Source of the DNA: Fodinibius saliphilus
GTDB lineage: Bacteria > Bacteroidota > Rhodothermia > Balneolales > Balneolaceae
Length of the DNA: 64,000 nt
Direction: 5' to 3'
Assembly (NCBI RefSeq): GCF_005869845.1
Contig: NZ_VAWF01000001.1
Location: 1,488,001 to 1,552,000 of the forward strand
In this document: piece by piece, positions 1 to 64,000 of the stretch
How the letters are laid out: each line of letters opens with the position of its first letter
How positions within the stretch are numbered: the stretch's first letter is position 1
The notes under the pieces: generated by a model
Told to the model about the DNA's origin: nothing
Database searches by the model: none
The model's input: the letters and a program-made list of their open reading frames with translations, nothing else
Position numbers and translations under genes: made by a program

Positions 1-2250
1 CTCCAACTCTTTACGTTCTTCAACAAGCTGGTGAATATCTCGTACCAGGTCTTGACTCTGCCCCAGCTCGGCTCGAATATTTTGAACCAGCTCTTGTTCG
101 GAACGCAGATATTTATCTACACTTTTACCCACTATCCCTTCAATACGACGAATTCCGGCAGCGGCCGATGATTCACCAAGGAATCGAAAGTAACCGATCT
201 CACCGGTAGCATCCACATGTGTACCACCACAAAGCTCCATAGAATAATCAGAATCAAAGGTAATCACTCGTACCTTATCACCATACTTTTCACCAAATAG
301 CATAGTCGCGCCGCGCTCTTTAGCCTCATCAATAGGCACATTACGATCTTCTTGTTTACGGATATTTTGCTGAATACGATCGTTTACGATCTCTTCAATT
401 CTGTGTAACTCTTTCGACGTAATTTGCTCAAAATGAGAGAAGTCAAATCGCAGGTGATTCTCATCGACCAGTGACCCTTTCTGCTGCACATGATCTCCCA
501 GCACCTCTTTTAGTGCGGCATGCACCAAGTGGGTAGCTGAGTGATGCTTTCTAATCTCCTTTCGTCGTTCAACATCAACAGTTGCTTCCCATTCTCCGCT
601 GGGGTCCTCAGGGAGTTGATCTACAAAATGGATATACCCGTCAGTCGATTTTTGAACATCCAAAACACGCAGATGCTCATTTCCATTACTGATAATTCCA
701 GTATCGGAAACTTGTCCCCCACTTTCGGCATAGAATGGGGTTTTATCCAAAATAATCGCATTTTTATCTTCCTCTTTCCGAAGTGCTTTAATACTACTTT
801 TAGTAGATATTAAATCATATCCTACAAATTCAAACTCATTACTTTCGGTTACGGTAATCCAATCAGCATTTCCACTCTGATCGATGTCAAACTTTCCAGC
901 AGCACGGGCTCGTTCTTTCTGTTCCTTCATCCGCTTATTAAATCCTTCTTCATCAACACCCACACCGCGCTCACGGGCCATCAGCTGGGTAAGGTCAATA
1001 GGAAAACCATAGGTATCATGCAGCTTAAAGGCATCTTCACCAGAGATTTCATCTTTACCTTCAATCATCTCATTGAAGAGTTCAATCCCCTGCCCCAAGG
1101 TATTTAAGAAACTTTTCTCTTCAGAACGAACAACATTTTCTACATAATCTTCCTGCTGTACCAGCACGGGAAATACATTCTGAAACTGCTTGGCCAAAGT
1201 AGGTACCAATTTATGGAAGAAGGGGGCTTTAAGATCCAACTTATCCCAACCATAGCGGATAGCACGTCGTAAGATCCGACGAACTACATAGCCGCGTCCG
1301 TCATTACCGGGGGAAGCACCATCAGCAATAGAAAAACTTACCGCCCTGATATGGTCGGCAATCACTCGCATTGCAATATCCGTCTCCTCATCCTGCCCAT
1401 ATCTGACACCCGCCAGTTCACCAATTTTACTAAGCAAGGGCTCAAAAAGATCGGTATCATAGTTCGATTTCTTATCCTGCAGAACTGCACAAATCCGTTC
1501 AAAACCCATTCCGGTATCAACGTGCTGAGCGGGCAACTTTTCAAGGGACCCATCGGCTTGGCGGTTAAATTGGATAAATACCAGGTTCCAGATCTCAATC
1601 ACGCGCGGGTCATCCATATTCACCAACTCCGCCCCATCCTTCTCTTTTCGGTCTTCATCAGGACGAATATCCACATGTACTTCTGAGCAAGGTCCACAAG
1701 GCCCGGTATTGCCCATCTCCCAGAAGTTATCTGTTTTATCGAACTTTAAGATATGTTCGGGATTAATCGAAGTTTCTTCTCTCCACAGATCAATAGACTC
1801 TTGATCTACAGGGGTTCCATCATTTTCATCTCCCTCAAAAACAGTTGCATACAGTCGGTCAGGCTCCAGTCCCCACTCATCCACTAAGAGTTCCCAAGCC
1901 CAACGAATCGCTTCGCGTTTAAAGTAGTCACCGAACGACCAGTTCCCAAGCATCTCAAACAGGGTATGATGATAGGTGTCATGGCCAACTTCCTCAAGGT
2001 CATTATGCTTACCACTCACGCGAATACAACGCTGGGTATCTACTGCTCGCTGCCATATTTCTCCGTCCTCTTTATAACCAGCTTGTTCGCCCATAAAAAT
2101 AGGCTTGAACTGATTCATCCCTGCATTGGTGAACAATAGTGTTGGATCATTCTGAGGGACAACTGGTGCACTTGGAACATGCAAATGTTCTTTCTTTTTA
2201 AAAAAATCAAAAAACTCCTGTCGAATTTCAGCAGAACTCTTGTGGGACAT
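1..2250 (-). CDS. alaS: Alanine--tRNA ligase (C-terminus beyond window)
   Basis: Charges tRNA-Ala with alanine in the cytoplasm. The frame opens at an ATG (complement of 2248-2250) with MSHKSSAEIRQEF and runs 750 codons without a stop to base 1. It carries the class II aminoacylation start (HVPSAPVVPQNDPTLLFTNAGMNQF), then the editing-domain zinc motif CGGTHVDATGEIGYF near bases 195-240, then the start of the coiled coil that precedes the C-terminal DHHA1 domain. AlaRS is usually about 870-880 residues, so roughly the last 120-130 residues lie outside the window. No frameshift was seen. The identity is secure. Confidence 0.97.
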   Translation of the reverse strand, partial: MSHKSSAEIRQEFFDFFKKKEHLHVPSAPVVPQNDPTLLFTNAGMNQFKPIFMGEQAGYKEDGEIWQRAVDTQRCIRVSGKHNDLEEVGHDTYHHTLFEMLGNWSFGDYFKREAIRWAWELLVDEWGLEPDRLYATVFEGDENDGTPVDQESIDLWREETSINPEHILKFDKTDNFWEMGNTGPCGPCSEVHVDIRPDEDRKEKDGAELVNMDDPRVIEIWNLVFIQFNRQADGSLEKLPAQHVDTGMGFERICAVLQDKKSNYDTDLFEPLLSKIGELAGVRYGQDEETDIAMRVIADHIRAVSFSIADGASPGNDGRGYVVRRILRRAIRYGWDKLDLKAPFFHKLVPTLAKQFQNVFPVLVQQEDYVENVVRSEEKSFLNTLGQGIELFNEMIEGKDEISGEDAFKLHDTYGFPIDLTQLMARERGVGVDEEGFNKRMKEQKERARAAGKFDIDQSGNADWITVTESNEFEFVGYDLISTKSSIKALRKEEDKNAIILDKTPFYAESGGQVSDTGIISNGNEHLRVLDVQKSTDGYIHFVDQLPEDPSGEWEATVDVERRKEIRKHHSATHLVHAALKEVLGDHVQQKGSLVDENHLRFDFSHFEQITSKELHRIEEIVNDRIQQNIRKQEDRNVPIDEAKERGATMLFGEKYGDKVRVITFDSDYSMELCGGTHVDATGEIGYFRFLGESSAAAGIRRIEGIVGKSVDKYLRSEQELVQNIRAELGQSQDLVRDIHQLVEERKELE

Positions 2251-2471
2251 CAAACATTAATTCTTAGTTATGGATTCTTCGGACGGTTGAAAATAGCAAA
2301 AATTCCCGTTGAACTCACCTTTAAAAGCCTGTTAATATTTTGATCCTCAAAAAAGCGGTTAGCCCTATTTTTAAGCAGTAATGTACAATTATGGTTGCGG
2401 AAACCTAGACTCAAAAGAAGAGGTAGGATAACCCGTTAAATAGAAGGTAACTCCTATGGGATTATAATAGG

Positions 2472-2502
2472 AAAGGGAATAGACTATGCATCTATTCCCT
2501 TT
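2472..2502 (-). terminator. Hairpin terminator of the ferredoxin reductase gene
   Basis: A perfect 12-bp inverted repeat (AAAGGGAATAGA and its complement, 7-nt loop) lies 30 bases beyond the stop of the reductase gene. The tract after the stem on the minus strand is only moderately T-rich, so termination strength is uncertain. Confidence 0.55.
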
Positions 2503-2532
2503 GAAAAACACAAAACAAGGTAGAAAGACCGT

Positions 2533-3459
2533 TTAGTAGACCTCTACAAAAGTACGAGGTGAAGGTTTCACATAACGCTTCATGTCTCTGTCATCCCAAT
2601 CAGTAGGTTCTTTGCCTGCTGCCGGTTCTCTCAAATCCAGATACTGATGTAGTCCCTTTTGTGCCAACGCGGTATAAATTCCTCGTTCCATACCTTTCAG
2701 ACCACATATATACATTAATGTGTTTTCCTTCTCTAATAAGGGATCCAGCAATTCGGTATCATCCCATAAAGCTGTTTGTACATATTTTTTAGAACCATCT
2801 TCGCGCCGATCTTCACGAGAAACACGGGGAAGATAGTGAAAGTTTTCCTTTTCCAAATCCAGCTCCTCAAAGTAATCAGGATACAGTAAATCTGTTCGAT
2901 AAGGACATCCAAAAACGAGTACAATTTCATTTTCAAAACCTGCATCCATAAGCTCTTTAATCATACCACGGTATGGTGCGATCCCTGTACCCGTTGCAAA
3001 AAATATATAGTTGAAGTCTTGGCTGTTTTCGGGCAGCAAGAACCGTCGTCCACTGGGGCCGGTCATTTTTACGGTATCTCCCGGTGATAAATCAGCCAAA
3101 TAGTTAGAACAGACCCCTAAATATAGTGTGTTATCGTCCAACTCTTCGATCGTACGTTTTACAGTAGTAGAGACCAAGTTCGACTCTCCCCCTTCCCCTT
3201 CTGTGGGAGAAGAAACTGAATACAATCGCAACTTATAATCACGACCCTTTTCGTTTTTACCAGGAGGGAGAATACCAATAGATTGCCCAACCCGCACATG
3301 ATTTTCAAGCTCCGTTCCCCCTATATCAAAAGTCATGTGACGCACGTAATTAGGACTACTGGCCTTACTACATATTCTGTTTTCCACAACTGGAACTTCC
3401 ACAGGTTCGCGGGGGGTATATATATTCAATTCAACTTCCGGAAGCTTAATCTCGGACAT
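2533..3459 (-). CDS. Plant-type ferredoxin--NADP+ reductase
   Basis: FAD enzyme that moves electrons between ferredoxin (or flavodoxin) and NADP(H) in the cytoplasm. The 308-residue protein has the FAD-binding RLYSVSS motif (78-84), a GPSGRRF segment (134-140), the NADP-binding ATGTGIAP loop (155-162), LVFGCPYRTD, and CGLKGME (252-258). It ends in VEVY, with the terminal Tyr that stacks on the flavin in plant and cyanobacterial FNRs. The N-terminal ~25 residues are a short extension with no ferredoxin domain, which argues against BoxA-type fusions. It is transcribed alone, with a hairpin just downstream. The physiological ferredoxin partner is not in the window. Confidence 0.88.
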   Translation of the reverse strand: MSEIKLPEVELNIYTPREPVEVPVVENRICSKASSPNYVRHMTFDIGGTELENHVRVGQSIGILPPGKNEKGRDYKLRLYSVSSPTEGEGGESNLVSTTVKRTIEELDDNTLYLGVCSNYLADLSPGDTVKMTGPSGRRFLLPENSQDFNYIFFATGTGIAPYRGMIKELMDAGFENEIVLVFGCPYRTDLLYPDYFEELDLEKENFHYLPRVSREDRREDGSKKYVQTALWDDTELLDPLLEKENTLMYICGLKGMERGIYTALAQKGLHQYLDLREPAAGKEPTDWDDRDMKRYVKPSPRTFVEVY

Positions 3460-3915
3460 AACGTAAAAATAAAATCTTATTTAGAACTAATTTAAATGGC
3501 TTTGAAGTTGTAAAGCTTCAGCCAAATAAACAACCGCAAAGTAAAATATTTTTGAAATCTAATTAACGGGTTCTATAGGGGATTTCTGTAAGTAATCGAA
3601 ACAATACTATTCACCTAATACTATATAAGATTGGCAGAGTAAAAACTGTATTTTGTTTTCCTCTTATTCAAATTAGAAAAGCAAATTAGGTTATAGTCTG
3701 TCCCTGTGATATATGATTTTAGAATCCGTCCACTCGGCAACCACAAATAAACCTGACTTTTTATTAGAGATGCAATACTGCCGTTATCAAATATTGAGAC
3801 AGCGGTTCTATCACGTATTCCTCCAAGCAAAGGTAAGCGGAATTGAGATCAAAGAGACAATACCGGAATAAAAGTTAAAAAGAAGACCTAACAAGATTAC
3901 TAACAACAGAACACG
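3460..3915. other. Intergenic gap with no convincing gene
   Basis: This AT-rich spacer lies between two minus-strand genes. A 69-codon minus-strand frame (3621-3830) continues upstream a few codons to a stop and contains a WLPSGRIL segment. It has no recognisable domain or ribosome binding site. It may be chance or the tail of a decayed gene; I could not decide which. Confidence 0.4.
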
Positions 3916-4629
3916 TTACTGATTACTGATATGATATCGAATAAGCTCTTCTATGGAGGGGAGTTCTCCCCCTTTTTGTTCAATAAATGCTTTGGCTTCT
4001 CGAGTAGAGACCCCTGTGTCTTTCAAGCGGATTAGCTCTTCTTTTGTTATATCAGTATACCCCAAATCATGTAAATTACTGGTGAAGTAAGCCGTAACAT
4101 CATGTTGTCGCAATTCAATAAGTTCATCCACGGTAAGAGTATACCCCAACTCCTTCATCATAGCAGTGAAAGTACTGGAAACATCATTCTGGCGTAGCTT
4201 TACAACCTCATCTAAGCTAAGGTCGGTATAGCCAAGGTCACGTATCCTGGAAGTAAAAGTAGCTGTCACCCCCTGTTCACGTAACTCAATTAACTCTTCT
4301 CTGCTTAAGTCGGTATAACCCATCTCTTCCATCCATTCTCCCATACCTTGTAACAACTCTTCATTAGGCTGGTTTACCCAATTTTGAAAAGCTGTTACCG
4401 AATCCTCTACCGAAGGAGAATCACTGAACTGGAGGTAGTTAGCCCCGGCATAAAGCAAAAAGCTACCTAAAAAACCGGCAAATAATATCTTTTTTATCCA
4501 TCCCGGAGAAGATAATCCAAATTGAAATAATCCGTTTGATCGATTTTTCTTTGCCACCGGGCGAGACAAAACCTCTCCTTGCTCCAGTGATTTGAGCTCT
4601 TCTTTAAGCTTTTGAAACTTAGCGGCCAT
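3916..4629 (-). CDS. Membrane-anchored protein with GYTDLS repeats
   Basis: Unknown function. The likely start is the ATG at 4629 (MAAKFQKLKEELKSLEQ). A longer frame to 4662 adds an unconvincing MHVYVIKNQLI lead. The protein is about 237 residues: a short charged coiled-coil-like cytoplasmic part, one membrane segment (KKILFAGFLGSFLLYAGANY), then four repeats of 28-29 residues with consensus LGYTDLSxEELIxLRxxxVTxxFTSxxxD. Similar LGYxxLSxDxLIxLRxHGV repeats occur in the C-terminal parts of Bacteroidetes BlaR1/M56-type membrane proteins, but no peptidase domain is present here. A receiver protein gene lies directly upstream on the same strand (about 70 bases), so the two may be co-expressed. 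No catalytic motif was seen. Confidence 0.7.
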   Translation of the reverse strand: MAAKFQKLKEELKSLEQGEVLSRPVAKKNRSNGLFQFGLSSPGWIKKILFAGFLGSFLLYAGANYLQFSDSPSVEDSVTAFQNWVNQPNEELLQGMGEWMEEMGYTDLSREELIELREQGVTATFTSRIRDLGYTDLSLDEVVKLRQNDVSSTFTAMMKELGYTLTVDELIELRQHDVTAYFTSNLHDLGYTDITKEELIRLKDTGVSTREAKAFIEQKGGELPSIEELIRYHISNQ

Positions 4630-4700
4630 AATTAGTTGGTTTTTTATTACATAAACATGCAATTACTATATACGGCCCTCAAAAGAAAAAGATTCAAAAG

Positions 4701-5063
4701 CTATGAGGCCATATTAAAGGATCTATTAAGCTCTGAAAAAGTAATCGGTTTAGACAAGAAATCAATATAATCACTGGACTCGATCTGATCCATATGTAGT
4801 TTATCAGTATTGCCAGATATATATATAACCGGGGTATCTAATTTTTCACGTATTTTTGTCATTGCTTCAATACCATTGATATTTCCCTTGAGTCGGATAT
4901 CCATCAAAATGATATCAGGTTCATAATCAAAAGCGGCGGTAATAGCCTCTTCACCAGAACTGACTTTATCTACAACCTCATGCCCCATATTACCGACCAT
5001 GCGCTCTATAAGCATAGATATAATCAACTCATCTTCTACAATCAATACTTTCTTTGTTTCCAT
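4701..5063 (-). CDS. Single-domain response regulator (CheY-like)
   Basis: Stand-alone phospho-receiver protein with no output domain. I chose the ATG at 5063 (METKKVLIVEDE), which gives a compact 120-residue receiver; the longer frame from 5114 adds an unrelated leader. The acidic pair E10/D11, phosphoacceptor D55 (ILMDIR), S83 and K105 (LSKP) are all in place. Such proteins usually take phosphate from a hybrid or PAS-type histidine kinase. No kinase is adjacent, but a HisKA_2-type kinase with the same general lifestyle lies at 58.7 kb. The partner cannot be read from the sequence. Confidence 0.9.
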   Translation of the reverse strand: METKKVLIVEDELIISMLIERMVGNMGHEVVDKVSSGEEAITAAFDYEPDIILMDIRLKGNINGIEAMTKIREKLDTPVIYISGNTDKLHMDQIESSDYIDFLSKPITFSELNRSFNMAS

Positions 5064-5334
5064 ACAGAAAAACGGTCCAAACAAATATTTCTCGTTAACA
5101 GTTTGTGATTGCAAGAGTAATAAAACTGCTTGGTGTTACAAAATGGGATTAACTTTTTTTTACCCTTCCACAACAAATTGAACTCTATTAGAAATAATTA
5201 ACAGGAATTATAAACATTTGTTTGAGTAATATCCTTATTATTTAACTTAACTTACTTACTGCATTGATAGAATTTGTGGTAGTAAAAATTTTATCTATAA
5301 TTCGAGAAAGAAATATTTATTAAAAAAAGTTGAG

Positions 5335-5799
5335 ATGGATGCAGAGACACTGACAATGGTTTTTTTCATTGGCGGAATTCTACTCATGATTGTAGAAGCC
5401 ATGATCCCAGGTGGCGTTTCTTTTTTCTTGGGCGTAAGCGGACTTATTGTAGGCGCACTCCGCTGGTTTGGGATTCTGGACAGTCCAGCTACCTCGGTCA
5501 TCACTTGGCTTTTCACTTCAGTAGCACTCATTCTTGCAATGCGTCCTATATTAATGAAGTATTGGGGCGGTGAAAGTAGCTATAAACTAGCTAATGAAGA
5601 CGTTGAGGCGATGGATGAGGTTGTGGAAGTTATTGAAACAGTAGATGCTGAAAGCCAGTCAGGAAGAGTACGGTTTCAAGGAATCTCTTGGAAGGCAAAA
5701 ACACTAGAGGGAGAAATTCCCGCCGGATCAAAGGCGAAAATTCGCTACCGAGATAATGTAACCTGGATTGTAGAGCCACTCGACGAAATTGAACAATAA
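5335..5799 (+). CDS. NfeD-like membrane protein
   Basis: Short NfeD-family protein (154 residues) that typically partners with SPFH/stomatin proteins in the membrane. It starts MDAETLTMVFF, has about three membrane segments in residues 5-75 with the family's VEAMIPGG pattern, and ends in a small soluble OB-fold-like region (about 95-150, with a GRVRFQGISWKA stretch). It lacks the N-terminal ClpP-like protease of long NfeD proteins. It leads an operon with two stomatin-like genes 50 bases downstream, the usual nfeD-stomatin arrangement. No Shine-Dalgarno sequence precedes the start. Confidence 0.88.
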   Translation: MDAETLTMVFFIGGILLMIVEAMIPGGVSFFLGVSGLIVGALRWFGILDSPATSVITWLFTSVALILAMRPILMKYWGGESSYKLANEDVEAMDEVVEVIETVDAESQSGRVRFQGISWKAKTLEGEIPAGSKAKIRYRDNVTWIVEPLDEIEQ

Positions 5800-5849
5800 A
5801 TTTTAACACACATCTTTATTATTAACTTTTTAATCAAGCTATTAGTGCC

Positions 5850-6791
5850 ATGTGGACAACCCTATTAATTATTATAGCCCTTGGCGTCTTTGTTTTTACA
5901 AAGGTGTTTATCATCGTAGAGATGCGCGAAGAAGTCATTCAGGAGCGTTTGGGTAAATATATCAAAACTCTTACACCGGGTCTTCATTTCTTAATTCCAT
6001 TCGTAGACCGTCCAGCTTATCGTCAAGAAATGCGTGAACAGGTTATCGATGTACCCAGCCAAACCTGTATTACCAAAGACAATATTGAAGTTGAGGTTGA
6101 CGGATTGGTCTATGTTAAAGTTATGGACTCGTACAAAGCAAGCTACGGAATCGGCAATTATAAACTGGCAGCCATTAACTTGGCACAGACAACTATGCGT
6201 AGCGAAATTGGTAAAATTACACTGGATGATACTTTCTCGGAACGCGAACAGATGAATGAAAATATCGTCCGCGAAATTGACAAGGCGTCTGATCCGTGGG
6301 GCATAAAAGTGCTCCGATATGAAATACGAAACATTCGCCCTTCTGACAACCTCATTAACACGCTCGAAAAACAGATGGAGGCCGAACGGGATAAACGTGC
6401 AGAAATCACCGAATCTACCGGAACGCGTGATTTCAAAATTAATGAGTCTCAAGGAGAACGCCAGGAAGCAATTCTATTATCTGAAGCTAAACGCCAAAAG
6501 CGTATCAACGAAGCTAAAGGGAAGGCTAAAGAGATAGAACTTATTGCAAAAGCTACTTCTAAAGGCATTAAGCGGGTTTCTGAAGCTATTGCCAAACCGG
6601 GCGGTGATTTAGCCGTTAAAACTAAGCTTATAGAACAATTTATCGGGCAGTTGGGCAATGTTATTGAACGTTCAAATGTATCAGTACTGCCTACAGAAAC
6701 TGCCAATTTAAAAACATTTTTCGAAGGGGTCGGAAAGGTCAGTGACCATACCCCCACTTCAACCACCAATACTAAGGGAGGCGCACAATGA
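5850..6791 (+). CDS. SPFH/stomatin-like membrane protein (QmcA type), copy 1
   Basis: Prohibitin-homology scaffold protein of membrane microdomains. Its 313 residues comprise an N-terminal membrane anchor (TLLIIIALGVFVFTKVFII), an SPFH domain starting at EERLGKY-like ERLGKYIKTLTPGLHF, and a long charged helix (about 190-240, many Arg/Glu/Lys) that supports oligomerisation. Its 3' end overlaps the start of the second stomatin gene by 4 bases (ATGA), so the two are translationally coupled. The neighbouring nfeD gene supports the assignment. The molecular role of such proteins (protein quality control, membrane fluidity) is known only in outline. Confidence 0.9.
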   Translation: MWTTLLIIIALGVFVFTKVFIIVEMREEVIQERLGKYIKTLTPGLHFLIPFVDRPAYRQEMREQVIDVPSQTCITKDNIEVEVDGLVYVKVMDSYKASYGIGNYKLAAINLAQTTMRSEIGKITLDDTFSEREQMNENIVREIDKASDPWGIKVLRYEIRNIRPSDNLINTLEKQMEAERDKRAEITESTGTRDFKINESQGERQEAILLSEAKRQKRINEAKGKAKEIELIAKATSKGIKRVSEAIAKPGGDLAVKTKLIEQFIGQLGNVIERSNVSVLPTETANLKTFFEGVGKVSDHTPTSTTNTKGGAQ

Positions 6792-7732
6792 TTGAACTAA
6801 TTAGCCAAGGTGTACTCGGACTTTTAAGTATTTATGTATTATTTAAATTCATACAATCCATTCAGTTGGTACCTACCCAAAAGGCCTATATTGTTGAACG
6901 GCTTGGAAACTACCATAAAACATTGGGACCCGGTTTCCATGCCCTTATTCCGTTTTTTGATCGCGTAAAATACCGACAAGATCTGCGTGAAGAAACCATT
7001 GAGGTACAACCTCAAGAGTGTTTTACCAAAGATAATGTAAAGGTGGAAGTGGATGGTGTTATTTATTTAGCAGTGATAGATCCGGTCAATGCCAGTTATG
7101 GTGTTACTGACTACCGTTTTGCTGCGGTACAACTGGCCCAAACAACGACCCGTTCTATTATTGGTACTATGAACCTGGATGATACTTTCGAGGATCGAGC
7201 GATTATCAATAAAGAAGTGGTCGAGGTACTTAGTGAAATGGAAAAAGCATGGGGCATTCGCGTACTGCGGTATGAGATCAAAAACATCTACACGCCTAAG
7301 ACGATCCAAAATGCTATGGAGCGCCAGATGACCGCAGAACGTGAGCGCCGAGCAACGATAGCAAAGTCCGAAGGGATTATGCAATCGACAATTAACGATG
7401 CCGAAGGAGAAAAAGAAGAGATTATTAACGTTTCGGAAGGTGAAATGCAGCGTCAGATCAATGAAGCCGAGGGGGTGGCTCAAGAGATTGAATCACTGGC
7501 AGAAGCAACAGCTATATCAATTGAAGAGATCGCGGATGCCCTCTCCCATGAAAAGGGGAAAGAAGCCATGCAGATGCGGCTAGCAGAAAAATATATTAGC
7601 CAGCTTTCTAAATTAGCTAATGATAAAAATGATGTTATCATCCCTAAAGATGTAACAAACTACGATGCCATCATGCACGGACTTTCTTTGGATAAGATCT
7701 CTATCGTCCCGGAAGAAGATAAAAATTCGTAA
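6788..7732 (+). CDS. SPFH/stomatin-like membrane protein (QmcA type), copy 2
   Basis: Paralogue of the preceding gene (314 residues, same domain order): membrane anchor in the first ~25 residues, SPFH domain beginning ERLGNYHKTLGPGFHAL, and a coiled-coil helix around 185-245. Conserved segments shared with copy 1 include CFTKDNVKVEVDGVIY, LAQTTTRSIIG and WGIRVLRYEIKNI. It overlaps copy 1 by 4 bases and is the last gene of the operon, followed by a strong terminator. The two copies have diverged clearly, which suggests a hetero-oligomeric complex, as with HflK/HflC, rather than a recent duplication (inference). Confidence 0.9.
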   Translation: MIELISQGVLGLLSIYVLFKFIQSIQLVPTQKAYIVERLGNYHKTLGPGFHALIPFFDRVKYRQDLREETIEVQPQECFTKDNVKVEVDGVIYLAVIDPVNASYGVTDYRFAAVQLAQTTTRSIIGTMNLDDTFEDRAIINKEVVEVLSEMEKAWGIRVLRYEIKNIYTPKTIQNAMERQMTAERERRATIAKSEGIMQSTINDAEGEKEEIINVSEGEMQRQINEAEGVAQEIESLAEATAISIEEIADALSHEKGKEAMQMRLAEKYISQLSKLANDKNDVIIPKDVTNYDAIMHGLSLDKISIVPEEDKNS

Positions 7733-7789
7733 TATCAATCCCTCTTATTCCTTAGCTTAATTATAGGATAAGAGATAGATTACTTATAA

Positions 7790-7819
7790 AGCCTAACCAG
7801 AAATGGTTGGGCTTTTTTT
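7790..7819 (+). terminator. Rho-independent terminator of the nfeD-stomatin operon
   Basis: A 10-bp stem AGCCTAACCA / TGGTTGGGCT closes a GAAA tetraloop and is followed by a run of T. It lies 57 bases past the last stop codon. Confidence 0.9.
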
Positions 7820-7851
7820 ATTGCACCGATCTTTTTCCAAATATATTAATC

Positions 7852-8553
7852 TTATTCATATTCATGTTTGGGGTACCATTCAGAGCCCCGCCCTTCCGGA
7901 GTCATATCAAAAATATTCCAAAGCGGCCAGATCAAATCAACATGACGTGCATTTTGTCCTCCCTCAGTAGGCGAATATAAAAGCTCAGTATTATAAAAAT
8001 GATAAATCCCATCAGCAGTTTTTTCAAAAATGTTTACTGCAGGCAGTTGACTCCCCTCCTCCGTCTCTGCATGGTAATCATTATTATATGAATTATTGTG
8101 AGATGATAACAAGCGCAACTGGTTCCATCCTCTTTGACGCGCCCAATTTCTAAGCTTTGTAATGGGCGCCTTGGCAACAACGACAAAGTTCACCCTATCT
8201 CGAATATGTCTTGCTTGCCCATTTAGCCCATCCAATATAGATGTACAACTTGTACATGGTTTATCTGCTTCAGGGGCAAACATAAAGCTATAGATAAATA
8301 AACTCGATTTTCCCTCCTCATATAATTCTGAGAATCGAACCCTGTTTATGGTTTCTTAATCAGCTAAATCAGCAGCCCCTTCCTCAAAAATATAACTTTC
8401 GGGTACTGCTCCCCCTCTGGGCAATACCCTTCTGCGGCGGGCGACTTCTTCAAGCTGCTTTCGCAACGCTATTTCTGCTTCCAGTAGCTGATCGCGTTGT
8501 TGACGGTATTCCTTTGTTTCTCCCGGAAATGTTCTTTCGTGAAACCTTACCAT
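7852..8553 (-). pseudogene. DUF899 thioredoxin-like protein, broken by an in-frame stop
   Basis: Reads as one DUF899 (thioredoxin-fold, AhpC/TSA-like) protein of about 233 residues interrupted by a single TAA at 8356-8358. The N-terminal part starts at the ATG at 8553, after a good AAGGAGG ribosome site, and runs MVRFHERTFPGETKEYRQQR to EEGAADLAD. The same frame resumes at once with ETINRVRFSELYEEGK, then SFMFAPEADKPCTSCTSILDGL and HVDLIWPLWNIFDMTPEGRG to the end. Both halves match the family in order and spacing, with nothing deleted. It sits 35 bases behind the DUF389 gene on the same strand. It could be a recent nonsense mutation, a readthrough codon or a sequencing error. The downstream half could start on its own at the ATG at 8283. 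Confidence 0.85.
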
Positions 8554-8588
8554 TACCCCCTCCTTTTTGGCGTTAATAAAATGGTAAT

Positions 8589-9611
8589 TTATGAAACAAT
8601 CATCGCTTTTACATTGAATTGTCCCCAATACCAGATAATAATTGCAAAAATAATCAACAAAATGAACCACGTTGTAAGCGCTATGCGAGATGCTTTCTGG
8701 GCTTTCTTCTCCTCCCACCAGCTCCGGGGACGAACACCTTGAATAAGAAAAGTGGATATACCTGCCAGGTTAATACAAATAAGGTTCGTAAGTGTCAGAA
8801 TGCCGGCCCCAATCGCGAGCTGCATATAGCCAGCGCCAAGCAACAATCCCACAACCACCAGTGGCGGTAGTAATGCAACTGCTACCATTACCCCCACTAT
8901 AGTCGCCGGCACTCCTCGCGTAAAAGCCAATACTCCTGCACTACCCGCCGCAAGAGCAATAATAATGTGTTTAAGATTAACCATTGTCCGGCTTATTAGC
9001 TCATCTGACTGTGGGTCTACTGTGAATATAAGCCCCATTATGAAAGCCACGCCCAAAGCAACAATTAGGCCGGTGGCATTTGCTTTAATCGATTGCCATC
9101 CCAGGTCAAGATCCCCCAGGGTAGCAGCTAGTGCCAATGAAACATTAGGTGCTAGTAGCGGGGCAATTACCATCGCCCCAATAATGGTGGCAACATCATC
9201 AAGTATTAAACCGATGCCGGCAACCAGAGTAGATAGAACGACCATTGCCAAGTACACAGAATTCAACTCTGCATCTGAAGTGACATCAGCATACAACTCT
9301 TCGCGGCTAACCCTCCCCGGTCCTTCCTTTTCAACTTCGGCTGATGGCTCGTCCTCTTCTGTTTCTGGTTGGGGTAAAGTCGCCTCCACTGAAAACAGCA
9401 TTATTCTAAAATCCTCTTCAGTTCCAAACTGTTCGCTTAGTATATCCGAAATGGTTTCTGTTTGATCTACATTTACCAGTACCCGGAGTATACCCCGCCC
9501 GCCATCAACACTGTCAGTCCATGCCCCCAGAATATTTTCTTCCTCAACCGTTTTGCGTGCTTCTAATAATGATTCTGAAGCGGCAATCAATTCAATTATG
9601 CGTAAACTCAT
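8589..9611 (-). CDS. DUF389 (TIGR00341-type) membrane protein
   Basis: Inner-membrane protein of unknown function. The 340-residue product has a cytoplasmic ACT-like N-terminal region (about 1-75), an acidic linker (TEEDEPSAEVEKEG), then six or so membrane segments from residue ~120. These include the family signatures GIGLILDDVATIIGAMVIAPLLAPN and GVPATIVGVMVAVALLPPLVVVGLLLGAG, with conserved Asp and Pro residues in the membrane. The last segment is aromatic (FAIIIWYWGQF). It starts at the ATG at 9611 (MSLRIIELIA) and is followed after 35 bases by the broken DUF899 gene, so the two probably form a transcription unit. Confidence 0.9.
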   Translation of the reverse strand: MSLRIIELIAASESLLEARKTVEEENILGAWTDSVDGGRGILRVLVNVDQTETISDILSEQFGTEEDFRIMLFSVEATLPQPETEEDEPSAEVEKEGPGRVSREELYADVTSDAELNSVYLAMVVLSTLVAGIGLILDDVATIIGAMVIAPLLAPNVSLALAATLGDLDLGWQSIKANATGLIVALGVAFIMGLIFTVDPQSDELISRTMVNLKHIIIALAAGSAGVLAFTRGVPATIVGVMVAVALLPPLVVVGLLLGAGYMQLAIGAGILTLTNLICINLAGISTFLIQGVRPRSWWEEKKAQKASRIALTTWFILLIIFAIIIWYWGQFNVKAMIVS

Positions 9612-10062
9612 AAGGCAATCGATTTTTAAAAAAGAAGTAACAAAAAAAGTTTTCTAAAAAGTAAGAATAACAGCTAAATATGAAAGAAACGATATATTAT
9701 TAAATAAATATCTATTCATTTTTGGAATTCGCACCAGAAAAAGATCCTTTGCAGATAAAGTCGAGTGTTTTAAAAATAATCCTCCTTTTTTTTCAATGAA
9801 TCACTTCCTTACTACCTTCTATTAGTCGCAAGTATGTTTGTTTTTAAATAAAAAGAGACATTAAGAGCTTAATAAGGGCTTTTTGGAAAATTACCTCCCG
9901 GCCTTCCCTAATAACGTCACAGGCTTCCCTATTAATACATTTTCAATTCATTCTGGCTTAAGTAAAAAGGGAAAATGGCGATAACAGCTTGTGACTAGTT
10001 GGGTACGAAAAAAATATTACAGTACACTTCGCATTTAAGGATAACTACATAAATATAAAACC
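9612..10062. other. Divergent promoter region between DUF389 and the porin gene
   Basis: 450 bases of AT-rich sequence between diverging genes must hold both promoters. No open frame, tRNA, clear hairpin or recognisable operator (including a Pho-box-like repeat) was seen. Confidence 0.5.
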
Positions 10063-11187
10063 ATGGTAAATAGAAGAATACCAATCTTAACTTTAATCTT
10101 TGTTTTTTTAATCGGCGCAAAGGTTACATTCGCACAGAGCAATTGGGAACCTCAAACAAATATTACGGGATATATCTCGACCGAAGTTAATTACTTTGAT
10201 GAACTAGACGGATATGATTTAAATTATTCTGCAGCAGTTTCTGAAGCAGGTATTTTAATTTCATACCAACCAAAATCTAATTTTAGAATAAAAGGGGTAT
10301 TTGTTTATCGTCCCAAGTTCGAAATTGACCAAATGTTGAACGAAGCTTTTGGTGAACTTACTTTATCTGAAGAAGCTAAGTTCAAAGCAGGGCGCTTTCT
10401 TTTACCATTAAGCCCCAGTAATACATTTTATTATGCCCCTGTAAATACTAGTGCAACTCTTCCTATACTGGTAACAAATCATGAGTTTTATCCCGTTACC
10501 ATTGATGGAGCTTCGATAAACGGATCCATAGGGTCAGAATTTAAAGTAAACTATGACTTCTTTGCAGGTGGTTTCAATAATTCTACTTGGCTCAGAACCG
10601 GTGCTGTACGTTTTTTCGGAGATGAAGTCAATTACTTCAAAAAGCAAATTAACAGTTCAGCGACGTTAGATCCGTCCTATAATGAGACTTATAACTTTGG
10701 AGTTGGTGGTAGATTAGGCTTTTCCTACAAATCAAATATTGATGTTGGTTTTAGCGCCTTTAAACCTAATGATCAGGATGTACCATTACTGGTAAATGTC
10801 CCGGCTAATGGCTTATATCCCGGTTCTCCAGCTACTCAAATAGTTCAAGAAAGCAGATTTGAAAAGTTCAGTTACGGTATTAACGTAAAGTTGCAGTACC
10901 AAAACACTAAGTTAGTAGGTGAATATTGGAAAGCCGATCTGGTTATTGATGGCAGCGATACTGACTTAGAAGGTGGATTTGTAGAACTGAACCATCGCAT
11001 TAATAAGGTTACTCCCTACATTAGATATGAGGACCAAAAGACGGCAGACGTTGACTATAAACGATATACTGCAGGGGTTAACTATAAACCAAGCTTTAGA
11101 AAAACATTTAAGCTTGAGTACTTGCGTTACGAACACTCCAGTGGTGATATAAACGGTTTTGTTGGTACATTAATTTACTCATTCTAA
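10063..11187 (+). CDS. Outer-membrane beta-barrel porin-like protein
   Basis: Predicted outer-membrane channel. The 374-residue protein has a signal peptide (RIPILTLIFVFLIGAKVTFAQS) and then alternating, aromatic-rich beta-strand sequence typical of phosphate-porin-like barrels (GRFLLPLSPSNTFYYAP, YGINVKLQYQNTKLVGEYWKA, YKRYTAGVNYKP). It ends in a terminal aromatic residue (GTLIYSF) as expected for barrel assembly by BamA. It is followed 21 bases later by a small PstS-like periplasmic protein and then a chemoreceptor, a layout that suggests uptake and sensing of one solute, perhaps phosphate or another oxyanion (inference). The substrate cannot be read from the sequence. Confidence 0.75.
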   Translation: MVNRRIPILTLIFVFLIGAKVTFAQSNWEPQTNITGYISTEVNYFDELDGYDLNYSAAVSEAGILISYQPKSNFRIKGVFVYRPKFEIDQMLNEAFGELTLSEEAKFKAGRFLLPLSPSNTFYYAPVNTSATLPILVTNHEFYPVTIDGASINGSIGSEFKVNYDFFAGGFNNSTWLRTGAVRFFGDEVNYFKKQINSSATLDPSYNETYNFGVGGRLGFSYKSNIDVGFSAFKPNDQDVPLLVNVPANGLYPGSPATQIVQESRFEKFSYGINVKLQYQNTKLVGEYWKADLVIDGSDTDLEGGFVELNHRINKVTPYIRYEDQKTADVDYKRYTAGVNYKPSFRKTFKLEYLRYEHSSGDINGFVGTLIYSF

Positions 11188-11208
11188 AAGGTATAAGGTT
11201 ATAGTAAT

Positions 11209-11631
11209 ATGAAAAATCTAATAGCAACTTTAGGTATACTTCTGCTTGCTTTTGCAACGGAAGCAACAGCACAATCATTTAAAGTGATTGTCAATAAAGC
11301 GAATGAGACGGAGTCTGTATCGAAAAAAGAACTATCCCGAATCTTTCTTAAAAACAAAACTAAATGGGATGATGGTTCTGAAATAACCCCGGTAGATTTG
11401 AAGGCCAGTTCTGCCACGCGGAAGGCATTTTCAAATGACATTCACGGGCGAGATGTTGGTGCCATAAGAAGTTATTGGCAGCAAGCTGCTTTTTCAGGAA
11501 AAGGAACTGCTCCTGTCGAACGCTCTAGTGATGCTGAGATCATCACTTTTGTCACAAACAATCCCGGTGCAGTTGGTTATATATCTGAATCAACCGATGC
11601 AACAGGGGTAAAGGTGTTGACTATTAATTAA
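11209..11631 (+). CDS. Small PstS-like periplasmic binding protein
   Basis: The 140-residue secreted protein belongs to the PBP-like family annotated as phosphate ABC transporter substrate-binding protein. The signal peptide is MKNLIATLGILLLAFATEATAQS. The mature part shows the family hallmarks: VSKKELSRIFLKNKTKWDDGSEITPVD, an RKAFSNDIHGR segment, YWQQAAFSGKG, and the VTNNPGAVGYIS loop near the end. It is about half the length of a classical PstS and no permease or ATPase genes accompany it. It is therefore more likely a sensing or scavenging protein working with the adjacent porin and chemoreceptor than part of a Pst importer (inference). Confidence 0.82.
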   Translation: MKNLIATLGILLLAFATEATAQSFKVIVNKANETESVSKKELSRIFLKNKTKWDDGSEITPVDLKASSATRKAFSNDIHGRDVGAIRSYWQQAAFSGKGTAPVERSSDAEIITFVTNNPGAVGYISESTDATGVKVLTIN

Positions 11632-11773
11632 CACTCAGATTTAAGCGAGTCATAGAAATAAATTAATGCATTTTTTATGGCTCGCATTTTTCTCTAAAAG
11701 GTAAAATGCGACTAATAGTTTTGTAGCATAAATACATTTTAGTAGTAGGGTATCAAAATCAATTTGTAGAACA

Positions 11774-13378
11774 ATGAATATATTCAATCACATAAAACTC
11801 AGGTATAAGATTCTTGTTTTCCCTACCATATTTATTATGGTTGTGGGTGCAATATTTTATACAACGCAGTGGAGTAATGAAACGATAAAAAAAGAACTGA
11901 ATACCGTTCAGTATTCTTATATCCCCTATAATGACCTGACTAACCGAATGAGCTCAACTCAGGCAGCTATTGAGAAATCACTTCAGGATGCAGTTGCTGC
12001 AAAAGATAAGGCCATGGTTGAAGAAACAGCTTCACTGGCTAAGCAGTTTAGGCAACTAGCTGACAGTGCCAAGACTATTAAAGCTGATAACGATTATGCA
12101 CTACTCGATAGCACATTACAATCGTTCAGCAAATATTATGAGCAAGGGGTAAAAGCCTCAAGTATGATGATTACCCAAGACTTCTCGGAAGAGGTCAGTA
12201 ATAATGTTCAAGCAATGATTGCTGAACAAAAAAAATTAAAGCGACTGCTAAACAAAGCATCTAATTTAGAAGTTAATACTGCCTTCGACAATGCTCATAA
12301 ACAGCTGACTGAGTTAAGTGCAACAATTAACAAGCTACTGCTTATTAGCTTGGGATTATTTATTGGTCTTTCCCTATTACTTTCACATGCCATTGCCGGT
12401 GCTTTACGTAAGATGGTTAAAAAGATCAAGGAACTTGCCGATGGTAATTTAAGTATCCAAATATCTGATAAAAACCTTCGGCGGAAAGATGAAATTGGTG
12501 ATATATCAAAAGCAATGGACAGTCTCGTCACTCAGCTAAAGAATGTTATCAAAGGTGTACAACGGGAGTCGCAAGAGATATCACAAATAAGCGAGCAGCT
12601 TGAAGCCACCTCCAATCAAATGGCACGCGGTTCTAATGAACAAGCTGAATTCGTAGATGAAATCTCCAGCACAATGGAACAGGTTTCTACCAATATTACT
12701 CAAAATGCTGAAAATGCACAACAAACGAATGTCATTTCCAGAGATGCCAATGAACAGTTAAAAGAGGTGGGTGAGAAATCGAAAAAAGCTATTGAAGCTA
12801 ACGAAACCATTACCAATAGAATTAACCAAATTAACGAAATCGCTTCTCAAACAAATATTTTGGCCCTTAATGCCGCTATTGAAGCAGCACGAGCGGGAGA
12901 AGCAGGTAAAGGTTTTGCAGTAGTGGCCAAAGAGGTTCAAGTGCTTGCCGAAAAAAGTAAGAACGTGGGTGATGAAATTGTCGAACTTACCAATGCGGCT
13001 TATGAGCTTTCATCAAAAGCCGGAGAGGTTATGTTTGATACGATCCCTAAGATTAAAGAAACATCTGACCTGGTTCAAGAAATTTCTATTGCCAGTGATG
13101 AACAAAGTCAAGGGGCTAACGAAGTGAATCAGTCTATACAACAATTAAATACACTCTCGCAACAAAGTGCTGCATCCAGCGAAGAGTTGGCTTCATCGGC
13201 AGAACAGCTTATGAATCAATCGGAACGACTGAAGCAATCTATATCTTATTATCATTTGGAGGAGAATGCTCCCCAGCAACAGACCCCAAATCCACAATCG
13301 TTTAACAAGCACAACAACACAAATGGTAATGGACAAAAGCATCAAAACGGTGTTCATGCAGACGATTTCACATTATAG
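11774..13378 (+). CDS. Methyl-accepting chemotaxis protein
   Basis: Transmembrane chemoreceptor of 534 residues. It has TM1 at about 13-30, a helical periplasmic sensor domain at 32-186 (four-helix-bundle type), TM2 at 187-211, HAMP at 211-262, and a cytoplasmic signalling coiled coil. The conserved hairpin tip is at about 355-395 ([26 protein letters not shown]), the site that contacts CheA and CheW. The Gln/Asn-rich tail carries no CheR-binding pentapeptide. It lies 142 bases downstream of the PstS-like gene. The helical sensor suggests it could read the neighbouring binding protein rather than bind ligand directly (inference). No other che genes are in the window. Confidence 0.93.
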
Positions 13379-13444
13379 ATAGAATCTTATATGTAGATGA
13401 CAAAAGATATCAGCATATAAAGCTACTTCTACAAGATATTATTG

Positions 13445-13475
13445 AATCCATACATATTAGCTATGTGTATGGATT
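13445..13475 (+). terminator. Possible terminator after the chemoreceptor gene
   Basis: A 10-bp perfect inverted repeat AATCCATACA / TGTATGGATT with an 11-nt loop is followed by a short T-rich stretch. It lies 67 bases after the stop. The GC content is low. Confidence 0.45.
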
Positions 13476-14027
13476 TCTTATTTAGGCATATACTGTATTA
13501 CCTATTTTTTACTGTTTAAAATAAACTGTAAGCTTTCCTGTTTTTCCAGCCGCTATTTGGGATATCTCTTAATCTATTATACTCTTCTTATTTTGTTAAC
13601 TATGAACCAAACACCGTTGGCTAATTGCATAGCCACATCAATTCTTACTATTGGGTGACTCCGTCGTGGTTGAATAATTACTTCTTTATTTTTTGTAATG
13701 CGTACAGAAGAAAAAAACTTTTTGAGATACCTAGCAAAAAACCCCTCACAGCTACTTATTGACATCTTTGTTGCCGATACCTGTGCCGCCCAATCCCTCT
13801 CCCTTAGACCCCAGAATATCACGGCTCTAATAAATCCGTTAAAAAGCAAGCTCCCAACCCCTTTTTTGTACTCACCCGATATAATTCCACATACCAAGTA
13901 TGGGTTTGAGAAAGTTATCACAATTATTTATCTAACTCTTATATGAAAACAAGGTGTTTTGGGTACTAAAGTCCATACGTTTTTCTTTTTATTGTATAAT
14001 CAACATTACAACTTTAGAGAGATTACT
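13476..14027. other. Intergenic region without a recognisable gene
   Basis: Open frames exist on both strands (minus 13577-13921, 114 codons; plus 13698-13946, 82 codons). They overlap each other and neither shows a signal peptide, a domain motif or a ribosome binding site. The minus frame has a basic PRRSHPIVRIDV stretch and could be the relic of a gene. The promoter of the BspA-like gene must lie near 13940-14020. Confidence 0.4.
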
Positions 14028-15659
14028 ATGTCAATAAAGCCAATTATTTCGCTTTGTATTGTAGCAAGTATACTTTCATTTTCGGCCTGTAGTGATAATG
14101 GTACTGGCACAGATAATGATGATGGCGGAGAGCCCCCGGAAAACAATGAAGCCTTTTATCTGGCCGATAACGGAGTTACCATTAAGTGCGATGAGGCCGA
14201 GGCAGGACAAAAGGGTACTATAGATGGAGACACCTATACCAAGAGAAGTGCTGATAATATAACACCCGACAATGCCGAAACTACCTGTACCAGTGGGATA
14301 ACAGATATGTCATCACTGTTTTTTGACGAAACCTCCTTTAACGCTGATCTCAGCCATTGGGACGTCAGCAGTGTCAAAAACATGAAAAGCCTGTTTAGAA
14401 ATGCCAAAAACTTTAACAGTGACCTGAACGAGTGGGACGTCAGCAGTGTCACAACGATGGCTGAAATATTTAAAAAAGCTTCCTCGTTTAACGGAAATAT
14501 TAGCAACTGGAATGTTAGCAGTGTCACAAATATGCATAGTATGTTTATGTATGCTGAATCGTTCAACGGTGATATTAGTAGCTGGGACGTTAGTAACGTC
14601 ACAAATATGATCCAGATGTTTAGTAATGCTAGCTCGTTCAATAGCGATATTAGCAGCTGGAACGTCAGCAATGTCACATACATGACAAATATGTTTAGAA
14701 AAGCTTCCTCGTTCAACAGCGACATCAGCAGTTGGAACGTGAGCAATGTTACAAATATGAGAGGTATGTTTGCTGGTTTTGATTTTGCATCTTTTAACGG
14801 TGACCTTAGCGGATGGGACGTCAGTAGTGTTACTGATATGAGAAGTATGTTTTTAGGGGCCAAAAACTTCACTAGCGACTTGAACGGCTGGGACGTCAGC
14901 AGTGTCACTGATATGAGTAGTATGTTTAGCAATGCCAAAAACTTCAACAGCGATCTCAACGGGTGGGACGTGAGTAATGTCACCGATATGGTTGGTATGT
15001 TTAGAGAAGCCGAATCGTTCAACGGCAACATCAGTAGCTGGGATGTTAGCAGTGTTAAAAGTATGGAAACTATGTTTTATGGCGCAAAAGCTTTTAATCA
15101 GGATTTAAGCGGATGGGACGTCAGCAGTGTCACTGATATGAGTAGTATGTTTAGCAATGCCAAAAACTTCAACAGCGACCTCAACGGGTGGGACGTGAGT
15201 AATGTCACCGATATGGTTGGTATGTTTAGAGAAGCTGAATCGTTCAACGGCAACATCAGTAGCTGGAACGTAGCCAATGTTGAAAATATGACTATGATGT
15301 TTCAATTTGCCAATACGTTCAGCGGCGACATTAGCAGCTGGGACGTCAGTAGTGTCACTGATATGAGTAGTATGTTTAGCAATGCTAAAAACTTCAACAG
15401 CGACCTCAACGGGTGGGACGTGAGTAATGTCACCGATATGGTTGGTATGTTTAGAGAAGCTGAATCGTTCAACGGCAACATCAGCAGCTGGAACGTTAGC
15501 AGTGTTACAAGTATGGAAACTATGTTTTATGGCGCATTAACTTTTAATCAGGATATAAGTGGCTGGTGCGTTTCCAAGATCAACTCGAAACCTGACAACT
15601 TTTCTAGAGATTGCCCGCTTCAGGAGAGCTATCATCCAATGTGGGGAACTTGTCCATAA
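14028..15659 (+). CDS. BspA-like (DUF285) repeat surface lipoprotein
   Basis: Cell-surface lipoprotein of 543 residues. I chose the ATG at 14028, not the upstream one at 13959, because it places a lipoprotein signal (IISLCIVASILSFSAC, Cys21) at the very N-terminus. After an acidic linker and a Cys-containing segment come about 16 repeats of 25 residues with consensus GWDVSSVTDMxxMFxxAxxFNxDLS, the DUF285/BspA-type repeat found in surface proteins of Bacteroidetes and Mycoplasma. One repeat is 27 residues long. The protein closes with a degenerate GWCVSKI cap containing two Cys. Such proteins often mediate adhesion or cell contact, but the ligand is unknown. The array shows recent duplication (see the repeat entry). 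Confidence 0.9.
   Translation: MSIKPIISLCIVASILSFSACSDNGTGTDNDDGGEPPENNEAFYLADNGVTIKCDEAEAGQKGTIDGDTYTKRSADNITPDNAETTCTSGITDMSSLFFDETSFNADLSHWDVSSVKNMKSLFRNAKNFNSDLNEWDVSSVTTMAEIFKKASSFNGNISNWNVSSVTNMHSMFMYAESFNGDISSWDVSNVTNMIQMFSNASSFNSDISSWNVSNVTYMTNMFRKASSFNSDISSWNVSNVTNMRGMFAGFDFASFNGDLSGWDVSSVTDMRSMFLGAKNFTSDLNGWDVSSVTDMSSMFSNAKNFNSDLNGWDVSNVTDMVGMFREAESFNGNISSWDVSSVKSMETMFYGAKAFNQDLSGWDVSSVTDMSSMFSNAKNFNSDLNGWDVSNVTDMVGMFREAESFNGNISSWNVANVENMTMMFQFANTFSGDISSWDVSSVTDMSSMFSNAKNFNSDLNGWDVSNVTDMVGMFREAESFNGNISSWNVSSVTSMETMFYGALTFNQDISGWCVSKINSKPDNFSRDCPLQESYHPMWGTCP
14886..15560 (+). repeat. Three tandem copies of a 225-bp higher-order repeat
   Basis: Copies start at about 14886, 15111 and 15336. 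Each holds three 75-bp (25-residue) units. The first two units of each copy are nearly identical in DNA (SSMFSNAKNFNSDLN then VGMFREAESFNGNIS). The third unit is alike in copies 1 and 3 (METMFYGA) but different in copy 2 (MTMMFQFANTFSGD). This indicates recent tandem duplication or gene conversion within the repeat lipoprotein. Confidence 0.88.
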
Positions 15660-15895
15660 ATGAGGGAAGAATACATCACAAAATATAATTTTACCACATC
15701 TCAGGACACTTCTTCATGAGATGCAGCAGAAAATCCCAGTGACCATTGCCACATCTTTGTGCATGGTCACTGAATAGTTCACCAGGAATCTGGTAAAACT
15801 TGGATTAATCTGGTTTTAAAACTTTCAAAAATCGCCTTTCAGCTACTCTAATATACGAATTTATAGCATTTTAAGGAAATTTAGAAAAGTAATAG
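15660..15895. other. Gap between the repeat lipoprotein and tmRNA, with a hairpin
   Basis: No gene was seen. It contains a 10-bp perfect inverted repeat CAGTGACCAT / ATGGTCACTG at 15737-15746 and 15763-15772, whose stem can extend inward with small bulges. No long T-run follows on either strand. It could end transcription from the convergent lipoprotein and tmRNA genes. Confidence 0.5.
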
Positions 15896-16258
15896 TGGAG
15901 GTGCGGGGAGTCGAACCCCGGTCCGAAATGGTATATCGTTCAAGCATCTACATGCTTAGTTGCCGTTTAGAATTCGCCCGAAGCATCGCCCGGCAACTGG
16001 CAACTTCAGACTAGTCTGTTAAAGTTTTACGCAGGCTCGACAGACAGCGAAACCTCCGCTATCCTGTCATAATCGGCGCCCCATTCAGCACTGACAGGCA
16101 AGAAGCTGATGGAACGGCTAAACTGCGTTACGCAGCTAAGCTATAAGAATAGTTGTTGTCAACTATGTTTATGCAGAATGATTATTTACGAGTGTCATTG
16201 CAAAAACTCGGCATGCAGCCTGCGATTCTACTCACTCCGTCGAATCCGGTACACCCCC
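15896..16258 (-). ncRNA. ssrA: Transfer-messenger RNA (one-piece tmRNA)
   Basis: Rescues stalled ribosomes and tags the incomplete protein for proteolysis. The 5' end GGGGGTGTACCGGATTCGACGG and the 3' end GGTTCGACTCCCCGCACCTCCA form the tRNA-like acceptor and T arm. CCA is not encoded. The first pseudoknot (CGAG/CTCG and GCAATGA/TCATTCTGC) precedes the tag frame. After TAGTT, which matches the TAGTC before the E. coli resume codon, the frame reads GAC AAC AAC TAT TCT TAT AGC TTA GCT GCG TAA (bases 16128-16160). The predicted tag is therefore A-DNNYSYSLAA. The gene lies about 100 bases behind the lysine-biosynthesis fusion on the same strand. Confidence 0.95.
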
Positions 16259-16274
16259 AAATTTCCAAAGAACA

Positions 16275-16290
16275 ACGCTGTTTCCAGCGC
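16275..16290 (-). terminator. Weak hairpin between the lysine-fusion gene and tmRNA
   Basis: On the minus strand CGCTG-GAAA-CAGCG forms a short GNRA-loop hairpin followed by TTGTTCTTT. It lies 70-90 bases past the upstream stop and just before the tmRNA 5' end, so it may be a weak terminator or part of the ssrA promoter region. Confidence 0.35.
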
Positions 16291-16361
16291 CATTTTTTCA
16301 ACGTTTCAAAATCCCAATTATTATGTTCAGAAACAAACTAATTTCTTTACACTGTATACCA

Positions 16362-18947
16362 TCAAATCACTACCTCTGCTGCCGGTGGACGCAGGTTGTA
16401 ATTGGAACTCATTACGTAACCATAAGCCCCGGCATTGGCCAGCAACACCACATCTCCCTCCTCTGATTCGGGAAATCTTCGATCAATCCCAAGTTTATCA
16501 CCCGACTCACAGATCGGCCCTACAATATTTACCGTTTGTACTAGCTGCTCATCAATTTTATCAAGATTAACAATAGTATGACGTGCCCCATATAGTGCAG
16601 GTCGAATGAAGGAATTCATCCCTGTTTCGACTCCGACATATCTGACATCCCCTTTTCCTTTAAGTTGCGTAATCTTTGTCAGTAGTACACCAGAGGTTGC
16701 AACTAGAAAACGCCCTGGTTCCACCCAGAGTTTATACTTGGGGTGCGCATCTTTAAACTGTTGTAAATAGGTAGCAACTTCCCGGATATCGAGATCAGCC
16801 TGGGTTTCATTCTCTTGGATTCCAAACCCACCCCCTAGATCGAGTATATCGACCCCACCCAACTCTTCAGCAACATCATGCAAGATAATAGCTGTATCTT
16901 TCCAAGAATGCGGATCTTTAATACCACTGCCGATATGAGCATGGAGTCCTTTCACCGAGATATCGTATCGTTCGATAAGATTGGCTACCTCCGGGATCTC
17001 AAATCGGGGGATACCGAACTTAGAATGTACTCCCCCGGTCTTCACATGCTTATGGTGCCCGTGCCCGTGACCGGGATCAATACGCAAGAATACCTGCTTT
17101 CCTTCAAATATTGCTGACCACTGCTTAAGGGGATAAATATTATCCAACGTCACATGAACTCCCAGTTCCAATCCTTGTTCATACTCCTCTTTGGGTGCAA
17201 AGTTAGGAGTGAATAAAATTTCGCTGCGATCGATATCAGGAAATAGCTCAATGACTTTTTCGACTTCTCCAATAGAGACACATTCAAAACCAAGATCCAG
17301 CTCATTTACCGCATGCAAAAGCTCTTCATTTGCATTGGCCTTCATCGCGTATAGTGAACGGTCAACGGCATTAATACCTTTGATAAAACCAGCATATTTT
17401 TGAAGCGTCTCGCGATCATATACATAAACGGAGTCTCGTTCATCCATCAACGACAATAACTCTTCACGCTTTTGCTTCCACCAAGCATCACTTTCCTGCT
17501 CATCCGTTTGCTCTTGTCCCATCAATTTGGGCCAGGTACCACCGAAAGATTGCTGGTTTCCTGATTGTAGAATCAACTGTTCATGTAGTTGACGCAACAA
17601 CCGATCTACCTGATCGCTTTCTACCACAAACGTAAAATTAAGATCATTAGCAGCTTGGCTCACCAAATAAACATGGTGTTCTTCAAAAACCTCAAATGAG
17701 GTCCCCAGTTGGTGCAAAATGGTACGAATTTTACGCCCCATCAGACTCACCGCAGACACCGCTTCAATTACCTTGACCTTACAATATTCATTAAGGTCTT
17801 TCACAAACTGACTTCGTACATCCTCAAAATGATCATTTAATCCAGGATCAAGTGATACCGTTACATTCGACTGTGAGGTTGACACCAAATCAATGGACAA
17901 CCCGTACTCTTTAAACACGTCAAAGGCATCAGCCAAAAAACCCACTTGCTGCCACATTCCTAACGAATCCATACTCACCAAAATAATATCGTCACGGACG
18001 GAAATTGCCTTTACCAATGCTTCATTATCAGATGCATCGCTAGAGATAACTGTTCCCGGCAGTTCCGGCTTTTGGGTACACCGTACATTTATAGGAATAT
18101 TATGTTTACGTGCCGGCATAATGCTTCGCGGATGTAATACCTTGGCCCCATTGGTTGCAATCTCTTGGGCCTCCTCGTAGCTCAGATGATTGAGCAACCG
18201 TGCCGAAGGTACTGTGTGGGGGTTAGCTGAAAACATCCCCGGTACATCGGTCCATATCTCTAAGTGCTCTGCTCCTATTTTTGCTGCGAAGTAGGCTGCT
18301 GAGACATCTGAGCCCCCGCGTCCCAGAGTTACCGTTTTTCCTTCATCATCACTGCCTATAAAGCCTTGAGTAACTACTAGTGAACCGGCTTTATCAATAG
18401 TTTTACGAACACTTGGTTCATAGTCCGAAGCACTCACAGCAGACAATACCTGTGCGCGCTCTGCAGCATTTTTAGGGGAAATAGTCTTAATAAGGTCTCG
18501 CGCATCTAGCCAGGTAGCTGCTCCAATTTCTTGCTCTAAATATGCCGCCCCTAACTTAGTAGCCATTAATTCTCCCATCGCTAATAACCGTGCTTGCACC
18601 CTATAACTGGCCTCACCAATGAGCTCAATCCCCTTTACGATGTGCTCTAACTCCTCAAAATCGCTTTGTAACAGTTCATCTGCTGAAAGACCCAACGATG
18701 AAGCCAACCGGCGATGCTTTTCTTTAAGCTGCTCAACAAGCTCTGTAGCTTTCCCTTGGGGAGCTCGGGCAATAACATCTTCCAACAGATTAGAAATCCC
18801 ACTTAATGCTGAATGAACAATACATACCGAATACCCCTCCGATTTTCGTTTTTTTATAACCGAAACAATGTTTTGCCAATTTTCGTGGGATGAAACACTG
18901 GTTCCACCAAATTTTAAAACAATCCAGTTTGAACTATCTTTAGTCAT
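16362..18947 (-). CDS. Bifunctional aspartate kinase / diaminopimelate decarboxylase
   Basis: Fusion of the first and last enzymes of the diaminopimelate route to lysine. The likely start is the ATG at 18947 (MTKDSSNWIVLKFGGTS); a frame open to 18971 adds eight residues. Residues ~8-290 are the aspartokinase catalytic domain (KFGGTSVSS; TLGRGGSDVSAAYFA), ~300-450 are two ACT regulatory domains (ILVSMDSLGMWQQVGFLADAF; AVSLMGRKIRTIL), and ~500-860 are a fold-III PLP decarboxylase with YAMKAN (PLP lysine K536), HAHIGSGI, DLGGGFGI and GPICESGD. Fusions of this order are known in several bacteria. The ACT domains imply feedback control, probably by lysine or threonine (inference). No riboswitch was seen upstream. 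Confidence 0.93.
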   Translation of the reverse strand: MTKDSSNWIVLKFGGTSVSSHENWQNIVSVIKKRKSEGYSVCIVHSALSGISNLLEDVIARAPQGKATELVEQLKEKHRRLASSLGLSADELLQSDFEELEHIVKGIELIGEASYRVQARLLAMGELMATKLGAAYLEQEIGAATWLDARDLIKTISPKNAAERAQVLSAVSASDYEPSVRKTIDKAGSLVVTQGFIGSDDEGKTVTLGRGGSDVSAAYFAAKIGAEHLEIWTDVPGMFSANPHTVPSARLLNHLSYEEAQEIATNGAKVLHPRSIMPARKHNIPINVRCTQKPELPGTVISSDASDNEALVKAISVRDDIILVSMDSLGMWQQVGFLADAFDVFKEYGLSIDLVSTSQSNVTVSLDPGLNDHFEDVRSQFVKDLNEYCKVKVIEAVSAVSLMGRKIRTILHQLGTSFEVFEEHHVYLVSQAANDLNFTFVVESDQVDRLLRQLHEQLILQSGNQQSFGGTWPKLMGQEQTDEQESDAWWKQKREELLSLMDERDSVYVYDRETLQKYAGFIKGINAVDRSLYAMKANANEELLHAVNELDLGFECVSIGEVEKVIELFPDIDRSEILFTPNFAPKEEYEQGLELGVHVTLDNIYPLKQWSAIFEGKQVFLRIDPGHGHGHHKHVKTGGVHSKFGIPRFEIPEVANLIERYDISVKGLHAHIGSGIKDPHSWKDTAIILHDVAEELGGVDILDLGGGFGIQENETQADLDIREVATYLQQFKDAHPKYKLWVEPGRFLVATSGVLLTKITQLKGKGDVRYVGVETGMNSFIRPALYGARHTIVNLDKIDEQLVQTVNIVGPICESGDKLGIDRRFPESEEGDVVLLANAGAYGYVMSSNYNLRPPAAEVVI

Positions 18948-19113
18948 TTTTAATTCTATCAACTTGAACATTATCGGTTAATGCCAAATGGCAAGCGATA
19001 AGATAATAATCTCATAGTCCCTTTGTTGATAAAAAATATTTAATGTTGATTCACTGATTTTAAACTTCATTTTCCTTTAATTCATCCAACCATTTCAAAG
19101 AACAATTGAAAAC

Positions 19114-21372
19114 GTGAAACAAAGATTCATATTAACGCTCCTCTTACTTTTCCCTGTAATAACAATTGCCCAGCAAAATGCAAGCATCAGTGGTTATATA
19201 TCAGACGCTGAAACCGGAGAAACCTTAATATCTGCAAACTTTTCGCTTGCTAACTCCTCAAAAGGCACATCTACCAACACCTCCGGGTATTATACCCTTA
19301 CAGATGTCAGCCCGGGCACTTATACTGTAGTAGCTACCTATATTGGTTTTCAGCGGTATGAGAAAGAGGTAAAACTTGAAGCCGGCGAAAACCTTCGACT
19401 AGACATCAAGCTTAAACCAGAAGACTACCAGCTTGAGGAAGTGGTCGTTACCTCAGAACGAGAACAAGAAGAAAAACGCAATATCGGGCTGGCACAGGTT
19501 GAGACAAAGTTTATCAAAAAAGTACCCAGCGCATTTCAGGCAGATGTCTTTAGGTCGCTACAACTATTACCCGGTGTAAAAGCAGCATCTGACTTTTCTA
19601 GTGGTTTATATATTCGCGGTGGCAGCCCCGACCAAACGCTGATCCTACTCGATCGCACTACCGTCTATAACCCCTCCCACTTTTTCGGTTTTTTCTCCAC
19701 TTTTAATCCTGATGCAGTCAAAGACGTACGCCTCTATAAGGGAGGTTACCCAGCGAAATATGGAGGGCGACTTGGCTCTGTACTTACCATTTTTAATAAA
19801 GATGGTAATCGCAATGAATTTAAAGGTTCTATTTCATTAGGCATGCTGGCTTCACGGGCTATGGTAGAAGGACCTTTTAAGAATGGATCATACATGCTTG
19901 CCGTGCGCCGCTCTACCTTGGAACCGGTACTCGCTGTTCTTCGTAATAACATCGATAACATTCCCGATAGTTTTTACTTCTTGGATATCAACGGGAAAGT
20001 TAATTATGATTTGAACGCCAACAACAAGTTTTCACTCGCATTTTATTCCGGGATTGATGACCTCAGTTTTCCTTTTGCAAATGATGCTAATATTAGTCTT
20101 AATTATGGAAACCAAACACTTAGCACAAACTGGACGCATATTTTCTCTGATAAATTGTTCAGTAATTTTACTCTTACCGGCTCACGTTATTTTAACTATC
20201 CCTCATTTAATATTGCCTCCACTCCTTTTAAGCGTTCCAATAATATCTACGATTTCTCTTTAAAAGGAGACTTTGAATACCTCCCCAATAACAACCATGA
20301 TATTTCTACCGGTTTTTGGATTGGTGCGATGACTTTAAAGTTACAAGATACATTTGATAACCAAGATACTTTTAGCTCACGAATTCACACCCAGTATGGT
20401 TCATGGTACCTGCAAGATAAATGGACTCTTTCTGACCAATGGAGCATAACACCCGGTTTACGTCTCAATGCCTTTAGCGAAGGTAATTACATTAGGCTAG
20501 AACCCCGATTTTCACTGGAATACAAGCCAACCAACCAAATCCGCTTACAAGCTGCCTATGGTCGATATAACCAGTTTTTAACACTTATTTCCAATGAAGC
20601 ATTCTCTGGTTTTGATGTATGGCTTACTACGGATAGTGGGGTCCCCCCTTCATATGGCGATCAATACGTAATAGGAGCCAAAACCATTCCGTGGGACGGA
20701 TACGGACTAGATCTTGAAATATATTATAGAACCATGGAAGATCTCTTTGAGTTGGATCCTTTTCTACCTGACCAAGCAGGACTACCATACCAGGATATAT
20801 TCCGTTTTGGAAAAGGATATGCCTATGGTGCAGAACTCTTTTTTGATCGACGAGTCGGTCGTCTTACCGGCTTCCTGGGATACACCTTTAGCTTGACACG
20901 CCGGAAATTCCCCAATTTTAATGAACCTCTTTCTGCGAATGGAAATCCTCGGTTTTATCCTCCTAAGTTTGATCGAATTCATGACCTAACCCTTGTACTG
21001 GAGTATAAATTTAATAACCGATGGTCAGCTACGACTTCATTTAATTACTCCACCGGTCAAGCGTACACCAAGCCCCTGGGGCGTACCGCGGCATTCGATT
21101 TCCCTACTTCAGGTACTTCCCTAAACCAACTTGTTGTAGGTCGTGTTAATGCCTCGCGTCTGCCCGATTATAACCGTCTGGATATTAGCTTCAGCCGTAA
21201 AGGTACCTTTTTCGGAAATGGAGAAGCAGAATGGCAATTCCAACTTATTAATGTTTACTCCCGACGTAATGTGTGGTTTTATAACTACGATCTTGATAAG
21301 AACCCGGTCCAACGAGAAGAAATTACCCTGTTACCCATTTTACCAACAATTACTTATACCATAGATTTTTAA
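19114..21372 (+). CDS. TonB-dependent receptor with N-terminal carboxypeptidase-like domain
   Basis: Outer-membrane receptor of 752 residues starting at GTG 19114. It has a signal peptide (RFILTLLLLFPVITIAQQ), a carboxypeptidase-regulatory-like beta-sandwich (about 22-105, GYISDAETGETLISANFSL), a plug domain with a LYIRGGSPDQTLILLDRTTVYNP segment, and a 22-strand-type barrel ending YTIDF. It is the first gene of a tight three-gene unit with a DUF4249 lipoprotein (3-base gap) and a DUF4159 protein (2-base gap). The TonB-receptor/DUF4249 pairing is common in Bacteroidetes. The substrate is unknown. Confidence 0.92.
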   Translation: MKQRFILTLLLLFPVITIAQQNASISGYISDAETGETLISANFSLANSSKGTSTNTSGYYTLTDVSPGTYTVVATYIGFQRYEKEVKLEAGENLRLDIKLKPEDYQLEEVVVTSEREQEEKRNIGLAQVETKFIKKVPSAFQADVFRSLQLLPGVKAASDFSSGLYIRGGSPDQTLILLDRTTVYNPSHFFGFFSTFNPDAVKDVRLYKGGYPAKYGGRLGSVLTIFNKDGNRNEFKGSISLGMLASRAMVEGPFKNGSYMLAVRRSTLEPVLAVLRNNIDNIPDSFYFLDINGKVNYDLNANNKFSLAFYSGIDDLSFPFANDANISLNYGNQTLSTNWTHIFSDKLFSNFTLTGSRYFNYPSFNIASTPFKRSNNIYDFSLKGDFEYLPNNNHDISTGFWIGAMTLKLQDTFDNQDTFSSRIHTQYGSWYLQDKWTLSDQWSITPGLRLNAFSEGNYIRLEPRFSLEYKPTNQIRLQAAYGRYNQFLTLISNEAFSGFDVWLTTDSGVPPSYGDQYVIGAKTIPWDGYGLDLEIYYRTMEDLFELDPFLPDQAGLPYQDIFRFGKGYAYGAELFFDRRVGRLTGFLGYTFSLTRRKFPNFNEPLSANGNPRFYPPKFDRIHDLTLVLEYKFNNRWSATTSFNYSTGQAYTKPLGRTAAFDFPTSGTSLNQLVVGRVNASRLPDYNRLDISFSRKGTFFGNGEAEWQFQLINVYSRRNVWFYNYDLDKNPVQREEITLLPILPTITYTIDF

Positions 21373-21375
21373 GTC

Positions 21376-22269
21376 ATGAAGAAGTTATCAATACTCCTTT
21401 TTGCAACATTTCTACTGTTCAGCTGTGAACTTTATGAACAAGACGAATACCAAGAATATTATGTTGTAGAATCCTACTTAATTGCAGATAATGAACTACC
21501 CGAGGTTCGGCTCTCCACTACCTCTCCAATAACCGACAAGTATACCTTTAAAGAAAATGCTCTCAGCAATGCCAATGTCGAAATACGGCGTTTAAACCCA
21601 GATTCATCTGTTGCTGAAACCTATCCCTATGCGGAACAAGATTTTGGGGTCTATGCCCCCCAACTTAATGTCACCGTCCGAGATGAGCAGTTATATGGAT
21701 TGCATGTCACCACTCCCAAGGGAGATGAGATCACAGCCACTACTTTTGTTCCCGGCAACTTTGAAACGGTCAATGAACTTCAAGATCAGTATATCTACCA
21801 AGGGTCACAACAAGTTGAAGTAATAACTACACCTAGCCAATATTTATCTAATCGGCAGACCTATTATATCTTTACCATTAATGTGGTCAATCCCGATACA
21901 GCAAGCTTGACACCATTTTATATGGATCAGGTACTTAATGACGGTACCAATATCGAAGAGTTCTATATCAATTCTTCAGGTATTATTAATGAAAAGAATT
22001 ACCAGCGCAACGAAAACAATAACATTGAACTAACGGTCCCCTGGCTAGCCATTGCATTTTATGACACCAATGATGTTATTGCCAATGCCATTGACAATAA
22101 CATGTATGACTTTCTACGATCCCAAGATGTTCAAACCGGGGGGAGCACTCTGTCACCGGGTGAAATCCAAAATATCCATTATAACATCAATGGTGGAATT
22201 GGTATCTTTGGAAGCATGGCAAGTGATACAAACCGAGTTTTCATAGCACGCCCCAATAGCTCTAACTAA
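21376..22269 (+). CDS. DUF4249 lipoprotein, partner of the TonB receptor
   Basis: The 297-residue surface or periplasmic lipoprotein has signal KKLSILLFATFLLFSC with lipid-anchored Cys17. The mature part starts with the typical DUF4249 pattern YVVESYLIADNELPEVRLS and continues with DUF4249-like strands (TTSPITDKYTF; YAPQLNVTVRDEQLYGLHVTTPKGDEITATTFVP). DUF4249 proteins are encoded next to TonB receptors and are thought to be substrate-binding or plug-capping lipoproteins. Here the gene follows the receptor by 3 bases and is followed after 2 bases by a DUF4159 protein, so all three are co-translated. Confidence 0.86.
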   Translation: MKKLSILLFATFLLFSCELYEQDEYQEYYVVESYLIADNELPEVRLSTTSPITDKYTFKENALSNANVEIRRLNPDSSVAETYPYAEQDFGVYAPQLNVTVRDEQLYGLHVTTPKGDEITATTFVPGNFETVNELQDQYIYQGSQQVEVITTPSQYLSNRQTYYIFTINVVNPDTASLTPFYMDQVLNDGTNIEEFYINSSGIINEKNYQRNENNNIELTVPWLAIAFYDTNDVIANAIDNNMYDFLRSQDVQTGGSTLSPGEIQNIHYNINGGIGIFGSMASDTNRVFIARPNSSN

Positions 22270-22271
22270 CT

Positions 22272-22952
22272 ATGTTTCTACGCACTTTTTTTGTTGTCAT
22301 CTTACTGGGATTATTGGGAATTTTCCCTGACCATTCAATTGCTCAAAAGACTGAAGCATTTAACCTAGCCAGAATCAAATACCGAGGCGGGGGTGATTGG
22401 TATAACGACCCATCCTCTCTTAAAAACTTAGCTGAGTATAGCCAACGTCATATTCCCATTGCCATTAATCCCAACTATGACGATATCCCCATTGGTAGCC
22501 CGGACATTTTTGACTATCCCTTTGCTTTTCTGACCGGCCACGGAGCCATCACGATTAACCAAACCGAAGTTGCTAATATACGAGCCTATCTCGAGAACGG
22601 AGGATTCCTATATATTGATGATGACTATGGACTTGATGAACATTTTCGAAAAACTATAAAGAAAATTTTCCCAGATGAAGAGTTGGTAGAAATTCCTTTT
22701 GATCATCCCATATATCACCAAGTATTTGATTTCCCTAACGGACTGCCCAAAATTCACAAACATGATGGCAAACCGCCAAAAGGATTTGGCCTTTTTCGAG
22801 ATGGACAGCTAGTTCTTTTTTATACTTATGAAACAAACCTGGCTGATGGATGGGCCAACCCTGATGTTCATAAAGATCCGGAAGCTGTTCGTCAAAAAGC
22901 ATTGCAAATGGGGACAAATATACTCGTTTATGCCTTAACCTACGGACGTTAA
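22272..22952 (+). CDS. DUF4159 exported protein
   Basis: Secreted protein of 226 residues with a signal peptide (FFVVILLGLLGIFPDHSIAQ). The DUF4159 domain follows: FNLARIKYRGGGDWYNDPSSLKNLAEY, the FLTGHGAITINQTEVANIRAYLENGGFLYIDD stretch and a DHPIYHQVFDFPNGLPKIHKHDG segment. The fold is related to glutamine-amidotransferase-like or N-acetyl-hydrolase-like Rossmann domains, but no catalytic residue can be named with confidence. It is the third gene of the TonB receptor operon, and that linkage is the main clue to its role. Confidence 0.85.
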   Translation: MFLRTFFVVILLGLLGIFPDHSIAQKTEAFNLARIKYRGGGDWYNDPSSLKNLAEYSQRHIPIAINPNYDDIPIGSPDIFDYPFAFLTGHGAITINQTEVANIRAYLENGGFLYIDDDYGLDEHFRKTIKKIFPDEELVEIPFDHPIYHQVFDFPNGLPKIHKHDGKPPKGFGLFRDGQLVLFYTYETNLADGWANPDVHKDPEAVRQKALQMGTNILVYALTYGR

Positions 22953-23047
22953 AAATCACTATTCAACTGACCGTTTTTACGGCTTTCCAATGAGATGTAA
23001 TTTACTGATATTTAACCAACATATATTTCCAATAACAAAATGCAATT

Positions 23048-23491
23048 ATGATCATACCAGTAGCTAGCGATCATGCGGGATACGAGGCTAAAGAGAAGGT
23101 CAAAAAGATACTTGAAGAGCTTGATCACATGCCCGTTGATTTTGGTACCCATTCTGATGAATCCGTTGACTATCCGGATTACGCTATCCAAGTAGCAGAG
23201 AAAGTTGATGACGGCGAACATGCTCTCGGAATATTAGTTTGCGGATCCGGGCAAGGCATGTGTATGACTGCCAACAAGTTTAAAAATGTACGAGCAGCCT
23301 TAGTCTATGATGAGAATTCTGCACGAATGACCCGTCAGCATAATAATGCAAATGTATTATGCCTGCCCGGACGTCGATTAGATGATAAAGAATTAAAAAA
23401 AATTGTTACAACCTGGATTGATACAGAGTTTGACGGTGGGCGTCACGAACGAAGAGTTAATAAAATCCACGATTTAACAGAAAATAAATAA
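23048..23491 (+). CDS. rpiB: Ribose-5-phosphate isomerase B
   Basis: Interconverts ribose 5-phosphate and ribulose 5-phosphate in the pentose phosphate pathway. The 147-residue protein has the RpiB/LacA/LacB family residues: D8-H9 (ASDHAGYE), the active-site C65 in ILVCGSGQGM, H98 in RMTRQHNNANVL, and a GRRLDDKE tail. It sits 6 bases upstream of glyA, so the two are probably co-transcribed. Length and motifs are typical. Confidence 0.95.
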   Translation: MIIPVASDHAGYEAKEKVKKILEELDHMPVDFGTHSDESVDYPDYAIQVAEKVDDGEHALGILVCGSGQGMCMTANKFKNVRAALVYDENSARMTRQHNNANVLCLPGRRLDDKELKKIVTTWIDTEFDGGRHERRVNKIHDLTENK

Positions 23492-23497
23492 CATTCT

Positions 23498-24796
23498 ATG
23501 AAATCACTCTCGGAACAAGATTCAACCATTTTTGATCTACTTTCAGAAGAAAAGGAGCGCCAAAATAATAATTTAGAACTTATTGCATCCGAGAACTTTG
23601 CTTCTCGTGCTGTAATGGAAGCCATGGGCTCAACCCTTACTAATAAATATGCCGAGGGGCTGCCGGGCAAACGCTATTATGGAGGCTGCGAGATTGTTGA
23701 TAAGGTCGAAAAGGTAGCACAAGAACGTGCAAAAAAACTATTCAATGCCGACTGGGTTAATGTACAGCCCCATTCTGGTGCCCAAGCCAATGCCGCAGTT
23801 TATCTCAGCTTTATGGAACCGGGCGACACCTTACTAGGCTTGGACCTTTCGCATGGCGGTCACCTAACACATGGTTCGCATGTCAACTTTTCTGGAATTC
23901 TTTATAACTCTGAATTTTATGGAGTCGATAAAGAAACCGGTCGTATCGATATGGATGAAGTACGAAAAAAAGCAAAAGAGGTTCAGCCCAAACTTATTTC
24001 AATCGGAGCTTCGGCTTACCCGCGCGATTTAGACTATAAAGCCTTCCGAGAAATAGCCGACGAAGTAGGTGCTTATTTGTGGATGGATATGGCGCATACA
24101 GCGGGTCTTATTGCGGCAGGTTTATTAAATAACCCACTACCCCACTGCCATGTTGTTACTACCACTACTCATAAAACCCTGCGCGGACCTCGTGGTGGAA
24201 TGATATTACTGGGAGAAGACGGAAAAAACACATTGGGCGTTGAAGCACGAAAATCGGGACGTACCAAGCAATGGAGCGAAGTACTTGACTCAGCTGTATT
24301 CCCGGGTACACAAGGTGGACCACTCATGCACGTAATAGCAGCAAAAGCAGTTTCTTTTGAAGAAGCATTACGAGATGATTTCAAAGACTATCAAAAACAG
24401 GTTCAAGTTAACACTCAAGTGATGGGGGAAGCGTTTTCTCAAATGGGATATAATTTAGTAAGCGGTGGAACCGATAACCACCTTATACTTATTGACCTGC
24501 GGAACAAAGGCTTGACAGGAAAAATAGCTGAAGAATCTCTTGAAGCAGCCAAAATCACGTTAAATAAAAACATGGTTCCTTTCGATACCGAAAGCCCATT
24601 TGTAACTTCTGGTATCCGTATAGGATCCCCTGCTATGACGACACGGGGATTTGGAGAAGATGAATTTAAGCGTGTTGCCGAATTAATTGACCAAGTATTA
24701 CAAGATCCGGAAAACGACGCCACCATTGAAAAGACAAAAAAGGAAGTAGAAGAAATGTGTGACCGTTTTCCCCTTTATGACTTCGTAACAGCTTAA
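23498..24796 (+). CDS. glyA: Serine hydroxymethyltransferase
   Basis: PLP enzyme that converts serine and tetrahydrofolate to glycine and methylene-THF. The 432-residue protein is full length, with LIASENFAS near the N-terminus, the YYGGCEIVD substrate region, [14 protein letters not shown], and the PLP lysine K226 in [14 protein letters not shown]. It lies directly behind rpiB. Its stop codon abuts the stop of the convergent tatA gene with no spacer, so the two transcripts must overlap if either runs past its stop. Confidence 0.97.
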
Positions 24797-24982
24797 CTAT
24801 TTCGTTCGACTCGAAGATTCTGAAGAATCTTCATCAAGCTCTTCTTCAGAATCTACGGTCGCATTTCGGAACTCATTTATCCCCTGTCCAATACCTCGAG
24901 CTAACTCTGGTATCTTTCTGGCACCAAAGAATAAAATAATTACAAAAAGAATAATAAGAATTTCCGGTGCTCCAAAACTCAT
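24797..24982 (-). CDS. tatA: Twin-arginine translocase subunit TatA/E
   Basis: Pore-forming subunit of the Tat system that exports folded proteins. At 61 residues it has one membrane helix (APEILIILFVIILFFGARKIPELA) with the FG hinge, then the amphipathic helix RGIGQGINEFRNA and an acidic Ser/Glu-rich tail. It is short but within the range of TatA/TatE proteins. It diverges from tatC, 208 bases away, so a Tat gene pair is kept together but transcribed oppositely. No tatB is visible, which is usual for this lineage. Confidence 0.93.
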   Translation of the reverse strand: MSFGAPEILIILFVIILFFGARKIPELARGIGQGINEFRNATVDSEEELDEDSSESSSRTK

Positions 24983-25190
24983 GGATATCTATGTTTACTG
25001 CAAATTAAGAGTTCTTTGACTGTTTTACATAAATTGGCAGAAAATATTGCCAATTCAAACTAAATATGTTATTCCCTACAATAATTAGTAGCCAAATAAT
25101 TAAACTGAAAAATAAAAATTATACGCTTTTTTTCTTACATTCATAGTTCTTTTGATCTAACCAATTATTGTAGTGCAGAAACGAGAAATT

Positions 25191-26012
25191 ATGACTGAAG
25201 ATCCCCCCAAGGCGACACCGCCAAAGGACCGGACCGCCAATATGTCCTTTTTGGATCATCTGGAAGAATTAAGGTGGCGAATTCTAAAAGGACTCACGGG
25301 AATGGGCATTGGTATTGTTGTTGCATTCTTTTTAGGAGACTTTCTGGTTGATAAAGTAATGCTCGGTCCTACCCAATCCGATTTTTTTGTTTACAAGCTT
25401 CTGGGTATCGAAGCTATTGACCTTACGATACAAAGCAGAAAGTTACCCGGTCAGTTCTTTACTTACTGGGGCACACTTATTGTTTTTGGTATTATTGTCG
25501 GCTCCCCCATTTTCTTCTACCAGGTTTGGTCTTTTGTAGAACCGGCAATGGAGCGGTCTGAAAAATGGAAATCGATCGGACATACTATATTTATTACCTT
25601 CTTCTTTCTTTTAGGCGTAGCCTTTGGCTACTTTATTCTTGTGCCCTTTGCTCTACAATTTTTCAGCCAGTTCCAAATATCAGATGCGATCCATAACGAT
25701 TTTGATATAAATGAATACTTTAGTTCACTTACTATGTGGGTGCTCTCTTGCGGTGTTATCTTCCAGTTGCCTGTGGTAAGCTACTTTTTATCCAAGTTTG
25801 GGTTGCTAACACCCGAATTTTTAAAAAAATATCGTCGGCACGCAATCATATTTTGTTTCATTCTTTCGGCATTTCTAACCCCTCCAGATCCTGTTTCTCA
25901 AGTGCTTATTGCCATACCATTGATACTATTATTCCAACTATCTGTTTGGATTACTAAGGTTGGTGTTCGACAACGCAACAAATCACTGGAGAAAGCGTTT
26001 GGTAATGGATAA
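25191..26012 (+). CDS. tatC: Twin-arginine translocase subunit TatC
   Basis: Signal-recognition core of the Tat translocase in the inner membrane. I prefer the ATG at 25191 (MTEDPPKATPPKD, 273 residues) over a GTG at 25173. The sequence has the family start FLDHLEELRWRI, six membrane segments, the FYQVWSFVEPAMERSEK loop with the conserved Glu, and TPPDPVSQVLIAIPLILLFQ near the end. The middle of the first periplasmic loop is longer than in E. coli (KLLGIEAIDLTIQSRKLPGQ), a feature common in Bacteroidetes-type TatC proteins. Confidence 0.95.
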   Translation: MTEDPPKATPPKDRTANMSFLDHLEELRWRILKGLTGMGIGIVVAFFLGDFLVDKVMLGPTQSDFFVYKLLGIEAIDLTIQSRKLPGQFFTYWGTLIVFGIIVGSPIFFYQVWSFVEPAMERSEKWKSIGHTIFITFFFLLGVAFGYFILVPFALQFFSQFQISDAIHNDFDINEYFSSLTMWVLSCGVIFQLPVVSYFLSKFGLLTPEFLKKYRRHAIIFCFILSAFLTPPDPVSQVLIAIPLILLFQLSVWITKVGVRQRNKSLEKAFGNG

Positions 26013-26014
26013 AT

Positions 26015-26045
26015 CCCAAAACAGACTTTGATATTGGGCTTTTTA
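26015..26045 (+). terminator. Possible terminator after tatC
   Basis: CCCAA and TTGGG form a short 5-bp stem with a long loop, followed by CTTTTT just beyond the tatC stop. The stem is weak. Confidence 0.35.
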
Positions 26046-26211
26046 ACTCTGAACAAAAGCGTTATTTTTATTCGCTATATATTCAGTTAGCTCAATAAAT
26101 AGATAGTTTTCAACGAAAAGAAATTATACTACAGTCAATAATATTGATTGTATAAAAAAGAAAGGGTGTTATACCCATTTCATGAAAATCAACGTTACAA
26201 AGAAAATAACA

Positions 26212-26751
26212 ATGCAGTTATTTAGTAAAACGCTTTTATTAATTACAGCTTTCAGCTCCATTCTTCTTTTACAAGGCTGTGGGGATGATTCAAACCCATA
26301 TCAGGTAACTTATAACGCTCCTGCCCCTTATGATATTTCTAAAGCAGATAGTTCTTATACTACGAGCGATGGATTACAGGTTTATATAATAGAAGAAAGT
26401 AACGACCTTTTTGAGGTTTCTCCCCGAGACGTAGTTTCTGCCTACTATACTGGTCGTGTTATTAAAAATGGTAAAGTTGGTGATATTTTCGACTCAACTT
26501 ATCGGAATGAGTCAGTTGAACCAGGTGTTTTGAGAAACTTAACCCCCACGCCAAAACAATCTTCAAATGGCCCCATTTCTCCGCTAATCGATGGGTTCAG
26601 ACGAGCTGTACTTGGTATGCGTGAAGGTGAAAAACGAGTAGTTATCATACCACCACACTTGGGTTATGAAGGATCCCAAGAAGGGACCAGCGGCTATGAT
26701 TTACGTAACGATACCTTACGCTTTGACATAGAGGTGGATATGATACTCTAA
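26212..26751 (+). CDS. FKBP-type peptidyl-prolyl isomerase lipoprotein
   Basis: Exported prolyl isomerase, probably anchored to a membrane by lipid and active in envelope protein folding. A start at 26212 (MQLFSKTLLLITAF) gives a normal lipoprotein signal with Cys23 in LLLQGC; an ATG at 26182 adds ten residues. The C-terminal FKBP domain (about 65-179) shows VSAYYTGRVIKNGKVGDIFDSTY, LIDGFRRAVLGMREGEKRVVIIPPHLGYEG and a FDIEVDMIL end. It stands alone, downstream of tatC and convergent with alr. Confidence 0.9.
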   Translation: MQLFSKTLLLITAFSSILLLQGCGDDSNPYQVTYNAPAPYDISKADSSYTTSDGLQVYIIEESNDLFEVSPRDVVSAYYTGRVIKNGKVGDIFDSTYRNESVEPGVLRNLTPTPKQSSNGPISPLIDGFRRAVLGMREGEKRVVIIPPHLGYEGSQEGTSGYDLRNDTLRFDIEVDMIL

Positions 26752-26753
26752 AT

Positions 26754-27818
26754 TCAATAAGAATACTTTCTTGGAATCTTAGGATTTATACTAGTTAGTA
26801 TTTCATACGGAATGGTGCCTAAAGTTTGGGCCCATTCCTTTGCGGTATTCCCCCTGTAAATCAGTTCAACCTTTTCTCCTGTAGGGTATTGATCAGCACC
26901 CAGATAAACCATGCAAAAATTCATGGTTATACTTCCAACAATTTCATATTCCTTCTCTGCAATCCGAACGGTTATATTACCCGATAAATTACGTTTTATT
27001 CCATCATCGTATCCCACAGGGATAACCCCCAAATAGCCATTTCCAGGTGCTTGCCAACGAGCACCGTAACTAATAGCATTATTTGCCTTTACCTCTTTAA
27101 CCTGTACTAAACGACTTTGCCAAGACAAAGCTGGTTCTATCCCTTCAATGCCAGTTTCACCTGGGGCATATCCATAAATACCAATACCCAAACGAACCAT
27201 ATTGAACTGACTAGTATCATAAAAAGCTGTTGCCCCAGTATTTGCAATATGTGTGTTCAACCCATCAGGAAAATTTGAGCGCAGGTCTTTAAATGTTTTA
27301 TGTTGGTGGATTACCCGCTCTGAACCAGCATTACTGGCCGTAGCAAAATGGCTATATATTCCAGTACAAAAAAGGTCTGCATTCTCTGTAACCAGTTCAG
27401 CAACCTTTTGACTTTGCTCTGGATGAAATCCCAAACGTCCCATACCAGTATCAAAATTCAAATGATATGAGGTTCCTCCCGGCAACCAATCGAAATGTTC
27501 AACAGCACTAACAGTAGCTGTTAAATTGTGTATCCGATATTCCGAGACAAAATCTTTCTCTGGCACAGCAAATATTAAGATCGGCTTTGCGATACCATGC
27601 TTACGCAATTGAATACCCTCTTCAATATCGTTAACAGCAAAAGCATCTACCTGAGGCTGGATATATTCAGCCACTGCTGTAGCACCATGCCCGTAGGCAT
27701 CTGCTTTTACAACGGCCATAATATCTACTCCCTCTTGAACATGAGTTGCTAGACATTCAATGTTGGAACGAATTACCGGCAGATTTACAAAAACACTAGA
27801 GTTCGATTTCTGGATCAT
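26754..27818 (-). CDS. alr: Alanine racemase
   Basis: Fold-III PLP enzyme that makes D-alanine for peptidoglycan. Its 354 residues include PLP lysine K38 in AVVKADAYGHG, MGRLGF in the barrel, the MVRLGIGIYGYAP segment, the second catalytic Tyr in ISYGARW, and PVGYDDGIKR. It ends in the usual EILTSINPKIPRKY. It lies 8 bases behind the FAD oxidoreductase on the same strand. A second, divergent alanine-racemase-like enzyme is encoded at 47.4 kb. This copy, next to housekeeping genes, looks like the biosynthetic one (inference). Confidence 0.92.
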   Translation of the reverse strand: MIQKSNSSVFVNLPVIRSNIECLATHVQEGVDIMAVVKADAYGHGATAVAEYIQPQVDAFAVNDIEEGIQLRKHGIAKPILIFAVPEKDFVSEYRIHNLTATVSAVEHFDWLPGGTSYHLNFDTGMGRLGFHPEQSQKVAELVTENADLFCTGIYSHFATASNAGSERVIHQHKTFKDLRSNFPDGLNTHIANTGATAFYDTSQFNMVRLGIGIYGYAPGETGIEGIEPALSWQSRLVQVKEVKANNAISYGARWQAPGNGYLGVIPVGYDDGIKRNLSGNITVRIAEKEYEIVGSITMNFCMVYLGADQYPTGEKVELIYRGNTAKEWAQTLGTIPYEILTSINPKIPRKYSY

Positions 27819-27826
27819 ATACCAAC

Positions 27827-29425
27827 TTAAAAATTAAACCATTTTTTCTTTCGGTCTTTTAAAATAACTTTTGCAGCGTTGTACCCTGCAGCTCCAAATA
27901 CTCCCCCCCCGGGATGACACGATGCAGAAGAGAGATATAAATTTTCAATTGGAGTTTTATATTCACTCATTTCCGGGATTGGACGAAACATAAACATCTG
28001 GTCAAAACTCATCTCCACATGCATTACATTTCCTTTTAGTAGACCATGTTTCCGTTCAATATCCAAAGGAGTTTGGATATACCAATCAATAAGTTTTCCC
28101 TCCATATTCGGAGCATATTTTGTAACTACATCATAAATTTTCTGTGCTTCACGTTCTCGAATATCATCCCAATGCAAGCCATTCTGTAATTCATAGGGAT
28201 GCCATTGTGCCCAGGCAAAAAGGGTGTGCCCCCCGCTAGGAGCCACATCCGGATCAATACTTGAGAAGGTCATCGCAAGAACGGCCGGATCTTCTGGGGG
28301 CTTTTTCTTCATATAGTCACCAATGGCATTATCCATATAGTCTACTGAAGGCGCCAAGAGCTGCATTCCATTATGAATATACGAATCATCGAGACAAGCC
28401 GTATATTGAGGCAATTCTTCAACTGCACAACGGATTACCATCCCAAATCCATTACCAACATTAATATTTTCCACTTTTTGATAAGTCGACGAAGGTAAAT
28501 AATCAGGACCTACTAAATTCATCATCGTAGTTTGAACATGAGCATTCGAAACTACCAAATTTGCACGAATTTCATCATCTTCTGTCCTGATCCCAATAGC
28601 TCTCCCATTTTCAACAAGTATACGCTCTACCGGTGAACCTGTAATGACTTTGCCCCCATGGGCTCTCAAAAAGTTTGCCATTGCTTGTGTAAGCATGCCA
28701 CTGCCCCCTCTTGGATGCTTGGCCCCACTCTGATGTAGCATCGACTGCCAGCCCGCAAAATCGCCCGTTGCGGGGTGATCCGGTGTTGGTCCCGACTGGG
28801 CGGCAAACCACCTAATAGCAGATTTCAGATATTCACTTTCAAATGCATCATCAACAACCTTGCCGTAACTACTGAAAATCTTCTGTAATCCACTTGTCTG
28901 CTTCCCTTTCTCGAACATCGATCCATTTCGCATTTGACCTTTGGCCAGTTCAGTAACAATATTTTTACCACTGGGTGGAACCATAAATGCTTTTAATACT
29001 CCTTCGTTAACCCGTCCCCAAAACTCTACAAATTCACGATAATTCTCCACATCTTCAGGGGCAACTTTGGCTATAGAATCAAGTGTCTTTTCAAGATCCT
29101 TAAAAAAGTGAATAACTCCTTTTTTATCAGGCAATGGATACGACATAATAGGATCCATCTCAATATATTCAAGACCGTACTTTTCGAGTTCTAACTCTTC
29201 TAATATACCGGTCTGATGAATCATGATATGCACCGAAGAGCCCACATCCATCTGGAAACCCTGCGGGTATTCTTCAGATTGGAACATTGTTTCGGTACTA
29301 ACCGCTCCGCCCAATTGGTCTTGGCGCTCAACTACAGTAACAGCATATCCCTCTTTTGCCAAATAACAAGCGGTTACCAACCCATTATGGCCGGAACCAA
29401 CAATAATAACATCCTGTTTAGTCAT
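27827..29425 (-). CDS. Phytoene-desaturase-like FAD oxidoreductase
   Basis: FAD-dependent amine-oxidase/CrtI-superfamily enzyme of 532 residues, closest in pattern to the PYROXD2-like group rather than to true carotenoid desaturases. The N-terminus holds the dinucleotide-binding motif VGSGHNGLVTACYLAKEG and ERQDQLGGAVSTE. RGGSGMLTQAMANFLRAHGG lies in the middle, and a C-terminal FAD-contact segment near SASCHPGGGVFGAAGYNAA closes the chain. No other carotenoid genes are nearby. It is followed by alr, so the two may share a transcript. The substrate is unknown. Confidence 0.85.
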   Translation of the reverse strand: MTKQDVIIVGSGHNGLVTACYLAKEGYAVTVVERQDQLGGAVSTETMFQSEEYPQGFQMDVGSSVHIMIHQTGILEELELEKYGLEYIEMDPIMSYPLPDKKGVIHFFKDLEKTLDSIAKVAPEDVENYREFVEFWGRVNEGVLKAFMVPPSGKNIVTELAKGQMRNGSMFEKGKQTSGLQKIFSSYGKVVDDAFESEYLKSAIRWFAAQSGPTPDHPATGDFAGWQSMLHQSGAKHPRGGSGMLTQAMANFLRAHGGKVITGSPVERILVENGRAIGIRTEDDEIRANLVVSNAHVQTTMMNLVGPDYLPSSTYQKVENINVGNGFGMVIRCAVEELPQYTACLDDSYIHNGMQLLAPSVDYMDNAIGDYMKKKPPEDPAVLAMTFSSIDPDVAPSGGHTLFAWAQWHPYELQNGLHWDDIREREAQKIYDVVTKYAPNMEGKLIDWYIQTPLDIERKHGLLKGNVMHVEMSFDQMFMFRPIPEMSEYKTPIENLYLSSASCHPGGGVFGAAGYNAAKVILKDRKKKWFNF

Positions 29426-29529
29426 TGTTTATATTACTCACTTTTAATAACATATTGAAAGATTTATCGTAACCTTGGTCTAACACGACTTTAGGTCATT
29501 TAATTCTGAACAATTCTTAGATCCGTATC

Positions 29530-31317
29530 ATGAAATTTTTTAAGACACTCATAGCTTCAACCCTTGGAATATTCCTTGCTTTTGCACTTATATTCTTTAT
29601 TGGTTTAATAACAATATCCAGCACAGCCGAAGAACCCGAACCATATATTAGAAGCAATTCTGTTTTAAAAATTTCTTTAAGCGGTACTCTGCCCACACAG
29701 GTTTCTTCCAATCCTTTGGACGAAATCATGAATCCTCAGCGCAATAATAAGGTGTCCCTCCAAACATTAAAAGAAAATCTGGCAAAAGCAGAATCTCATG
29801 ACAATATTGCCGGTGTTTGGCTGGAAATCGATTTCATGGGCGAAGGTTGGGGGAACCTACAGGAAGCTCACAAAATAATCCGATCGTTCCGGGATAGTTC
29901 AGATAAATTTGTATATGCCAGTACTAACGATATTGGATATAATGAGAAAGGATATTACCTGGCCACAGCTGCCGATTCTGTTTTTTCACCCCCAGAGTCA
30001 TTCTTTGAGTTCGATGGATTTTATAGCCAAGTCATGTTTTACGATGGTGCTTTTGAAAAGCTCGGTATTGAAACTGAAATTACCCGACATGGCAAATATA
30101 AAGGAGCTGTAGAGCCCTATTACCGTAAAGAGATGTCTGAGGAAAATGAATACCAAATGAATCAGATTATTGACCTGGTAAGTCAAACATATCTAAATGC
30201 TGTAAGTAGTAAAAGTGGTAAATCTATTAGACAGCTTAATGAGCTCCTGAATGGTACACCGACCCTTACTGCTCAATTTGGATACGATCAACAATTTATT
30301 GACTCTTTGATGTATCCGGATGAGGTTGAATCATATATCAAAAAACAGATAGGTATTAAAGAAAGCAGTTCTTTGAAGACCGTATCTAATAAAAGATATG
30401 CCAAAGTATCTAAATCAACTGCAGGTCTCAATACACCTTCAACATCCAATAAAATTGCTGTTATTCATGCAAAAGGACCTATTGTACCAAATTCACTTGC
30501 TGATTCCCCTTTTGGCAACCAAGATTTTATAACCACAGATTTCTTTCAAGAACAACTCGAAGATATTCGTGATGATGATGACATAAAAGCTCTAGTGGTT
30601 CGGATAAGCAGCCCCGGTGGTTCGGGAAGCACTTCTGATCTAATCTGGCGCATGCTACAAGAAACCAAGAAAGAGATACCTGTCATTATCTCGATGGGTA
30701 ATGTAGCAGCTTCGGGTGGTTATTATATAGCTATTGCGGGCGACAAAATTGTTGCTGACCCTACTACGATAACCGGTTCCATTGGTGTATTTGGCACTAA
30801 GTTCAATATGAAACAGCTGTTTAATGAAAAGTTGGGACTCACATTTGATGAGGTAAAATCACACGACCATGCTGATTGGCTCACCCAAAATCGTCAATTC
30901 ACACCAGCAGAACAGAAAGCATTTCAACAATATATAGATACTTTCTATCGTACTTTTGTTAACAAAGTAGCTGAGGGCCGGGATATGTCATTTGAAGATG
31001 CTGATAAAGTAGCCCAAGGACGCGTATGGACAGGTGCTGCAGCCCTTGAACAAGGTTTGGTTGACGAACTGGGTGGACTTGAAAGAGCCCTTCAACTGGC
31101 CGCTGAAGAATCGGGTATTGATAACTATTCCCTGGACCAGTATCCGAAACAAAAATCACTTTATGAAGTTCTAATGGGATCTGCTGGAGCACAAGCCCAA
31201 GCAATGGTCGGTGAATGGTTTACTAACCCGATGACCCAAAAAATGCAGAAAGACCTATCAATCCTCAAGCACCGAGATGCAATGCTCTTTTTCCCCTATG
31301 ATATCAACATACAATAA
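29530..31317 (+). CDS. sppA: Signal peptide peptidase SppA (long type)
   Basis: Membrane-bound serine protease that clears signal peptides. It is 595 residues with an N-terminal membrane anchor (TLIASTLGIFLAFALIFFIGLI) and two tandem protease-like halves. The catalytic Lys is in the first half (ITRHGKYKGAVEPY, K189 or K191) and the nucleophile Ser395 in the second (NVAASGGYYIA), the arrangement of E. coli SppA 67K. SSPGGSGSTSD and TGSIGVFGTKFN are also conserved. The MBL-fold gene starts 6 bases downstream, so the two are probably co-transcribed. Confidence 0.95.
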   Translation: MKFFKTLIASTLGIFLAFALIFFIGLITISSTAEEPEPYIRSNSVLKISLSGTLPTQVSSNPLDEIMNPQRNNKVSLQTLKENLAKAESHDNIAGVWLEIDFMGEGWGNLQEAHKIIRSFRDSSDKFVYASTNDIGYNEKGYYLATAADSVFSPPESFFEFDGFYSQVMFYDGAFEKLGIETEITRHGKYKGAVEPYYRKEMSEENEYQMNQIIDLVSQTYLNAVSSKSGKSIRQLNELLNGTPTLTAQFGYDQQFIDSLMYPDEVESYIKKQIGIKESSSLKTVSNKRYAKVSKSTAGLNTPSTSNKIAVIHAKGPIVPNSLADSPFGNQDFITTDFFQEQLEDIRDDDDIKALVVRISSPGGSGSTSDLIWRMLQETKKEIPVIISMGNVAASGGYYIAIAGDKIVADPTTITGSIGVFGTKFNMKQLFNEKLGLTFDEVKSHDHADWLTQNRQFTPAEQKAFQQYIDTFYRTFVNKVAEGRDMSFEDADKVAQGRVWTGAAALEQGLVDELGGLERALQLAAEESGIDNYSLDQYPKQKSLYEVLMGSAGAQAQAMVGEWFTNPMTQKMQKDLSILKHRDAMLFFPYDINIQ

Positions 31318-31323
31318 AACACT

Positions 31324-32178
31324 ATGCAGATAGGATCTTATACTGTTGAGTTGCTTAGTGAAGGTCGGTTTGAGATCTTTAAGGATGGACATATCAATAG
31401 GTCTGATAATCACGATATTGGGGCAGATACGATACCTACTACTGCCCCTCAAAACCTAGAAGTTGGAATTAACCCTGTACTTCTCCAAACCGAAGATCAT
31501 AATATCTTATTGGATACTGGTTTAGGCTGGGGCTTGGATGCTGGCAGTAGCTATTCCAATATTTCTAACGTATGCACCAACCTGGCCATCTTTGAACTCA
31601 GTCCCAATGATATTACTCATGTGGTCTTAAGTCACCTTCATTATGACCATGCCGCAGGTAGTACTTATGTAGATGAGGGACAACAGACGAAACCCACCTT
31701 CCCAAATGCCCAATATTACATTCACCAGAAAGAGTGGGAATATTCTCTTAAACAGATAGAAAGGGGAACAGCATTCTATGATACAAACTATCAGCTTGAT
31801 GAATTTTATCGACTGGTTGCAGATGAGTATGTCTATTTTTTAACCGGCCAAACAAATGAAATCCTCGATGGTCTTAAGATAATTCAAACAGGAGGCCACA
31901 CGCCGGGCCACCAAATTATTGAAATTAAGAGTGATAATGAGATCGCCTATTTTCTGGGGGATTTAATTCCTTCTTCCACTCAGCTCAATAAACATACAAC
32001 CAATCAGAAAGATAGCAATGAAATTGATGTAAAAAGAGAAAAAGTGAACCTACTCAATAAAGCCTATAAAGAAGAGGCTATTCTTCTTTTTTATCACTCT
32101 ACTTTTGGACGTGCAGGTCGGCTTATCATAGATGACGACAAACGATATATTTTAGCTGATATCCCCTTCCAAATGTAA
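31324..32178 (+). CDS. MBL-fold metallo-hydrolase
   Basis: Metallo-beta-lactamase superfamily hydrolase of 284 residues, cytoplasmic (no signal peptide). The dinuclear metal motif HVVLSHLHYDHAAG is intact, followed by the GGHTPGHQII His and FLGDLIPS Asp ligands and a late His in LLFYHSTFGRAG. The overall layout, with a long loop before HxHxDH and a YYIHQKEWEYS segment, resembles the quorum-quenching lactonase-like and related MBL proteins, but the substrate cannot be assigned. It follows sppA by 6 bases. Confidence 0.88.
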   Translation: MQIGSYTVELLSEGRFEIFKDGHINRSDNHDIGADTIPTTAPQNLEVGINPVLLQTEDHNILLDTGLGWGLDAGSSYSNISNVCTNLAIFELSPNDITHVVLSHLHYDHAAGSTYVDEGQQTKPTFPNAQYYIHQKEWEYSLKQIERGTAFYDTNYQLDEFYRLVADEYVYFLTGQTNEILDGLKIIQTGGHTPGHQIIEIKSDNEIAYFLGDLIPSSTQLNKHTTNQKDSNEIDVKREKVNLLNKAYKEEAILLFYHSTFGRAGRLIIDDDKRYILADIPFQM

Positions 32179-32262
32179 CCTTAAAGAATTATTCAAGTAA
32201 AGTCTCAAATGTAGGCCAAGACTCAGAAACAGCTTTTAAATCTTATCGTTTACTAGCTTTTT

Positions 32263-33735
32263 TTACTGATTCATCGATATTAAGAACTCCTCATTATCTT
32301 CAGTGCCCTTCATTTTATCGAGCACAAATTCCATCGCCTCAAAAGCATTCATTCTATTCAGGTATCGACGTAAAAGTACTACCTTTTCATGCTCAGCTTC
32401 TGGCACAATGAGTTCTTCTCGTCGCGTACCACTCTTAAATATATCCATAGCCGGATAAATACGACGTTCTGATAAATTACGATCCAATACGATCTCCATG
32501 TTACCGGTACCTTTGAACTCTTCAAAGATAAGGTCATCCATCCGAGACCCTGTCTGTACAAGTGCTGTAGCCAGTATAGATAGGCTTCCACCACCCTCAA
32601 CATTCCTTGCCGAACTAAACAGCTGTCGTGGGGCTTTAAGTGCTTCGGAATCCACACCGCCAGACATTGTTCGGCCAGAGGATGGTTGACAAATATTATA
32701 AGCTCGGGCTAAACGGGTAATCGAATCCATAAGAACCAACACATCATGCCCCGTCTCAACCAATCTTTTAGTCTTTTCAAAAACAATCTCAGACAGCCCA
32801 ATATGATTCTCCGGTTTTTCATCAAAGGTAGAGGCTACAACTTCAGCATCATCAACACTACGCTCCATCTCTGTAACTTCTTCCGGGCGCTCATCAATCA
32901 ATAGAATAATCACCTTTGTTTCAGGGTTATTTTTATTGACTGCATTTGCAATATTGCGCAAAATAGTTGTTTTACCGGTCTTAGGCTGGGCGACAATAAG
33001 ACCACGCTGACCTTTACCAAGTGGAGAGAAAAGATCCAGAACACGAGTTGTATATTCCGTGGGGTTGTGTTCCAGTGTGAACCGCTCTTCAGGATAGATA
33101 GGTAACAGATCCTCAAAATCTTCGCGATTATCCATATCACGAGGAATCTTCCCATTTACTCCATCAACACGAAGTAGTGCAAAATACCGCTCACCTACTT
33201 TCGGAGGGCGTATAATACCAATAACACAATCTCCTTGTTTAAGGCGAAAACGTTTTATCTGTGAAGGAGATACATATATATCATCCGGACTGGCCTTATA
33301 GTTATAATTAACAGAGCGCAAGAACCCATAACCGTCTGGTAATATTTCGAGCGTTCCTTCCTGAATTAAATAAGGACCGAGTTGTGGTTGAATCTCTGCT
33401 AAACGCTCTTCAAGAGTATCGGCATCAGATTCGGGAAGAATATCGTGTACGCTTTTTTTCTTTTTCTTACTCTTTTTACCAGAATCCTTAGAACGATTTC
33501 GCGAGCGTCCGTTTTTATTGCTGCTACTGTTACCAGAGTCTTGGTCAAGTTCACCGCGTGCTCGCGCTTTATCGCGTACCGATTGAGTAATACGATCAAT
33601 AAGTTCCTGTTTTCTCAGTCCTGAAACAGAAGAGAGACCCTGTTCTTGTGCTAAACTACGAAGTTCCTTAACAGTCTTCTCATGAAGAGTATCAATCTCT
33701 TCGAGGGAAACTCCATCGGTTTGATAATCCGACAT
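32263..33735 (-). CDS. rho: Transcription termination factor Rho
   Basis: Hexameric RNA helicase that ends transcription. It is 490 residues with an N-terminal Rho-N helical part (KELRSLAQEQGLSSVSGLRKQELIDRI), a basic, low-complexity insert (about 55-95, many Lys/Arg/Ser) typical of Bacteroidetes-type Rho, the RNA-binding CSD domain (GTLEILPDGYGFLR), and the ATPase with Walker A near residue 250 (QPKTGKTT). It also has LLIDERPEEVTEM and the Q-loop region SGGVDSEALKAP. Its 3' end lies 84 bases from the convergent MBL-fold gene. Confidence 0.97.
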   Translation of the reverse strand: MSDYQTDGVSLEEIDTLHEKTVKELRSLAQEQGLSSVSGLRKQELIDRITQSVRDKARARGELDQDSGNSSSNKNGRSRNRSKDSGKKSKKKKKSVHDILPESDADTLEERLAEIQPQLGPYLIQEGTLEILPDGYGFLRSVNYNYKASPDDIYVSPSQIKRFRLKQGDCVIGIIRPPKVGERYFALLRVDGVNGKIPRDMDNREDFEDLLPIYPEERFTLEHNPTEYTTRVLDLFSPLGKGQRGLIVAQPKTGKTTILRNIANAVNKNNPETKVIILLIDERPEEVTEMERSVDDAEVVASTFDEKPENHIGLSEIVFEKTKRLVETGHDVLVLMDSITRLARAYNICQPSSGRTMSGGVDSEALKAPRQLFSSARNVEGGGSLSILATALVQTGSRMDDLIFEEFKGTGNMEIVLDRNLSERRIYPAMDIFKSGTRREELIVPEAEHEKVVLLRRYLNRMNAFEAMEFVLDKMKGTEDNEEFLISMNQ

Positions 33736-33863
33736 AATAATCTACTTCTAAATATTTAATTGAGTTGCGATGAATAAAAAAGTTATACAATCTTGTCACT
33801 AAGCTGTATAGAGAGTTGTTCTACACTGTGATAAAGGGAGCAATTCAGGTAGACATGAAAGAA

Positions 33864-35135
33864 TTAACGGTTATACAAATTTTGAACCCATTCCCGAACC
33901 GTTGCATAAAAGTAAAAACTTCCCGCAAATATTACTAATTCCGAATTAAAATCGCAGTTAAAGATCGTGTGACGATGCTCGTTCGGAAAGGGAGTTACTT
34001 GAGGTAACCATTCTTTAATATCGTCAAAACTAGCCGCCCGTTCAAGGCTTAACTGATAATAATAGATATTTCTGAATTCTGAAAACTCTTTCATAATTTT
34101 TGGTTGTATTTTGTCTTCTAATAGTGCTAGTACTAGTATTGCGTCTGATACTTTCCCAACACGTCGTACAGCCTTCTTTAACGCCCTCACGGCCTCTAGG
34201 TTATGTGCGCCATCAAAAAACCACTTTTGGGATCCTAGCAGACGGTTAAAGCGACCCAACCCCACTTCTGCCTCATTAATCCCTTCAATAAATTGTTCCT
34301 CAGATACTGAAAAATAATCGCTTAAATTCTGAACAACCTGCCAGCTGATAGCAATATTTTTTGCCTGTACTGGTGCTAGCAATGAGGTTTCAAAAAGGAT
34401 CTCATGTCCAGCTACAGTGAGCTGATATTGTCCCTGTTCTCCACTTACCGGGTGAAGTTCGTCAATAGTGTATATCGAACTTTCATTATTCCGAGCTATT
34501 TCTGCAACCTGATTCTCTGCTTCATCCGGTAAATCTCCAATTACTACTGGAATTTCCGGTTTAATAATACCTGCTTTCTCATAGGCAATTTCTTGAATTG
34601 ACTCTCCCAAAATTCCTGTATGATCTAAAGAAATGCTTGTAATTACACTTATTAAAGGGCTAAAAACATTGGTTGCATCAAGGCGCCCACCAAGCCCTAC
34701 TTCAATGACAGCAAGATCAATTCTAGACCTACTGAACCACCAAAAAGAGATAGCAGTACTAATTTCAAAATAGGTAAGTTCGTACTTTTCAATCTTTTCC
34801 CTATTATTTTCAAAGAAACGGAGCAACTCATCTTCTGTTATCTCTTCCCCATTTATTATAAAACGTTCGTTAAAACGATTAAGATGGGGTGAGGTATAAA
34901 GGCCAACATTATATCCGGCTTTTTGGTACACGCTACTTAAAAGTCGACATGTGCTCCCTTTGCCATTGGTGCCGGCCACATGGATAGCAGGAAAATCATT
35001 TTGGGGATCCCCGATACTTTCACAAAACTGCTTGAAACGATCCAGATTAAAATCTGCCCCTAATGAACCTACTGATTTAAACTTCGGTATCTGCTCTAAA
35101 TACGCCTCAACAGAAGACAGAGAGGAAATTGACAT
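33864..35135 (-). CDS. folC: Folylpolyglutamate synthase / dihydrofolate synthase
   Basis: Mur-ligase-family enzyme that adds glutamate to folates (423 residues). Motifs: the P-loop VAGTNGKGSTCRLLSSV, the YTSPHLNRFNERFIING segment, EVGLGGRLDATNVF, TSISLDHTGILG and KAGIIKPEIPVVIG. The C-terminal Mur-ligase domain has WFFDGAHNLEA. It precedes rho on the same strand (128-base gap) and diverges from pyrD. Confidence 0.95.
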   Translation of the reverse strand: MSISSLSSVEAYLEQIPKFKSVGSLGADFNLDRFKQFCESIGDPQNDFPAIHVAGTNGKGSTCRLLSSVYQKAGYNVGLYTSPHLNRFNERFIINGEEITEDELLRFFENNREKIEKYELTYFEISTAISFWWFSRSRIDLAVIEVGLGGRLDATNVFSPLISVITSISLDHTGILGESIQEIAYEKAGIIKPEIPVVIGDLPDEAENQVAEIARNNESSIYTIDELHPVSGEQGQYQLTVAGHEILFETSLLAPVQAKNIAISWQVVQNLSDYFSVSEEQFIEGINEAEVGLGRFNRLLGSQKWFFDGAHNLEAVRALKKAVRRVGKVSDAILVLALLEDKIQPKIMKEFSEFRNIYYYQLSLERAASFDDIKEWLPQVTPFPNEHRHTIFNCDFNSELVIFAGSFYFYATVREWVQNLYNR

Positions 35136-35220
35136 AATTATTCATTGAGTCAGTTAAAATTTCGTTCTTAGTGTTAAGCTCTTTACTTTATCGGAAGTAA
35201 AAAAGATACGGCTTTATTTT

Positions 35221-36312
35221 ATGATTTATAATTCGTTGGTAAAACCACTCCTGTTTAAGCTTGATGCTGAACAGGCACATACAGCAATACATAGATTCGC
35301 AAAAACGGCCTCACGAAGTACTGTTTTAAAGGCTTTAGCAAAAATTATATATGGTTATCAATCCCCAAAACTGAACCAGCAGTTGTGGGGACTTGATTTT
35401 GGGAATCCCATTGGTCTGGCCGCCGGCTTCGATAAAAATGGACATATTCCTGAAATCATGGAAGCGATCGGTTTCGGTTTTGTTGAAATCGGAAGTATTA
35501 CTGGTAATCCCAGTACCGGAAATCCACAACCACGGCTTTTTAGGCTACCCAAAGACCATGCCCTGATAAACCGAATGGGGTTAAATAATGATGGAGCAAA
35601 AACGATTATAAAACGCCTTAAAAACAAACAGCTATCCATCCCACTGGGAGTAAATGTAGCTAAAACACATGATCCGAATGTGATGGGAGACTTAGCTATA
35701 CGTGATTATGTTCATAGCTTTAACGAAGCTAAAAAAGTTGCTGATTATATTACTGTTAACATTTCATGCCCGAATACTACAGAGGGCAAAACTTTTGAAG
35801 ATCCGGAGGCACTTGACGAACTACTTTCTGCCCTTAAAATACGAGATGATGCCCGAATAGTGCCTACCCTAATTAAGGTTTCTTCTGACCTAACACAACA
35901 GGAATTGTTGAACTTAGTTGAAATATGTGAAAACCATCGTGTCCACGGTTATGTTGCTTGTAATACCTCTTCTGGACGAGATCAACTAACTACTGATGCT
36001 CAAAGATTAAAGAAGATTGGCAGAGGTGGACTCAGCGGCCGTCCGATTGCTCAAACAAGTATTCAAGTTGTCGAATGGCTTAGCGAAGCAACAAACGGTC
36101 AAAAACCAATAATTGGTGTGGGTGGGATTGACTCTTTTGAAACGGCTCTAAAAATGATACTTGCCGGCGCCGACTTATTGCAAATCTATACCGGTTTGAT
36201 ATATGAAGGGCCCGGATTGATCAAGATAATTAATAAAAAGCTTGTCAAAGAAATGAACGAATTGAATATCAGTTCTATCCACCAACTTGTTTCCGCCTCT
36301 ACTGCTGAATAG
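35221..36312 (+). CDS. pyrD: Dihydroorotate dehydrogenase (quinone), class 2
   Basis: FMN enzyme of pyrimidine synthesis, bound to the inner membrane and passing electrons to quinone. Its 363 residues include the N-terminal amphipathic region (PLLFKLDAEQAHTAIHRFA) that marks class 2 enzymes. Conserved segments are NPIGLAAGFDKNGH, VEIGSITGNPSTGNPQPRLFRLP, the VNISCPNT active-site region with catalytic Ser, and GRGGLSGRPIAQ and VGGIDSFETALKMILAGADLLQIYTG. Its 3' end overlaps the convergent TPR lipoprotein gene by 14 bases. Confidence 0.96.
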   Translation: MIYNSLVKPLLFKLDAEQAHTAIHRFAKTASRSTVLKALAKIIYGYQSPKLNQQLWGLDFGNPIGLAAGFDKNGHIPEIMEAIGFGFVEIGSITGNPSTGNPQPRLFRLPKDHALINRMGLNNDGAKTIIKRLKNKQLSIPLGVNVAKTHDPNVMGDLAIRDYVHSFNEAKKVADYITVNISCPNTTEGKTFEDPEALDELLSALKIRDDARIVPTLIKVSSDLTQQELLNLVEICENHRVHGYVACNTSSGRDQLTTDAQRLKKIGRGGLSGRPIAQTSIQVVEWLSEATNGQKPIIGVGGIDSFETALKMILAGADLLQIYTGLIYEGPGLIKIINKKLVKEMNELNISSIHQLVSASTAE

Positions 36313-38899
36313 GAAAAGACACCTTGCATCTCAAATGCGAAGGTATCTCATTACCCTCAAAGGGTTTAAACTGTAAGTATTTATCAAAAGCTGTTTCAAA
36401 AGCCTCTTCAATACCCAGGGGAGTTCTATTTGATAATAGTTTGAATGATTCAAAATTTCCTTTCTTATCCACAAGAAAGGAATAGATAAGCTTACCAGAT
36501 AGGGAACCGCCTTTTAGTTCATCCGGATACTCAACTTTTGATAAAAAGGCCTCCATGCTGGGATCAATCTTAAGGGAAAGCCCCAGCTTTTCACAAGTTG
36601 CTTTCTGTTCTGACTCTTGCTTCCTCAAAAAAGATTTCATCCTTTTCACTTTAGAACGTTGCTTTGCATTTGTAAATACAGTATCAAATTCGTTAATAGC
36701 TATCCGTACACTATCCCAATACATACTTTTGGATCTAATCCGCATTGAGTCTCTTACTCCCGATTCAACTTTACCCAACTGTGTACTATCATTTCTCCCA
36801 TGTTGCTGTACGGTTGATAAATCGTCTTCTACCAGTGCCCGCCGGGCATATTCTTCAATAGCATGGTAGTAAATATATGGGGCTATTTCCGATGAGCGGT
36901 TTTTTAACGCCAGGTTTCGCAATTTTCCCGGAACCACTTTCTTTTTGGAAGAAACAAGACGTTGATACTCTTTTTTCAACATAGCACTGGAAGAGTCCTC
37001 AACGAAACTTTCTTGTGTATTACCTCTGTCCGAGCGAACCATATAAGCATACCTTGATTGCGGGTATTCCACCAAAATACGGTTCCCCCAATATTTGAGA
37101 CTATCAGTTCGGTCTTCAGAGTTATAAATCTCATACAGTGAATACATTGCTTGAGGGCGTAAGTCTGAATTCACTTCACTTTTGATAACATCGCGAAAAT
37201 AAGTACTTGCACTATCCGGCATCCCTAAATTCACAAATAATAAATTACCCAACTCATACAGAGCAGTAGCCTTTTCTTCTTTCAGCTTTTTTTGAGCTTC
37301 GGAACTCTTAGGAATAGCTTCTAAATCAATATTAACTGTAATTCCATCTGAAACTCTCCGGGAACCTGCTGTACGATTATCATTACTGCCAATAGCTGTA
37401 TTCTGTTCACTATCAACCCTTCCCAAAGCTTGGATTCGCCGCCAATTATCGGCAAGCGGACGATTTCCCCAAATAATTCTGAACTCTCTTTTACCCTGCT
37501 GGATAAACTCATTATTCTGATAGTTCAAAAAACCATGAATTGAAGATCGAGTCTCTTTATTGCTACCGGAAGTGTTTATACTTTGATTAACTAATTTTTC
37601 AGTTTTCTTATTTTCACGTTCTGCACGTATCTCTTGACGTTTCTGTTCTTTGAGCTCTGCAACCACAGAATTCAGCTCTTCGGCTGATAACGATCCGAGC
37701 CATAGCAAACTATCAGCATGTTCTACCTTATTCCGTAACCGAGTATATTCTCCATATGCATCTGCTAAGGTCTCTGCTGATAATCTATTCTGACCTATCT
37801 CATTTTGACTTCCAACCGTCGCAGAAGAGTCAAAATAAGCCGCAGCAACATTAAACTTTTCATAATTTTCGCTATAGATCTTTCCCAAGCGGTAATATAC
37901 TTTTCCTTTTAATGTTTGTGTTATGGCATTTTGGGATAATAGCTCTTTATAACTCTTTTCAGCAGCTGATATGGCTCCCTGCATTTCCAAGGTTCGAGCA
38001 ATCTTATAGTTGAGCTTCTCAATTCGATCATAATTTTTGTCATCGCGGCGTAATTTTGCATAAATCGATAGTGCTTGTGAAAAATTAGCCTGTTTTCTTG
38101 CCACATCACCTTGTTTTACCCCAGCCCAATAGACGTATTCAAAACTCGGAAAATATTTAGGGACAAGGGAATAGGCATAAAAAGCTTCTCCATACCGTTC
38201 CAACTTTTCTAATATTTGTCCATATAAAAAATAAGAACGTCCCCTTATCTTTTTCTCTTCTAAATAGGTAATAGCCTTAGACAGTGTGACTTCTGCTCTA
38301 CTCCAATCACTCTGCATTGCATAATGCTGAGCAAGTAAGGTGCGTATTTCCCCCTGTCTTACTACCGACCAGTTTTGTGGGTATTGAGAAACCTCCGTTT
38401 CAAGAAAACTAATCCCATTACTATACTGTTGAAGATCAAGCAGTGTCCGTCCCTTCCAGATTATAGCCTTTTGTATCATCTCTGGAGAATCGGTGGCATT
38501 GCGGAGCTCTTCAAATTTTTGCTTGGCTCTATAGTACTCATGCCTATAATAATATGATTTTCCGATAAGCAACAGTGCATCATCCAACCATTTTGAATCG
38601 CGAAATTTTCTCAGAATCCTGGCACTTTTATCAATAGCCTCTTTAAAATTGCTATTCCCAGCTTGAACGGTAGGCGGATGAATTCTAACTAGCTCTTCTG
38701 GATTAATTTGAACTGGCTGTTCCTGTACTTTGGTTAAACCTACGCGAAAGCTTTGTTCAGCATTATAATATGTATTATAGTAAGCTCTGAAATTTAGCCA
38801 TGAACTTTTTAGCGTACCTCCACAGGCAGTGATAAAAACCATCAACAAAGATAAACCCAGTATCTTTTTAATGGTAGTATGTGGATAATTACGTCCCAT
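36299..38899 (-). CDS. PorW/SprE-like TPR lipoprotein with C-terminal TonB domain
   Basis: Large lipoprotein of 866 residues with lipid-anchored Cys26 (GLSLLMVFITAC). It opens with WLNFRAYYNTYYNAEQSF and KFRDSKWLDDALLLIGKSYYY, the pattern of SprE/PorW, a type IX secretion and gliding accessory lipoprotein of Bacteroidetes. Many TPR-like helical repeats fill residues 100-650, with a low-complexity linker near 430-560. The last ~85 residues (VEYPDELKGGSLSGKLIYSFLVDKKGNFESF, LQFKPFEGNE) form a TonB/energy-transducer-type C-terminal domain, which is unusual for SprE. It lies downstream of pyk on the same strand (70-base gap). The link to type IX secretion is an inference; no other T9SS gene is in the window. 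Confidence 0.75.
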   Translation of the reverse strand: MGRNYPHTTIKKILGLSLLMVFITACGGTLKSSWLNFRAYYNTYYNAEQSFRVGLTKVQEQPVQINPEELVRIHPPTVQAGNSNFKEAIDKSARILRKFRDSKWLDDALLLIGKSYYYRHEYYRAKQKFEELRNATDSPEMIQKAIIWKGRTLLDLQQYSNGISFLETEVSQYPQNWSVVRQGEIRTLLAQHYAMQSDWSRAEVTLSKAITYLEEKKIRGRSYFLYGQILEKLERYGEAFYAYSLVPKYFPSFEYVYWAGVKQGDVARKQANFSQALSIYAKLRRDDKNYDRIEKLNYKIARTLEMQGAISAAEKSYKELLSQNAITQTLKGKVYYRLGKIYSENYEKFNVAAAYFDSSATVGSQNEIGQNRLSAETLADAYGEYTRLRNKVEHADSLLWLGSLSAEELNSVVAELKEQKRQEIRAERENKKTEKLVNQSINTSGSNKETRSSIHGFLNYQNNEFIQQGKREFRIIWGNRPLADNWRRIQALGRVDSEQNTAIGSNDNRTAGSRRVSDGITVNIDLEAIPKSSEAQKKLKEEKATALYELGNLLFVNLGMPDSASTYFRDVIKSEVNSDLRPQAMYSLYEIYNSEDRTDSLKYWGNRILVEYPQSRYAYMVRSDRGNTQESFVEDSSSAMLKKEYQRLVSSKKKVVPGKLRNLALKNRSSEIAPYIYYHAIEEYARRALVEDDLSTVQQHGRNDSTQLGKVESGVRDSMRIRSKSMYWDSVRIAINEFDTVFTNAKQRSKVKRMKSFLRKQESEQKATCEKLGLSLKIDPSMEAFLSKVEYPDELKGGSLSGKLIYSFLVDKKGNFESFKLLSNRTPLGIEEAFETAFDKYLQFKPFEGNEIPSHLRCKVSFPIQQ

Positions 38900-38969
38900 A
38901 GCTGAACATTACCATCTTTTACAAAAAACTATCCGCTATTGTAATTGAAAAGCAAATCAAATTGGATAG

Positions 38970-40403
38970 TTATTCAATTGTACTAACTTTTATCATATTA
39001 GTACGACCTCGCTTAGCAATAGGCATGCCAGTAGCAATAATTACCCTTTCACCACTAGTTACAAGCCCATGTTTCTGCAGGTATTCTTCCATCAACTTCA
39101 CACTTTTATCAGTATCAAAAATCTCATCAATTTTCACAGGTCGAACGCCCCATACTAATCCCAATTGACGCCTTACCTTATTACTTTCTGTAAAGGCAAC
39201 AATTGGAACTCCAGGTCGGAATTTAGCAATCCGGCGGGCCGTGCTCCCAGAATGTGTTATAGTACTAATGACTTTAGCATCTACATTTTCCGCTAACATG
39301 ACACATGAATACGCAAGTGATTCAATTACCTGTTTTTCTTTCCATTCAGGCTTGCGATAGCTGAGGCTGCTATATAAATGGGGAGCATTATTTTCAACAG
39401 ACCTACAAATTTTATCCATCGTTTTAATCGATTCAATTGGATAATCACCTGCTGCTGTTTCTCCTGAAAGCATTACCGCATCTGTACCATCCAGTACTGC
39501 ATTAGCAACATCAGAACTTTCTGCCCGAGTAGCCCGGGGATTTTCTATCATCGAATCTAGCATCTGGGTAGCCGTTATCACAGGTTTTCCTGCCTGTCTA
39601 CAGCGATCTATAATATTCTTTTGAACCAATGGTACTTTTTCACTTGCTATCTCAATACCAAGATCTCCGCGAGCTACCATAATACCCGTTGACTCCTCAA
39701 TTATTTCATCAATAACTTCAACTGCCTCCGGTTTCTCTATTTTAGCTATAATACCGGCATTTGAACCCTCGGCACGCACTCGTGATATGACTTCTTGAAT
39801 ATCATCAGCAGAACGAACAAAAGACATAGCTACATAGTCTACCCCCTTCGATACAGCAAATTCTAAATCTTTAATATCTTTCGCTGTAAGAGAAGCCATT
39901 GATATATCAATATCCGGCAGGTTTAAGCCTTTACGGGACTTTAACATCCCTCCAACAACAACTTGAGCCACTAAGCTGTCAGTTTTCTTCTTAATTACTT
40001 TAAGCTCAAGTAGTCCATCATCTATTAATAACTTATTGCCCTCAACAGCATCTTTAACAAGCCCTTTATAGTCAACAGGAATTAGCTCGGATGTCCCTTC
40101 AACCTCTTCCGTTGTTAAAGTTACATAATCACCCTTTTTGACTTCTTGTCCCCCTTCTTTCATGGTACCAATGCGAATCTTGGGACCTTGTAAGTCTGCT
40201 AATATAGGCAGGCTTACATTGTATCGTTCAGATACCTTTCTCAGATTCGTAATTACCTCTTCATGCTGGTCATAGGTGCCATGTGAAAAGTTGATACGGG
40301 CAATATTCATCCCGTTTCGAACTAGTTCATCAATTTTTTGTTCAGTATTACTGCTTGGACCAAGAGTACATACAATCTTCGTTCGTCGTTCACCAATGCT
40401 CAT
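38970..40403 (-). CDS. pyk: Pyruvate kinase
   Basis: Last enzyme of glycolysis, transferring phosphate from PEP to ADP. The 477-residue protein is full length. It has RTKIVCTLGPSS and NGMNIARINFSHGTY at the N-terminus, the IIAKIEKPEAVEVIDEIIE active-site strand with the Lys, MVARGDLGIEI, and ATQMLDSMIENPRATRAESSDVANAV. The C-terminal allosteric domain ends RTNMIKVSTIE. It is upstream of the PorW-like gene. Confidence 0.97.
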   Translation of the reverse strand: MSIGERRTKIVCTLGPSSNTEQKIDELVRNGMNIARINFSHGTYDQHEEVITNLRKVSERYNVSLPILADLQGPKIRIGTMKEGGQEVKKGDYVTLTTEEVEGTSELIPVDYKGLVKDAVEGNKLLIDDGLLELKVIKKKTDSLVAQVVVGGMLKSRKGLNLPDIDISMASLTAKDIKDLEFAVSKGVDYVAMSFVRSADDIQEVISRVRAEGSNAGIIAKIEKPEAVEVIDEIIEESTGIMVARGDLGIEIASEKVPLVQKNIIDRCRQAGKPVITATQMLDSMIENPRATRAESSDVANAVLDGTDAVMLSGETAAGDYPIESIKTMDKICRSVENNAPHLYSSLSYRKPEWKEKQVIESLAYSCVMLAENVDAKVISTITHSGSTARRIAKFRPGVPIVAFTESNKVRRQLGLVWGVRPVKIDEIFDTDKSVKLMEEYLQKHGLVTSGERVIIATGMPIAKRGRTNMIKVSTIE

Positions 40404-40816
40404 TAATTATATTTATTCTAAAAAATTAAAATCTGTATCTACTATACACAAATCGAAAAAAGCTCAAAATAACACAGAAACCTAAATGTATAAAAATATC
40501 TTTTGAATAGTTACTGTTAACTACAAGCTTCTCATTAGTAATCTATCTAAAAATCTCTCCTGTCCCTTTTATTTTTAACAGTGGATATACCACACGTTTT
40601 CAAAGGTATTTTCAGTTTCAAAAAAAAAAAACTATTTAAAATCCATAATAGTGTGGGACAAAACCTTTATATACGAAGAAAAAGAAGGGGCAAAATGATG
40701 TTTTAAAATGAGATAAAAAAACTTAACTGTATATAGTTACAATATATTCTATTCTTCACTGGTTTTACTGGAGAGGAATAGTGATTTATTTACCTTGTTT
40801 TAACATATCCTTAAAT
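40404..40816. other. Intergenic gap upstream of pyk
   Basis: 413 bases, very AT-rich, with poly-A stretches near 40620. No open frame or RNA gene was recognised. It must hold the pyk promoter. Confidence 0.5.
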
Positions 40817-40850
40817 AAAAAAAAGCCCCCTTGAATAATCAAGGGGGCTT
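40817..40850 (-). terminator. Strong terminator of the SusC/SusD operon
   Basis: A 12-bp GC-rich stem AAGCCCCCTTGA / TCAAGGGGGCTT with a 4-base loop is followed on the minus strand by a run of T. It lies just after the SusD-like stop. Confidence 0.95.
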
Positions 40851-40867
40851 CAATTTTAAACAGTATA

Positions 40868-42241
40868 CTAACTATTTACAGGTGTCTTATCGAACAAACC
40901 TGGTGCTGGTGACGGAACGTTCTCGTTAGTATTACGTTCACTCTGTGGATATAAGAACCGCTGTGGGAATTGACTTCCTTGAACGGGACTTAAACCATCA
41001 ACATTGTAATCTATACGGCGAACATAATTGAACCCTTCAATTTGTCCGATGAGGCCAAGATAAGACCAGTTACGAACATGTTGAGGAATGCTAGTGCCTG
41101 CATAGGCTCCACCTGCTTGGAAATCTGTCAATGCGAGATCATCATAATTCGTGGTACCGAACTTGTTGTCCAAGTAATCACGAGTATTATTTAATGCTGT
41201 AATTGCATTATTATCTCCTGTTGTAGTTCCCTTAGCAGCTTCAATCTGTGCCTTAATCAGTTCATTCTCCATATATGTAACGATAGGGAATGATTCTGTA
41301 TCGGCAGCAAAACCACTATTATTCAGGTTAGTACCATCATAAAAGTAGTTTAAACGATCGGTTTCGTCAGTTTTGCTGTTATTCCCATTAATCAACATTT
41401 GTCGAGAGTGAGAACGATCAGCAGCTAGGTAACCAGCACGTTGAACTACAGTGAAGTTGTAGTACAAGTTTTGATTACGTCCCTGTTGATTTCCATGGGG
41501 CATCATCATATCTCCACTGCCATCGTTGGCATCAATACCATTACTAGCAGCAGTAGCTGCAGCAGTAGCGTTTCCTGTGTGCATTAAGTAACGTGCTTTC
41601 AGGGTATATGCAACCTTAAGCCATTTTGATGTATTTCCGTTTAGGGTAGTAACATCATTGGCTATAGCTACTGAACTGTTATTGCTAAAAGTAGTAATAG
41701 CATCATCCAGTAAGTCGATAACATCAGCGTAGACATCAGCTTGGCTGTCATAAGCAGGCTGAGCAATGGAATCGGCGTTAATCGCCTCAGTATAAGGTAC
41801 ATCTCCCCATAGCGCAGTAACCTGCCCCATTAGCATAGCTTCCAGCATTTTAGTGGCCGCTACCTGATTAGCGGGTACAACATTGCGATCTTGGTATTTA
41901 TCACGAGCCAACCGGAGATTTGTTAACCCACGAGTGTAGGCCAAAAACCAATCGCTTGAAGCATCTGATGCTGTTACAGTATAACTATAAATGCTCGAAT
42001 ACTGACGATCTTCGCCAGAAAAATATTGAGCCCACATACTACCCTTACGAGCACCATGCGTTTCTAGAAATGTAACTGTTGCCACTTGCCCTGCTGTAAA
42101 TATTTTATCAGCAGGTGCTGTTGTCGGATTATTAGGATTTTCGCTGTAACCATCTGTAAAAGAACTGGTTACAGAATCACATCCCATAATACCGACCAAA
42201 AGCAAGCCAATAATAAGTAATTTTGGTTTGGTAAATATCAT
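40868..42241 (-). CDS. SusD/RagB-family outer-membrane lipoprotein
   Basis: Surface nutrient-binding lipoprotein that caps a SusC transporter. Its 457 residues start with a lipoprotein signal (PKLLIIGLLLVGIMGC, Cys21). The fold is the SusD-like_2 type, with TPR-like helices (TRGLTNLRLARDKY; VTALWGDVPYTEAINADS) and the ANGNDGSGDMMMPHG-like loop region. It is the second gene of a two-gene operon, 25 bases after SusC, and is followed by a strong terminator. No glycoside hydrolase or peptidase is linked, so the nutrient class is unknown. Confidence 0.9.
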   Translation of the reverse strand: MIFTKPKLLIIGLLLVGIMGCDSVTSSFTDGYSENPNNPTTAPADKIFTAGQVATVTFLETHGARKGSMWAQYFSGEDRQYSSIYSYTVTASDASSDWFLAYTRGLTNLRLARDKYQDRNVVPANQVAATKMLEAMLMGQVTALWGDVPYTEAINADSIAQPAYDSQADVYADVIDLLDDAITTFSNNSSVAIANDVTTLNGNTSKWLKVAYTLKARYLMHTGNATAAATAASNGIDANDGSGDMMMPHGNQQGRNQNLYYNFTVVQRAGYLAADRSHSRQMLINGNNSKTDETDRLNYFYDGTNLNNSGFAADTESFPIVTYMENELIKAQIEAAKGTTTGDNNAITALNNTRDYLDNKFGTTNYDDLALTDFQAGGAYAGTSIPQHVRNWSYLGLIGQIEGFNYVRRIDYNVDGLSPVQGSQFPQRFLYPQSERNTNENVPSPAPGLFDKTPVNS

Positions 42242-42266
42242 AATAATGATCTTTAAAAGTTCTTGG

Positions 42267-45200
42267 TTAATAATTAACCCTTATGCTGAAGATATAGGAT
42301 TTAGTACTTGGGTTATTAAAATAATCAAGCCCGAATCCGTTTGAAGGACCTGTCAAGTTTGTCTCAGGATCGATACCTGTGTAATCAGTAAATAGCAGAA
42401 GGTTTCTACCTCTTGCACTGACATCAATAGATTTCAAGCCTGTGAAGTCACGTAAGCCTTGTCCATTGAAACTGTAACTTAAGGCTACCTCACGTAATCT
42501 AACATAACCGCCATCTTCAATAAACGGCTCAGCAGGTCCAGTAAAGCCAGAGAAAGGTCCAGAATAATGAGCTACGTCTGTAACTGCAACAGGACCAGCT
42601 CCGAAATCTTCAACATAACCACGGAACGTTGTTCCAGAAGTAATGGTACTTCCATCCCATGCTGTGAGATCTTGGTCAGCAGTTGTTTCCCAATCTTGGG
42701 ATCCATGAATACCGAAGAAGCTAAGAGCACCTTTTGTACCATTCCAAACATCACCACCTTGCTTAATATCAACTAAGAAGCTGAAGCGGAGATCTTTAAA
42801 GGTGAGGGTATTACGAATACCAGCTCTCCAGTCAGGATTTGGATTACCAATAATTTTCTGTTCTGCAGCTGCTGTTGGGAACCCGTTGCTATCTAAAGCT
42901 AAGCTTCCATCAGAATTACGGGCCCATGCATTACCAAAGAACACTCCGTATTCTTCACCAACAAGAGCGGAAGAAGTAGCACTGGTAAATCCAGCGAGTC
43001 CAACTTCATCAGCACCAGCCAATGATGTTACCTCACTTACATTTTTAGACCATGTACCATTAACAGCCCAGTTGAAGTCTTGAGAACGGACAACTTCAAT
43101 ATTAAGCTCTGCTTCAAGCCCTTTGTTTTCAATTGAAGCTGCATTTGCAATCTGGCTACTAAAACCAGTAGAAGGCGCACGATCAACACCGAGAATCGCA
43201 TCTGTTGTTTCTGTCATATAGCGTGTCAGATTCAACGTGATACGATCATTGAAGAAGCGTAAATCAGTACCGAACTCGATCTCTGTAGTACGCTCAACTT
43301 TTAAGTTCGGGTTACCCGCTTCAAACGATCGAGCAAAACCACCGCCATATTCAGCAGGGTTTAGTCCATCACCCCAACTACTGGTGAACGCACCTTGGAA
43401 AAAGGTAGTAGAGGTCTCATATACTGGTGGCTGTGTACCAGCTTCACCATAAGAGACTCGAAGTTTACCAAAGCTGAGTATATCGTTATCACTTAACGCA
43501 TCCAGCTCAGTAAATTGCCATGCTAAACTAGCTGATGGATAGAAAAATGTTCCATCACTGTCTTCACCAAATGTTGACGCACTCTCACTTCTTCCTGTAG
43601 CTTCAAAGAAGAACATGTCATAAGCATTAACATTAAGAACACCGTAGAGTGCAGAAGTACGGACTGTGCTTCTACTCTGAAATGGATTCTTGCTATTATA
43701 ATTTGACACATCTCGGTTAAACCCTCGCAGAATGATATCTGTTGAAGTAGCTCCGACATTATCAAACTCACGATGGTTCATGTTCCACCCTACAAGTAAG
43801 GAACCTGAGAAATCTTCATTCAGAGTATGTGACGCTTTTGCAATCAAGTCTGAATTAACCTGGTACTCAGAAAGAGTTTCCTCTGTTAAAGAACCGGTAG
43901 GATTGCTAGAGTCATAAGTTGGGAATACTGAATATCTGCGATCAGTATATGTATCAACTCCTAATCGGTGAGTAAAGTTCAACCAGTTTGTTGGATCGAA
44001 CTGTAACTCTGTACTACCTTGGAAACGACGCACCTTAGTTTCATTGATCACATTCTCAATGGTCCAAAGTGGGTTATTATAAATAGGTGTTTGACCCGAT
44101 GCTACAGGATTTCTATATCCTCTGTGCTTGTCTGGAGTAATACTACCATCCGGATTAATATAATCAACGGTATGTGGCCGTTGGTTAAAATCTGGAGAAG
44201 TTCGGTAAGCTCCTAAGAGCAGACCAGAAATATTTGATCCCTGCTGCACACGATTAGAAGAAGTGTTTGTATAATTTGCAGTTACTTTTGCAGAAAACTT
44301 ATCCCAATATCGCTGTGCAGAAGCATTAAATGTTGTACGGTCAAGGTCACTATTACTCAGAATAATACCGTCTTGGGAAAGATTACCGACACTTAAACGA
44401 AATGTTCCGTTATCTCCACCACCGCTAACAGCTACAGTATTATCTAGCTTTAGACCATTTTCAAATATTTCGCCTGCATGGTCATAGGTCTTCTTGGAAT
44501 TCTTCTGGGTGATAAGACCGTGCTTTTGTCCATCAGGTCCAAAATATGCATTTCCGTTAGAAAGATCTTCCACATCATCGCCACCTGGACGATCTGCAAT
44601 TTTATCTCCCCAAGAGAATGGAGTTCCTGGTATAAATGAACCACCAAAGCCTTGTCCATAAGAACGCTGCAGATCAACATTTTTGTTGATTACATCATAT
44701 GAAACTTCAGACTTAACACTGACATTAACTTTGTTACCTTCAGTTCTTTCTCCACTTTTGGTTTCAATAATGACAACACCATTAGAGGCTCTGGATCCCC
44801 ATAGTGCAGAAGCAGAAGGACCTTTAAGAACCTGAACAGACTCGATGTCTTCTGTGTTCAAGTCAGTAAGACGAGATTGCTGCTGAACACCGGCAACGCC
44901 TGAGCCAACAGTAGAGTTATAAACAGGCACACCATCTATAACAAACAATGGCGAGTTACTACCAGTAATGGTATTTGCACCACGGATAACAATTCGAGAA
45001 GCAGCACCGGGGTCACCACCAGTACTAGTAATATTAACACCTGCTGCTTTTCCTGCTAGGCCAGCAACAATGTCTGTTTCTCCTGAACTGGCGATATCAT
45101 CACCTCCAACCTTAGAGGAAGAAACACCCTGTTCATCAGCTTGCTCTTCAAATCCAAGAGCACTAACTACAACTTCATCCAAACCAACTACGCTAGAAGA

Positions 45201-45503
45201 TAGCGTAATATCTTGAACTAACTGCTCTCCAGCTTCAATCTGAATTTGCTGGGTATACTCTTTATACCCAATAAAAGAAGCTTTAAGCGTGTAAGTACCT
45301 TCAGGGATGTTTCTGATAGTGAAATTGCCTTCAGTATCAGTAGAAGCTCCCTGATTAATTTCAGTTACAACAACATTTACGCCAGGCAGGGTTTCTCCTG
45401 AGCTGGCATCGGTTACAGTACCTGTCACCGATCCGCTTTGAGCTATAGACATAGCCGCAAAACAAAAAGTAAATATTGCCGTAGAAAGTAACTTTCTAAG
45501 CAT
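42267..45503 (-). CDS. SusC/RagA-family TonB-linked outer-membrane protein
   Basis: Outer-membrane importer of 1078 residues. It has a signal peptide (LLSTAIFTFCFAAMSIAQSG), a carboxypeptidase-like beta-sandwich domain (about 25-105, GTVTDASSGETLPGVNVVVTE), a plug (GAANTITG-like GANTITGSNSPLFVIDGVPVYN, VQVLKGPSASALWGSRASNGVVIIETK) and a large barrel ending YIFSIRVNY. SusC proteins work with the SusD lipoprotein encoded 25 bases downstream. The substrate is not evident. Confidence 0.95.
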   Translation of the reverse strand: MLRKLLSTAIFTFCFAAMSIAQSGSVTGTVTDASSGETLPGVNVVVTEINQGASTDTEGNFTIRNIPEGTYTLKASFIGYKEYTQQIQIEAGEQLVQDITLSSSVVGLDEVVVSALGFEEQADEQGVSSSKVGGDDIASSGETDIVAGLAGKAAGVNITSTGGDPGAASRIVIRGANTITGSNSPLFVIDGVPVYNSTVGSGVAGVQQQSRLTDLNTEDIESVQVLKGPSASALWGSRASNGVVIIETKSGERTEGNKVNVSVKSEVSYDVINKNVDLQRSYGQGFGGSFIPGTPFSWGDKIADRPGGDDVEDLSNGNAYFGPDGQKHGLITQKNSKKTYDHAGEIFENGLKLDNTVAVSGGGDNGTFRLSVGNLSQDGIILSNSDLDRTTFNASAQRYWDKFSAKVTANYTNTSSNRVQQGSNISGLLLGAYRTSPDFNQRPHTVDYINPDGSITPDKHRGYRNPVASGQTPIYNNPLWTIENVINETKVRRFQGSTELQFDPTNWLNFTHRLGVDTYTDRRYSVFPTYDSSNPTGSLTEETLSEYQVNSDLIAKASHTLNEDFSGSLLVGWNMNHREFDNVGATSTDIILRGFNRDVSNYNSKNPFQSRSTVRTSALYGVLNVNAYDMFFFEATGRSESASTFGEDSDGTFFYPSASLAWQFTELDALSDNDILSFGKLRVSYGEAGTQPPVYETSTTFFQGAFTSSWGDGLNPAEYGGGFARSFEAGNPNLKVERTTEIEFGTDLRFFNDRITLNLTRYMTETTDAILGVDRAPSTGFSSQIANAASIENKGLEAELNIEVVRSQDFNWAVNGTWSKNVSEVTSLAGADEVGLAGFTSATSSALVGEEYGVFFGNAWARNSDGSLALDSNGFPTAAAEQKIIGNPNPDWRAGIRNTLTFKDLRFSFLVDIKQGGDVWNGTKGALSFFGIHGSQDWETTADQDLTAWDGSTITSGTTFRGYVEDFGAGPVAVTDVAHYSGPFSGFTGPAEPFIEDGGYVRLREVALSYSFNGQGLRDFTGLKSIDVSARGRNLLLFTDYTGIDPETNLTGPSNGFGLDYFNNPSTKSYIFSIRVNY

Positions 45504-45926
45504 AATGTTTTATCTTTTTAGATTATAAATTAACCCTAAGAGCATTACTACAACGTAGCTACTTTAAAAGAGCAAGCGTGTAGAATGGTTAGAGATGTTT
45601 TTAGTGTTAATATTAAAGTAGGAAAATGAGAAACCAGTATTTTACTGCTTTAACAAATATCCCACCAGTGTTTAGAAAAAAATATCCTAAGCGCCTTTTA
45701 CCCCTTACCAAATACAATATATTTTTGAAATCCACAATCTAATTAACATCCTAAATATTATAGTTTTTGATGCCCTTTTACAAAAAATAATGGAAATCAC
45801 TTGTACTGCTCCATATATGAAAAAAGTTTAAGAGAAATACAAGAATAAATTTGTTATTTATTATCAACAGTTTAATTTCGTGTATCCTTAAATGATATGA
45901 AAAGCTGATCACATATACAGATATTT
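45504..45926. other. Divergent promoter region of SusC and the GWxTD gene
   Basis: 423 bases of very AT-rich sequence between diverging genes. No gene, tRNA or distinct operator was recognised. Promoters for both directions are expected here. Confidence 0.5.
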
Positions 45927-47351
45927 ATGTACCTCCGCAAAAATAGATTACTCTTATTTATAATTCCCGTTTTAGCAATTATAATAAGTTCTTGTTCTTC
46001 AAGTCGAGAAACAAATGTTAAACATGGTTCTGGTTATAACTTTAAAGCTGGATACCCTGAATTTCGAATGTCTGCCTTTGGGTTTGTTGACGAAAATGAG
46101 TCTACCCAATTAAAAGTAACAACTCAATTAATTAAGGGTAGCCTAATTTATAAACAACAGGATGATTCTCTTATAGCCCGTGTTTCCATTAGTATTAAAA
46201 TAATTGATACGGATAACCCCAATAATATTATTTCCGAAAAGCATGTTAAACAGAAAATTACTACGAAAAATGAACAGATCAACTCTTCCCGCGAATCTGT
46301 TAAATCAGAATTTACTTTCCCGGTATCCCCTAGCAATTATAAGACTATTGTTACTGTAACAGACTTAAATTCAAGTAAAAAAATATCGCAAGAGGCAAAT
46401 ACTTACATTCCAGAAACAAAAAAAGGGGCATACTCCCTATCATCCATTCAAATGTATGGTAAAGAAATTGGAGAAACTAGCTGGAAGCAAATAAATACCT
46501 ATGACGTCAAAGGGAAAATAGATTCGCTCCGTTTTGTGTTTCAAATTATTAGCCCGCGCTCCAAAAAAAAGATGCGTTTAAACTCTCGCCTTTTGCGCTT
46601 TGACTCTGATACCAGCTATACCCGACCTATGCACCACTCAAATTACAGCCCCTCGGCTATTGAGTATAAAGGAATTGACTATGACAAAGAAACTGAATTA
46701 CAATCGAACAGAAGAGTTTTAAATGATTACAAGAGTATCTTTATTGAATATAAATTCGAAACCCAAGAAAGGGGCAACTACCGTTTTGAAGTAACAGCTC
46801 AAAAAGGAAATCAGGAAGAAATTTATAAGGGGCGGGACTTTGGAGTTAAAAGCAAGAATTATCCTGCTATTCAATCAGTAAGAGAGCTTGCTAAGCCTCT
46901 CATTTACCTTATGGGTGAAAAAGATCATAAAGAGCTCATGCAAATATCAGATAACGATTCCCTAAAAAAAGAGATGGATCGTTTTTGGTTAAAAAACGTT
47001 GGCAATGCTCAAAAAGCAAGAAGTGTAATTAGACTATATTACCAACGAGTCGAAGAAGCTAATAAACAGTTTTCTAACTTTAAAGAGGGCTGGAAAACTG
47101 ATCCTGGAATGATCTACATCTTATTTGGTTCTCCCTGGTATACTGAAAACCATCTTAAATCTTTGACTTGGTATTATTCATATAACCACCAAGATCCCGA
47201 TTATACTTTTAACTTTTTTCAACCCAAATTAAAAAATAAGTATTATCCTTTCACCCACTACTTGTTACAGCGAACGAATAATTATTATACGGTTCAGTAT
47301 ATGCAACGACAACTCTGGTTAACAGGCCAAATATTAACTCGCCAGCTATAG
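45927..47351 (+). CDS. GWxTD-domain lipoprotein
   Basis: Exported lipoprotein of 474 residues (signal LLLFIIPVLAIIISSC, Cys23) with a central beta-rich part and a C-terminal GWxTD domain. The diagnostic segment FKEGWKTDPGMIYILFGSPWY occurs near residue 388, followed by an aromatic tail (YYSYNHQDPDYTFNFFQP). The function of this Bacteroidetes domain is unknown. It ends 21 bases before the convergent second alanine racemase gene and shares no operon with neighbours. Confidence 0.85.
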   Translation: MYLRKNRLLLFIIPVLAIIISSCSSSRETNVKHGSGYNFKAGYPEFRMSAFGFVDENESTQLKVTTQLIKGSLIYKQQDDSLIARVSISIKIIDTDNPNNIISEKHVKQKITTKNEQINSSRESVKSEFTFPVSPSNYKTIVTVTDLNSSKKISQEANTYIPETKKGAYSLSSIQMYGKEIGETSWKQINTYDVKGKIDSLRFVFQIISPRSKKKMRLNSRLLRFDSDTSYTRPMHHSNYSPSAIEYKGIDYDKETELQSNRRVLNDYKSIFIEYKFETQERGNYRFEVTAQKGNQEEIYKGRDFGVKSKNYPAIQSVRELAKPLIYLMGEKDHKELMQISDNDSLKKEMDRFWLKNVGNAQKARSVIRLYYQRVEEANKQFSNFKEGWKTDPGMIYILFGSPWYTENHLKSLTWYYSYNHQDPDYTFNFFQPKLKNKYYPFTHYLLQRTNNYYTVQYMQRQLWLTGQILTRQL

Positions 47352-47372
47352 TATAATTTTGTTTAATAGTAT

Positions 47373-48542
47373 TTAAACTATTTCTCGAGGTAATCCAGAA
47401 GGAATCTGTACTAATACTTCATAGTTCATAAAATTCCTCATTTCACTGAATGAAGCCACGGTCATCTCCTGATCTTCCTGCTTGCCAATAATTACTACTT
47501 CGTCTCCCTTCTTCACATTCGGGATATCAGTAATATCTATAGTTAGCAAATTCATATTTACAAGTCCAGCTACCGGCGCTCGTTCACCGTTAACTAAAAC
47601 AATACCCACATTTGTCAGATTACGCCCAAATCCATGAGCATAACCTATCGGAACAGATGCTATCTTTTGCTCCCTGCTGGTTAAATAGGTATTGCCGTAT
47701 CCTACGAATTCACCGGCAGGCACTTTTTTGGTACTCATAATTTCACTTTTCCATGCCAGTACTCTTTCCAGTGGATCTTTGTGTTTGGCATTAACATCGG
47801 GATGTTTCTTCACAAAGTTCATGTAGGTCTCCCGATTGGGCCAAAAACCATATTGAGCAATCCCAATGCGCACCATATCCATAATGGTCTCGGGATAGTT
47901 CAGGGCTGAAGCAGAACATGCAGTATGATGATGTTTGGCATCTATTCCCTGCTCCCGAAACCAAGAAGAATACTCTTTAAAGTTTTCAATCTGCTCCTGT
48001 ATCCTCACATAATTCCCTACACTTTCGGCACCGGCATAATGAGTGCAAATTCCATCCAGTTGCAGATACTCCCTATTCTCTTTAATAATACGGACGGTAT
48101 CCTCAAACTCATCTTCTTCAAGTCCCAAACGATTCATTCCAGTTTCCAGGTGCAGGTGAACTCTGGCCGGCTTTTGTATACGTTGAGCTTCATTAATCGC
48201 AGCCTTGAGACGATCCAATTCAAAAATGAAAAAAGATACGTCATTCTCTATAGCCCATCCCAGTGCTTTGTTATTTATCATTCCCATAATCATAACATGG
48301 CTGTCATGATTTCGTGCACGACATGCCTGGCGGGCTTCGTCAGAGCTAAAAACCGAAAAATGCCGAACTCCACAATCTTCTGCCATAGGCACAAAATCTT
48401 TGATCCCGTGACCATAGGCATTGCCTTTAATCACGGAACTAAAGATAACATCACGGCCGATATAATCCCGCAAAAAAGAAATATTCGTTTCATAAGAAGA
48501 TTTATCTAATTCTAATCGGGATGGATATAAGTCGTCTTTCAT
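47373..48542 (-). CDS. Alanine-racemase-family PLP enzyme, second copy
   Basis: Fold-III PLP racemase of 389 residues. PLP lysine K39 is in SVIKGNAYGHG, with LHLETGMNRLG, MVRIGIAQYG, the Tyr in EFVGYGNTYL, and PIGYAHGFGRN. It is clearly divergent from the biosynthetic alr at 26.8 kb and has a longer inner region (MNFVKKHPDVNAKHKD). It abuts the M20 amidohydrolase gene with no gap, as the last gene of a symporter-GNAT-racemase-M23-M20 operon, so it may serve D-alanine or D-amino-acid breakdown rather than wall synthesis (inference). Confidence 0.88.
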   Translation of the reverse strand: MKDDLYPSRLELDKSSYETNISFLRDYIGRDVIFSSVIKGNAYGHGIKDFVPMAEDCGVRHFSVFSSDEARQACRARNHDSHVMIMGMINNKALGWAIENDVSFFIFELDRLKAAINEAQRIQKPARVHLHLETGMNRLGLEEDEFEDTVRIIKENREYLQLDGICTHYAGAESVGNYVRIQEQIENFKEYSSWFREQGIDAKHHHTACSASALNYPETIMDMVRIGIAQYGFWPNRETYMNFVKKHPDVNAKHKDPLERVLAWKSEIMSTKKVPAGEFVGYGNTYLTSREQKIASVPIGYAHGFGRNLTNVGIVLVNGERAPVAGLVNMNLLTIDITDIPNVKKGDEVVIIGKQEDQEMTVASFSEMRNFMNYEVLVQIPSGLPREIV

Positions 48543-49700
48543 TTACTTTTCTTTGCTCAGATCTTTGATAATTTGTATAAATAATTTACTGGCTGTAGCA
48601 ATTACATCATCTTCAAAATCATAATTTTCGGCATGTAATGATGGGTGATCCGTTCCAATACCGACTCCAAACATTGCGCCGCCTATTTCATTGGTAAAAT
48701 GGCCAAAATCTTCGGACCAACTAAACGGATGTTCCTTTTTAACCATTTCATAATCCAGTTTTTCAGTAGCAGAAATAATTGCTTGGGTCGCTTCTTTTGA
48801 ATTCTTCGTTGCCGGAAATGGTTCTACCCACTCATGATTTACTGCCAAAGAATACGTTTGGGCTGTTTGTTCAGCGATTTCCAAACAGTTCTCTTTGAGT
48901 TTCTCCAGCAGGGCTTCATCATAGGTTCGCAACGTTGCCAGCACAGTTGCGTCCCCGGGCGAAGTGCCGAAAGCTCGTTCTCCCAGCCTTGCATTGATAA
49001 CCGTTACTTTGGCCGCCTTCTCTAAAGGACTATAAAACTGTGGCGCTGCTGAAAAGGCCTGTACAACCTGTGCCATAGCAAGAGCGGGACTTCGCCCTTG
49101 TTCGGGATGTGCCGCATGTGCGGTAGCCCCTTTAAAATTGACCTCCATCCCAACCGATGCAGCTGCAAAAACATCTTCACGTATAATAATCTGATTCTTT
49201 TTGAAACCCGGCAGGTTGTGGAGAGCGAAACAGTAGTCTGGAGCATATTCTTGAAATTTAGGATCATCGAGCACGCGCCGTGCCCCTTCTCCGGTTTCTT
49301 CGGCCGGCTGAAATAGTAGCGTCACCTTACCTGTTTCCGGCGGCTCATCTTGCAGTAGCTTAGCTACACCACAGAGAATAGCCATATGCCCATCGTGACC
49401 ACATTTATGGCCTACTCCTTCTGTTTTAGATTGATATTCAGTGTCATTTACATCTGGGATTGGCAGCGCATCCAATTCGCAACGAAGTAACAGGTGTGGC
49501 CCTTCATTACCGCTCTCGTAGGTAGCCAAGACCCCCTGCCCACCAATATCTGTTTGAATGCGATCAGGCGATGTACTTTTAAGATACTTCACAATTTCAG
49601 AGCTCGTTTCATCTTCTTCATTCGACAGCTCTGCTATAGCATGAAGCCGGTGGCGCAGATCAATTAATTCGTCGAGATATTTTTCAATATTGATAGGCAT
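48543..49700 (-). CDS. M20-family amidohydrolase (IAA-amino acid hydrolase type)
   Basis: Metal-dependent amidohydrolase of 385 residues. The likely start is the ATG at 49700 (MPINIEKYLDELIDLRHRLHAIAELS), not the frame start at 49736. The M20 signatures are EGVGHKCGHDGHMAIL (metal ligands and catalytic Asp), LLFQPAEETGEGARRVL, a dimerisation domain in the middle, and WSEDFGHFTNEIGG near the end. The family removes acyl or amino groups from N-acyl amino acids and dipeptides. The adjacent racemases and M23 peptidase point to cell-wall or D-amino-acid peptides as substrate (inference). Confidence 0.9.
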   Translation of the reverse strand: MPINIEKYLDELIDLRHRLHAIAELSNEEDETSSEIVKYLKSTSPDRIQTDIGGQGVLATYESGNEGPHLLLRCELDALPIPDVNDTEYQSKTEGVGHKCGHDGHMAILCGVAKLLQDEPPETGKVTLLFQPAEETGEGARRVLDDPKFQEYAPDYCFALHNLPGFKKNQIIIREDVFAAASVGMEVNFKGATAHAAHPEQGRSPALAMAQVVQAFSAAPQFYSPLEKAAKVTVINARLGERAFGTSPGDATVLATLRTYDEALLEKLKENCLEIAEQTAQTYSLAVNHEWVEPFPATKNSKEATQAIISATEKLDYEMVKKEHPFSWSEDFGHFTNEIGGAMFGVGIGTDHPSLHAENYDFEDDVIATASKLFIQIIKDLSKEK

Positions 49701-49791
49701 ATAAAATTCTTCACTAACGCTTAAAACAACACTCAATTAGTAAATTTTGAAATACAATTTCCAATTGTCATTCATTAGCAACAGCTATTGA

Positions 49792-50388
49792 TCAATATAA
49801 TTTTCCCAATACCAGCCGCGGGTCAGGATATTGCTCTAAGGCTTGGTCACGGTCTTCCGGGGCTACCACTCCCGGCATATCTGCTTTACCAGGATCAATT
49901 ACCGAAAGCTGGAAATGTAAGTGCGGGGCCCAACCTCCATTCACATCAGGAGTGCCCAAGGTCGCAATCTTTCGCCCTTTGGGGATCTGGTCTCCTTTTG
50001 ATACCATCTGCAGAGACGCTTCAGATAAATGGCCATACAAAACATAAAGCATCCCTTCAGCAAATTTATGCTTCATGACGATTGTAGGCCCATAATCCCC
50101 GGGATTGTCGTTATCCCGGATATATTCTACCGTTCCATCATATACATTATAGATTGGTTCGCCAGCCTCGGCCCAAATATCGATACCAATATGAAGGTTC
50201 CGTTCATTCTTAAAAAGGGAAGTCTCATACATATTAGTACGATACTCATCGTACCGACCAATACCCCATCCCTTTTTTCGAATAAAATCAGCGTCATATC
50301 CTTTTGAAAAATCAAAAAGATATAGTTCATCCGAATCTTCAGGATAATCCATGACCTTGGCAAATTGGTAATCAGAAAAGTTGACCAT
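49792..50388 (-). CDS. M23-family metallopeptidase, apparently cytoplasmic
   Basis: LytM-type zinc peptidase domain of 198 residues. Zinc ligands H66 and D70 (HIGIDIW) and H158 (HLHF) are present, with H120 (YGHLS) and H156 as the other conserved His residues. The N-terminus (MVNFSDYQFAKVMDYPEDSDE) shows no signal peptide or membrane segment, although most M23 enzymes are exported. It lies between an ornithine-racemase-like gene and the M20 gene. A cytoplasmic endopeptidase acting on imported muropeptides would fit this setting (inference). Confidence 0.85.
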   Translation of the reverse strand: MVNFSDYQFAKVMDYPEDSDELYLFDFSKGYDADFIRKKGWGIGRYDEYRTNMYETSLFKNERNLHIGIDIWAEAGEPIYNVYDGTVEYIRDNDNPGDYGPTIVMKHKFAEGMLYVLYGHLSEASLQMVSKGDQIPKGRKIATLGTPDVNGGWAPHLHFQLSVIDPGKADMPGVVAPEDRDQALEQYPDPRLVLGKLY

Positions 50389-50446
50389 AAGTACAGTTAT
50401 TTCATATCGAAAGCGGGCCTTTCAAAGGAGCAAAAACAATTTCTTA

Positions 50447-51517
50447 TTACTCTACAATTTTATCGATGTAATCGGAATTCATAATTCCGAGAGCTCCCAT
50501 ATATTTCATTCGGAAACGAATAAAGTCGCCCACTTCATAACCGGCCTCATTTTCGCCTACATCCAAAATTAACATATCGGAGCTGGCATCAGCAATTTTT
50601 ACATCACCTTCAATATTAATGAGGTGGTCGGGATTAATATCCAGATATCCAATATCCAAGATAGCACGATATGAGGTTTCGCCAAGCTGATCTTCATCAA
50701 TTTCGGCTACTTCTCCCTGTGGATTCATTCCCAGTTCACCACTCGGCACTTTGGGCTTTTCAGCAATCTCTATTACTTGCGAATAGAGCTCCAGCACATC
50801 GTTATGCATGCCTTCGATAGTACCATCGGTGAATAGATTCTTCCCGAAAAAGAGTGCTTCTCCTACTCGAAAGTGGTTAATTCCTTTGGGAAGCTGATTA
50901 CGTAGCAATAACGGAATAGTAACGGTAGTTCCGCCCGAAACCAACGGAATATTTTTATCAAACCGCAGCTCAATAATCTGTTTATAGAGCGACAACTGAA
51001 TAAGCTTATCCTCATCCGGCATTACTCCGTGCATACAGTTTAGGTTAGCCCCTATTCCTATAACTTCAATATTGGGTAACTTAAAGACCTTCTCATAGAA
51101 GTCAATCAGGTTTTCGCGAATAACCCCTTCACGCAGGTCACCCAGCTCAATCATTACAATAACTTTATGAACCTTATCCTGCCGTTGCGCTTCTTCGGAG
51201 AGTGCATGCAGGGTCGACAGTTCCGTATTTAAGCTAATGTCGGCATACTTAACCACCGAATCGATAATATCTTTGGGAGGAGGCTTAATATAGGTGGTGA
51301 GCGTATCCGGGTCGATCTCTTTGATTTTCTTGAGGTTGCTGATACGAGAATCGAGCATATCCCCTATCCCCAAAGCAGCGACCTCCTCCAGATACTCTTC
51401 GTGCCCGCAAAGAAGTTTCGTGGTTATCCCCCACTTGATATCATTCTTTTTGAACAGTTGATCTAAATAGTTGTAATTATCACGTAACTTATTACGATAC
51501 AGTTTTAAATAGGCCAT
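50447..51517 (-). CDS. Alanine/ornithine-racemase-family PLP enzyme
   Basis: Fold-III PLP enzyme of 356 residues, in the family that includes ornithine racemase (Orr) and YhfX. PLP lysine K34 is in GITTKLLCGHEEYL, and VIMIELGDLREG, ANLNCMHGV, and VSGGTTVTIPLL and FRVGEALFFGKN follow. It overlaps no neighbour but is separated from the GNAT gene by only 3 bases. An ornithine aminotransferase lies 2.8 kb away, so a D-ornithine to L-ornithine step is plausible, but substrate preference cannot be told from the sequence. Confidence 0.82.
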   Translation of the reverse strand: MAYLKLYRNKLRDNYNYLDQLFKKNDIKWGITTKLLCGHEEYLEEVAALGIGDMLDSRISNLKKIKEIDPDTLTTYIKPPPKDIIDSVVKYADISLNTELSTLHALSEEAQRQDKVHKVIVMIELGDLREGVIRENLIDFYEKVFKLPNIEVIGIGANLNCMHGVMPDEDKLIQLSLYKQIIELRFDKNIPLVSGGTTVTIPLLLRNQLPKGINHFRVGEALFFGKNLFTDGTIEGMHNDVLELYSQVIEIAEKPKVPSGELGMNPQGEVAEIDEDQLGETSYRAILDIGYLDINPDHLINIEGDVKIADASSDMLILDVGENEAGYEVGDFIRFRMKYMGALGIMNSDYIDKIVE

Positions 51518-51520
51518 TCC

Positions 51521-51964
51521 CTATTTCTTAAGTCGCATTTCGAGATACTTATTTGTGAACCCGTATTTTTCATACAGATGTACGGCGGGGTTATCTTTTT
51601 CTACGTGCAGTGCAATATCTCCCTCCGTTTTTTCAATAATCTTTTCCATCAGCTGTTTTCCAAGCCCTTGCCCACGGGAATCTCCGTGTACTGCAATATA
51701 TACTAAAATATGTTCAGGAATAAAGCCTCCCATATTCGTGTGATTAATGATTACAGCCCCCAGAATCTTTTCATCTTCATGAGCTACCAGAATAAAACCA
51801 TCCTGTCCTTCATCATCTCCATAAGCATAACCTATGCAAGACAATATGTGCTTTTTTTCATCCCCAAACTCATCTAAATGTTCATATAGAAAATTAGCGA
51901 TATCTTCCCGACTAAAAGGAGTCGGATTTTCAATATCGGATTCTATTATATCTAATTCTATCAT
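51521..51964 (-). CDS. GNAT-family N-acetyltransferase
   Basis: Acetyl-CoA-dependent acyltransferase of 147 residues. The acetyl-CoA-binding motif is AVHGDSRGQGLGKQLMEKIIEK, preceded by GAVIINHTNMGGFIPEHILVYIAV and followed by HVEKDNPAVHLYEKYGF. It lies 3 bases upstream of the ornithine-racemase-like gene and 10 bases downstream of the symporter, so all three are in one operon. Acetylation of an amino acid or peptide intermediate is possible but unproven. Confidence 0.88.
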   Translation of the reverse strand: MIELDIIESDIENPTPFSREDIANFLYEHLDEFGDEKKHILSCIGYAYGDDEGQDGFILVAHEDEKILGAVIINHTNMGGFIPEHILVYIAVHGDSRGQGLGKQLMEKIIEKTEGDIALHVEKDNPAVHLYEKYGFTNKYLEMRLKK

Positions 51965-51974
51965 TTAATAACTC

Positions 51975-53471
51975 TTAAGTATTAATTGTTTCCATTTCTT
52001 TTACTTCTTCTGCATTTAATTTCTGCCCTGTTTCACTTTTTTCATCAGGGAATAGTAAAGATACTGCAATGAACACGATGGCGGAAACGGTAATTCCAAA
52101 TACATTACCATCCAAACCAGCCGGTAATTGTTCAAAAGCAACCTCTAAACAAACTGTGGTAGATCCACCAAATACCATCGCTGCAATAGCTCCTATACTA
52201 CTGCTTTTCGGCCAATACAGGGCCCCTATTATTGGGACAAACAGTCCCGATACCATAAATGCGTATGAATACAACATTAAGTCTAAAACATTGGTCATAG
52301 AGGTTGCAATGAGTAGTGCAAGTGCTCCTAGAATTAATGTCGTAATCTGTGAAAACCGTAAAAAATCATTACTGTCAGGGTCCACTTCTCGGAAATACCC
52401 TATAATATCTGATACTACATTTCCGGATGCCGCCATTAGGCAACTATCAGCTGTAGAAAGAATCGCTGAGAAATAAGCACTCATCATAATCCCCATGAGT
52501 CCTACCGGTAGTACGGTACGCAACAACATGGGTAAGCCTTTTTCACTATCATAATTTGCTAAAGTTTCGGGTACTCCTAAATAATCGAACATACCTTGTG
52601 TAAAAGCAACTTTGGCAAACAAGCCTAACAACACTCCCATAAACGCCATAATAGGCCATTCAAACACACCTGCTAAATACCACGCTTTTTTAGCCGTTTC
52701 TTCATCATTACATGCATATATTCGTTGGTATAGGGTCATCCCTACAAACCAGATTGGAATAATGGTTACCGCCCAATCCACTACATTCTGCCAGCTAATA
52801 TTTGTCATCGTCAGCATTGCCGGATCTACAGCTGCTTTTATGGCCTCCCAGCCCCCTACGGCGTAATACGAAATAGGAATACCAATAAATACAAGTCCAA
52901 CCATTAGTATTGCCCATTGAATAGTATCGGTGTAGATAACGGCTTTGAGACCTCCCATCACGGTATAAATTACCGCCACTGACCCCATGATAATGAGGGC
53001 CGTATTAAGATCCAGATCTGCAAATGTGCCAGTAGCTAGTTTAGCACCTGCCAAAATTTGCGAACTGGTAAAACCTGCATAGCCAATAGCAGATATTATA
53101 CCTGCGACTAATGCTACCTGTGGATTGAAATAATACTTAAAGACTTCGGGGAAGGTTAAAGCCTTATCGAAAACCTTGTTTCCTTTTACTTTTGGAATAA
53201 GAAATACTGCAGCTAGCCAAGCACCCAGCAATCCTGTAAATAGCATCCATGACCCGGAGACTCCTAACACGAAACCAAGTCCGCCAAGCCCAATGGAGAA
53301 CCCACCACCAACATCGGTAGCTACAACGGATAACCCAATGTGAAGGCTACTCATATTACGGCCGCCTACATAATAATCGTCGGCGCCCTCATTTCGCTGT
53401 AAAAAGAATACTCCAAAACCCAACATGGCTACCATGTAGCAACCCATAATCGTCAGGTCGATCCAATGCAT
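51975..53471 (-). CDS. Sodium:solute symporter (SSS family)
   Basis: Inner-membrane Na+-coupled transporter of 498 residues with about 13 membrane segments. The family signs are LSVVATDVGGGFSIGLGGLGF near residue 50, GYAGFTSSQILAGAKLATG, TVMGGLKAVIYTDTIQW, and YFSAILSTADSCLMAASGNVVSDI. It is first in the six-gene operon that continues with GNAT, racemase, M23, M20 and alanine-racemase-like genes. Substrate uptake for that pathway is therefore the likely role (inference). A hairpin with a T-run sits just upstream. Confidence 0.92.
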   Translation of the reverse strand: MHWIDLTIMGCYMVAMLGFGVFFLQRNEGADDYYVGGRNMSSLHIGLSVVATDVGGGFSIGLGGLGFVLGVSGSWMLFTGLLGAWLAAVFLIPKVKGNKVFDKALTFPEVFKYYFNPQVALVAGIISAIGYAGFTSSQILAGAKLATGTFADLDLNTALIIMGSVAVIYTVMGGLKAVIYTDTIQWAILMVGLVFIGIPISYYAVGGWEAIKAAVDPAMLTMTNISWQNVVDWAVTIIPIWFVGMTLYQRIYACNDEETAKKAWYLAGVFEWPIMAFMGVLLGLFAKVAFTQGMFDYLGVPETLANYDSEKGLPMLLRTVLPVGLMGIMMSAYFSAILSTADSCLMAASGNVVSDIIGYFREVDPDSNDFLRFSQITTLILGALALLIATSMTNVLDLMLYSYAFMVSGLFVPIIGALYWPKSSSIGAIAAMVFGGSTTVCLEVAFEQLPAGLDGNVFGITVSAIVFIAVSLLFPDEKSETGQKLNAEEVKEMETINT

Positions 53472-53507
53472 ATATCGTTGTTCAGATAAATTGGACTTCT
53501 ATCTAAT

Positions 53508-53540
53508 AAAAAAACCCTTGAGATTAAGAGCTCAAGGGTT
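53508..53540 (-). terminator. Terminator hairpin between bactofilin and the symporter
   Basis: A 10-bp stem AACCCTTGAG / CTCAAGGGTT with an 8-base loop is followed on the minus strand by TTTTTTT. It lies about 160 bases past the bactofilin stop and 37 bases before the symporter start. It may end the bactofilin transcript or act as a leader attenuator. Confidence 0.8.
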
Positions 53541-53699
53541 GGAATTACTTATATAAGGTTAAATATAGGCGTAAATGTATGAAAATACCAAATTTGATCA
53601 GTTTCGGATTTAACTAAGTCAATCCCTTTTGGGGATTTCTCCTGCTATCTTAGCAATTGGCTCTTTAGCATGGTACTCATCGATTCCTTGGTCTGCTCC

Positions 53700-54008
53700 T
53701 TAAAAAGAAGAAACTTTATTGTGAGTACTAGAAACCTCCTCATTTAATAAAATAAAGCCATTATGAGTTCCTCCTTTTTCACAAAGCAATTTTTGTGTGC
53801 GTATAGTACCCCTTACACTACCACTACTTTTTATATAAACGCTATCTGAAGCCATGATATCACCTTTCACCTCCCCTTCAACAACAACACGGGGGGCTGT
53901 TAATGTGCCGGTGAAAGACGTTCCTTTCTCAATAAAAACCACATTAGAACTCATCCTGTAATGCCTATTTCCTAAATTAGTATACAGTTCTTTATTTTCA
54001 TTAGGCAA
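53700..54008 (-). CDS. Bactofilin
   Basis: Polymer-forming cytoskeletal protein of 102 residues with the DUF583 beta-helix: NVVFIEKGTSFTGTLTAPRVVVEGEVKGDI and SDSVYIKSSGSVRGTIRTQKLL. Bactofilins form filaments that organise cell shape or wall synthesis. The short length and unstructured ends are typical. After its stop the same frame stays open for 26 codons (GADQGIDEYHAKEPIAKIAG), which is probably chance. Confidence 0.9.
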   Translation of the reverse strand: MPNENKELYTNLGNRHYRMSSNVVFIEKGTSFTGTLTAPRVVVEGEVKGDIMASDSVYIKSSGSVRGTIRTQKLLCEKGGTHNGFILLNEEVSSTHNKVSSF

Positions 54009-54361
54009 CTAAAGTGTTGAAACTCTCTTCTCCATGCCAACACAAATGCCTCCATTCTTTCGAATAGCAAAAGTAGATTCCTATTTTAACAGGGCGTTAT
54101 CCATTGTTAAAACAATATTCAAGAAAAAAAACTACTCGTTGTTAATGTATGCTTTCTTCCCTTACGGGGTAAAGAAAAATTCAGTCGCAAAATCCGAATA
54201 CTAGAACGCATTCGCAAGAGCTAGTTAAAAATATTCTTGAAGTACCTTCTAAAGGGCAAACAGTATAATTCTATTAAACTTTTCCTAATAAATTAATTTC
54301 TCTTGGATGATGTAGATCATATCTTTAAGGCAAAATGAAAAATAAAAAATAGCTTTAACGT
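54009..54361. other. Divergent region between bactofilin and rocD
   Basis: 353 bases with no open frame or RNA gene that I could support. Promoters for both genes are expected here. Confidence 0.5.
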
Positions 54362-55597
54362 ATGACTAAAACCCAACAAGTAATTGATTTAGAGGACCAA
54401 TACGGAGCCCACAACTATCATCCCCTGCCAGTTGTACTCTCAAAAGGAGAAGGGGTTCATGTCTGGGATCCTGAAGGGAACAAATATTACGACTTCCTAT
54501 CAGCTTATTCTGCCGTAAACCAGGGACATTGTCATCCTCGTATTGTCAGCAAACTCAAAGAACAAGCAGAAAAACTTACGCTTGTTTCACGCGCCTTTCA
54601 CAGTGATTTGTTGGGAAAATATGAGAAATACATGCACGATCTTTTTGGGTATGATAAGCTGTTGCCGATGAATACCGGTGCTGAAGGGGTGGAAACGGCA
54701 ATTAAGCTCTGTCGTAAATGGTCGTACGAAAAGAAGAATCTAACTCCTGAAAAAGCAACTATAATTGTTGCCAAAGGAAACTTCCACGGACGAACCACCA
54801 GTATTATCTCTTTTTCTAATGATCCGGTGGCCCGTAAAAACTTTGGCCCCTATACTCCGGGTTTCGTGTCTATCCCATATAATGACTTAGAAAGCTTGGA
54901 AAAAGCACTCAAGGAAAAGGATGTTGCCGGCTTCCTTGTAGAACCTATACAAGGCGAAGCCGGTGTAGTAGTGCCTGATGAAGGATATCTTAAAGAAGCC
55001 GCTGAATTATGCGACAAATATAACACTTTGTTTATTGCTGATGAGATCCAGACCGGTGTTGCACGAACAGGTGAGATGTTGTGCGTAGACCATGAAGATG
55101 TGCAACCCGATATTGTGATTCTGGGCAAAGCATTATCCGGCGGCGCCTATCCTGTTTCAGCAGTATTAGCTAATGACGATATTATGGAATGCCTGCGCCC
55201 TGGTGAGCACGGCTCTACTTATGGAGGAAACCCACTAGCTTGTGCAGTAGCCATGGAAGCATTAAAAGTTGTGGAAGAAGAAAACCTTGCAGAAAATGCT
55301 AAAGAGTTAGGAAACCTCTTCCGTGAAGAAATGAATAAACTGGTCGAAGACTCTGAATTGGTAAGCCTTGTACGAGGTAAGGGACTTCTAAATGCGATCG
55401 TCATCAATGATTCACCCGACAGCAACACCGCCTGGAATATCTGCCTGCAACTAAAAGAGAACGGCCTGCTTGCCAAACCCACTCATGGCAATATTATCCG
55501 CTTTGCACCACCGCTGGTGATGACCAAAGAGCAGTTGATGGACTGTGTGTCAATTATTAAAGAGACCATACATGCTTTTCAAAAAGTAGAAGCGTAG
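54362..55597 (+). CDS. rocD: Ornithine--oxo-acid aminotransferase
   Basis: PLP enzyme that converts L-ornithine and 2-oxoglutarate to glutamate semialdehyde and glutamate, in arginine/ornithine catabolism. It is 411 residues with [19 protein letters not shown] at the start, [50 protein letters not shown], and PLP lysine K256 in [12 protein letters not shown]. These are ornithine-aminotransferase patterns rather than acetylornithine aminotransferase ones. It is followed by a strong bidirectional terminator. Confidence 0.93.
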
Positions 55598-55615
55598 CAA
55601 TAGTATTTTAATAAT

Positions 55616-55650
55616 AAAAGGTCCATAAGAAAGCTTCTTATGGACCTTTT
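55616..55650. terminator. Bidirectional terminator between rocD and the lipoprotein gene
   Basis: A 16-bp perfect stem AAAAGGTCCATAAGAA / TTCTTATGGACCTTTT with a 3-base loop and T-runs on both strands serves the convergent genes on either side. Confidence 0.92.
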
Positions 55651-55698
55651 TATTTTTTCCAAACAAGTCGGAATATCACCATTAGTAGTACTTCTTCC

Positions 55699-56196
55699 TT
55701 AATCAGTTTGTGAGGAAGACTTTGTAACTACAATTTTACGATCCGTTCCTTTAGTTGTATCCCACTTTAACTCTCCGTTATACCAGACTCGGTAAACAGC
55801 TATTACATTTTTTGAGTGCTCATATTCTACTTTAAGTGTATCCAAAGGAAAATTACCGGCCTTTATTAAGGTGCGAGCCGTATCCTGATCGTTTTCAATA
55901 TGAGGGAACAAAATCATTTCATGCTTCCCACTTTCGTTCGTTATATAAAACTGTTTGGGATAATCATGATTAGCATTAAAAATCTTCTTTTTTTCTCCAT
56001 TACTGAGATAATAAAGATTAGTATTGGGCTCAGTAATAGTGTTAGAGGTTTTTGCATTGAGCAGGTTGTCCCCATCTGAACCTTCAAATATCAACCGGAT
56101 GTCTGTTTCTCTAACCATTTGATTATTTGATGATGTAGAACAACCTGTCAATGTTAAACCTATTATTAATACAATAATAAATGTATGGATATTCAT
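55699..56196 (-). CDS. Small lipoprotein linked to a C10 protease
   Basis: Unknown lipoprotein of 165 residues with signal TFIIVLIIGLTLTGC (Cys19). The mature region has a DIRLIFEGSDGDNLLNAKTSN opening, then YYLSNGEKKKIFNANHD and alternating strand-like sequence with a C-terminal VYRVWYNGELKWDT. Similar small lipoproteins with a G.(N/D)LLN motif are widespread in Bacteroidetes without known function. The gene begins 3 bases after the C10 protease stop, so the two are co-transcribed. A role as protease inhibitor or chaperone is a possibility only. Confidence 0.75.
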   Translation of the reverse strand: MNIHTFIIVLIIGLTLTGCSTSSNNQMVRETDIRLIFEGSDGDNLLNAKTSNTITEPNTNLYYLSNGEKKKIFNANHDYPKQFYITNESGKHEMILFPHIENDQDTARTLIKAGNFPLDTLKVEYEHSKNVIAVYRVWYNGELKWDTTKGTDRKIVVTKSSSQTD

Positions 56197-56199
56197 CTG

Positions 56200-57435
56200 T
56201 TAAGGATGGATATTTATAACCACTTCACTGTTTCTATCATAGTTTGAATCTGCCGGATCAAATTCATTATAAGCATACCAGCCATCATAACTTCCATTCC
56301 AGCCCCAGTTCATATGGAAATTCAGATAGGTATTACCTGTGGGACATAGTTTAGATTGTATATAACCGTCTCCAACCCAAGCATGACCATTCCCATTCGT
56401 AGGAAAGATTCCCAACACATAATCTTTTTCATATCCATTAAATAATACTGGATCGCCATCATCCAGATCATCAATAACATCATATCGATTTGTAGTACCT
56501 TCATAACCAACTTGCGTGGCCGAACTATATCCAAAATGGCGCATACCTGGTGCCATATCATCGTCATCTGCCCCAGAAGCATCGCATCCATAATCCATGC
56601 TCACTTCATCTCCAATGTCACGCATTAGTAGCGATACCTCATCACTGCCATATGAATTGGGCATTGCACTCCAATTATAGTTATAGCCCGGCGCATATTC
56701 ATGGTAATTAATTATTTGAGCCATTGCTGTTGCCACACAACCAGAATATGCTCTGCCATTCGTTGGATAATCACACCCCATATGTGGCGCAGAATCATTA
56801 TATCCACTTCCCTGTCCCCAGGTAGTCGAAAGTAGCGGATCTACTCTATTAGTCCACTCTTCACAACCTCCATCATCAGGTGGGAGGCGCCGTTTACCTT
56901 TAATATCTAACACACGTGCCCACAAAATTTCTGAATCTTCAGATATTTTTTGTTTAGATTTTCGATATTTATTGACTGTATTCACTTTTTGTTGCAACCA
57001 AATAGCTAATCCTCCCGGAATTGTATCATTGGTGGTAACAGGCATACTACTGCTAACAGAAAATGCTTGAATGGGACTTAATCTCTTATCTGCTGGCACG
57101 ACAGCAAACCCCCCATCATGATAATTAATTAAATAAATAGATTTCTGACTATCTTCATTGCTAACAGTTAACACATGATCAACTGTTTTATGAGTTTTTT
57201 TCTTTTTTGTTGGTTCCCCGGACAATAAACTTCCTTTTTGGAAACTATAGTTATTGGCAAAGTTTTCAGCCACTGCTACAGCTTCTGTCTTACTTACCGA
57301 AGTATTCGCAAGATCTGCTTTTTGAATATTTTCTGTTTCATTTGATGGCCCATTTATATTCTTCTGTTGACATGATATAAAAAATGCTAATACCAGAAAT
57401 GGGAAAAAGACTCTTTTAAATAGCGACTTATTCAT
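56200..57435 (-). CDS. C10-family (streptopain-like) cysteine protease lipoprotein
   Basis: Secreted or surface cysteine protease of 411 residues with a lipoprotein signal (FFPFLVLAFFISC, Cys22). Residues ~40-175 match the Spi/streptopain inhibitory propeptide, with AVAVAENFAN and FAVVPADKRLSPIQAFS. The catalytic domain follows with LLSTTWGQGSGYN, the nucleophile C233 (YSGCVATAMAQIINYH), the catalytic H351 (NGHAWVGDGY) and NWGWNGSYDGWY. The relatives are SpeB and the Bacteroides Bfp proteases, which are made as zymogens and self-processed. No type IX secretion tail is present. It is followed after 3 bases by a small lipoprotein gene. Confidence 0.93.
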   Translation of the reverse strand: MNKSLFKRVFFPFLVLAFFISCQQKNINGPSNETENIQKADLANTSVSKTEAVAVAENFANNYSFQKGSLLSGEPTKKKKTHKTVDHVLTVSNEDSQKSIYLINYHDGGFAVVPADKRLSPIQAFSVSSSMPVTTNDTIPGGLAIWLQQKVNTVNKYRKSKQKISEDSEILWARVLDIKGKRRLPPDDGGCEEWTNRVDPLLSTTWGQGSGYNDSAPHMGCDYPTNGRAYSGCVATAMAQIINYHEYAPGYNYNWSAMPNSYGSDEVSLLMRDIGDEVSMDYGCDASGADDDDMAPGMRHFGYSSATQVGYEGTTNRYDVIDDLDDGDPVLFNGYEKDYVLGIFPTNGNGHAWVGDGYIQSKLCPTGNTYLNFHMNWGWNGSYDGWYAYNEFDPADSNYDRNSEVVINIHP

Positions 57436-57734
57436 TTTTCTCTCGTTTTATAGTTAATATAATTTAACGTTGCTATTGATATCTAATGTGGCTGGAATTG
57501 TTAGAAGACCAACCAGAGGCTTGGACAAAGAGCTTACAGCTCTTTAATAACCAGCCAAATAACAAGAGTATAAAGTAGGCGAAATGTTACAAGTTTTTTC
57601 AACTAGGATAGGACTACAATAATGCTATATTTTTTATAGAATAAAGAATACTATTTAGTAAGAAATGCTATCGACAATATTATCAGTGGTTGAGACGAGA
57701 GATGTAACAACGATTTGCAATACAAAATGAATAT
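57436..57734. other. Upstream region of the C10 protease
   Basis: About 300 bases without a gene. It has an 8-bp hairpin AAAGAGCT / AGCTCTTT with a TAC loop at 57527-57545, of unknown role. Confidence 0.4.
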
Positions 57735-58100
57735 TTATTCATCAAATATGATGTCCAGCTCTTGCTCAATAAATGTTTTTAATTCATCACTCATTGTATG
57801 AATAATACCTGCACCTTTGATAATGCCGTTTAGCTCTTTTATATATACATCATCGGAAAAAGAGCAGCTGTTTCCTTTTGAGGATGCAAAGGCAATTGCG
57901 AAACCGGTACTTTGCTTACGATCTATAGAAAAGGCGGATCCTTCATTAAATACGCCAAAATTGTAGTGAAGAACGGCCTCACCTCCTTCATCGGCTTTCA
58001 GTTCTAACTTAATCATATTACCGCGCCGAGACCTATCCAGTTCTACTTTTTCCCCTTCTATTTGCAAATGATCGATGGCAGCTTTTAACGTATTAGTCAT
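57735..58100 (-). CDS. Hypothetical protein
   Basis: Unrecognised 121-residue cytoplasmic protein without signal peptide. It is mixed alpha/beta, with a basic N-terminal helix (LKAAIDHLQIEGEKVELDRSR) and a hydrophobic middle (GFAIAFASSKGNSCSF), and ends in an acidic helix (LKTFIEQELDIIFDE). Codon use looks like the neighbours. No domain or catalytic motif was seen. Confidence 0.6.
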   Translation of the reverse strand: MTNTLKAAIDHLQIEGEKVELDRSRRGNMIKLELKADEGGEAVLHYNFGVFNEGSAFSIDRKQSTGFAIAFASSKGNSCSFSDDVYIKELNGIIKGAGIIHTMSDELKTFIEQELDIIFDE

Positions 58101-58469
58101 AATGAATCGGACTTATGAGGTATATAGTGTGAAACCATTTCTACCTTCAAAAAAATAAAGGTACGCTTTAGTTTAAAGCACATTCAATTATACTATTTTT
58201 TAATATGGATTCTAAGCTCATACAACTGAAGACTTAAACAAAAACTTCATGTTTCCCGAGCATCATATGTTGTTGGAAATAATTACTCATCAATTCATGG
58301 GCAGTATTGTCTCATCCGCTGCTAAAATCCCAATTTATTTTGCGAGTGAAGCAGTTATAATGAGTACAATAAAACCCCATGTACATCTTATTGCGAGCGG
58401 AATATTGAGCAAGATGAATAACTTAGATGAGGAACCTTTATTAAAAAGGGTAGAAAAAAAAGACTAGTT
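58101..58469. other. Gap before the GIY-YIG remnant
   Basis: A 72-codon plus-strand frame lies at 58249-58467 (MFPEHHMLLEIITHQFMG) with no domain or ribosome site, probably chance. Nothing else was seen. Confidence 0.4.
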
Positions 58470-58642
58470 GCTTCTGCCTTAGTAGTATACTTCTTGGAAT
58501 ACACTACTTCCCACGAGCGGCACCTTATCACCCAATATCTCGTCCCTAACTTGGTATATGAGGACAGTCACTGCCGCAGGTTCAAGGTATAGCCGATATA
58601 GATCTTGTCATGCTTTGTACAATGAAAGGCATGGTCCGTATT
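58470..58642 (-). pseudogene. GIY-YIG endonuclease-like gene, remnant 1
   Basis: The minus strand reads HCTKHDKIYIGYTLNLRQ, a stop at 58568-58570, then LSSYTKLGTRYWVIRCRSW and EVVYSKKYTTKAEATS in the same frame. These match the small GIY-YIG/UvrC-like nuclease domain (KIYIGYT, LSxHNKLGTR, PWEVVYxKKY). The stop TGA fits a CGA codon changed by one base (RQR to RQ-stop). The start codon and C-terminal end have decayed. Intact members of this family are about 85-100 residues. Confidence 0.8.
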
Positions 58643-58716
58643 GATATCAGGCATGCTCATTCGTAGTGCCCTCTATGTTAATAGTCAAAGCTGAATGTTG
58701 AACTATTTCGTCCCAT

Positions 58717-60897
58717 ATGTCATTTTTAATTAGTAGTCCTCCTGCAAATGAATTCATTCTTATGGATGATCGCCACAAAAAACAGGCCTACCAACTAGCC
58801 AGTATTGGTCATTGGGAGGTTGATGTTGTAAATAATCAGCTCTATTGGTCAGATCAAATAAAACGTCTCCATGAAGTTCCATTGGATTATAACCCTACGT
58901 TAGAGACGGCCATATCTTTTTACGCGGAGGGCTCTCCCAGAAAAAAAGTGCGAGAAATCGTAACACAAGCGATTGAAAAGGGAGAATCCTTTTCCTTCGA
59001 ATCTAAAATTATTACGGCCAAGGGGAATTCCCGGTGGGTCAGAGCCCTTGGAGAGACAGAAATGAAAGACGGGCAGTGCATTTACGTTTACGGGAGCACC
59101 CAGGACATTACCGATCAACGGGAAGCAGAGATAGAAATTCAAAAAGTAAATCAAAAACTACAAGATATTGTTGAGCATAGTACCATTATGTACTATCGCC
59201 ACGATACCGATCACAATATTACCTATGTAAGCCCTCAATCAACCCGGTTCTTGGGGTGCCCGCCGAAACAAGCCATGCAGAAGTGGACGGACTTTCTTAC
59301 TGATCATGAGAAAAACCGGCAAGGTATAAAAGCAACGGAAAAGGCTATCAAAACGGGAAACCCCCAACCTCCATACGAACAGCAACTGCAACGAACCGAC
59401 GGTAAGAAAATATGGGTGCAAGTAAATGAATCGCCTGTTGTGGAAAATGGGGAAACCGTAGAAATCGTGGGTTCCATGACTGATATCACTGATCTAAAGG
59501 AAAAACAACAACAGCTCAAAGATAAGGAGACACAACTTCGAAACATTGCAAACAATATTGACGGGATGATCATGCGGTATGTTCTGCACCCGGACGGAAG
59601 CGATGCAAATCCGTATGTGAGCGATGGAGTACGAGATCTCTTTGAACTACCGCCCGAAGTTGTGCTAGAATCGACCGAACCGGTGTGGGCCCAATTTGAT
59701 GAGGATCATATCGATGCAGTTCAGCAGTCGGTACAAAAATCGGCAAAAACCTTGAAGAACTGGGACAAGAGGTGGAAGATAGAGACCCCAAGTGGAGAAG
59801 AAAAATGGATTCATGGCCGGGGAACTCCCAAGAAACTGGAAGACGGAGTTGTACTGTGGGATACCATCTTGCTCGATATCACGGACCAGCATGAACTAGA
59901 GCAAAATATCAAACAGCAGGTCAACCTGCTAAATCATATACTGGACAGCTTACCGGGGCTGTTCTATATGCTCGATGCAGATGGAAACTATGTCCGGGTT
60001 AATAACAATACCGAAGATTTCTTTGGAAAATCAGCCGAACAGTTAAAGGGAACCAATGCTTTACTTAATGTCCCTCCTCGAAAGCGAGATGAGGCAAAAC
60101 AATCGATCCAACAAGTGTTTAACCAAGGATATGCTGACCTTGACACCATTCTCATTGACGGAGATGGTCAAGAACATCACTATCATACCAATGGAAGCTA
60201 TGTCGAATTAAACGGCCGGGACTATCTCATCGGTAATGCCATTGATATCACCGACCGGTTGAAAGCAGAAAAAGAAAATATAGTTTTGCTGCAGGAAATT
60301 CACCACCGTGTTAAGAATAACCTGGCCATTATTTCAGGCATCCTAAGCCTGGAGCTGGATGAACTTCCAGCTAAAAGTCAAAATCGTTCTGCCTTGGAAC
60401 ATAGCGTAAACCGTATCCAGGCAATAGCAAAAGTTCATGAGCTACTGTATCAAAGTTCGGATCTTTCCAAAATTAAGGTCAAAAACTATGTGTCTGAACT
60501 TGTAAATACTGTGATAGAAACTTTAGACATAGGAAAGGATTTTGATATACATTTCGAAATAGATGAGGTCGAGATGAACCTTAATGATATTACCCCTTTA
60601 GGTATATTATTAAATGAACTGCTAACCAACTCTTTTAAGTATGCTTTCCAAGATCGACAAGATGGACTTATCACGCTTGATATTAAACAACAAAATGAAG
60701 CCTATAATATAAAATACCGAGATAATGGCCCGGGATTTGAACAAAGTATATTTGAAAAGTCTGAGACTATGGGCTTTACCATTATCAAGGTGTTACTTCA
60801 ACAACTAGATGCGAACTATAGTATTGATCCTAAAAACGGTTTTAAAATTAACTTCACCTTTGAAAAACGGGAATCAGGATCTCACGCTAATATTTAA
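58717..60897 (+). CDS. Multi-PAS sensor histidine kinase (HisKA_2/HWE-like)
   Basis: Soluble sensor kinase of 726 residues with no membrane segment. Four PAS-type domains run in order at about 20-140 (ASIGHWEVDVVNNQLYWSDQI), 145-262, 268-395, and 400-520 (NHILDSLPGLFYMLDADGNY), each ended by a PAC-like DITD motif. The HisKA_2 dimerisation domain follows with EIHHRVKNNLAIISGIL (H529/H530), then a HATPase with N-box LLNELLTNSFKYAF and G-box DNGPGF. This class usually signals through stand-alone receivers or RpoE-type partners. The gene is bracketed on both sides by decayed GIY-YIG genes (58.5 and 61.1 kb). Ligand unknown; the PAS domains suggest light, redox or small-molecule input. Confidence 0.93.
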   Translation: MSFLISSPPANEFILMDDRHKKQAYQLASIGHWEVDVVNNQLYWSDQIKRLHEVPLDYNPTLETAISFYAEGSPRKKVREIVTQAIEKGESFSFESKIITAKGNSRWVRALGETEMKDGQCIYVYGSTQDITDQREAEIEIQKVNQKLQDIVEHSTIMYYRHDTDHNITYVSPQSTRFLGCPPKQAMQKWTDFLTDHEKNRQGIKATEKAIKTGNPQPPYEQQLQRTDGKKIWVQVNESPVVENGETVEIVGSMTDITDLKEKQQQLKDKETQLRNIANNIDGMIMRYVLHPDGSDANPYVSDGVRDLFELPPEVVLESTEPVWAQFDEDHIDAVQQSVQKSAKTLKNWDKRWKIETPSGEEKWIHGRGTPKKLEDGVVLWDTILLDITDQHELEQNIKQQVNLLNHILDSLPGLFYMLDADGNYVRVNNNTEDFFGKSAEQLKGTNALLNVPPRKRDEAKQSIQQVFNQGYADLDTILIDGDGQEHHYHTNGSYVELNGRDYLIGNAIDITDRLKAEKENIVLLQEIHHRVKNNLAIISGILSLELDELPAKSQNRSALEHSVNRIQAIAKVHELLYQSSDLSKIKVKNYVSELVNTVIETLDIGKDFDIHFEIDEVEMNLNDITPLGILLNELLTNSFKYAFQDRQDGLITLDIKQQNEAYNIKYRDNGPGFEQSIFEKSETMGFTIIKVLLQQLDANYSIDPKNGFKINFTFEKRESGSHANI

Positions 60898-61071
60898 ATA
60901 TCTGGACTACCCTTTCTTTTTCCGGCAAACATTAGAAATGCGAGCAGTAGGCAGAGTAAACCATTCAAATGAAGAGCCTTGGACCATATAAATAGCCACG
61001 ACTCCCCATCTTATATTCCTGGTTATAACCCGACATAAAAATATGAGTGCCCATTTGAACTATTCTATCAT

Positions 61072-61185
61072 CTATTCCTTGGTTCCTAACTTAATATCTG
61101 AGCGCAGCAGCTGTGGCAAGTTCGTGGTGTACCCAATATAAATCTTATCATAATCAGGAGAATGAAGGGAATAAACCGTATACAT
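61072..61185 (-). pseudogene. GIY-YIG endonuclease-like gene, remnant 2
   Basis: A 37-codon frame from the ATG at 61185 reads MYTVYSLHSPDYDKIYIGYT, TNLPQLLRSDIKLGTKE, then a stop at 61072. It matches the first half of a small GIY-YIG nuclease (TVYxL, DKIYIGYTTNL, LGTK), aligned codon for codon with remnant 1. The rest of the domain is missing or scrambled. It lies just downstream of the initiator tRNA gene on the same strand. Confidence 0.78.
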
Positions 61186-61213
61186 ATCGAACCTCTCTTA
61201 ATAGGTATAAAAT

Positions 61214-61249
61214 AAAAAAACGGCTCCCTGAACTTCAGAAAGCCGTTTT
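61214..61249 (-). terminator. Terminator downstream of the initiator tRNA
   Basis: On the minus strand AAAACGGCT and AGCCGTTTT pair around an inner CTGA/TCAG stem and are followed by a T-run. It lies 7 bases past the tRNA 3' end. Confidence 0.9.
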
Positions 61250-61255
61250 ACGTAG

Positions 61256-61328
<73 letters not shown>

Positions 61329-61433
61329 ATGTGAGTCCGTAATAATAAGGCTTGACATGGGTACTTGTCAATAGTAAATTCAGATTTCTTTCCAGACGGA
61401 AATCAACACCTCAAACCTCAATTTAAATCTCTT

Positions 61434-61439
61434 AGGAGG
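61434..61439 (+). promoter_or_regulatory. Ribosome binding site of the lysine aminotransferase gene
   Basis: TTAGGAGG lies 3 bases before the ATG at 61443, which settles the start over the TTG at 61365. Most genes in this window have no such site. Confidence 0.7.
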
Positions 61440-61442
61440 CTT

Positions 61443-62792
61443 ATGTCCACCACAAATCAGGTAGATGCCGCACAAGTTCATGACATTCTTCAAAAACATA
61501 TTCTCACTGACGGGTATGATATTGTTCTAGACCTCGATAAAAGTGACGGAATTTATCTCTACGATTCAAAAAATGACGAACGTTACCTGGACTTTTTTAC
61601 CTTTTTTGCCTCCAATCCCCTGGGTATGAACCACCCGCGATTGGCCAACGAAGAGTTTCAAAAAAAGATCGGACGCGTAGCCATCAACAAACCTTCCAAC
61701 TCTGATGTATATACAGAAGAGATGGCGGAGTTTCTTGACAACTTTGACCGCGTTGGAATCCCGGACTATCTTCCCCACTCTTTCTTTATCTCCGGCGGTG
61801 CCCTGGCAGTAGAAAATGCCTTAAAGGTCGCATTTGACTGGAAGGTGCAGAAAAACTTTGAAAAGGGATATCGCGAAGAAAAAGGCCATAAAGTACTACA
61901 CTTCGAACAGGCTTTCCACGGGCGTTCGGGTTATACGATGTCGCTTACCAACACCGATCCCACAAAAGTAAAGTATTTCCCCAAGTTCGACTGGCCGCGC
62001 ATAGAATCTCCGGCTATGAATTATCCCGCTACCGACGAGAATATCCGTAAAACGGTTCAGGATGAAGAAAGAGCAATAGCACAAGCTGAACGTTATTTTG
62101 AGATTTATAAGGATGATATAGCCTGCATCATTATTGAACCAATTCAGGCCGAAGGGGGCGATCGTCACTTTCGACTCGAGTTTCACCAGGCTCTGCGCGA
62201 ACTGGCCGATAAGCACGATGCACTGCTGATATATGATGAAGTACAGACCGGCGTTGGTCTGACCGGTAAGTTCTGGGCCCATGAGCATTATGTGAAACCC
62301 GATATCCTTGCATTTGGTAAAAAAGCCCAGGTTTGCGGTATCTTGGCTGGGGAACGCATTGAAGACATTGATACCAACTGTTTTGAAGTATCCTCGCGTA
62401 TTAACTCTACCTGGGGGGGTAACTTAGTAGATATGGTACGCTTTGGACGCATTCTGGAAGTAATAGAAGAAGAAAATCTTGTTGAAAATGCTGCTACGGT
62501 AGGAAATTATCTGCTCGAAAAACTTCAAAACCTTGAAGAGCAGTTTGAACACGTCAGCAATCCACGTGGCAAAGGATTGTTATGTGCCATTGACTTTCCA
62601 AACGGACACGTTCGAGATGCCGTAATTAAGGAATGTTTTGAGAATAACTTGATGATCCTTTCATGCGGACCTAAAACCATGCGATTCCGTCCGCCATTAA
62701 ATGTTACTAAAGATCATATTGACGAAGGACTTGAGATCATTGAAAAATCCATCAAGTCAGCAATGAAAAAGTGCCCTGCACTTGACGCCTAA
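61443..62792 (+). CDS. lat: L-lysine 6-aminotransferase
   Basis: PLP enzyme that removes the epsilon-amino group of L-lysine to give allysine (piperideine-6-carboxylate) with glutamate as co-product. It is 449 residues, the family's usual length. The chosen start follows a TTAGGAGG ribosome site; the longer frame from a TTG at 61365 lacks one. The LAT-specific segments are present: FFTFFASNPLGMNHPR, FISGGALAVENALKVAFDW, FEQAFHGRSGYTMSLTNTDP, IIEPIQAEGGDRHFR, and PLP lysine in AFGKKAQVCGI (K293/K294). In other bacteria the product feeds 2-aminoadipate catabolism or ectoine-like routes; none of these genes is nearby. Confidence 0.92.
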   Translation: MSTTNQVDAAQVHDILQKHILTDGYDIVLDLDKSDGIYLYDSKNDERYLDFFTFFASNPLGMNHPRLANEEFQKKIGRVAINKPSNSDVYTEEMAEFLDNFDRVGIPDYLPHSFFISGGALAVENALKVAFDWKVQKNFEKGYREEKGHKVLHFEQAFHGRSGYTMSLTNTDPTKVKYFPKFDWPRIESPAMNYPATDENIRKTVQDEERAIAQAERYFEIYKDDIACIIIEPIQAEGGDRHFRLEFHQALRELADKHDALLIYDEVQTGVGLTGKFWAHEHYVKPDILAFGKKAQVCGILAGERIEDIDTNCFEVSSRINSTWGGNLVDMVRFGRILEVIEEENLVENAATVGNYLLEKLQNLEEQFEHVSNPRGKGLLCAIDFPNGHVRDAVIKECFENNLMILSCGPKTMRFRPPLNVTKDHIDEGLEIIEKSIKSAMKKCPALDA

Positions 62793-62874
62793 TTTAGTTT
62801 CAGCAATCAGTAAAACAGTTAACAGTTGAGGTATTACCTCCTGTTAACTGCATACTGATAACTATATTTCCTAC

Positions 62875-63594
62875 CTATACCATCTGGTGTGATTCGGGCT
62901 GAATAGTAATCTCATTAAGAACCGAACCTTCCGGTTGATTAGCTGCATAATACACTGATTTCGCCACCTCTTCGGTACTTAGCATTTTTTTCTTTTGCAC
63001 TCGCATATTTACCGTGTCACTGTCCCACATTGGCGTATCTACACCCCCAAGGTGCATCAGGGTAAACTTTACTCCGCTTCTCTTGTGCTCTTCCACCAGA
63101 GATTTTGTGAATCCAGTGACGGCAAACTTTGAAGCTGAATAGATCGAAGAATTTTTCATAGGATATTTTCCTACACTGCCGGGAAACAGAATTACCCTTC
63201 CTTTTTTCTCCGTAGCCATATATCGAACTACCGTTTGCGTAACTAAGAAAGTACCATATACATTTACATCTAACATCTCTTTGGCATCTTCAGGCTTAAT
63301 ATCCAGCAAAGGTTGAATAACAGCAGTACCAAACGCATTTACAAGAACATCAGTAGGCCCAAGGTCTTCAATAACCTCGCGCGCCATCTTTGATACCGAA
63401 GCCAGATCTGTAACATCTACACCAATAACATAGGCCTCTCCCCCCTCATCGTTTATTTCCTTTGCCACCTCTTCGGCTTTCTGCTGGTTTCGCGCCGCTA
63501 ATACGACGGTAGCCCCGCCCTTTGCAAATACACGCCCACATGCACTTCCTATTCCACCTGATCCACCTACGATTAGTACAATTTTATCCTTCAT
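62875..63594 (-). CDS. Short-chain dehydrogenase/reductase (SDR)
   Basis: NAD(P)-dependent oxidoreductase of 239 residues. The cofactor motif is VGGSGGIGSACG near the N-terminus, VLVNAFGTA corresponds to the NAG motif, and the active site has Ser in FPGSVGK and YSASKFA (Tyr-x-x-x-Lys). The substrate region (LMHLGGVDTPMWDSDTV) resembles classical SDRs acting on sugars or ketoacyl substrates. It is not obviously FabG. It is encoded singly between the lysine aminotransferase and purL. Confidence 0.9.
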   Translation of the reverse strand: MKDKIVLIVGGSGGIGSACGRVFAKGGATVVLAARNQQKAEEVAKEINDEGGEAYVIGVDVTDLASVSKMAREVIEDLGPTDVLVNAFGTAVIQPLLDIKPEDAKEMLDVNVYGTFLVTQTVVRYMATEKKGRVILFPGSVGKYPMKNSSIYSASKFAVTGFTKSLVEEHKRSGVKFTLMHLGGVDTPMWDSDTVNMRVQKKKMLSTEEVAKSVYYAANQPEGSVLNEITIQPESHQMV

Positions 63595-63657
63595 TTCAAT
63601 AAATATTTTATCTTTAATTCTTTTGAATCTGTTAATTCAGTTTCGCTCCAAATCGTT

Positions 63658-63695
63658 CAAAAAGAAAAGGGACTTCCTATTTAGGAGTCCCTTTT
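63658..63695 (-). terminator. Terminator of purL
   Basis: The stem AAAAGGGACT / AGTCCCTTTT with an inner CCTA/TAGG extension (one T bulged) is followed on the minus strand by TTTTCTTTTTGA. It lies about 45 bases past the purL stop. Confidence 0.88.
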
Positions 63696-63740
63696 GATAT
63701 TTTATTACAAACTTATAAAAAGTGCAGAAATTATAAGCGG

Positions 63741-64000
63741 TTATCGCTGCTGCATTCCAGCCTTAATTACATTATCATAGATTGATACCATCTCATCTTG
63801 GGTAAAGGTCAAAAGGCCTGAAATTTCAAAATCATCACTTTCTCCGCCGACTTTGCCCAACTCAATAAATGGCAGATCGTTGTCAGTAAAGTGACTTTCA
63901 ACAGTCTTCTTCTGATTAGAACTGCATGTTACGACAACTCCGGATTGAGCTTCACTGTAGAGTACTTCGTGCATGTTAGATCCCAACTCATCAACTGAGA
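63741..64000 (-). CDS. purL: Phosphoribosylformylglycinamidine synthase II, C-terminus (N-terminus beyond window)
   Basis: Only the last ~86 codons are inside the window; the frame is open to base 64000. The C-terminal sequence reads SVDELGSNMHEVLYSEAQSG, then VVVTCSSNQKKTVESHF and LPFIELGKVGG, ending KAGMQQR. This matches the closing part of PurL, where a FSESQSR-like motif and IxLGKxGG occur. PurL makes formylglycinamidine ribonucleotide in purine synthesis. The assignment rests on this short stretch. Confidence 0.8.
   Translation of the reverse strand, partial: SVDELGSNMHEVLYSEAQSGVVVTCSSNQKKTVESHFTDNDLPFIELGKVGGESDDFEISGLLTFTQDEMVSIYDNVIKAGMQQR

Follow-up and report, generated by a model that had tools for sequence, protein, structure and literature searches.

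A single-lobe PstS-type protein linked to a porin and exchangeable receptors in a candidate envelope signalling module

What a PstS-family protein of only 140 residues does between a porin and a chemoreceptor is the question raised by a locus of Fodinibius saliphilus, which we analysed within a window of 64,000 nucleotides (contig NZ_VAWF01000001.1, positions 1,488,001 to 1,552,000). The list of open reading frames places the three genes consecutively on the + strand, as the original prediction had described, and no permease or ATPase gene adjoins them among the open reading frames of the window, which likewise agrees with that prediction. The locus has the following features.

10063..11187, + strand: outer-membrane porin-type beta-barrel, 374 aa (open reading frame, signal peptide, C-terminal Phe)
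11209..11631, + strand: half-PstS, a single-lobe PstS-type periplasmic protein of 140 aa with signal peptide (PF12849, model)
11682..11711, + strand: 9-bp perfect inverted repeat between half-PstS and receptor (repeat search)
11774..13378, + strand: transmembrane chemoreceptor (MCP), 534 aa (MCPsignal, HAMP, transmembrane prediction)
13444..13476, + strand: terminator-like stem-loop, 65 bases past the receptor stop codon (14 pairs, loop of 5, T-rich tail)

The gaps measure 21 bases between porin and half-PstS and 142 bases between half-PstS and receptor, and the inverted repeat could be an attenuator or a product of chance. Since the region has four terminator-like sites where shuffled sequence gave 2.6 on average, the stem-loop is to be read as a consensus match only.

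Porin and receptor

The first protein had been described as a phosphate-porin-like barrel, of which the barrel stands and the phosphate part finds little support. Its AlphaFold model (pLDDT 72.1, pTM 0.71) has 19 strand elements by DSSP, some of them short, and a low-confidence loop (116-154) that spans the likely constriction. Compared by VIA-align, the model gave Z scores of 21.2-23.5 across the 50 top rows, where OprO (23.5, rmsd 6.8, 315 aligned) and OprP (23.3, 5.0, 305) were nominally first but tied, or nearly so, with general porins such as OmpT (22.7, 3.1, 280) and PorB (22.3, 2.8, 275). The fold, as modelled, thus appears generic. The sole Pfam match at E <= 1 was Porin_4, at 1.4e-4 and below the cut-off, and PF07396 gave no match to the window porin at that threshold; within the porin family, Porin_4 matched 25 of 38 members and PF07396 matched 5 weakly (best 1.9e-4). 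An identity as phosphate porin was set aside, the protein not being distinguished from general porins. A search for a paralogue of the porin elsewhere in the same genome found none at E <= 1.

The receptor has the make-up of an MCP, with two transmembrane helices, a HAMP domain (202-256) and an MCPsignal domain (313-479) carrying the conserved tip. Its hydrophobic stretches, TM1 at about 13-31 and TM2 at about 188-207, leave residues of about 32-186 outside, so that the periplasmic placement predicted for this domain is borne out. We infer that the domain is helical. PF12729 (4HB_MCP_1) matched neither the window MCP nor L034, L126 and L141; it did match two module histidine kinases, L099 and L103. 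The only PDB relative proposed for the domain was a designed protein at 0.014, which we disregarded, and CHASE8/Cache, considered as the common input domain, was dropped after the module sensors searched gave no Pfam match to it. Compared with the four other intact MCPs of the genome, the signalling hairpin is shortened by about 7 residues in each arm, and compared with the two aligned gammaproteobacterial MCPs by about 21; it would be 34H-like in length.

Conservation and linkage of the genes

If the three genes formed one sensing-type module, they should be kept together in relatives, and this is what was observed among 97 related genomes, which were assigned to Bacteroidota/Balneolia from their sequences and are not independent cases. 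The porin was present in 11 of them, exactly those with a close half-PstS, and one genome, G057, carries three copies of each. The receptor sensor domain was found in seven genomes, all within the 11 bearing the pair, with the best matches adjoining the pair and a weak second match away from it in G059 only (22% identity, E 1.8e-4). Within the genus the block of porin, half-PstS and receptor lies at different sites; the trio behaves as one unit. Three of the 11 pair-bearing genomes (G032, G048, G053) have no adjacent sensor though MCPs and CheA are present, and the only one of 12 genomes tested that lacks both MCP and CheA, G021, carries a histidine-kinase version. The barrels of the distant genomes G020 and G021 were not retrieved with the window porin alone as query.

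The linkage extends to more distant bacteria. Gammaproteobacterial loci were picked by half-PstS sequence alone, using the pattern A[YL]W[SA]K[LAQ][IVL]F[TS]G. In one collection of unannotated genomes this pattern hit 447 stretches, of which tblastn confirmed 446, and the best 80 of these were taken as the gamma loci. From 119 of the 125 loci supplied we obtained 133 half-PstS genes, the remaining six (L052, L055, L056, L095, L098, L100) being dropped because a simple gene caller had lost the gene; L052 has an annotated porin alongside, and in L055 and L056 the neighbour is a similarly sized hypothetical protein. A barrel-type gene, defined as 280-460 aa with terminal F, W or Y (the common profile having been built from the same proteins), adjoins 118 of the 133 half-PstS genes on the same strand at a median gap of 12 bp, with the half-PstS on either side of it. 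No barrel adjoins the half-PstS in L049, L096, L139, L144 and L157, for instance, and several of the 15 barrel-less cases are contig-end or gene-caller losses. Of 183 immediate neighbours of the modules, dereplicated and counted on either strand, 45 were sensors and 30 were MCPs; among 808 other flank genes the corresponding numbers were 45 and 8, which makes the enrichment about fourfold for sensors and about sixteenfold for MCPs. The background was not dereplicated, and the HMMs that assigned the sensor labels were seeded from these loci themselves and did not include SpoIIE, so that L087 counts as sensor-less. The arrangement is far beyond chance.

The output of the third gene varies. In place of an MCP it may be a histidine kinase, a SpoIIE-type receptor or a GGDEF/EAL protein, and beside the pair one and the same periplasmic input domain was found fused to outputs of the MCP, histidine kinase and SpoIIE types. 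The window sensor domain itself is homologous to that of gammaproteobacterial MCPs lying beside half-PstS (hhalign 97.3%, E 1.7e-11; control 0.6%). As a hint from a weak tree of 105 half-PstS rows (of 102 inner branches 18 were starred and 41 open), the type of same-strand neighbour must have changed at least 21 times, or 14 times if MCP is set against all other types. Taxis, which the original prediction took as the output, is not supported as the essential one, since relatives of the pair carry these other receptors or have none adjacent.

A sensor is an immediate neighbour in 19 of 63 dereplicated gamma modules and is lacking in the other 44, contig ends included; because of these and of the three genomes without an adjacent sensor, the pair may have a job independent of the receptor. 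As an alternative, the pair could be a unit for uptake or assembly at the outer membrane, in which the half-PstS acts as a periplasmic plug, as a substrate relay or as a chaperone of the porin, and adjoining receptors only sense the same substrate independently. The pair is indeed more constant than the receptor, and several loci (such as L109, L111, L136 and L178) contain tandem pairs with no sensor. However, the enrichment of sensors and above all of MCPs next to the module, the confinement of the sensor domain to pair-bearing genomes and to sites beside the pair, G059 excepted, and the joining of the same input domain to several outputs argue against it, and we consider this alternative unlikely.

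Fold and phosphate loop of the half-PstS

The half-PstS matches PF12849 at 1.2e-7, above the cut-off, over profile positions 94-190 of 267, and its family profile (A2) matches PstS 4exl at 5.3e-10, which points to PstS descent. In its AlphaFold model (pLDDT 93.3), residues 22-140 align with 103-219 of PstS 1twy (Z 16.0, rmsd 1.6 over 106 residues), and a single lobe, 103-219 in 1twy or 77-210 in 2abh, is all that the mature protein covers. Going by the model, the protein is exactly lobe 2 of PstS with lobe 1 missing: it shares the lobe 2 fold of 1twy, 4exl and 2abh over its whole mature length and, by this fold match, does not have the two ligand-enclosing lobes of PstS. It further differs from PstS in having no phosphate loop and no adjacent pstCAB, and in possessing an extra W...G...P segment.

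The phosphate loop of lobe 2 we take to be R135, S139, G140 and T141 of E. coli PstS, and the window half-PstS carries L, S, A and T at the corresponding residues 64, 68, 69 and 70. Across the 133 half-PstS sequences, R was found in 1, S in 53, G in 6 and T in 35, and S-G-T together in none, while the full PstS proteins keep all four residues (4 of the 4 alignable there, of six tried, the genome's own PstS not included). The phosphate-contacting loop has thus been lost family-wide. Conserved instead is the segment W90-P102, absent from full PstS; since the search pattern builds W90, F95 and G97 into the 80 gamma loci, we counted the 41 rows not chosen by pattern, where W90 is kept in 36, F95 in 25, G97 in 36 and P102 in 39.

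These features bear on the original proposal that the porin admits a phosphate-like solute which the half-PstS binds and presents to the receptor for taxis, like PstS-CtpL of Pseudomonas aeruginosa. In its favour are the PstS descent and the invariance of S68 and R71 in the 12 sequences of alignment A1, which could mean that an anion contact persists in that clade. The genome, however, has a full-length PstS of 317 aa elsewhere (C1:698817, 0.8 Mb away on the same contig), with PhoU downstream and, between them, genes that by their order we take to be pstC, pstA and pstB; this pst-type operon has its own PF07396 protein downstream. Upstream of 132 half-PstS modules, Pho-box-like sites scored against a consensus, with no positive control, showed no excess over shuffles (best 8.92 of 14 versus 8.89), so we set phosphate regulation aside. 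A route from PstS to a chemoreceptor does exist: according to PMC4926252, the CtpL ligand-binding domain (286 aa, not a four-helix bundle) binds no Pi itself and binds Pi-loaded PstS 1:1 with a KD of 3.7 uM, and that PstS is full length, belongs to pstSCAB and binds Pi with a KD of 7 nM. The locus resembles this system, in which the receptor's own domain does not bind the ligand, in pairing a PstS-family periplasmic protein with a chemoreceptor, and differs from it in the single lobe, the lost loop, the attached porin and the exchangeable output. With one of the two lobes that enclose phosphate, its loop gone, and outputs other than MCPs, capture and presentation of such a solute by the 140-residue protein seems improbable.

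A candidate coupling mechanism

Because the half-PstS consists of lobe 2 only, has no phosphate loop and conserves the W...G...P segment instead, we favour a coupling protein over a ligand-presenting one. We propose, with confidence evenly balanced between acceptance and doubt, a three-protein envelope signalling module in which the half-PstS couples porin to receptor; the proposal builds on gene linkage, co-occurrence, a common input domain with varied outputs and the loss of the loop, and on a single-lobe fold taken from a predicted model. The porin would admit a solute or itself report an outer-membrane condition, and the half-PstS, a free-standing second PstS lobe, would dock on the periplasmic side of the porin and on the periplasmic domain of the inner-membrane receptor, its binding or release setting the receptor state. 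Porin and half-PstS would be the constant core, and the receptor (MCP, histidine kinase, SpoIIE-type or GGDEF/EAL) the exchangeable output. Physical contacts, direction of signalling, ligand and a taxis output of the window receptor are what we infer. A bolder version, which we put forward as tentative, sees here a kind of envelope signalling represented in two phyla or more, with the free-standing PstS lobe as constant adaptor between a dedicated porin and interchangeable inner-membrane receptors. The half of the cleft that the lobe lacks would come from the porin or the receptor, and the ligand would be bound only at that interface and only while entering the cell.

That the window receptor drives a non-flagellar pathway or is poorly coupled, the module controlling something besides swimming, would fit its shorter, 34H-like hairpin and the single CheA found in the genome, but is very unlikely: this CheA is encoded in a region that contains MCP genes and presumably also flagellar and che genes, so that there is no obvious alternative kinase, and receptors of mixed lengths can share arrays. 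The 34H class, which PMC11253619 describes as minor and, for P. syringae, places in F8 systems, counts in favour of this alternative. No description of the gene set or of a half-size PstS turned up in titles and abstract openings, with subscription papers and preprints outside the scope.

Known systems resemble the proposed module in parts. The Vibrio chitoporin, chitin-oligosaccharide-binding protein and ChiS form a sensing chain of porin, periplasmic binding protein and membrane kinase; compared by description, the binding protein there is a full one, that of the chito-oligosaccharide ABC transporter. YfiR belongs to a different family from the half-PstS, and no YfiR- or CHASE8-type Pfam match at E <= 1 was obtained for the three proteins of the locus or for another 20 module proteins, sensors and barrels. 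The tripartite c-di-GMP system YfiBNR (PMC4887326; PMC4655355) is similar in outline, with an outer-membrane part, a small periplasmic messenger and an inner-membrane receptor, but instead of a porin it has YfiB, a lipoprotein that binds peptidoglycan, and its output is fixed as a diguanylate cyclase. The findings suggest that a signal may cross the cell envelope by a route not described before. Since the outputs behind one input domain can be swapped, that domain could be transferred to a reporter receptor to test the signal. If half-PstS proteins act as signalling adaptors coupled to porins, the name 'phosphate ABC transporter substrate-binding protein', which 13 of 20 plasmid hits bear in annotated records, would be wrong, and a widespread sensory route from outer to inner membrane would have been overlooked in marine and soil bacteria.

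A three-gene block and its distribution

The predicted one-strand run of porin, PstS-like protein and chemoreceptor is borne out in the window (G000:C1:1488001-1552000 of the 3.6-Mb Fodinibius saliphilus genome, G000) by three consecutive plus-strand genes encoding a 374-aa outer-membrane protein, a 140-aa PstS-type protein (half-PstS) and a 534-aa chemoreceptor, separated by 21 and 142 bases, respectively.

8589-9611, minus strand: DUF389 gene, unrelated, flanking the module on one side
10063-11187, plus strand: porin
11209-11631, plus strand: half-PstS
11774-13378, plus strand: chemoreceptor (MCP)
13444-13476: terminator-like stem-loop, 3' of the chemoreceptor gene
13959-15659: DUF285 repeat protein (E 1.1e-177), unrelated, directly after the module in a variable interval

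On this second side lies also an aspartokinase-type gene, likewise unrelated to the module. The content of the interval from DUF389 towards this gene (window 9611-16362; L194, L198, L199, L200) varies across the genus, like an insertion hotspot.

Among 97 related genomes, the window's own counted, half-PstS is present in 13, as a close copy (identity at least 55%) in 11 and as a distant copy only in G020 and G021. That the three genes form one unit, as originally proposed, is supported by the porin occurring in 11 of the 97 genomes, exactly those with close half-PstS, and by the first 195 residues of the receptor being found in seven, all within these 11, with the best match adjoining the porin/half-PstS pair in each (G059 has a second, weak match away from the pair; 22% identity, E 1.8e-4). 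The other four carry the pair alone (G032, G048, G053) or a different receptor upstream (G064). In one genome, G057, porin and half-PstS are each present three times, arranged as three tandem pairs (L031:6460-8191), and the first half-PstS, without the stretch around residues 68-80, looks degenerate. DUF389 and the aspartokinase-type gene enclose the block in both G000 and G004, while in G003 the interval between them spans about 1.1 kb and holds a single 161-aa frame, and the block lies elsewhere, near what is presumably katG; thus, the three genes stayed together while changing place. The module of G004 is followed by another MCP and by another barrel-like protein that has no Pfam match (L028:10661-13540).

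Across the phylum, a half-PstS profile matched 40 of 296 genomes at E 1e-3; the best match was 1e-10 or better, in frames of about 140-245 aa, in 23 of them, and lay in full-PstS-like frames of 271-412 aa in the remaining 17. In species genomes a pattern scan yielded 447 matches, of which 446 were confirmed, and the best 80 loci, kept from these, are gammaproteobacterial by titles and genus placement; a plasmid search added 20 records, by name from gamma- and betaproteobacteria plus one Persicobacter. A same-strand barrel-type gene (280-460 aa product with terminal F, W or Y) lies within 120 bp of 118 of the 133 half-PstS genes drawn from 119 of 125 loci (median gap 12 bp; upstream in 91, downstream in 33, some having both). 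All 117 distinct barrels match one common profile, itself built from these very barrels, and the window porin as sole query finds gammaproteobacterial barrels at up to 6.8e-7 and no match to those of G020 and G021. Annotated gene orders include MCP, porin, half-PstS (P. aeruginosa H15 plasmid); MCP, 429-aa hypothetical protein, half-PstS (Agarilytica); and a hypothetical protein of about 375-380 aa with half-PstS, followed by an MCP (Ideonella, Massilia) or a GGDEF/EAL protein (Caballeronia). On two Alteromonas plasmids (L046, L047) the pair lies beside the type IV CRISPR genes csf1, csf2, csf3 and csf5.

The single lobe and the phosphate question

Along the full mature protein, the AlphaFold model of half-PstS (pLDDT 93.3) matches a single PstS lobe, aligning with 103-219 of 1twy (Z 16.0; rmsd 1.6 across 106 residues) and with 77-210 of 2abh, the E. 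coli PstS (Z 11.0; rmsd 2.3 across 108); the other lobe is missing. The R, S, G, T loop, with which this lobe holds phosphate in PstS, is complete in four full-length PstS proteins; six were tried, and these four are the ones that could be aligned in this stretch, the PstS of G000 not being among them. Of 133 half-PstS sequences, 1 has R, 53 have S, 6 have G and 35 have T at the respective positions, and none combines S, G and T. A conserved segment with no counterpart in full PstS (W90 in 36, G97 in 36 and P102 in 39 of 41 half-PstS not chosen by a pattern on it) looks like an interaction surface newly acquired by an old fold. Since S68 and R71 are invariant in all 12 half-PstS sequences of one alignment, a residual anion contact could persist in that clade.

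The porin model (pLDDT 72.1) is a barrel in which DSSP assigns 19 strand elements, some of them short, with an unsure loop at 116-154. For the label phosphate-porin-like the fold is not decisive: OprO (Z 23.5) and OprP (23.3) come nominally first, but OmpT (22.7), PorB (22.3) and numerous general porins score the same or almost the same. The genome has a separate pst-type operon, downstream of which lies a PF07396 protein of its own (match above cut-off), so that phosphate is not singled out by the module; Pho-boxes show no excess in regions upstream of modules. That PF07396 outer-membrane protein (L045:11195-12232), following PstS...PhoU, is a candidate phosphate porin of the organism.

The receptor as an exchangeable part

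The receptor is the exchangeable part of the module. Sensors make up 45 of 183 immediate module neighbours on either strand versus 45 of 808 other flank genes, and MCPs 30 of 183 versus 8 of 808, the module neighbours being dereplicated (97 clusters at 75% identity) and the background not. Before dereplication, a neighbouring sensor accompanies 12 of 15 modules in the organism's own order, 14 of 17 in the rest of its phylum, 2 of 9 on plasmids and 36 of 92 in gammaproteobacteria. In gammaproteobacteria, 44 of 63 dereplicated modules, contig ends included, have no receptor next door, so the pair may also act without a receptor or with one encoded at a distance.

Output domains beside modules include MCPsignal, HisKA/HATPase, SpoIIE (L087) and GGDEF-EAL (L055), and one periplasmic input domain, with no Pfam family there in all eight of its proteins scanned, is common to six MCPs, five histidine kinases and the SpoIIE protein in the window's phylum. 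Of 12 genomes tested, G021 alone lacks both MCPsignal and CheA, and its third gene encodes a histidine kinase. The window receptor's input domain differs from the shared one and is homologous to that of gammaproteobacterial MCPs encoded next to half-PstS (hhalign 97.3%, E 1.7e-11 over 174 columns); a control comparison with the other MCPs of G000 gave 0.6%. Taxis is a possible role of the window receptor, whose hairpin is shorter than in the four other intact MCPs of G000; the single CheA of this genome lies in a region with MCP genes, presumably shared by flagellar and che genes. In G000 the signalling domains of two more MCPs are disrupted, one by a pair of in-frame stops and the other by a frame change that splits it, and the receptor repertoire may be decaying.

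G000:C1:1215174-1215620 (L007): broken MCP domain
G000:C2:141345-141850 (L009, L010, L044): broken MCP domain

A proposed coupling role for the lobe

On genomic grounds, the module is firmly established as real and conserved. The original prediction had the binding protein present a solute to the receptor, a mechanism with a precedent in CtpL-PstS (PMC4926252); it is less favoured here, as half-PstS lacks the binding site on which CtpL-PstS depends. As the simplest reading we infer that the lobe is a coupler: porin, lobe and receptor together reach from the outer membrane across the periplasm to the inner membrane, and the lobe would couple the porin's state, or that of a solute in passage, to the receptor's periplasmic domain. 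Such coupling would resemble YfiR linking YfiB and YfiN (PMC4887326), with unrelated parts. We found no description of this gene combination or of a single-lobe adaptor in the open-access literature searched, and the module is apparently undescribed; its parts belong to known families, and what is new to us is their combination and the single-lobe adaptor.
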